IMG/VR virus record: IMGVR_UViG_3300009431_000157
Span: 1 to 20,217 of that record
Reading direction: 5' to 3' (one strand)
Origin: a virus
DNA length: 20,217 bases
Below are positions 1 to 20,217 of this stretch, one piece after another; positions within the stretch are counted from its first letter, which is position 1; every line of letters starts with the position of its first letter. Position numbers and translations under genes: made by a program. The notes beneath the pieces were generated by a model, which saw only the letters and a program-made list of their open reading frames with translations, did not search any database and was not told where the DNA came from.

Positions 1-2
1 TT

Positions 3-902
3 AAAACTTCTTCAGGAGATCAAACCGCAAACCTTAAATCATTGAAGGGTTATAACATTTGGTTGTTAGATGAGGCAGAGGAATTAGTTGATGAAAAGAA
101 GTTTGATGATATTCAATTATCATTTAGACAAAAAGGAAAGCGTAATGTAATCATATTGATATTAAACCCTTCTAATAAGGATCATTGGATATACAAAAAG
201 TTCTTTGAAAGAAAAGGTGTTAAACCTAGTTCTAATTTAATAAAAGACAATGTTTGTTATATCCATACAACGTACTTAGATAACTATCACAATTTAGATC
301 AATCTTTTATTATTGATGTGAAAGGAATCAAAGAGAATAATCCTAAAAAGTATGAACATCAAATATTAGGAGGTTGGATCGATAGGGCAGAAGGCGTTAT
401 TTATGATAATTGGGAGTATGGTAAATTTGAAGAAAGTACGCTTCATGGCTATGGTCTGGATTTTGGTTTTAGCATTGATCCTACTGCACTTGTTGAGGTA
501 AGCATAAGTAAGAAGAAGAAAGTTATTTATGTGAGGTTGCATACTTATAAACTTTCTCTTACAACGGATCAAATAAGCACTGAGTTAAACATCTGCAAGG
601 ATAAGTTAATTGTTGCTGATAGTGCAGAGCCAAGACTAATAAAGGAGCTTAAAAACAAAGGGCATAATATAAAGGCATGTAAAAAGGGTGCAGGTAGTAT
701 TACGGGTGGTATTGATGTAATTAGAAACTATAAGCTTATAGTAGATAGTGAAAGCACTGACATAGGTAAAGAGTTAAATAATTACATTTGGCATGACAAG
801 AAATCAAGTACTCCTATTGATGATTACAATCACGCTTTAGATGCATTGAGGTACATTTGCACGGATTTATTAAATAAGAAAAAAACATATTCATACGCAT
901 AA
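3..902 (+). CDS. Phage terminase large subunit (5'-truncated by window edge)
   Basis: ATP-driven DNA-packaging motor and headful/site nuclease acting at the portal of the prohead. The frame is open from base 3 with no stop, so the N-terminal part (Walker A) lies outside the window; the TTG at 42 is an internal Leu codon, not a start. Visible in the 299-residue remainder: a Walker B-like strand followed by acidic residues (IWLLDEAEE), then the C-terminal RNase H-like nuclease fold with a first acidic strand (GLDFGFSIDPTA), a middle acidic strand (IVADSAEP) and a final acidic helix (DDYNHALDALRY). This arrangement is typical of the Terminase_3/PBSX-type large subunits. Its stop codon overlaps the portal ATG by one base (TAATG), as expected for a packaging operon. 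Confidence 0.93.
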   Translation, partial: KTSSGDQTANLKSLKGYNIWLLDEAEELVDEKKFDDIQLSFRQKGKRNVIILILNPSNKDHWIYKKFFERKGVKPSSNLIKDNVCYIHTTYLDNYHNLDQSFIIDVKGIKENNPKKYEHQILGGWIDRAEGVIYDNWEYGKFEESTLHGYGLDFGFSIDPTALVEVSISKKKKVIYVRLHTYKLSLTTDQISTELNICKDKLIVADSAEPRLIKELKNKGHNIKACKKGAGSITGGIDVIRNYKLIVDSESTDIGKELNNYIWHDKKSSTPIDDYNHALDALRYICTDLLNKKKTYSYA

Positions 903-2230
903 TGAAAATATTTGGTTTTGATATAACAAGACATAAAAAAAAGTCAATAGTACTCCCTGAAAAATCAGACGGAGGTTTAGTATTGAATAATAAACAGGTT
1001 TACACTTGGGTAGATGGTGCATACATTAAGATTCAAGATGTAACAGATTCAAGGCAGTTTATTCGATATGGGTATAATGATTTAGATACTGTTTACGCAC
1101 CGATCAATAAGAAATCAGATGCATTAAACCGTATTAAGTTGGAACTTTGTGATAGAGAAGGCAATAAGATAGAATCACATCCTTTATTAGATCTACTTAA
1201 AAAGCCTAATTCACGTCAAACATGGTCAGATATTATTGACCAATATTGCGGTTATTTCTACATGACGGGTAATTTCTACTTGTATACTGAAAGGTTTGAT
1301 AATACAAGTGAGCCAACTAATTTGTATGTATTTCCTTCTCAATATGTATCAGTGCTTACCGATAACTATTCGGGTGCAATCTATACACCTGAATTAAAGG
1401 GATATGAGCTTGAATTAAATACAACTACTTACCCTGCCTCAGTTGAGGACATGATACATGTTACAGCACCTTCATTATCTTATGAACAGGACGCTGATTT
1501 ATATACGGGAATGTCACCAATGCGACCTTTGTCACGTAAGTTAAGATTGAATAACGGAACACAAACAGCAGCAATTAAGTTACTAGAAAGCGGCGGTTTG
1601 CGCGGCATGTTTACTGCTGATCCTGCAACCGTTAAAGAGGATGCACCTGCAATACCCAAAGAAATGCTGACTAATTTAAAGGATGATTTCAATAGGCAAT
1701 ATCAAGGTATTGAAAACGTTGGAGATGTTATGTTCACTTCTATTCCTCTTAAATGGCAGGCTGTAGGAATGAATCTTGTAGATATGCAGTTGTTTGACAG
1801 TGAAAAGCTAACTCTTACGAGTGTGTGTAATATTGTGAATATTGATCCTTTATTGTTAGGACAAAAGGAAAACAGCTCATACAATAACATGCGTACAGCC
1901 CGTCAAGATCTTTACTTAACATCATGTATACCTTTCTATGAAAAGCTTGTAGAGCACTTAAATAATAAGCTTGTAGCGATGTATCAAGATTTAGTTAGGC
2001 AGGGTGCTTATTTAAAGCTTAATTACTCTGAGATTCCAGAAATCCAACAATACAGAATGGAACAAGCCAAGAGTTTACAGCCATTTAAGACTGAATATAC
2101 TACTAATGAGATTAGAGAGAAGTTGACCGGTGATGGTGCTTTAGATGACGAATTAGCAGATTTACCGATATACGAAAGAGATAACATTCTAGGTCGTTCA
2201 CTTGTAAATATTCCTTTTGAAGATGAATAA
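902..2230 (+). CDS. Phage portal protein (HK97-type)
   Basis: Dodecameric ring at one capsid vertex through which DNA enters and to which the tail connector docks. The 442-residue length fits the HK97-like portal family (about 400-450). The position directly after the terminase, the motif region SDIIDQYCGYFYMTGNFYLY near residues 110-130, the segment VTAPSLSYEQDADLYTGMSP, and NIDPLLLGQ followed by YNNMRTARQDLY (portal clip/stem region) are characteristic of the family. Start ATG overlaps the terminase stop. The C-terminal tail is acidic and overlaps the next gene by 8 bases. No anomalies seen. Confidence 0.92.
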   Translation: MKIFGFDITRHKKKSIVLPEKSDGGLVLNNKQVYTWVDGAYIKIQDVTDSRQFIRYGYNDLDTVYAPINKKSDALNRIKLELCDREGNKIESHPLLDLLKKPNSRQTWSDIIDQYCGYFYMTGNFYLYTERFDNTSEPTNLYVFPSQYVSVLTDNYSGAIYTPELKGYELELNTTTYPASVEDMIHVTAPSLSYEQDADLYTGMSPMRPLSRKLRLNNGTQTAAIKLLESGGLRGMFTADPATVKEDAPAIPKEMLTNLKDDFNRQYQGIENVGDVMFTSIPLKWQAVGMNLVDMQLFDSEKLTLTSVCNIVNIDPLLLGQKENSSYNNMRTARQDLYLTSCIPFYEKLVEHLNNKLVAMYQDLVRQGAYLKLNYSEIPEIQQYRMEQAKSLQPFKTEYTTNEIREKLTGDGALDDELADLPIYERDNILGRSLVNIPFEDE

Positions 2231-2936
2231 AAAGTACGAACGCATAAGAATGCAGAAGGAACGTAAGTTCACAAAAGCTTTGCAACGTACAATGATGAAG
2301 GCATTGCAGCCTGTATTAGAGGATAATACAATGAATCCTGATTTGTACGATTATGAGTTAGTCACTAAGCAAATGACAGATTTATATTATGATACTTCAA
2401 AGCGTTTTTTCACTGATACTTACAAGGAACTAGAGGTTAAAAAGAATCTGTTAGATGACATTGCAAGTACTTATGCTGAAAGAATAGAGAATTGGCTTTT
2501 GACATACGGAGCTAATAAGGTTCAATCTGTTAACAAGACAATAAAGCAGAAGTTAAGCAATATCATAAACGATAATTTCCAAAAGGGAACAAGTTTTAGT
2601 GATATGGCCAAGGAAATTACGAGCCAATTTAGGACCTTTTCAAGAAGTAGAGCTTTAACTATTGCACGTACCGAAACAACTGCTAGTGCAGGGCGTGGAG
2701 CATGGGAAGGTGCTCAAGTTGTAAGTGGTTCAGTATTGAAAAATTGGATTGTTAATCTTGACGGAAAAGAAAGGCAAACACATAGATTGGCAGGGTCGCA
2801 ATATAAGGAAGGTATACCCCTAAACGATCCTTTTATTATAGGTGGAGATACAATGATGAGTCCAGGAACAGGAAACAAACCTGAAGAAAATTGTAATTGC
2901 AGGTGTCAAATGGGGTTTGTAAGAATAGGGGATTGA
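2223..2936 (+). CDS. Phage head morphogenesis protein (MuF / SPP1 gp7-like)
   Basis: Minor capsid protein packaged with the head, usually bound to the portal. The 237-residue product has a basic N-terminus and an N-terminal helical half, then the MuF signature in the C-terminal half: RALTIARTETTASAGRGAWE, followed by a K-W segment, LDGKERQTHRLAG, and an end with GGDTMMSPGTGN then NCNCRCQMGF, where the Cys-rich NCRC motif and the TH.LAG histidine are family hallmarks. I chose the ATG at 2223; an in-frame TTG at 2217 would add two residues. The gene overlaps the portal stop by 8 bases. Followed by a 58-nt AT-rich gap with no convincing signal. Confidence 0.88.
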   Translation: MNKKYERIRMQKERKFTKALQRTMMKALQPVLEDNTMNPDLYDYELVTKQMTDLYYDTSKRFFTDTYKELEVKKNLLDDIASTYAERIENWLLTYGANKVQSVNKTIKQKLSNIINDNFQKGTSFSDMAKEITSQFRTFSRSRALTIARTETTASAGRGAWEGAQVVSGSVLKNWIVNLDGKERQTHRLAGSQYKEGIPLNDPFIIGGDTMMSPGTGNKPEENCNCRCQMGFVRIGD

Positions 2937-2994
2937 TAAAGAATATTTATAGTAAATAAAAAAGTATAAACAAAATTTATTAAATTGCAGTATT

Positions 2995-3672
2995 ATGATT
3001 GAAATTTGTAAAAATACAGCATTAAGAGTTGCAGATATAGACGAAAACGAAGGCATTGTAAAGGTTTATTTTGCCTCTTTTGATAACGTAGATTTGCAAA
3101 AAGATGTGATTCAAAAAGGTGCATTCACTAAAACCATTAAGGAGAGAGTGCCAAAAAACATGATCAAGTACGTTTGGAATCATGATATGAGTAAGCCAAT
3201 GGGACTTATCAAAGAAATGGGCGAAGATTCACACGGCCTTTGGTCAGTTAACCAATTGTCTAAATCAACATTTGGCCAAGATAAGTTAATTGAATATCGT
3301 GAGGGGGTTATTGACCAACATTCATTTCAAGGTTATGCAGTTAAGCAGAAAAGCCAATTAAGGAAAGATGAAACTGTAAACGTACTAACTGAAATCATGA
3401 TGTTTGAAGGAAGTGGGGTTATGCTTGGAGCTAACCCACAAACACCAACAATATCAGTTAAATCATATCAATCATATAAGATGCATTTAGAGAAGTTGAA
3501 CCAACTTATAAAGAATGGTGATTTCTCGGATGAATATTTAAAGAATTTAGAAAAGCAGATAGGAGAAGTTACAGCAAGTATTCGAGCCGTTTCTAACACT
3601 CATGAACCACAAGAAAGTAATGAAATCTCTATCGAAGAAATACAGAGTATATTTAAAAATAAATTATCATGA
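2995..3672 (+). CDS. Prohead maturation protease (HK97 gp4-like, peptidase S78/U35)
   Basis: Serine protease that cleaves the capsid delta domain and itself during prohead maturation. The 225-residue protein has the family pattern: an N-terminal strand region with D-rich loop (FDNVDLQKDVIQKGAF), the catalytic His in YVWNHD (H63), and the catalytic Ser in GVIDQHSFQGYAV (S110), followed by the E-rich strand around residues 133-138 and LGANPQTP. The C-terminal third (about 160-225) is helical and charged and could act as a scaffold-like tail. Starts with ATG; its TGA stop overlaps the capsid-gene ATG (ATGA), consistent with translational coupling. Confidence 0.9.
   Translation: MIEICKNTALRVADIDENEGIVKVYFASFDNVDLQKDVIQKGAFTKTIKERVPKNMIKYVWNHDMSKPMGLIKEMGEDSHGLWSVNQLSKSTFGQDKLIEYREGVIDQHSFQGYAVKQKSQLRKDETVNVLTEIMMFEGSGVMLGANPQTPTISVKSYQSYKMHLEKLNQLIKNGDFSDEYLKNLEKQIGEVTASIRAVSNTHEPQESNEISIEEIQSIFKNKLS
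3655..3671 (+). repeat. Leader copy 1 (17-bp exact repeat at major capsid start)
   Basis: The sequence aaaaataaattatcatg ends in the start codon of the major capsid gene. The identical 17 bases occur at 6662-6678 ending in the start codon of the major tail gene. It has no Shine-Dalgarno core; in Bacteroidota A/T-rich unstructured leaders are known to drive initiation, so this is probably a strong translation-initiation region (inference). Confidence 0.6.
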
Positions 3673-4850
3673 GTGAAGTAAAAGAGTTCATTGAAAAATC
3701 TTTGGATACGCTTAAAGCTAATATTGAAGCGGATAAACAAGATCTTTCAAAAAGTGTTGAAGAGTTAAGACTAACGAACACTGAGGAAATTGAAAAGCTT
3801 TCAAAAGGCTTTAAGAAGCAAGAGGAGACAATCGTTTCATTGCAGAATCAATTGAAGCAAACCAATTCGGGCAATGTATCAGAGTTGGCTAAATCAATTT
3901 TAGATTTTGGGAAAAAGCATGAAGGAGTTGCAAAAGCATTCTTGGCAGGGGAGAAAATGCAAGTGCTTTCAAAGGTTATTACTATCGGTAGTAACTTTAC
4001 TGGACAAGTAACACGCTTTGACCAACGTCCTGGTATTGCACCGATTCTTTCACGTAGTGTTAGATTACGTAATGTATTGAGAAATACAGTAGCAACTTCT
4101 AACATTTACAACTTTAGAAAGCATACATCTAGTACGGGTGCTGTTGCTCCTGTTTTAGAAGCTACTACAAAGTCTATTCGTGAATATAACCTTGCTAACG
4201 TTGAAGTACCAGTAATTAAAATTGCAGGTTATTCAGATGTTTCAATGGAGGCATTAGATGACACTGATGACTTCGAAGCTTTCTTAACTTCTAAATTGAG
4301 AGATGACTATTTGGACACTGAAGATACTCAAATCTTATACGGTTCGGGTGTTGCTCCAAACATGGAGGGATTGAATATCACTTCATTAAAGGCGGCTGAT
4401 ATTACGTCATTTGACCCAGTTACAGCTCCTCAAAAATGGGATGCAATTATCGCTTCAAGATCAGTGTTAACAGGTAGAGAGTATGAGCCAAGTGTAGTAC
4501 TTTTGAACCCAGCTGAATATGAGTCTATGACTGTTACTAAAGGTACAGATGCTCACTACATTGCTAATGAATTGGTGTTTACGGGTGCTACAGCGATGGT
4601 GAGAGGCATGACTATTATTAAAACTACTGCTGTAAATGCAGGTGAGTTTTTCGTAATGGATGCAAGAGCTGCGGAATTAGCAATTCGTAAGAGTGTTACT
4701 GTTGATCGTTCAGATGAAAATGGTACAAACTTTATTGATAACATCTATACATTCCGTATTGAAGGGCGTGCAGCGTTAGCGAAAATCTACCCTGACATGG
4801 TTTTCTCTGATACATTTGCGAATGTTATTACTGCTATCACAACACCTTAA
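3669..4850 (+). CDS. Major capsid protein (HK97 fold)
   Basis: Main shell subunit. 393 residues: residues 1 to about 68 form a charged coiled-coil delta domain expected to scaffold assembly and be cleaved by the upstream protease; the remainder is HK97-fold sequence with the recognisable E-loop/spine region (VLRNTVATSNIYNFRKHTSS), the VEVPVIKIAGYSDVSMEALDD stretch split over residues about 178-197, the P-domain (LRDDYLDTEDTQILYGSG) and the A-domain end (FVMDARAAELAIRKSVTVD). ATG start overlaps the protease stop. The 17 bases ending in the ATG are identical to those of the major tail gene at 6662-6678. A hairpin terminator follows 15 nt after the stop. Confidence 0.93.
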   Translation: MSEVKEFIEKSLDTLKANIEADKQDLSKSVEELRLTNTEEIEKLSKGFKKQEETIVSLQNQLKQTNSGNVSELAKSILDFGKKHEGVAKAFLAGEKMQVLSKVITIGSNFTGQVTRFDQRPGIAPILSRSVRLRNVLRNTVATSNIYNFRKHTSSTGAVAPVLEATTKSIREYNLANVEVPVIKIAGYSDVSMEALDDTDDFEAFLTSKLRDDYLDTEDTQILYGSGVAPNMEGLNITSLKAADITSFDPVTAPQKWDAIIASRSVLTGREYEPSVVLLNPAEYESMTVTKGTDAHYIANELVFTGATAMVRGMTIIKTTAVNAGEFFVMDARAAELAIRKSVTVDRSDENGTNFIDNIYTFRIEGRAALAKIYPDMVFSDTFANVITAITTP

Positions 4851-4865
4851 TAAATTAAAAATCAT

Positions 4866-4894
4866 GGGAGGTAGTTAAATTCTATCTCCCTTTT
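4866..4894 (+). terminator. Rho-independent terminator after major capsid gene
   Basis: Stem GGGAGGTAG (4866-4874) pairs with CTATCTCCC (4882-4890) over 9 bp with one G-U wobble, 7-nt loop, followed by TTTT. Position 15 nt after the capsid stop suggests partial termination that sets the capsid to downstream-gene ratio. Confidence 0.75.
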
Positions 4895-4907
4895 AAATAA
4901 AAACAAT

Positions 4908-5093
4908 ATGAACGTTAAAGTATTAGTATCCTTTTCGGATCTTCGATTGAATGGAGGCAAGACATTGAAAGTAGGGCAGGTAATTCCTGTTCAATTATCG
5001 AACATTGAAACAAAAGCAAAAACAGAAGAGGCGATTGCTTCACTTGTTAAAGCTGGATTGTTAGAAGTTGTAAAAGACACAAAGAAAAAATAA
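4908..5093 (+). CDS. Small conserved-position head-module protein, function unknown
   Basis: 61-residue protein with ATG start, between the capsid gene's terminator and the connector gene; its TAA is directly followed by the connector ATG. The sequence is alternating hydrophobic/polar with a mixed beta start (VKVLVSFSDLRLNGGKTLKV), a middle Gln/Leu segment and a C-terminal helix rich in Lys (SLVKAGLLEVVKDTKKK). I do not recognise a domain. Short proteins of this kind are often found between capsid and connector genes in siphoviruses, where some are decoration or connector-accessory factors, but nothing here identifies one of these roles. Confidence 0.7.
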   Translation: MNVKVLVSFSDLRLNGGKTLKVGQVIPVQLSNIETKAKTEEAIASLVKAGLLEVVKDTKKK

Positions 5094-5639
5094 ATGCGTT
5101 ATCCAATTCGACAGCCATATAGATACAAATCATGCCTTGTAGGTGTTGAGAAAATAAGAGTTAGTGACTTAGAAACTATCTTACCTATTTCGGCTATAAA
5201 AGAGTATATGGCTGTTGATGACGATAACAATGCTGTAGATTCTTTGATCACTTCATTACGTGCAAGTGCATTTGATGATGTAGAGAAATATTTACAAAGG
5301 ACATTAGGAGAGAATAACATGATTGTTAATTACTCTTCTATTTCCGAGTCCGAACTATTACCGTTTGCTTATGCTGATGCAATTAATTCAATTGAGGTTG
5401 ACGGTGACGCTTTGGATGTATCTCTTTACGACATATTTAGTGGACGTATTCAGTTTAGCAATAACTTAGGCTATCAAGGTAACATTACAATATCATACAA
5501 TGCAAAAGGGCAGATAAGCGAGAATGTATTAACCGTTATTAAGCGTTTAATTTGGATTGATTACGACAATCAAGAGTCCGAAGAAAAACACAAGATAATG
5601 AAGATGTTAAGGGCTGATAAAATACGAGGTTGGATATGA
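5094..5639 (+). CDS. Head-tail connector protein (HK97 gp6-like)
   Basis: Adaptor ring that docks under the portal. 181 residues; residues about 20-75 match the family start, a helix-rich segment (AIKEYMAVDDDNNAVDSLIT, then ASAFDDVEKYLQRTLG), followed by a beta-rich middle and a closing helix (NVLTVIKRLIWIDYDN). The pattern of a short aligned helix pair followed by sheet, and the position between capsid and head-closure genes, support the Phage_connect/gp6-like assignment. Starts directly after the preceding stop and overlaps the following gene by ATGA. The N-terminal 20 residues are basic and Tyr/Arg-rich. Confidence 0.8.
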   Translation: MRYPIRQPYRYKSCLVGVEKIRVSDLETILPISAIKEYMAVDDDNNAVDSLITSLRASAFDDVEKYLQRTLGENNMIVNYSSISESELLPFAYADAINSIEVDGDALDVSLYDIFSGRIQFSNNLGYQGNITISYNAKGQISENVLTVIKRLIWIDYDNQESEEKHKIMKMLRADKIRGWI

Positions 5640-5956
5640 TGTTCAGAGACAAAGTAAATATTTACCGTTATACAACTACATCAGATGGTGCAGGAGGTGT
5701 TATTGAATCAAAGACATTGTATAGAGGCGATACATGGGCAAATGTAAGTGAAACGCTTTCTAGTGTACAATTGGAAAATGGAGAATGGATCAAGGCAAGA
5801 GCTTTTGAGTGTCGTTTGCGATATAGAGAGGATCTTCCAATCGCTACGAATGACGTATTAGAGTTTAAGGGTTTAAACATGGTTGTAAAATCTGCTACTT
5901 TGTACAATAAGGATAGAAATAGATTTCAACTGTTAACATTTCGTAGTAATGAGTAG
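5636..5956 (+). CDS. Head closure / head-tail joining protein
   Basis: About 106 residues, all-beta by appearance, matching the phage head-tail joining family (SPP1 gp16 / HK97 gp7-like): early FRDKVNIYRYTTTSDGAGGV, then GDTWANVSE and the ending NKDRNRFQLLTFRSNE, where short proteins of this family typically have a GG..E....W motif and a closing strand with R..QL. I take ATG 5636 as start since it overlaps the preceding stop (ATGA); ATG 5639 is an equal alternative and TTG 5630 is less likely. It overlaps the following gene by 8 bases. Confidence 0.78.
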   Translation: MMFRDKVNIYRYTTTSDGAGGVIESKTLYRGDTWANVSETLSSVQLENGEWIKARAFECRLRYREDLPIATNDVLEFKGLNMVVKSATLYNKDRNRFQLLTFRSNE

Positions 5957-6281
5957 TTTTAAAGTTAATTTCGATTTCAAAGATATTGAAAAGAATGTTT
6001 TAAAGAAAGTAGGCAAGGAGTTAATTACAACTGCTTTGTTAATTTCTACTGAAGCAAAAAGAACTGTGGCTTTTAAAACTGGATTCCTTCAAACATCAAT
6101 AGGAGTTGATCAAAGATCAGAAGAAGTCGCGGTTCAAGCTTTAGCTAATTACGCTAGTTTTGTAGAATTCGGAACAACCAAACAGAGAGCACAGCCTTTT
6201 TTATACCCTGCCTACAAGAAAGAAACAAAAGGATTACTCAAAAGAATAACCAAGATAGTAGAAGATGAAGCTTCCAAGTAG
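5949..6281 (+). CDS. HK97 gp10-like neck / tail-completion protein
   Basis: 110 residues matching the HK97_gp10 family: an N-terminal strand (FKVNFDFKDIEK), a long helix with alanine-rich EAKRTVAFKTGFLQTSI, the segment YASFVEFGTTKQRAQPFLYP, which carries the family's VEFGT...QPFL signature, and a terminal helix. Such proteins sit at the head-tail interface and are needed for joining. ATG start; the gene overlaps both neighbours (8 bases upstream, 17 downstream), in line with the tight morphogenesis operon. Confidence 0.88.
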   Translation: MSSFKVNFDFKDIEKNVLKKVGKELITTALLISTEAKRTVAFKTGFLQTSIGVDQRSEEVAVQALANYASFVEFGTTKQRAQPFLYPAYKKETKGLLKRITKIVEDEASK

Positions 6282-6669
6282 TGACATAAGACAAGCGGTT
6301 TATAATAGCCTTCTAGTTTTGGGTTTACCGGTCAATTCGGGTACTCAACAACTATGGGATACGCCATGTTATTATATTGGTAATATTATTTCACTACAAG
6401 AGGATTGTAAAACTATTTTTGGTAGTGATAACGATATTATAGTAGAATCAGTAATTGATTTTGACGGAACTAACGGATCTTGGCAGGATGTAGACAATAA
6501 TGCTTCTGATGCTTGTGAACAGCTAACAACACAGCCTTTAAGCTTGAACGATAACTACAGTATTATTGTTAGATTAATCAATTCTAATCAATTAGAGGAA
6601 GATTTATCAAACGGTAAACTTAGGTACAGAAGAATAATGAATTTTAGAATATTGTTGCAACAAAAATAA
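6265..6669 (+). CDS. Tail terminator / tail completion protein (DUF3168-like)
   Basis: 134 residues, in the gene order slot (after the gp10-like gene, before the tube gene) of the ring protein that stops tail-tube polymerisation and joins the head. Visible features: an N-terminal helix (DIRQAVYNSLLVLGLPV), then PCYYIGNII, a D-rich strand (VIDFDGTNGSW) and a last strand (YRRIMNFRILLQQ). The pattern and size fit the lambda gpU / DUF3168 type; sequence similarity alone is weak, so the position is the main evidence. ATG start inside the end of the preceding gene. Confidence 0.7.
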   Translation: MKLPSSDIRQAVYNSLLVLGLPVNSGTQQLWDTPCYYIGNIISLQEDCKTIFGSDNDIIVESVIDFDGTNGSWQDVDNNASDACEQLTTQPLSLNDNYSIIVRLINSNQLEEDLSNGKLRYRRIMNFRILLQQK

Positions 6670-6678
6670 ATTATCATG
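6662..6678 (+). repeat. Leader copy 2 (17-bp exact repeat at major tail start)
   Basis: The sequence aaaaataaattatcatg ending in the start codon of the major tail gene is identical to 3655-3671 at the major capsid start. See that entry. Confidence 0.6.
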
Positions 6679-7107
6679 GCAGAAGTAAAAACACAAGGCG
6701 ATTTAATATTTCTTGAGCTTTCTGAGGATGGCACAACGTTTATTAAGTTTGGATGTGCCACAAGTAACGGATTTGAAAGAACATCTACTACATCAGACTC
6801 ATCATGTAAAGAAGATGGAGTGTATAATGATCCAGAAGTCATTAAAATTGGTGCGACTCTTACAATGGAAGGGTTGTTATTAATTGACGACACAACATTT
6901 GTTTGGAATAATCACCAATTAGATGATTGGATGCAAGCAAGAGCGATTCTTGATTTTAAATATGGCAAAGACGGTACAGGGGAAATAAACTATACTGGTA
7001 AATGTCAGATTAGTGATCTTGCAGATACAGCACCCAATGAAGAGACAGCTTCATGGACATGTACATTGAATGTTAAAAAGGGGTGGACAAAAACACCTAA
7101 TCCTTAA
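6676..7107 (+). CDS. Major tail (tube) protein
   Basis: 143 residues, the hexamer-forming tube subunit through which DNA passes. The protein is beta-rich with the TP901-1/phi13-type tail protein pattern: a Gly/Leu start (GDLIFLELSEDG), then GATLTMEGLLLIDDTTF (central strand pair), WMQARAILDFKYGK, and the ending ETASWTCTLNVKKG, where the last strand closes the sandwich. The same GATLTMEGLLL-like motif recurs in two downstream tail genes (11139-11558 and the start of 11562-13790). The position, size and shared leader with the capsid gene support high expression. A hairpin terminator follows. Confidence 0.85.
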   Translation: MAEVKTQGDLIFLELSEDGTTFIKFGCATSNGFERTSTTSDSSCKEDGVYNDPEVIKIGATLTMEGLLLIDDTTFVWNNHQLDDWMQARAILDFKYGKDGTGEINYTGKCQISDLADTAPNEETASWTCTLNVKKGWTKTPNP

Positions 7108-7113
7108 ACAATA

Positions 7114-7142
7114 TAGGGTAAGTACTGCCCTACTCAATTTTT
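7114..7142 (+). terminator. Hairpin terminator after major tail gene
   Basis: TAGGGTA (7114-7120) pairs with TGCCCTA (7126-7132), 7 bp including one wobble, 5-nt loop, then a T-run at 7138-7142 after a short spacer. It lies 6 nt after the tail-tube stop. Weaker than the 15101-15127 terminator, so read-through is likely. Confidence 0.55.
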
Positions 7143-7146
7143 ATAA

Positions 7147-7186
7147 TTGAAATCTAATCCCTATTTCGTATATTTACGTTATAGGG
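7147..7186 (+). promoter_or_regulatory. Candidate promoter inside a 28-bp inverted repeat
   Basis: TTG (7147-7149), 19 nt, then TATATTTA (7169-7176), one base off the Bacteroidota TAnnTTTG -7 element. The -7 element lies in an interrupted palindrome: CCCTAT (7159-7164) pairs with ATAGGG (7181-7186) and CGTA (7167-7170) with TACG (7175-7178), with two mismatched bases between. It may be a promoter with an operator, or an RNA hairpin followed by TATTTTTA; both readings suit a spot before the chaperone gene. Confidence 0.4.
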
Positions 7187-7223
7187 TATTTTTATATTAT
7201 TTAAAATTTAATAGATTTCATTT

Positions 7224-7529
7224 ATGAGAAAAATAACATTTGAAATTGCGGGGAAAGAGTTTTATAACACTGCAAAACACATTGAACGTGCAAGGTTAAA
7301 AGTAAATGATGAATTGAAAATTGAGGAAGAAGGATTTTACAAGACTGGTGAACTTTGGGCGTTTCATCTTCTAAAAGAGCAAATCACTTTTGAGGAGTTT
7401 GAAGAGTGGATGTTTACATTAAATAATGAAGAGTATAGCAACCTTACAACATTTGCATCAAGAATGCAGAACGAGTTGGGAAAGCTCATAACTCATTATA
7501 TGCAACCGCAATTAAAACAGGGCGAATAA
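7224..7529 (+). CDS. Tail assembly chaperone, G-like zero-frame product
   Basis: 101-residue helical, acidic protein just upstream of the tape measure gene, the position of the lambda gpG chaperone that coats the tape measure during tail assembly. It begins with a beta hairpin (RKITFEIAGKEFYNTAKH) and continues with charged helices. At codons 86-87 the frame passes through GGGAAAG, and its own stop (TAA at 7527-7529) follows 14 codons later, so most ribosomes would make this 101-residue form, and a minority the longer fusion described at 7484-7882. ATG start with a candidate promoter about 50 nt upstream. Confidence 0.8.
   Translation: MRKITFEIAGKEFYNTAKHIERARLKVNDELKIEEEGFYKTGELWAFHLLKEQITFEEFEEWMFTLNNEEYSNLTTFASRMQNELGKLITHYMQPQLKQGE
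7478..7484 (+). other. Programmed -1 ribosomal frameshift site (GGGAAAG)
   Basis: Zero-frame codons G|GGA|AAG form a perfect X XXY YYZ heptamer and are the same heptamer used in the lambda G-T frameshift. The -1 frame is open from 7439 to 7882 across it. A 12-bp stem begins four bases downstream (next entry). Confidence 0.85.
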
Positions 7530-7882
7530 AACCTCATGAGTATAATGAGTTAACCTATGAGGAAATAAAGATTATAATAGAAGGTTACAATGAAGAGCAA
7601 GAAATGTTAAGTTATAGAACAGGTCTAATTGTTAGTGAGTTGGTAAACATTTTCAAGGATAATAAGAAGCAACCTAAACGCTTCACTCCATTTGATTATT
7701 TTCCATTGGATATATTGAAATCAAAATTAAGCACGGAAGAAAGGGCAAATATAGATTTAACAAGTGGAGAAAAAACAGCCTTGTTCATGTGGAATAAAGG
7801 AGGTAAATATAAAGAGTCTTGTTTAAAAAATTATCCTAAATTCGTAGAAAGTTTAAAAGAAAAAGGATTTATAAATGGCTAA
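7484..7882 (+). CDS. Tail assembly chaperone, T-like part made by -1 frameshift
   Basis: After slippage at 7478-7484 the ribosome continues in the -1 frame at GCT (7484) and runs without stop to TAA at 7880-7882, adding 132 residues to the first 87 for a predicted 219-residue G-GT fusion. The frame has no ATG until 7604 (start MLSYRTGLIV), so an internal start would give only 92 residues and leave a gap of 74 bases between coding regions. The T part contains a charged segment then FTPFDYFPLD and an ending helix (KNYPKFVESLKEKGF). By analogy with lambda gpGT, it would bind both the tape measure and tail tube. It ends 8 bases inside the tape-measure gene. Confidence 0.82.
   Translation, partial: AHNSLYATAIKTGRIKPHEYNELTYEEIKIIIEGYNEEQEMLSYRTGLIVSELVNIFKDNKKQPKRFTPFDYFPLDILKSKLSTEERANIDLTSGEKTALFMWNKGGKYKESCLKNYPKFVESLKEKGFING
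7489..7552 (+). other. Frameshift-stimulating stem-loop
   Basis: TAACTCATTATA (7489-7500) is the exact reverse complement of TATAATGAGTTA (7541-7552), giving a 12-bp perfect stem with a 40-nt loop; spacer to the slippery site is CTCA (7485-7488). The zero-frame stop lies within the loop. The stem is AT-rich, so its strength is modest. Confidence 0.65.
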
Positions 7883-9398
7883 TGAAATTGGAAGCATAGA
7901 GGTAGTATTAGAGCTAAATGAAAGCGATTTCGCAAAGGGTTTAAAAACTTCTGAAAAGAGTTTAAATAGCTTTGAGAAGTCAGCAAAAAAAACTACTGCT
8001 AAAACAAGTCAGTCATTTAAACAAGGCTTTAATCAAATTGCTAGTGCAGGAAAGCAATCAATTGGAGGACTTTTACAAGAAATTCCTTTAGTTGGACAAG
8101 CTGTTTCAGGAATTTCAACCGCAACAACTACACTTACAGGCTCTACAGCAGGTTTAACGTCTGCAATGGGCTTGTTGGGTGGTGCTGTTGCGGGTGTTGG
8201 CGCTGCTGCTGTTGCTTTAACGGGTGTATCTCTTGTTTCTTATTTTACAGGCACTCAAGACGGTGCAGATTCATTAGCAAAAACAATGAATCGAGTTGAC
8301 TTTGCATTAGGTGCTGTTCAAACGGGCTTTCAGAACCTTGGCCGTGCTATTGCTAATGCTATTCCTACATTTGATTTAGAGGATATCTTACCACAGGATA
8401 TTATTACTCGTGCGGATGAGTTAACAAGAGCAACAAAGGAAGCTGAAGAGTTTAGGCTTAATAATACTGTTAAGGTTGCTAAGTTAGAAACTGAAATTGC
8501 AAACCAAATTTTCAAAACTAGAGAACTTAATAGGCCATATGAGGAAAGAAAAGAAGCTTTAGATGAGGCAGGAAGATTGATTCAGCAACAGTTTGCTATT
8601 GAACGACAATTATTGCAAAATCAATTAGAAGTAGTTCAAGCACAGAATAATAATACTGAGTCATTAAGGCAAGATTTGCAGCTTGAAAAGGATTTAGAAG
8701 CACAGATTGAACGCAAGAACAAAGCACAGATTCAAGCGTTAAAGGAGATTCAAAACCGACAAAATGAGGCTTACAATTCAGAGCAAGCAAGAATTAATAA
8801 ACTTGCAGCAGAGGAAAAGAAAAGAGATGATGAAAGAGTAAAAGTATTTACAGCAAGTGCAGAGCAAGCATTAAAAAACTATGAATCTGAACAAGCTATT
8901 ATAAAAAATCAAACTCAAGCATATGCTCAAGCTTTTAGTGGTATTGGTGAGATTGCTAAAAGTGCTTTTGGACAAGCAACAACAGCAGCAGAGCAATTTG
9001 CACAACAAATGGGTGGTATTGTAATTGATTTAATTGCACAACAATTTGGTGCATCAATAGCTAATGCCATTACAGGTGCTACAGGTGCGGCAGCGGCAGC
9101 AGGGCCATTTGCACCCGCAGTACTTCCTGCAACAATAGCAAGTATGACAGGTGCGGTTATATCTGCATTTGCTTCAATACCTTCATTTGCTTCGGGTGGT
9201 ACATATAGACATTCTGAGGCAGGCCAAAGTGAAAACATTATACCTACAAACAGAATGCCTGAGGTAATGGCAGGGTTTGGACAACAAAATGACAGACCTA
9301 TTGTAGTATCTGTAAATGGTAAAGCTTTGTTAACTGAGATGGTTAGACAGTCCCAAAGTGATTTTAGAACACAAGGAAATAGCACACAATGGCGATAA
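7875..9398 (+). CDS. Tail tape measure protein
   Basis: 507 residues; sets tail length and is ejected into the host envelope. Evidence: first residues of tape-measure type (IEVVLELNESDFAKGLKTSE), a long hydrophobic Gly/Ala segment at about 97-125 (predicted membrane-inserting), a Gln/Glu/Lys coiled-coil region at about 180-345, a second Gly/Ala-rich hydrophobic stretch at about 395-440, and a C-terminal tail with ASGGTYRHSEAG, the SGG...G.. motif common at tape-measure ends. Using the rule of about 1.5 angstrom per residue, the tail would be roughly 75 nm, i.e. a rather short siphovirus tail. ATG start overlaps the chaperone stop. Confidence 0.88.
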   Translation: MANEIGSIEVVLELNESDFAKGLKTSEKSLNSFEKSAKKTTAKTSQSFKQGFNQIASAGKQSIGGLLQEIPLVGQAVSGISTATTTLTGSTAGLTSAMGLLGGAVAGVGAAAVALTGVSLVSYFTGTQDGADSLAKTMNRVDFALGAVQTGFQNLGRAIANAIPTFDLEDILPQDIITRADELTRATKEAEEFRLNNTVKVAKLETEIANQIFKTRELNRPYEERKEALDEAGRLIQQQFAIERQLLQNQLEVVQAQNNNTESLRQDLQLEKDLEAQIERKNKAQIQALKEIQNRQNEAYNSEQARINKLAAEEKKRDDERVKVFTASAEQALKNYESEQAIIKNQTQAYAQAFSGIGEIAKSAFGQATTAAEQFAQQMGGIVIDLIAQQFGASIANAITGATGAAAAAGPFAPAVLPATIASMTGAVISAFASIPSFASGGTYRHSEAGQSENIIPTNRMPEVMAGFGQQNDRPIVVSVNGKALLTEMVRQSQSDFRTQGNSTQWR

Positions 9399-11146
9399 GT
9401 ACAAAAACATATTATGTAAGAGGTCAAGCATTGACTTTGCAAATTGAAAGTGATTCTACTATTGATTTTGATGTTATTAATTCTAATCTTAACTATGAAG
9501 TTCAAGAAGAGGATAACCCTTTTAATTATACAATAGGTGGTGTTTATACTGTTAATATTATTTCAAATGTATTATTTAGTAATATAACTAATTGCACTCT
9601 TTTTTATGGTTCTGAAATTTGGTTCAAAGGAATATTCAAAACTGATGAAGAAAGGGAAAGTTTAGAAACTTACAAATATTTTAGAACTATAAAATTTAGT
9701 GATGTTTTAAGCGACTCGCAAGATAGAAGTTTTAATAAAAGATATTTTGAATATGCTAATAGTATAAATTACCCCTTTCAAAGAAAAAATATTGCATTTC
9801 GTTTTTTTGATGGTGAATTAATTTCACAAATAGCAACTGGATTCAATGAAAATATAACTTTAGATAGCAACGTTGATTCTAATGGTACTATATTGACATT
9901 ATCAAATACTCAATTCGATGCAAGATCTTTATTTCAACAAGATTTAAATACTAGAGATTTGTTAGGGCAAATAGCGTTTACATATGGATCAAGGGCAAAC
10001 GCTGTAGCTGATGAATTGAAATATGTAGATGTAACAAAATCAGTTAATTTATATAATGTGATAAATATTGATAACTATACGCCTAACTCAAATGTTTACA
10101 AAACTCAAAATTTAGATAAAACTATTGAATATAATATAGATTCTGATTTAGATAATGTAATATTTAACAAAGAATTTGTTTTAGGCAATGCTGATGGTTC
10201 TGATATATTTGGTTTTTACTCTTTTCCTGATGATGACAATTTATATCAAAGTTCTTTTAATATAGACCCTTCTGACAAAGAGGTAAGATATGCTACCGAT
10301 CCGTATGGTTGTATTTCTAACGATGGCTATCCTAGTGGTTTTTTTGCACAGCAACAAACATTTAATATAAACGCGGAGTTTGATTTAACATTTGATGAAA
10401 CAAGAAGCTTTGATTTAAAAGTAAGATTAGTATATACTGATTTTAATGAAAGTACTAACAATTATAATTTTTGGTATCTTCAAAGTGATGGAAATTGGTT
10501 TTATGTTGGTAATACATTTCCTACAACATCTCCAATTAGCAATTCTAATGACACTCTTCCTTACACTAATATTTTTAACTTTGATGTAAATAACACAAGT
10601 TTTAATAAAGAAACTGGAGGTAGAACATTAAGTTACTCTTTTGATATAGATTCTAATCAAATTACTGGTACGCCTACGCCGCAAAACAAAGGTTCTTATA
10701 GTTTACAATTCGCTATGCTATTGAGAGATTTCTCAGGAGGTACAGCAGGTATGGAGACTGTATCTTTTACAAATGCTTCTTTAAATGTTTTAAGACCTTT
10801 CAGAGCAACAAGGCGAAAATTTCAATATGATACTTTTAGCGATGTTGCTTTAAGATCGTATCAAAGGGAAGCAGGTATAACAGAAGGCAAGGCGTATGGA
10901 GATGATATTTATACAACAAATGGAATCATATTACTAAATGGAGTTGTATTAAATGAAGTATATCTATTAGACTATATAAATTCTTATGATAAAGTAGATT
11001 ATATAGAAATACAAATAGTTACAAGTGAAAAAATAACTCCTATTTCTAGAATAGTATATGAAGGAAAAAATTATTTTGTTCAAAAAATGGATTATGATCT
11101 ATCTAATGGTATTTGTACATTAACGATAAAAGAATGTAATGAGTAG
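9389..11146 (+). CDS. Tail-tip (distal tail / hub) protein, family uncertain
   Basis: 585 residues immediately after the tape measure and overlapping it by 10 bases. In siphoviruses this slot holds the distal-tail (Dit) or hub/baseplate protein. The sequence is beta-rich, poor in charged clusters and unusually rich in Asn, Asp, Ser, Thr, Phe and Tyr; several strand-loop repeats (e.g. FDLTFDETRSFDLKVRLVYT) suggest stacked beta-sandwich domains. A C-terminal segment (SRIVYEGKNYFVQKMDYDL, then LTIKECNE) resembles a baseplate-type domain end. I cannot name the family from sequence; tail-tip role is inferred from position. Base use is more AT-rich than the head genes. Confidence 0.6.
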   Translation: MAISTKTYYVRGQALTLQIESDSTIDFDVINSNLNYEVQEEDNPFNYTIGGVYTVNIISNVLFSNITNCTLFYGSEIWFKGIFKTDEERESLETYKYFRTIKFSDVLSDSQDRSFNKRYFEYANSINYPFQRKNIAFRFFDGELISQIATGFNENITLDSNVDSNGTILTLSNTQFDARSLFQQDLNTRDLLGQIAFTYGSRANAVADELKYVDVTKSVNLYNVINIDNYTPNSNVYKTQNLDKTIEYNIDSDLDNVIFNKEFVLGNADGSDIFGFYSFPDDDNLYQSSFNIDPSDKEVRYATDPYGCISNDGYPSGFFAQQQTFNINAEFDLTFDETRSFDLKVRLVYTDFNESTNNYNFWYLQSDGNWFYVGNTFPTTSPISNSNDTLPYTNIFNFDVNNTSFNKETGGRTLSYSFDIDSNQITGTPTPQNKGSYSLQFAMLLRDFSGGTAGMETVSFTNASLNVLRPFRATRRKFQYDTFSDVALRSYQREAGITEGKAYGDDIYTTNGIILLNGVVLNEVYLLDYINSYDKVDYIEIQIVTSEKITPISRIVYEGKNYFVQKMDYDLSNGICTLTIKECNE

Positions 11147-11558
11147 TCAAAATATACATATAGGAAAAAATATTATTTTATGGTCGTCAATAAATGGTGA
11201 TATTGCTGCACAAGATTCAGCGACATTTAACATAAATAATGAGCTTATTGAGTTAGCTGCTAATTCTGATGGATTTAGAAGATATACAACTGGTAAAAAA
11301 GATGCTACAATATCATTAAGTGGTTTATTGTTAATCAATCCTGAATTATTTGAAGTAGATTATTCTATAAAATCTTTATTTGATGTAATTACAAGAAATG
11401 TTAATGAAGATTTTTTTATAAGATATGAAATTACTCAAACGGGCGAAAAGATAGAAATACCTGTTTTGATCACCTCATTCGTACTGAATGGTGATAGCAC
11501 TGGTTACGCTACTTATTCAGCAGAATTTAAAGGAAATGGCACACCAATTTGGAGTTAA
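11139..11558 (+). CDS. Tail-tube-like protein, second copy (tail-tip paralogue)
   Basis: 139 residues, ATG start overlapping the previous stop by 8 bases. Its middle has ATISLSGLLLINPELF, closely matching ATLTMEGLLLIDDTTF of the major tail protein, in the same position along the protein, followed by the FIRYEITQTGEKI and the closing strand YATYSAEFKGNG. The pattern is the tail-tube/baseplate beta-sandwich (TTP-like) fold. Since a complete tube gene already exists at 6676, this second member probably makes a ring in the tail tip or an adaptor to the following fibre gene. Similarity was judged by eye. Confidence 0.65.
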   Translation: MSSQNIHIGKNIILWSSINGDIAAQDSATFNINNELIELAANSDGFRRYTTGKKDATISLSGLLLINPELFEVDYSIKSLFDVITRNVNEDFFIRYEITQTGEKIEIPVLITSFVLNGDSTGYATYSAEFKGNGTPIWS

Positions 11559-11561
11559 AAT

Positions 11562-13790
11562 ATGGCACTACTAGGATTTGAAAGGTATATATACATTGAT
11601 GATGTATTTATCTCATGTGTTCAGGAAAGTGATTACACAAGGGATCAAACTATTAATGAATATAGAGTAAAAGAAAGATTTAATGATACCATTAAAGGTA
11701 TTAGAAGGGATCAAATAGATGAACAGACATTGACATTGAATATAAGCGGTCTGATATTAGAAAATTACTCTAATGACATTAACCTAACTGACTGGTTGAA
11801 ATCAAAATCTACTCGTAAGGTAGAGATTAGATATAAAGATGAAATTGGAGCTAAGAATATAGTATTCAATGGATTCATAGAGAGCTTTAATTCGTCTGAT
11901 ACTGATTTGCAAAACTTTACAGCAACGATAACTTCAACTGGTGAAATTGTAGATGGCTTTGTATTACCTATTCCATTATTCACATTTCAAACACAAAAGA
12001 TAGGTGAGATTAATATAACTACAAGTGGTACTAATGATTTCCGTGACGGCAATGGTAATGTTATCACAATGCCTTATACAAGGCAAGAGGGAGATTCTGA
12101 GTTCATTAATATGTATGGTTCGCCTTTAGCTTCACTTACAGATTTAACAGCTGTAAATTGTCAACTAATAGGTGACTATGATTTCACAGCATGGACAACA
12201 TTGCAAAATGCTAACTTAGAGGGTAATGCTTTTAATAGTGCAAAATTTACAGATGTTCAGTTTAACACCGGTACTTTAAATATTATTAACAGCTTTGTTC
12301 AAGGTGAAAGGTTTACTGATTTCATTATTCAATTTGATACCGATATGAGTACACCTAGAAGCTCAAGTTTACAAGTAGGTACAATTGATGATCCTTTGTT
12401 ATTAGACCCAGGTGATACAACAGGGACTTATGCAGCTATACAATCATTAATAAGTAAGAGTTGGAGCGTTAACGTAACGGCTAATAGGTTATTTACTGCT
12501 ACTATTGGGGCAAATGGTAATATAACACCAACAGCTATTTTTAACGGTGTCGGCAGTGTGGTTTATACTTTAAATGGTAATACTGTGAGTAATGTATCAA
12601 ACACAGATTCAAACGCAAATACTTTTAGTGTTAATTCTAATGATTTACTTGTATGTTATTTTAGCAACAATACTAATGATATATCAACACTTGACTCTAT
12701 AGAATGTAATGATTGTAATATTGAATCGTTTATTTTTGATGAATTTTTCAATTCAAGTGATAAAATATTAAATGCTAAGAGAAATGTTTATACCCAAAAT
12801 TCAATTAATATTTTAAAATCTTATCTTGATTTTGATACTAACAATAGTGATCCTTATACATCAAATGTGACGGTAAATATAAACTCGCTTCAAGCTGGAA
12901 ATCTTTACACTGAGGCAGATTATATAAGTCAAATAATGAACTATCAAAATAGTGATAGATTACTTTGTTACTTTATGAAAGTTGAATTGTTTAATAGTAG
13001 TACTATTACAAATTATGAACAAGAAGGTAATTTTGTGATAGAATCTAAAGATAATGATATAATTTTTACCAGCCAACAAATCAAAGGTACTTATCAAGGT
13101 TTCAGAGGTCATAAAATAACAGGTTCATCAAATACACAAGTAAATGATGTAGTGTTAAAAAATGGTACTTATGAACGTATACAATTTATATCATGTGGAA
13201 TAACAAATAACTTAGACTTCAGCGATATTACATTAAATACTCAAGGTTTCAGATTTCAAAATAATGTATCTATTAATCAAATAACCGGATTAAGTGGCGT
13301 TGAAAATAATAGATTTGAATTTCAAAATTGTGGTTATCAAGGTGTTTTAGATCTATCTAATTTAATTTTGAATACATCATCATTTATTGCTACGAATAGC
13401 GGATTAACAAATGTAATTTTTGGAGGTGGGTCATTAACAGGCAATTTATCTTTAGGTAACTGTAACCTAACTGGGGTATTAGATTTATCAAGTTTAACTT
13501 TGAATATTTCATTGTTAAGAGCGTTTAACAATGGAAATCTTACAAATATAATATTTGATTCAGGAACAATTACAAATGAAATTTCAATAAATAATTGTGA
13601 TATAACTGGGACATTGGATATGACAAATATAAACGTTAATGTGAATGATTTTGATATACGAGGCAATCCAAATCTAACCGAAATAATAGTTAGCAATACT
13701 TCTACTTTGGTTGCAGGTGATATTGATTATGATCAAACTACATTGACAGTTAGAAAGCAAGATGGAACAATAATTTTACAAGTACCTTAA
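11562..13790 (+). CDS. Tail-tip adhesin: tail-tube-like domain plus LRR-like repeats
   Basis: 742 residues. Residues 1 to about 135 repeat the tube-like pattern again (TLTLNISGLILEN, then KVEIRYKDEIGAKNIVFNGF and TATITSTGE). Residues about 185-250 carry short ladder-like repeats (LQNANLEGNAFNSAKF). The C-terminal part, residues 542-722, is four tandem units of 44-47 residues (see repeat entry) with L.G.LDLS.L.LN periodicity, ending in a short strand-rich cap. This looks like a receptor-contacting tail fibre/adhesin anchored to the tail by a tube-like domain. Composition is Asn/Thr/Ser-rich without Cys bridges other than one Cys per repeat. Ends 11 nt before the next gene. Confidence 0.7.
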   Translation: MALLGFERYIYIDDVFISCVQESDYTRDQTINEYRVKERFNDTIKGIRRDQIDEQTLTLNISGLILENYSNDINLTDWLKSKSTRKVEIRYKDEIGAKNIVFNGFIESFNSSDTDLQNFTATITSTGEIVDGFVLPIPLFTFQTQKIGEINITTSGTNDFRDGNGNVITMPYTRQEGDSEFINMYGSPLASLTDLTAVNCQLIGDYDFTAWTTLQNANLEGNAFNSAKFTDVQFNTGTLNIINSFVQGERFTDFIIQFDTDMSTPRSSSLQVGTIDDPLLLDPGDTTGTYAAIQSLISKSWSVNVTANRLFTATIGANGNITPTAIFNGVGSVVYTLNGNTVSNVSNTDSNANTFSVNSNDLLVCYFSNNTNDISTLDSIECNDCNIESFIFDEFFNSSDKILNAKRNVYTQNSINILKSYLDFDTNNSDPYTSNVTVNINSLQAGNLYTEADYISQIMNYQNSDRLLCYFMKVELFNSSTITNYEQEGNFVIESKDNDIIFTSQQIKGTYQGFRGHKITGSSNTQVNDVVLKNGTYERIQFISCGITNNLDFSDITLNTQGFRFQNNVSINQITGLSGVENNRFEFQNCGYQGVLDLSNLILNTSSFIATNSGLTNVIFGGGSLTGNLSLGNCNLTGVLDLSSLTLNISLLRAFNNGNLTNIIFDSGTITNEISINNCDITGTLDMTNINVNVNDFDIRGNPNLTEIIVSNTSTLVAGDIDYDQTTLTVRKQDGTIILQVP
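13185..13727 (+). repeat. Four LRR-like protein repeats of about 45 residues
   Basis: Units at residues 542-586, 587-630, 631-675 and 676-722 of the tail-tip adhesin start with an FIS/FQN/LGN/INN-Cys motif. Units 2-4 share the pattern N-C-x(1-3)-G-x-L-D-(L/M), then a strand with N-x-x-L-T-x-I/V-I/V-F. Four Cys residues occur at the same point in each unit (CGI, CGY, CNL, CDI). DNA copies have diverged, so the repeats are visible only in protein. Confidence 0.7.
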
Positions 13791-13801
13791 CATAATAAAT
13801 T

Positions 13802-14119
13802 ATGAGTTTACAAAGTATAATAGATTTAAAGCCTTCAAACATTGCAGAAGCAGAACGAATTTTAAAAGCTGAAACATTAAAAGCAGCACAGGAATATCTA
13901 ACTGAAATAGATAACCGTATTACAAACGGTGATAAGGTTAGCTATTATAATCTTGGTTTGAATGTTCAGCAAGACACTTTAATAATTGAAGTGAAGTTTA
14001 ACGGCTTAGATGATATTAAATTTTCTTATAGTCCGATAGGTGATATCATAGGCCAATGCGTACAAAATGATGTAGCTATAATGCAAAATGATATTGAAAC
14101 ACAAGGAAGTACATTATGA
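13802..14119 (+). CDS. Unrecognised small protein before holin gene
   Basis: 105 residues, ATG start, 11 nt after the adhesin stop. An amphipathic helix (AEAERILKAETLKAAQEYLT) is followed by beta strands (LNVQQDTLIIEVKFNGLDDI) and a polar end with multiple Gln/Asp. No signal peptide or membrane segment is visible. Its TGA overlaps the holin ATG (ATGA), so it is probably co-translated with the holin and could be a tail-fibre chaperone or a lysis regulator; the sequence itself supports neither. No family recognised. Confidence 0.6.
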   Translation: MSLQSIIDLKPSNIAEAERILKAETLKAAQEYLTEIDNRITNGDKVSYYNLGLNVQQDTLIIEVKFNGLDDIKFSYSPIGDIIGQCVQNDVAIMQNDIETQGSTL

Positions 14120-14589
14120 AAAAACCATTTAAAGAAACTAAAATAGGTTCGTTCCTTTCAAAGTCTGCACCTGCAATTATAGATGCTGTAGGATCTGTTT
14201 ACCCTCCTGCAAATGTTTTAAAGTTATTGGTTAAGAATGATGACACATTAACTGAGGAACAAAAAGAGGAAGCAGATAAGATTATACAAGAAACGTATTT
14301 TAAGGAGTTAGAGTATGATTTAAAAAATACATCTAATGCCAGGTTAAGATACAAATCAATGAAAGATTTAGTTGATACCGTTACAATGCGTATAATCAAT
14401 TATAATCATTTAGGCATGCTGTTACTTACTGGCGTAAATGTAGGGGCTTCTATGTATCTTGAATCAGCTACATTGGCTTTAATAGTACAAATGACTACTA
14501 TGGTAAGTACTCAATTAGCTAATGAAAGAAGTACAGTAATTAACTTTACACATGGAAGTGCGGCTGAAAAAGATAAACAAAAAGAGTGA
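14116..14589 (+). CDS. Holin-like membrane protein (3TM-holin / phage holin family)
   Basis: 157 residues with two hydrophobic segments at about 97-114 (LGMLLLTGVNVGASMYL) and 117-134 (ATLALIVQMTTMVSTQL) followed by ERSTVINFTHGSA, the ERS.VINF ending that I associate with the phage 3TM-holin/holin-like family often found in Bacteroidota phages. The first 80 residues are helical and charged, including EEQKEEADKIIQETYFKELE, without an obvious membrane segment. It is expected to perforate the inner membrane at lysis. ATG overlaps the previous stop; the gene stops just before a promoter-like sequence at 14599. Confidence 0.6.
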   Translation: MKKPFKETKIGSFLSKSAPAIIDAVGSVYPPANVLKLLVKNDDTLTEEQKEEADKIIQETYFKELEYDLKNTSNARLRYKSMKDLVDTVTMRIINYNHLGMLLLTGVNVGASMYLESATLALIVQMTTMVSTQLANERSTVINFTHGSAAEKDKQKE

Positions 14590-14598
14590 CGTAATTTG

Positions 14599-14606
14599 TA
14601 TATTTG
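14599..14606 (+). promoter_or_regulatory. Bacteroidota-type promoter -7 element (TATATTTG)
   Basis: Perfect TAnnTTTG match in the 41-nt gap after the holin stop. No TTG was found at the expected -33 position. With a start site about 6-8 nt further on, the transcript would have a leader of about 18 nt before ATG 14631. Confidence 0.45.
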
Positions 14607-14630
14607 CATATAACGAACCGATTAAAAAAA

Positions 14631-14969
14631 ATGAACCAGTTAATAAATAAATGTGTAGACTTATTTAAAGGCAGAAGTACTTATGAGATACTTCTATCTT
14701 TTTGTGTTATTTTCTTCATAGCAGCACTTTTTAAAGGTAGCTTTTTATTCATATCACTTGTATCTGAATTGATAGAAGTTACAGTGCAACAAAAACAAGC
14801 TACAATTGAGCAAAACATACTTATAAAAAATACTAATGAACTTTATATTAGTATAGAAAATAAGAATAAAGAAAGGCACAACGAAATAATAGATAATCAA
14901 GAAAAAATAATTAACTATGTAGAAGAAAATAACCAAATGCTAAAAGATGATAAAAAACAGAACCTTTAA
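14631..14969 (+). CDS. Membrane protein with coiled coil, i-spanin candidate
   Basis: 112 residues from ATG 14631. A TTG at 14604 lies inside the -7 promoter element and would give a longer form that cannot be made from that promoter. A single long hydrophobic segment (about 20-45, with FCVIFFIAALF) follows a basic N-terminus; residues 50-110 are a polar, Glu/Asn/Lys-rich coiled coil (NTNELYISIENKNKERHNEI). This topology, N-terminal anchor with a periplasmic coiled coil, is that of Rz-type inner-membrane spanins, and the next gene encodes a short lipoprotein that overlaps it. The spanin role is an inference from topology and neighbours, not sequence similarity. Confidence 0.55.
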   Translation: MNQLINKCVDLFKGRSTYEILLSFCVIFFIAALFKGSFLFISLVSELIEVTVQQKQATIEQNILIKNTNELYISIENKNKERHNEIIDNQEKIINYVEENNQMLKDDKKQNL

Positions 14970-15111
14970 AATTATTATTGCACTATTTTTCCTAATGCTA
15001 ACTACTTGTCAACTTGTTTTATTAGAAGAGCACGAACGAAAAGCACGAAGAAGAAGAGGTAAAAGAAGAAAACAAGAAATAGAATTAATATATGATCCAG
15101 AGGAAGAGTAA
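14947..15111 (+). CDS. Short lipoprotein, o-spanin candidate
   Basis: 54 residues overlapping the end of the preceding gene by 23 nt in another frame. N-terminal signal: MIKNRTFKIII, hydrophobic core ALFFLML, then LTTC with lipid-acceptor Cys21 (Thr at -1 is less usual than Gly/Ala/Ser). After the Cys: QLVLLEEHE, a very basic run (RKARRRRGKRRK) and an acidic end (YDPEEE). An overlapping or embedded short lipoprotein next to a membrane/coiled-coil gene is the standard Rz/Rz1 layout, here pairing the envelope membranes at lysis. Unlike lambda Rz1 it is not Pro-rich. Its stop lies within a terminator stem. Confidence 0.6.
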   Translation: MIKNRTFKIIIALFFLMLTTCQLVLLEEHERKARRRRGKRRKQEIELIYDPEEE

Positions 15112-15127
15112 AATCTTCCTTTTTTTT
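15101..15127 (+). terminator. Strong Rho-independent terminator after spanin genes
   Basis: AGGAAGA (15101-15107) pairs perfectly with TCTTCCT (15114-15120), 6-nt loop, T-run of eight at 15120-15127. It overlaps the o-spanin stop codon. Confidence 0.85.
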
Positions 15128-15132
15128 ATGCT

Positions 15133-15140
15133 TATATTTG
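15133..15140 (+). promoter_or_regulatory. Bacteroidota-type -7 element just after terminator
   Basis: TATATTTG, an exact TAnnTTTG match, six nt after the T-run. The next ATG is only 4 nt downstream (15145), so the transcript would be leaderless or nearly so. No -33 TTG was found; that position would fall in the terminator stem. Confidence 0.45.
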
Positions 15141-15144
15141 TGGT

Positions 15145-15364
15145 ATGAACAAATCATTTGTAAAAGTTAGCGAACAGTGTAGAATTACTAGATTTTATTT
15201 TTGACCAAGGTTATACATTTAAGATAGATGATTATGACATTTTGAATAGAATTGTAATTATTGAGTTAAAGCATAAAAGTAAAAAATTAGAATCAGGTCA
15301 ATATGATTTTGTAATATTTCAACCAAATGATAAAATTGAAAAAGTAGACATTATAAAAATATGA
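15145..15364 (+). pseudogene. Small gene with frame break upstream of endolysin
   Basis: From ATG 15145 the first frame reads MNKSFVKVSEQ then stops at 15202-15204, while the next frame is open from 15164 to TGA 15362-15364 and looks coding (VELLDFIFDQGYTFKIDDYD and onwards). Removing one A from the AAAA run at 15162-15165 gives one 72-residue ORF reading FVKLANSVELLDF. The 3' end overlaps the endolysin ATG (ATGA), which argues that the downstream frame is the true one. It may be a sequencing/assembly error, a genuine inactivating insertion, or a slippage-dependent gene. Function unknown; its place suggests a small lysis accessory. No family recognised. Confidence 0.55.
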
Positions 15365-15798
15365 GAGACAAATTAAAAGAATATTTTAAAATAGAGGAGC
15401 TTGTAAGTAAACAAGTCCTTTGGAAGTATGGAGAAGAAAGATCTTGGCTTTTTTTTGATCCTAGACTGTTAGAGTTATTGTTATGGGTAAGGGTGACATT
15501 AAACAAACCTATAACGGTAAATAATTGGTCTTTTGGTGGTGCTTTTTCTCAGCGTGGGTTAAGAGAAAACACATGTAATATTGTAAAGTCAAAAGTACTT
15601 AACAATCAAACTTACTTATCAGCACATGTGTTAGGCATGGCAGTTGATTTTGATGTAAAAGGAATGACAGCTCAAGAGGTTAGGGATTGGTTAAAGGATA
15701 AAAAGGATAACGCACCATATCCATTTAGGTATGAGAATAAAGTCAATTGGGTTCATCTTGATGTTATGACAGATAAGTTTGACACATTCAATCCATAA
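15361..15798 (+). CDS. Endolysin, M15-family peptidase
   Basis: 145 residues; expected to cut peptide bridges of peptidoglycan. The zinc-binding pattern of M15 peptidases is visible: SAHVLGMAVDFD with H89 and D96, and NWVHLDVM with H132. An early segment (VTLNKPITVNNWSFGG) matches the family's first strand. The catalytic acidic residue often found three positions before the last His (D/E-x-x-H) is Asn129 here; E125 is close by. It is compact, about the size of single-domain phage M15 lysins, and has no cell-wall-binding domain or signal peptide. The holin at 14116 would release it. Confidence 0.85.
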   Translation: MRDKLKEYFKIEELVSKQVLWKYGEERSWLFFDPRLLELLLWVRVTLNKPITVNNWSFGGAFSQRGLRENTCNIVKSKVLNNQTYLSAHVLGMAVDFDVKGMTAQEVRDWLKDKKDNAPYPFRYENKVNWVHLDVMTDKFDTFNP

Positions 15799-15830
15799 AA
15801 AAAAGGAGTAGCTTTTAAACTACTCCCTTA
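15797..15830. terminator. Bidirectional terminator between convergent modules
   Basis: GGAGTAG (15805-15811) pairs with CTACTCC (15820-15826), 8-nt loop. On the minus strand the stem is followed by eight T (complement of 15797-15804); on the plus strand only by CTT. It overlaps the endolysin stop and follows the last minus-strand gene, so it likely ends both operons. Confidence 0.8.
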
Positions 15831-15844
15831 CACAATATCACACA

Positions 15845-16123
15845 TTAACTACTGAAATTATAATCTTCAATCATTTGTTCGGCTTTTTCTCTATCTTGAT
15901 TTTCTAAAGCTGTTAATTGATCTTCATAATACCAAGACAAACGACCTTTAACTTTATCACCTTCAACTATATAAAGGCTGTATTGACTTGTTTTATCGCC
16001 GCCATATATTTGACTGTAAGTACCATCAACTATTGCAATAAAACCTTTTGGAAAATGTTGCATTTGAAATGGCATCTCATCACTAACTTTTACAAATGTT
16101 AGTTTTCTAAATTTTTGTTTCAT
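15845..16123 (-). CDS. Small unknown protein, SH3/KOW-like by appearance
   Basis: 92 residues from ATG 16123, which starts two nt after the preceding stop (TAATTATG); a longer frame from GTG 16150 is less likely. The sequence is beta-rich with several short strands (FVKVSDEMP, FIAIVDGTYSQIYGG, YSLYIVEGDKVKGRLSWY), then a C-terminal acidic helix (DQLTALENQDREKAEQMIED). The FVKV..EMP...F and G.YSQ.YGG pattern looks like a small beta-barrel protein found in various phages of this host group, but I know no function. Last gene of the minus operon; it ends 15 nt before the bidirectional terminator. Confidence 0.65.
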   Translation of the reverse strand: MKQKFRKLTFVKVSDEMPFQMQHFPKGFIAIVDGTYSQIYGGDKTSQYSLYIVEGDKVKGRLSWYYEDQLTALENQDREKAEQMIEDYNFSS

Positions 16124-16125
16124 AA

Positions 16126-16320
16126 TTACCCACAAATTTCTTTCGCCCACTTATGACACAAATCACGGTGAACACTATTACAATTATTAAAACCATGCTT
16201 TTTCATTAACTCGTGAAAAACAATAATTTCATAATCTTTTTTAGAAAGGTTGTTACTTTCTGATGACGCAAAGAACGTGATAGGGCTTTGCAATTCTGTT
16301 TTTTTTCTTAACTTTGTCAT
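16126..16320 (-). CDS. Small unknown protein with His/Cys-containing helix
   Basis: 64 residues from ATG, overlapping nothing but two nt before the next start. A basic N-terminus is followed by a helix pattern YEIIVFHELMKKHGF and then NNCNSVHRDLCHKWAKEICG with three Cys and two His. The spacing NCNSVHRDLCH suggests a small metal site, but no family is recognised. The 60 bases upstream hold a strong hairpin (16342-16372). Coding status rests on codon use, tight spacing and start context. Confidence 0.5.
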   Translation of the reverse strand: MTKLRKKTELQSPITFFASSESNNLSKKDYEIIVFHELMKKHGFNNCNSVHRDLCHKWAKEICG

Positions 16321-16341
16321 AACAAGAGTGTTTAAGTTCTA

Positions 16342-16372
16342 GCCCGTTGCATACTCGTCACATGCAACGGGC
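16342..16372. other. Strong GC-rich hairpin between minus-strand genes
   Basis: GCCCGTTGCAT (16342-16352) is the exact reverse complement of ATGCAACGGGC (16362-16372), 11-bp perfect stem with 9-nt loop. On the plus strand it is followed by GATTTTATTT, on the minus strand by no T-run. It is the most GC-rich spot in this part of the window. See findings. Confidence 0.7.
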
Positions 16373-16380
16373 GATTTTAT

Positions 16381-16635
16381 TTAAAATGGTACTTTATTAA
16401 ATCCTCTGTAATCGCTTGAAACTTGTTGAGCTTCAATATTACTCAAGCAAGTATTATAAATCTTGTGAGCGATGATTCTTGAACTGAAACGGGGTACATA
16501 TTCTTTAAGCATAAAGTGAATATCGTTCAATGTTTCACGTTCTCCTCTCATTTCTCCAATGTGCATACGGTTTCCAATACCAACCGTGTAAAGTTCTTCA
16601 ATTGTTTTTAACTGATCTTTTTCTTCTTGTGTCAT
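16381..16635 (-). CDS. Unrecognised small phage protein
   Basis: 84 residues from ATG 16635. Charged N-terminus (MTQEEKDQLKTIEELY), then IGNRMHIGEMRGERETLNDI and an amphipathic HFMLKEYVPRFSSRIIAHKI. It contains no transmembrane segment. Its ATG lies 19 nt after the next gene's stop, with the A-rich leader TTAAACAGTAA shared with other genes of the operon. Function unknown. Confidence 0.6.
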   Translation of the reverse strand: MTQEEKDQLKTIEELYTVGIGNRMHIGEMRGERETLNDIHFMLKEYVPRFSSRIIAHKIYNTCLSNIEAQQVSSDYRGFNKVPF

Positions 16636-16653
16636 TGTCTTACTGTTTAACGG

Positions 16654-16911
16654 TTATAACATTTCTTTAATCTCTTTTTCTAATTCTTCAATCTCTTTTG
16701 TTTTGATTGCAATTGTTTTTGTTGCGTAATCAATAATAGCTTCTTGAGGCACTTCAAAATTAACCTCTTGATTATAACCAAATTTTATGTAGCATTTTGG
16801 TTTTTCAGGGCAATTTTTATCAATCGCTCTTTTTAATAAATCTACTTCACTAATTAATTCTAATAGTTGATTTGATCTCCATTTGAAATCAAAAGCTGTA
16901 TTACTATCCAT
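16654..16911 (-). CDS. Unrecognised small protein with C-terminal coiled coil
   Basis: 85 residues from ATG 16911. N-terminal acidic/Trp segment (NTAFDFKWRSNQLLELISE), a Cys-containing middle (KNCPEKPKCYIKFGY) and a C-terminal Lys/Glu heptad-like helix (KTKEIEELEKEIKEML). The two Cys flank EKPK and could bind a metal or be incidental. The preceding leader reads TTAAAACAGTAAAGTAATG. No family recognised. Confidence 0.6.
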   Translation of the reverse strand: MDSNTAFDFKWRSNQLLELISEVDLLKRAIDKNCPEKPKCYIKFGYNQEVNFEVPQEAIIDYATKTIAIKTKEIEELEKEIKEML

Positions 16912-16936
16912 TACTTTACTGTTTTAAGTATACCGC

Positions 16937-16986
16937 AATCTAATAGATACTAACTTGATAGTCAAATTGATAATATCTATTAGATT
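16937..16986. repeat. 13-bp perfect inverted repeat
   Basis: AATCTAATAGATA (16937-16949) is the exact reverse complement of TATCTATTAGATT (16974-16986), 24-nt loop, in the gap between the MazG-like gene and the next minus-strand gene. The loop holds a smaller TTGA-TAG-TCAA inverted repeat. No T-run follows on either strand, so it is not a standard terminator. Confidence 0.6.
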
Positions 16987-17000
16987 TTGTGTGTTATAGA

Positions 17001-17516
17001 TTAAAACTTTTTACCGTGTAACTTCTCCCTACCTGCATTGTATTGCATTTTCTGTTCAATGTGCATGAAGATGTCAATACCTTTATATTCACAAAAACAT
17101 ATAAGAGATACAATTATAAAATTAATATGACCTAACATATTATATTTTTTGTATTCTAAATTATATGTAGGTTGCATCATATGGATATAAAAAGATTCAT
17201 AAGAACATTCATAAATCACATTATCAGGTTTGAAGCTTTCAAAAAGTATATCATATTCAAAATACCCTAAACAACTTAATCCAAAAATACACACGTCTGC
17301 AAGTTCATCTTCAAAGGTATCTTTTTCAAATGTTCCAGAATAAAACCTTCCTTTCCTTTTTGCTTCATAAGCTTCCGCAAGCTCTCCGTATTGTTGCAGT
17401 ACATTGTGTTTAAGCAGTCCAATTTCGTCACCCTGCCAGACATCAAAGAAGCCTTTTTCTTTCGTTATAGCACTGCATTTACGTGCTAGATCTGTAAGTA
17501 TAATACTAGTTGTCAT
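17001..17516 (-). CDS. MazG-like nucleotide pyrophosphohydrolase
   Basis: 171 residues. It contains the all-alpha NTP-PPase metal-binding pattern: YGELAEAYEAKRKGRF (E45, E48) followed by FEDELADVCIFGLSCL (E71, D74), i.e. the ExxE...ExxD motif of MazG-type enzymes, and the usual closing KMQYNAGREKLHGKKF. The middle (about 95-145) is an insertion with several Tyr, Cys and Phe. Such enzymes hydrolyse (d)NTPs to the monophosphates; phages carry them to cleanse nucleotide pools or to lower ppGpp. ATG start; TAATG overlap with the small ORF upstream, in a packed early operon. Confidence 0.85.
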   Translation of the reverse strand: MTTSIILTDLARKCSAITKEKGFFDVWQGDEIGLLKHNVLQQYGELAEAYEAKRKGRFYSGTFEKDTFEDELADVCIFGLSCLGYFEYDILFESFKPDNVIYECSYESFYIHMMQPTYNLEYKKYNMLGHINFIIVSLICFCEYKGIDIFMHIEQKMQYNAGREKLHGKKF

Positions 17517-17677
17517 TACTTTAAATTTAAATATTCTACTAATCTTTTAACCGCCAAAGTATAATCTAAAGTCCAATTATTTTTTTCAGATATATAATAT
17601 ATGTTAGCACCTCTTTCATTATGCTTTAAATATTTATCTATACTTTTTTTAAATAAAAATAACAATAACCATTTCAT
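17516..17677 (-). CDS. 53-residue unknown protein with N-terminal hydrophobic segment
   Basis: Read on the minus strand from ATG 17677 to TAA overlapping the MazG-like ATG (TAATG). Starts MKWLLLFLFKKSIDKYLKHN (short hydrophobic run followed by a basic helix), then a polar centre with NIYYISEKNNWTLDYT and an end AVKRLVEYLNLK. It may be membrane-associated. Start context AAGTAATG matches neighbouring genes. Too short to match a family by eye; the tight overlap supports expression. Confidence 0.5.
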   Translation of the reverse strand: MKWLLLFLFKKSIDKYLKHNERGANIYYISEKNNWTLDYTLAVKRLVEYLNLK

Positions 17678-17739
17678 TACTTCTTTCTTTTAAAAATTTT
17701 CCCTATCAATTTTACTATGATTAAACTTAAAACTCTCAT
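17677..17739 (-). CDS. 20-residue hydrophobic-basic peptide ORF (uncertain)
   Basis: ATG 17739 lies 3 nt after the preceding stop, and its TAA overlaps the ATG of the next ORF (TAATG). The product MRVLSLIIVKLIGKIFKRKK is an amphipathic, Lys-rich membrane-active-looking peptide. It fills an otherwise empty gap, but it is short enough to be chance. Confidence 0.3.
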   Translation of the reverse strand: MRVLSLIIVKLIGKIFKRKK

Positions 17740-17742
17740 AAG

Positions 17743-18123
17743 CTATTTTATTAATTTTATTTGAAGTTTATGGCCTAAACTATTTTCAAATTTATAATAC
17801 TTTCCTTTTTTTTCTTGTATTCTTTGAGCATAATACTCGACTGTCTTGTATTGCATTCTAATTACTTTGCTAAGACCTTTTAATCCTCTTACTTCTCCAA
17901 TTCCTTTTACAAAGTATATTTTTGCTTTGGCTGGAGATCCTTTTTTACATCTAGTATCATGGTCAATACGGTCACCATAAGCAATTGGTTTACCTTTAAT
18001 AGGGTTATGTTTATGAGTACATTCATTCACTACTTTACTTATAGACCTATCATAAGGCGGAAAATTATAAGGGTTTTCTTCTTTTCTTTTAAAGTTTTTA
18101 CTTCTAATTTCTTGCAATGTCAT
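17743..18123 (-). CDS. Basic unknown protein, possible C-terminal HTH
   Basis: 126 residues, ATG 18123 overlapping the upstream gene by 20 bases. Strongly basic. N-terminal half has IDHDTRCKKGSPAKAKIYFV; the C-terminal half GLKGLSKVIRMQYKTVEYYA followed by QRIQEKKGKYY resembles a NUMOD-like or HTH arrangement (turn then recognition helix), which would suit DNA binding, but similarity is by eye only. The mix of Cys, His and basic residues in KVVNECTHKHNP and IDHDTRC could also suggest a small metal site. Role not assignable. Confidence 0.55.
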   Translation of the reverse strand: MTLQEIRSKNFKRKEENPYNFPPYDRSISKVVNECTHKHNPIKGKPIAYGDRIDHDTRCKKGSPAKAKIYFVKGIGEVRGLKGLSKVIRMQYKTVEYYAQRIQEKKGKYYKFENSLGHKLQIKLIK

Positions 18124-18469
18124 TCGGTTCTTCTTTAAATTTGTGAATAAATTCTATTTTCATCATTTCAAGTTTGTCAAAATAATCCTGAATGATTTCT
18201 TTAGTAAGTGAAATAAGCTCTTCATTATCCTCTCTCATTTGCTCATATTTAAGCCTCACGAGTTCATTATGGAGCTTGATTTGTAATTGTGTATAATCAC
18301 CCTGCAAACGTATTTTTTCACGGATACAGTAATCGTATGTAGGTTTTTTGGATTCATCCCATACTTGATTGTCTACAGATGTTTTTGCAAACTTTTCTTC
18401 AAGCCTTTTTTCTTTTACTTTGTTTTTACGGCCTAAACTGGTGTATCGACCTCCTAATATTCTGTTCAT
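18104..18469 (-). CDS. Coiled-coil unknown protein
   Basis: 121 residues, ATG 18469. Basic N-terminus with RILGGRYTSLGRKNKVKEKR and a helix, then a long alpha-helical part (LHNELVRLKYEQMREDNEEL to LEMMKIEFIHKFKEE) with coiled-coil pattern; ends in a basic/Asn tail. No enzymatic motif visible. Overlaps the following gene, so the two are probably translated together and may form a complex. Preceded by the leader TTTTAAAAGTAAGAAAATG. Confidence 0.6.
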   Translation of the reverse strand: MNRILGGRYTSLGRKNKVKEKRLEEKFAKTSVDNQVWDESKKPTYDYCIREKIRLQGDYTQLQIKLHNELVRLKYEQMREDNEELISLTKEIIQDYFDKLEMMKIEFIHKFKEEPNDIARN

Positions 18470-18537
18470 TTTCTTACTTTTAAAATTGATAACACTTCAT
18501 AAAAAGCATTAAAACGCATTTTATTTCGGTGTTATGA

Positions 18538-18882
18538 TTAAAAACCGATATCATTAGTTTTCATTATTGAATTAGACTCTTTTACTAATTCTTTTATCCG
18601 TTCATATAATTTATTCTTATCACTAGAAAATTTCAATGAACATAATTCACCCCAATTTTCAATAAAAGGACTCCAATAAGGGTACATGTCTGAAACTTTT
18701 TTCAAATCTTCATTAGTTGCTCCTACTTGAGTAACCATATCAAAACATCTATTGAAATCCGAATTATCATAAGGTACTGAATGATAGTTAATTATCCTCT
18801 CCCCAATAAAAGCTGAAGCCATTGTTTGGGATGAAATACCTACATTTCCATTAATAAACCATTTTAACAGTAAATCTTTCAT
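18538..18882 (-). CDS. Conserved phage protein of unknown function
   Basis: 114 residues. The pattern LLLKWFINGNVGISSQTMA, then YDNSDFNRCFDMVTQVGA and MYPYWSPFIENWGELCSL resembles a family of about 110-residue proteins that I have seen in many phages and prophages (G-SS..M, DF.RC..L, W..F...W..L). The function of that family is, to my knowledge, unknown. ATG start; no membrane segment. The 68-nt gap after it, before the next gene, contains a weak ATAACAC/GTGTTAT inverted repeat at 18489-18535. Confidence 0.7.
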   Translation of the reverse strand: MKDLLLKWFINGNVGISSQTMASAFIGERIINYHSVPYDNSDFNRCFDMVTQVGATNEDLKKVSDMYPYWSPFIENWGELCSLKFSSDKNKLYERIKELVKESNSIMKTNDIGF

Positions 18883-18916
18883 AATCTTATTTTAGTTTAA
18901 AAATCATAACAAACAA

Positions 18917-18938
18917 TATAGAGCAAAATGCTCCATAT
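18917..18938. promoter_or_regulatory. Imperfect palindrome between HTH gene and next gene
   Basis: Pattern TAT-a-GAGCA-AAA-TGCTC-c-ATA (18917-18938 with one mismatch). It is in the 64-nt gap after the HTH regulator's stop. It could be an operator, or a small terminator hairpin that lacks a T-run. Confidence 0.35.
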
Positions 18939-18946
18939 TTAACACG

Positions 18947-19168
18947 TTATAAATCAAATACATCCTTAACTTTCATATCCCCAATGTCAGCTTTATAAGC
19001 CTTCATGATGCGGAAAAAGATCTTTGGGGATAGTTTAAGTTTACCTGATTCGTATTTAGATAGGTGAGTGTTATCTATACCTATCTGCTTACTAGCATCT
19101 TTTTGTGATAACCTTAATTTATTACGGTAATCCTTTATTGTTTTTCTTTTCCATTCGTTTGATTTCAT
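18947..19168 (-). CDS. HTH transcriptional regulator (Cro/C1-type)
   Basis: 73 residues from ATG 19168: an HTH_3-type DNA-binding domain with RNKLRLSQKDASKQIGIDNT (helices 1-3, turn at G), the recognition helix DNTHLSKYESGKLKLSP, and PKIFFRIMKAYKAD. The in-frame TTG at 19174 lies inside the -7 promoter element and so cannot be a start. It lacks a C-terminal dimerisation/peptidase domain, so it acts like Cro or a short repressor. Promoter and a perfect palindrome lie just upstream and suggest autoregulation. It is on the same strand as the early genes, not divergent from them, which is unlike a lambda switch. Confidence 0.88.
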   Translation of the reverse strand: MKSNEWKRKTIKDYRNKLRLSQKDASKQIGIDNTHLSKYESGKLKLSPKIFFRIMKAYKADIGDMKVKDVFDL

Positions 19169-19171
19169 ATT

Positions 19172-19202
19172 CAAATCTACAAAAATATTTTAATGTTGCA
19201 AA
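19172..19202 (-). promoter_or_regulatory. Complete Bacteroidota promoter of the HTH gene
   Basis: On the minus strand TTTG (19202-19199), 19 nt, then TAGATTTG (19179-19172): an exact fit to TTTG-N19-TAnnTTTG. The start site would fall 5-8 nt further, at or right next to ATG 19168, giving a leaderless or near-leaderless mRNA. The -33 element overlaps the palindrome below. Confidence 0.75.
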
Positions 19203-19212
19203 AAAATGCAAC
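19195..19212. promoter_or_regulatory. Operator-like palindrome overlapping -33 box
   Basis: GTTGCA-AAAAAA-TGCAAC, perfect 6-bp half-sites with a 6-bp spacer. One half-site overlaps the -33 TTTG of the HTH gene promoter, as expected for a repressor binding its own promoter. Binding is inferred from position. Confidence 0.6.
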
Positions 19213-19234
19213 TGTTATTTTAAATTAATTTCTA

Positions 19235-19396
19235 CTAACTATTTTTAAACTGTTCAAAATCCTTTTTCATATACTCAGCGAGTAACTTTTGTAACTCCTC
19301 TTTGCTGTATTGGTCTAATGGCCTTACACCCTTAAATGAAATTATGCTTTCAAGGTAATTCCATAAACGGGGATTTTGTTTTCTTAAATGCTTCAT
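19235..19396 (-). CDS. 53-residue unknown protein, paralogue A
   Basis: Minus strand from ATG 19396 to TAG 19235-19237; ATG overlaps the upstream gene's stop (ATGA). MKHLRKQNPRLWNYL, then a middle, then DQYSKEELQKLLAEYMKKDF and EQFKNS. The second half aligns without gaps with that of the ORF at 19980-20141 (D-x-Y-(S/T)-KEEL, then KD-(F/Y)-E and a late K), and both are 53 residues. Not recognised. The pattern of a KEEL-containing helix pair could be a protein-interaction module. Confidence 0.6.
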   Translation of the reverse strand: MKHLRKQNPRLWNYLESIISFKGVRPLDQYSKEELQKLLAEYMKKDFEQFKNS

Positions 19397-19542
19397 ACCT
19401 CCTCTGTATTTTCAATATTTTTAATAAACGTATCAATCCCTTTAAGCTCCCAAAAATGCTGCAAGCAGTCTAGTAAATTACGCCCTTGAATTAATATCGT
19501 GTCGTAATCACCGTAGTTAAAATATGTTATCTTGATTTCCAT
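19393..19542 (-). CDS. 49-residue unknown protein
   Basis: ATG 19542 on the minus strand, preceded by the typical leader TTAAAAAATAAAAGTAATG. MEIKITYFNYGDYDTILIQG and QHFWELKGIDTFIKNIENTE. Its TGA overlaps the ATG of the 53-residue gene. The start has a beta-hairpin look and could bind a ligand; no family recognised. Confidence 0.5.
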   Translation of the reverse strand: MEIKITYFNYGDYDTILIQGRNLLDCLQHFWELKGIDTFIKNIENTEEV

Positions 19543-19597
19543 TACTTTTATTTTTTAAGGGCTCGTTTTTAATTTCAGCTATTAACTCATCAATCAA
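19517..19597 (-). CDS. Possible 26-residue ORF with TTG start (weak)
   Basis: TTG 19597 overlaps the TGA of the preceding 43-residue ORF and opens LIDELIAEIKNEPLKNKSNG in a frame that is free of stops for 27 codons. It lacks ATG and overlaps the start of the 49-residue gene by 26 nt, so I list it only as a possibility. Confidence 0.2.
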   Translation of the reverse strand: MIDELIAEIKNEPLKNKSNGNQDNIF

Positions 19598-19725
19598 ACT
19601 GTTATTAATTGACTTATGTATTCTTTTGCTTTTTCTCTGCTTTCAAATGCGTTATAAGTAGCTTCTAATTCAAATATGTATGAATCCTCCCACTTATAAC
19701 GCCATTGTTTTACCAAGTATATCAT
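19594..19725 (-). CDS. 43-residue unknown protein
   Basis: ATG 19725 on the minus strand, one nt after the preceding gene's stop (TAAGATG). MIYLVKQWRYKWEDSYIFEL then a helix (FESREKAKEYISQLITV). The aromatic, strand-like start and tight spacing support coding. No family known to me. Confidence 0.5.
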   Translation of the reverse strand: MIYLVKQWRYKWEDSYIFELEATYNAFESREKAKEYISQLITV

Positions 19726-19726
19726 C

Positions 19727-19978
19727 TTATAATTTCTTTAGCTCTTTATAAATTTTATTGTTACTACAAGTTATTTCATATCTATATAGAGTATATAATA
19801 ATTCTCCATATCCAAATACATTTCTATCATCGTTCGTAATGTGTTCAATATTTACATTATATTTTATGATAGTATCTTTATACTTTTCAAGTATATTACC
19901 TAATTTGTGATCTTTTTTTATTGTACTTTTATCTCGTTTATAAGTAAAAGCAAGTTCAATTTTTCTGTGCATATTCAT
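19727..19978 (-). CDS. Unrecognised 83-residue protein
   Basis: ATG 19978, one nt after the preceding stop (TAAGATG). Charged, Lys/Tyr/Asn-rich: KIELAFTYKRDKSTIKKDHK, YKDTIIKYNVNIEHITNDDR, and a helix ELLYTLYRYEITCSN. No signal peptide, motif or domain is recognised. Both neighbours are single-base-spaced, so it belongs to the same operon. Confidence 0.55.
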   Translation of the reverse strand: MNMHRKIELAFTYKRDKSTIKKDHKLGNILEKYKDTIIKYNVNIEHITNDDRNVFGYGELLYTLYRYEITCSNNKIYKELKKL

Positions 19979-19979
19979 C

Positions 19980-20141
19980 TTACAACTGCTTTAAAGTTTC
20001 ATAATCCTTTCTAATTTCCTCCGTAAACACCTTTAATAACTCCTCTTTAGTGTAACTATCAAATGACTTTAAAGGGTTTCTCTGAGCCGTTCTATTTAGG
20101 AGGTATTGGTAGAGGTGAGGCTTTCTTTTTAGTGCTTTCAT
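19980..20141 (-). CDS. 53-residue unknown protein, paralogue B
   Basis: ATG 20141 to TAA 19980-19982 on the minus strand. MKALKRKPHLYQYLL, then a divergent middle and FDSYTKEELLKVFTEEIRKD with YETLKQL. The C-terminal half matches paralogue A at 19235-19396 (shared Y-(S/T)-KEEL-x-K and KD-(F/Y)-E-x-x-K). Same length, same strand, about 580 nt apart. Function unknown. Confidence 0.6.
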   Translation of the reverse strand: MKALKRKPHLYQYLLNRTAQRNPLKSFDSYTKEELLKVFTEEIRKDYETLKQL

Positions 20142-20142
20142 C

Positions 20143-20217
20143 TTAACATTCTATAAATTTCCAAACAACATTTCTAGGAATCTGCATTAATAACTCAAAT
20201 TCACTTAATGAAGTGCA
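20143..20217 (-). CDS. Unknown protein, C-terminal end only (cut by window edge)
   Basis: The minus-strand frame is open from the window end to TAA (20143-20145), giving 24 residues ending ELLMQIPRNVVWKFIEC, one nt before the ATG of the downstream 53-residue gene. The 5' end is outside the window. Too little to classify. Confidence 0.45.
   Translation of the reverse strand, partial: CTSLSEFELLMQIPRNVVWKFIEC

Follow-up and report, generated by a model that had tools for sequence, protein, structure and literature searches.

Predicted lambda-type −1 ribosomal frameshifting in the G-T tail assembly chaperone genes of a divergent phage

Phage lambda makes two tail assembly chaperones, gpG and gpGT, at a ratio of ~30:1; both attach to the tape measure protein, and the T domain binds the major tail protein (PMC5009743). 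The G-T frameshift is widely conserved in long-tailed phages (PMC5009743), a general picture established by Xu, Hendrix and Duda (2004), as cited in PMC5009743. The heptamer G_GGA_AAG is highly shift-prone in E. coli (PMC5009743) and is the site used in lambda, HCTV-5, and TP901-1 (PMC5009743, PMC7618472, PMC4493119). In the Lactococcus phage TP901-1, which makes gpG and gpGT, GGGAAAG lies at the 3' end of gpG (PMC4493119).

We analyzed a window of 20,217 nt, comprising positions 1–20,217 of the IMG/VR virus record IMGVR_UViG_3300009431_000157. Cellulophaga phages headed the relatives of its portal protein, which together with a GC content of 32% makes a host within the Bacteroidota likely. 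The portal and major capsid genes were located upstream of two overlapping ORFs, which were themselves placed between the genes for the major tail protein and the tape measure protein, the gene order of lambda-type G and T (Table 1). A tblastn search of annotated phages with the major tail protein, tape measure protein, and next tail protein returned no matches. As the first-pass annotation had proposed, the two ORFs are very probably expressed by programmed −1 ribosomal frameshifting as in lambda G-T, with a 101-aa G and a 219-aa GT fusion (87 + 132 aa) as the predicted products. The mechanism is well known and the phage is divergent; we regard the locus as a new but ordinary example. It shares with lambda the heptamer, its phase near the end of G, the −1 direction, and the position of T before the tape measure gene. 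Unlike in lambda, the T part scored below Pfam thresholds, G belonged to no recognized family, and a 12-bp stem followed the heptamer. TP901-1 differs in infecting another host group and in that its heptamer was tested by mutation, whereas the one described here is predicted from sequence.

Table 1 Features of the G/T locus and its neighbors in the window.
Feature	Position	Strand	Evidence
Major tail protein (tail tube), upstream neighbor	6676..7107	+	PHROG 1407 E 2.5e-9; Pfam Phage_tail_2 E 5e-5 (just short of cut-off)
Predicted G-like tail assembly chaperone, 101 aa, zero-frame product	7224..7529	+	ORF and position; synteny and frameshift
Slippery heptamer G_GGA_AAG	7478..7484	+	Sequence, phase, chance count
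T part, −1 frame after the predicted slip, 132 aa; fusion GT 219 aa	7484..7882	+	Relatives' T profile E 7e-18; tblastn relatives
5' arm of 12-bp downstream stem	7489..7500	+	Inverted repeat search, chance count
3' arm of 12-bp downstream stem	7541..7552	+	Inverted repeat search, chance count
First start codon in T frame (ATG), within conserved T domain; probably not the real start	7604..7606	+	T profile alignment, relatives
Tape measure protein, downstream neighbor	7875..9398	+	PHROGs 339, 1538, 1535, E 2e-9 to 2e-5

The zero frame of G read TTG GGA AAG at the heptamer, corresponding to the slippery phase X_XXY_YYZ. Two other copies of GGGAAAG were found in the window (7251 and 9654), both outside this phase. 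Among 5008 in-phase codon positions in the forward genes of the window, 51 carried an XXXYYYZ heptamer and four carried AAAAAAG, GGGAAAG, CCCAAAG, or AAAAAAA; only the one at 7478 opened a −1 frame of at least 100 codons. Given the rarity of in-phase signals in the window, we rejected a chance occurrence of the heptamer. The −1 frame was open from 7439 to 7879 with its stop codon at 7880–7882. The first-pass annotation had therefore read the phase, the extent of the second frame, and the identity of the heptamer with that of lambda correctly.

Most ribosomes would read the zero frame to its end and produce the G-like chaperone. We infer that a minority would slip back one base at G_GGA_AAG, probably helped by the stem 4 nt downstream, and would continue to 7879 to give the GT fusion. 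If the proteins act as in lambda, G would coat the tape measure protein, and GT would use its T domain to recruit the major tail protein.

The −1 arrangement could in principle also result from transcriptional slippage or from a sequencing or assembly indel that split a single gene, since slippery runs in general can mislead polymerases or assemblers. However, no homopolymer in GGGAAAG exceeds three bases, a short run by the standards of polymerase slippage or assembly error; the heptamer region was identical in a second contig (IMGVR_UViG_3300013120_000241), and relatives had the same split at different heptamers. On these grounds we rejected both explanations as extremely improbable. The second contig belongs to the same phage and was the only one recovered from searches of viral contigs with single proteins (G, T, major tail protein, and capsid); scans of genome contigs returned no matches. 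It was 100% identical to the window over 4224–10879 and had 105 mismatches and 21 gap openings over the 12.8 kb that aligned to window positions 1–12847, so the divergence between the two contigs is patchy, as after recombination.

A profile built from the T parts of relatives, with the window left out, recognized the T frame among all six-frame ORFs of the window at E 7e-18; the runner-up had an E value of 0.66. Homology began at residue 16 of the open frame, which is base 7484 and the first codon after the predicted slip. This onset is 120 bases upstream of the first ATG in the frame, which corresponds to residue 56 and lies beyond an LTxxE core that was invariant in eight sequences. The second ORF thus ran open through the heptamer with no start of its own upstream of the conserved domain. 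We considered whether T is a plain downstream gene, translated independently from this ATG as a 92-aa protein beside an incidental heptamer, as the presence of the ATG and the open frame from there to 7882 would allow. Such a start would delete the LTxxE core, and the stretch between the G stop and the ATG had coding-like GC by codon position (0.50/0.12/0.29). The relatives also had no common start codon there, yet shared the −1 phase and heptamers. Since the T domain begins upstream of the ATG, we rejected an independent start, which is very improbable.

Standard profiles did not recognize either protein of the window. The T part alone scored below the thresholds of Pfam PF06223 Phage_tail_T and PF09550 Phage_TAC_6, whereas its homologues matched both, and Pfam and PHROG scans gave no significant match. 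The predicted structure of T was of moderate confidence (pLDDT 77) and a fold search with it was weak (best E 0.08). G had no family match in Pfam and PHROG scans, including Phage_TAC_11/12 and PHROG 2115, it was not recognized by a profile of the relatives' G parts (E 1.2), and its predicted structure was poor (pLDDT 55). Because G has no family match of its own, we assigned it as a chaperone by its position and synteny together with the frameshift.

A tblastn search with the T frame recovered PV036453, and an alignment of three T parts recovered 14 further contigs from IMG/VR. With Flavobacterium phage 11b, which was picked by portal similarity and gene order and not by T similarity, these gave eight independent lineages besides the window (PV036453/L016, L011/L012, L013-L015, L017, L018/L023, L019, L020-L022/L024, and 11b). 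In 8/8 lineages T followed an ORF of ~100–135 aa and lay in its −1 frame, and seven had a canonical heptamer in phase: CCCAAAC, CCCAAAAAAC, AAAAAAC (two lineages), AAAAAAA (two lineages), and GGGAAAC. The first-pass annotation had named a conserved ATG at the start of the second gene as evidence against a frameshift; the relatives had none. It had also called for an alignment of relatives, which upheld the heptamer phase in seven of the eight lineages; the stem was not common to all of them at the same place. The relatives' T parts matched Pfam Phage_tail_T, the family of lambda gpT, at E 1.4e-7 and Phage_TAC_6 at E 7e-10, the latter in 7/8 aligned T members. Of the five lineages whose G parts were scanned, three matched PHROG 2115 'tail protein'; some G parts had weak TAC_11/12 matches.

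PV036453 (Syntrophomonadaceae phage IMGVR 15540650) was the closest annotated T homologue, at 39.6% over query residues 37–89. It has the same gene order and −1 frame, but its heptamer is CCCAAAC directly before the G stop and the two genes are annotated as separate hypothetical proteins. In phage 11b, the G/T pair consists of gp38 and gp39, again offset by −1, and is followed by a large ORF at the place of the tape measure gene; its heptamer is AAAAAAA, with no strong stem. Both phages have T annotated from an ATG far into the −1 frame, in agreement with the first-pass suggestion that an internal ATG normally causes the T part to be missed. In the annotation of this phage and related ones, G and T should be linked via a −1 frameshift at the heptamer, instead of T being started at the internal ATG. 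The locus also contributes divergent T domains that escape standard profiles and leaves the general picture for long-tailed phages unchanged.

No canonical heptamer was found in the G/T overlap of L011/L012, though the −1 arrangement was the same. The sequence GGCGGCCGCCCTCAGACGCCGGTGGAGTAG was identical in both (L011:3881-4010 and L012:3899-4010) despite variable upstream bases, hinting at an unusual shift site. In Cellulophaga phage phi18:1 (gp56/gp57, L006:24517-24560), the frame of a T-like ORF was +1 (or −2) with respect to that of G, and nine consecutive A occur there. This arrangement may reflect slippage by −2 or +1, or T may start independently at ATG 24517.

The 12-bp stem downstream of the heptamer was perfect, had a loop of 40 nt, and agreed to the base with the first-pass annotation. 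It was the only inverted repeat of at least 9 bp in 7200–7900. Perfect stems of at least 12 bp (span ≤100 nt) began at three of 20,107 positions, namely 7489 and 16937/16938, the latter two from a single repeat, and at a random point a 7-nt spacer window would contain the start of one with a probability of 0.0007. An Rfam scan gave no match. The region downstream of the heptamer (7485–7560) folded into exactly this stem at −14.1 kcal/mol, and in a fold out to 7600 the stem grew longer on the heptamer side, where it contained a bulge (−16.9 kcal/mol). When the heptamer was included, the minimum free energy structure took another register (−17.2 kcal/mol, z −2.7), so the 12-bp stem is expected only when a ribosome covers the heptamer.

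The stem may act as a frameshift stimulator, and its position and length, improbable by chance, argue for a role, as does a perfect 14-bp stem 5 nt after AAAAAAC in L019 (z −8.8, mononucleotide shuffles). A frameshift in which the heptamer alone suffices and the stem has no role is less likely, though a serious alternative. The stem has only two G-C pairs and is worth −8.3 kcal/mol when bare, its 4-nt spacer is slightly below the 5–9 nt usual for stimulators (PMC7618472), and no strong stem directly followed the heptamer in L018/L023, L020-L024, or 11b. L015 had an 8-bp stem 2 nt after the heptamer. With stems present in some relatives and absent in others, the stem of the window appears to be an optional helper, non-randomly placed but not a conserved part of the signal. 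A switch between two registers, the 12-bp stem and the heptamer-pairing fold, in a stem that genuinely stimulates frameshifting is unlikely; if it existed, ribosome density on the message would tune the G:GT ratio.

The L019 region that contains AAAAAAC and the 14-bp stem (L019:3713-3790) folded at −40.6 kcal/mol in 80 nt. The second perfect inverted repeat of at least 12 bp in the window (16937–16990, AATCTAATAGATA / TATCTATTAGATT) was located between two reverse-strand genes and may be a terminator or operator.
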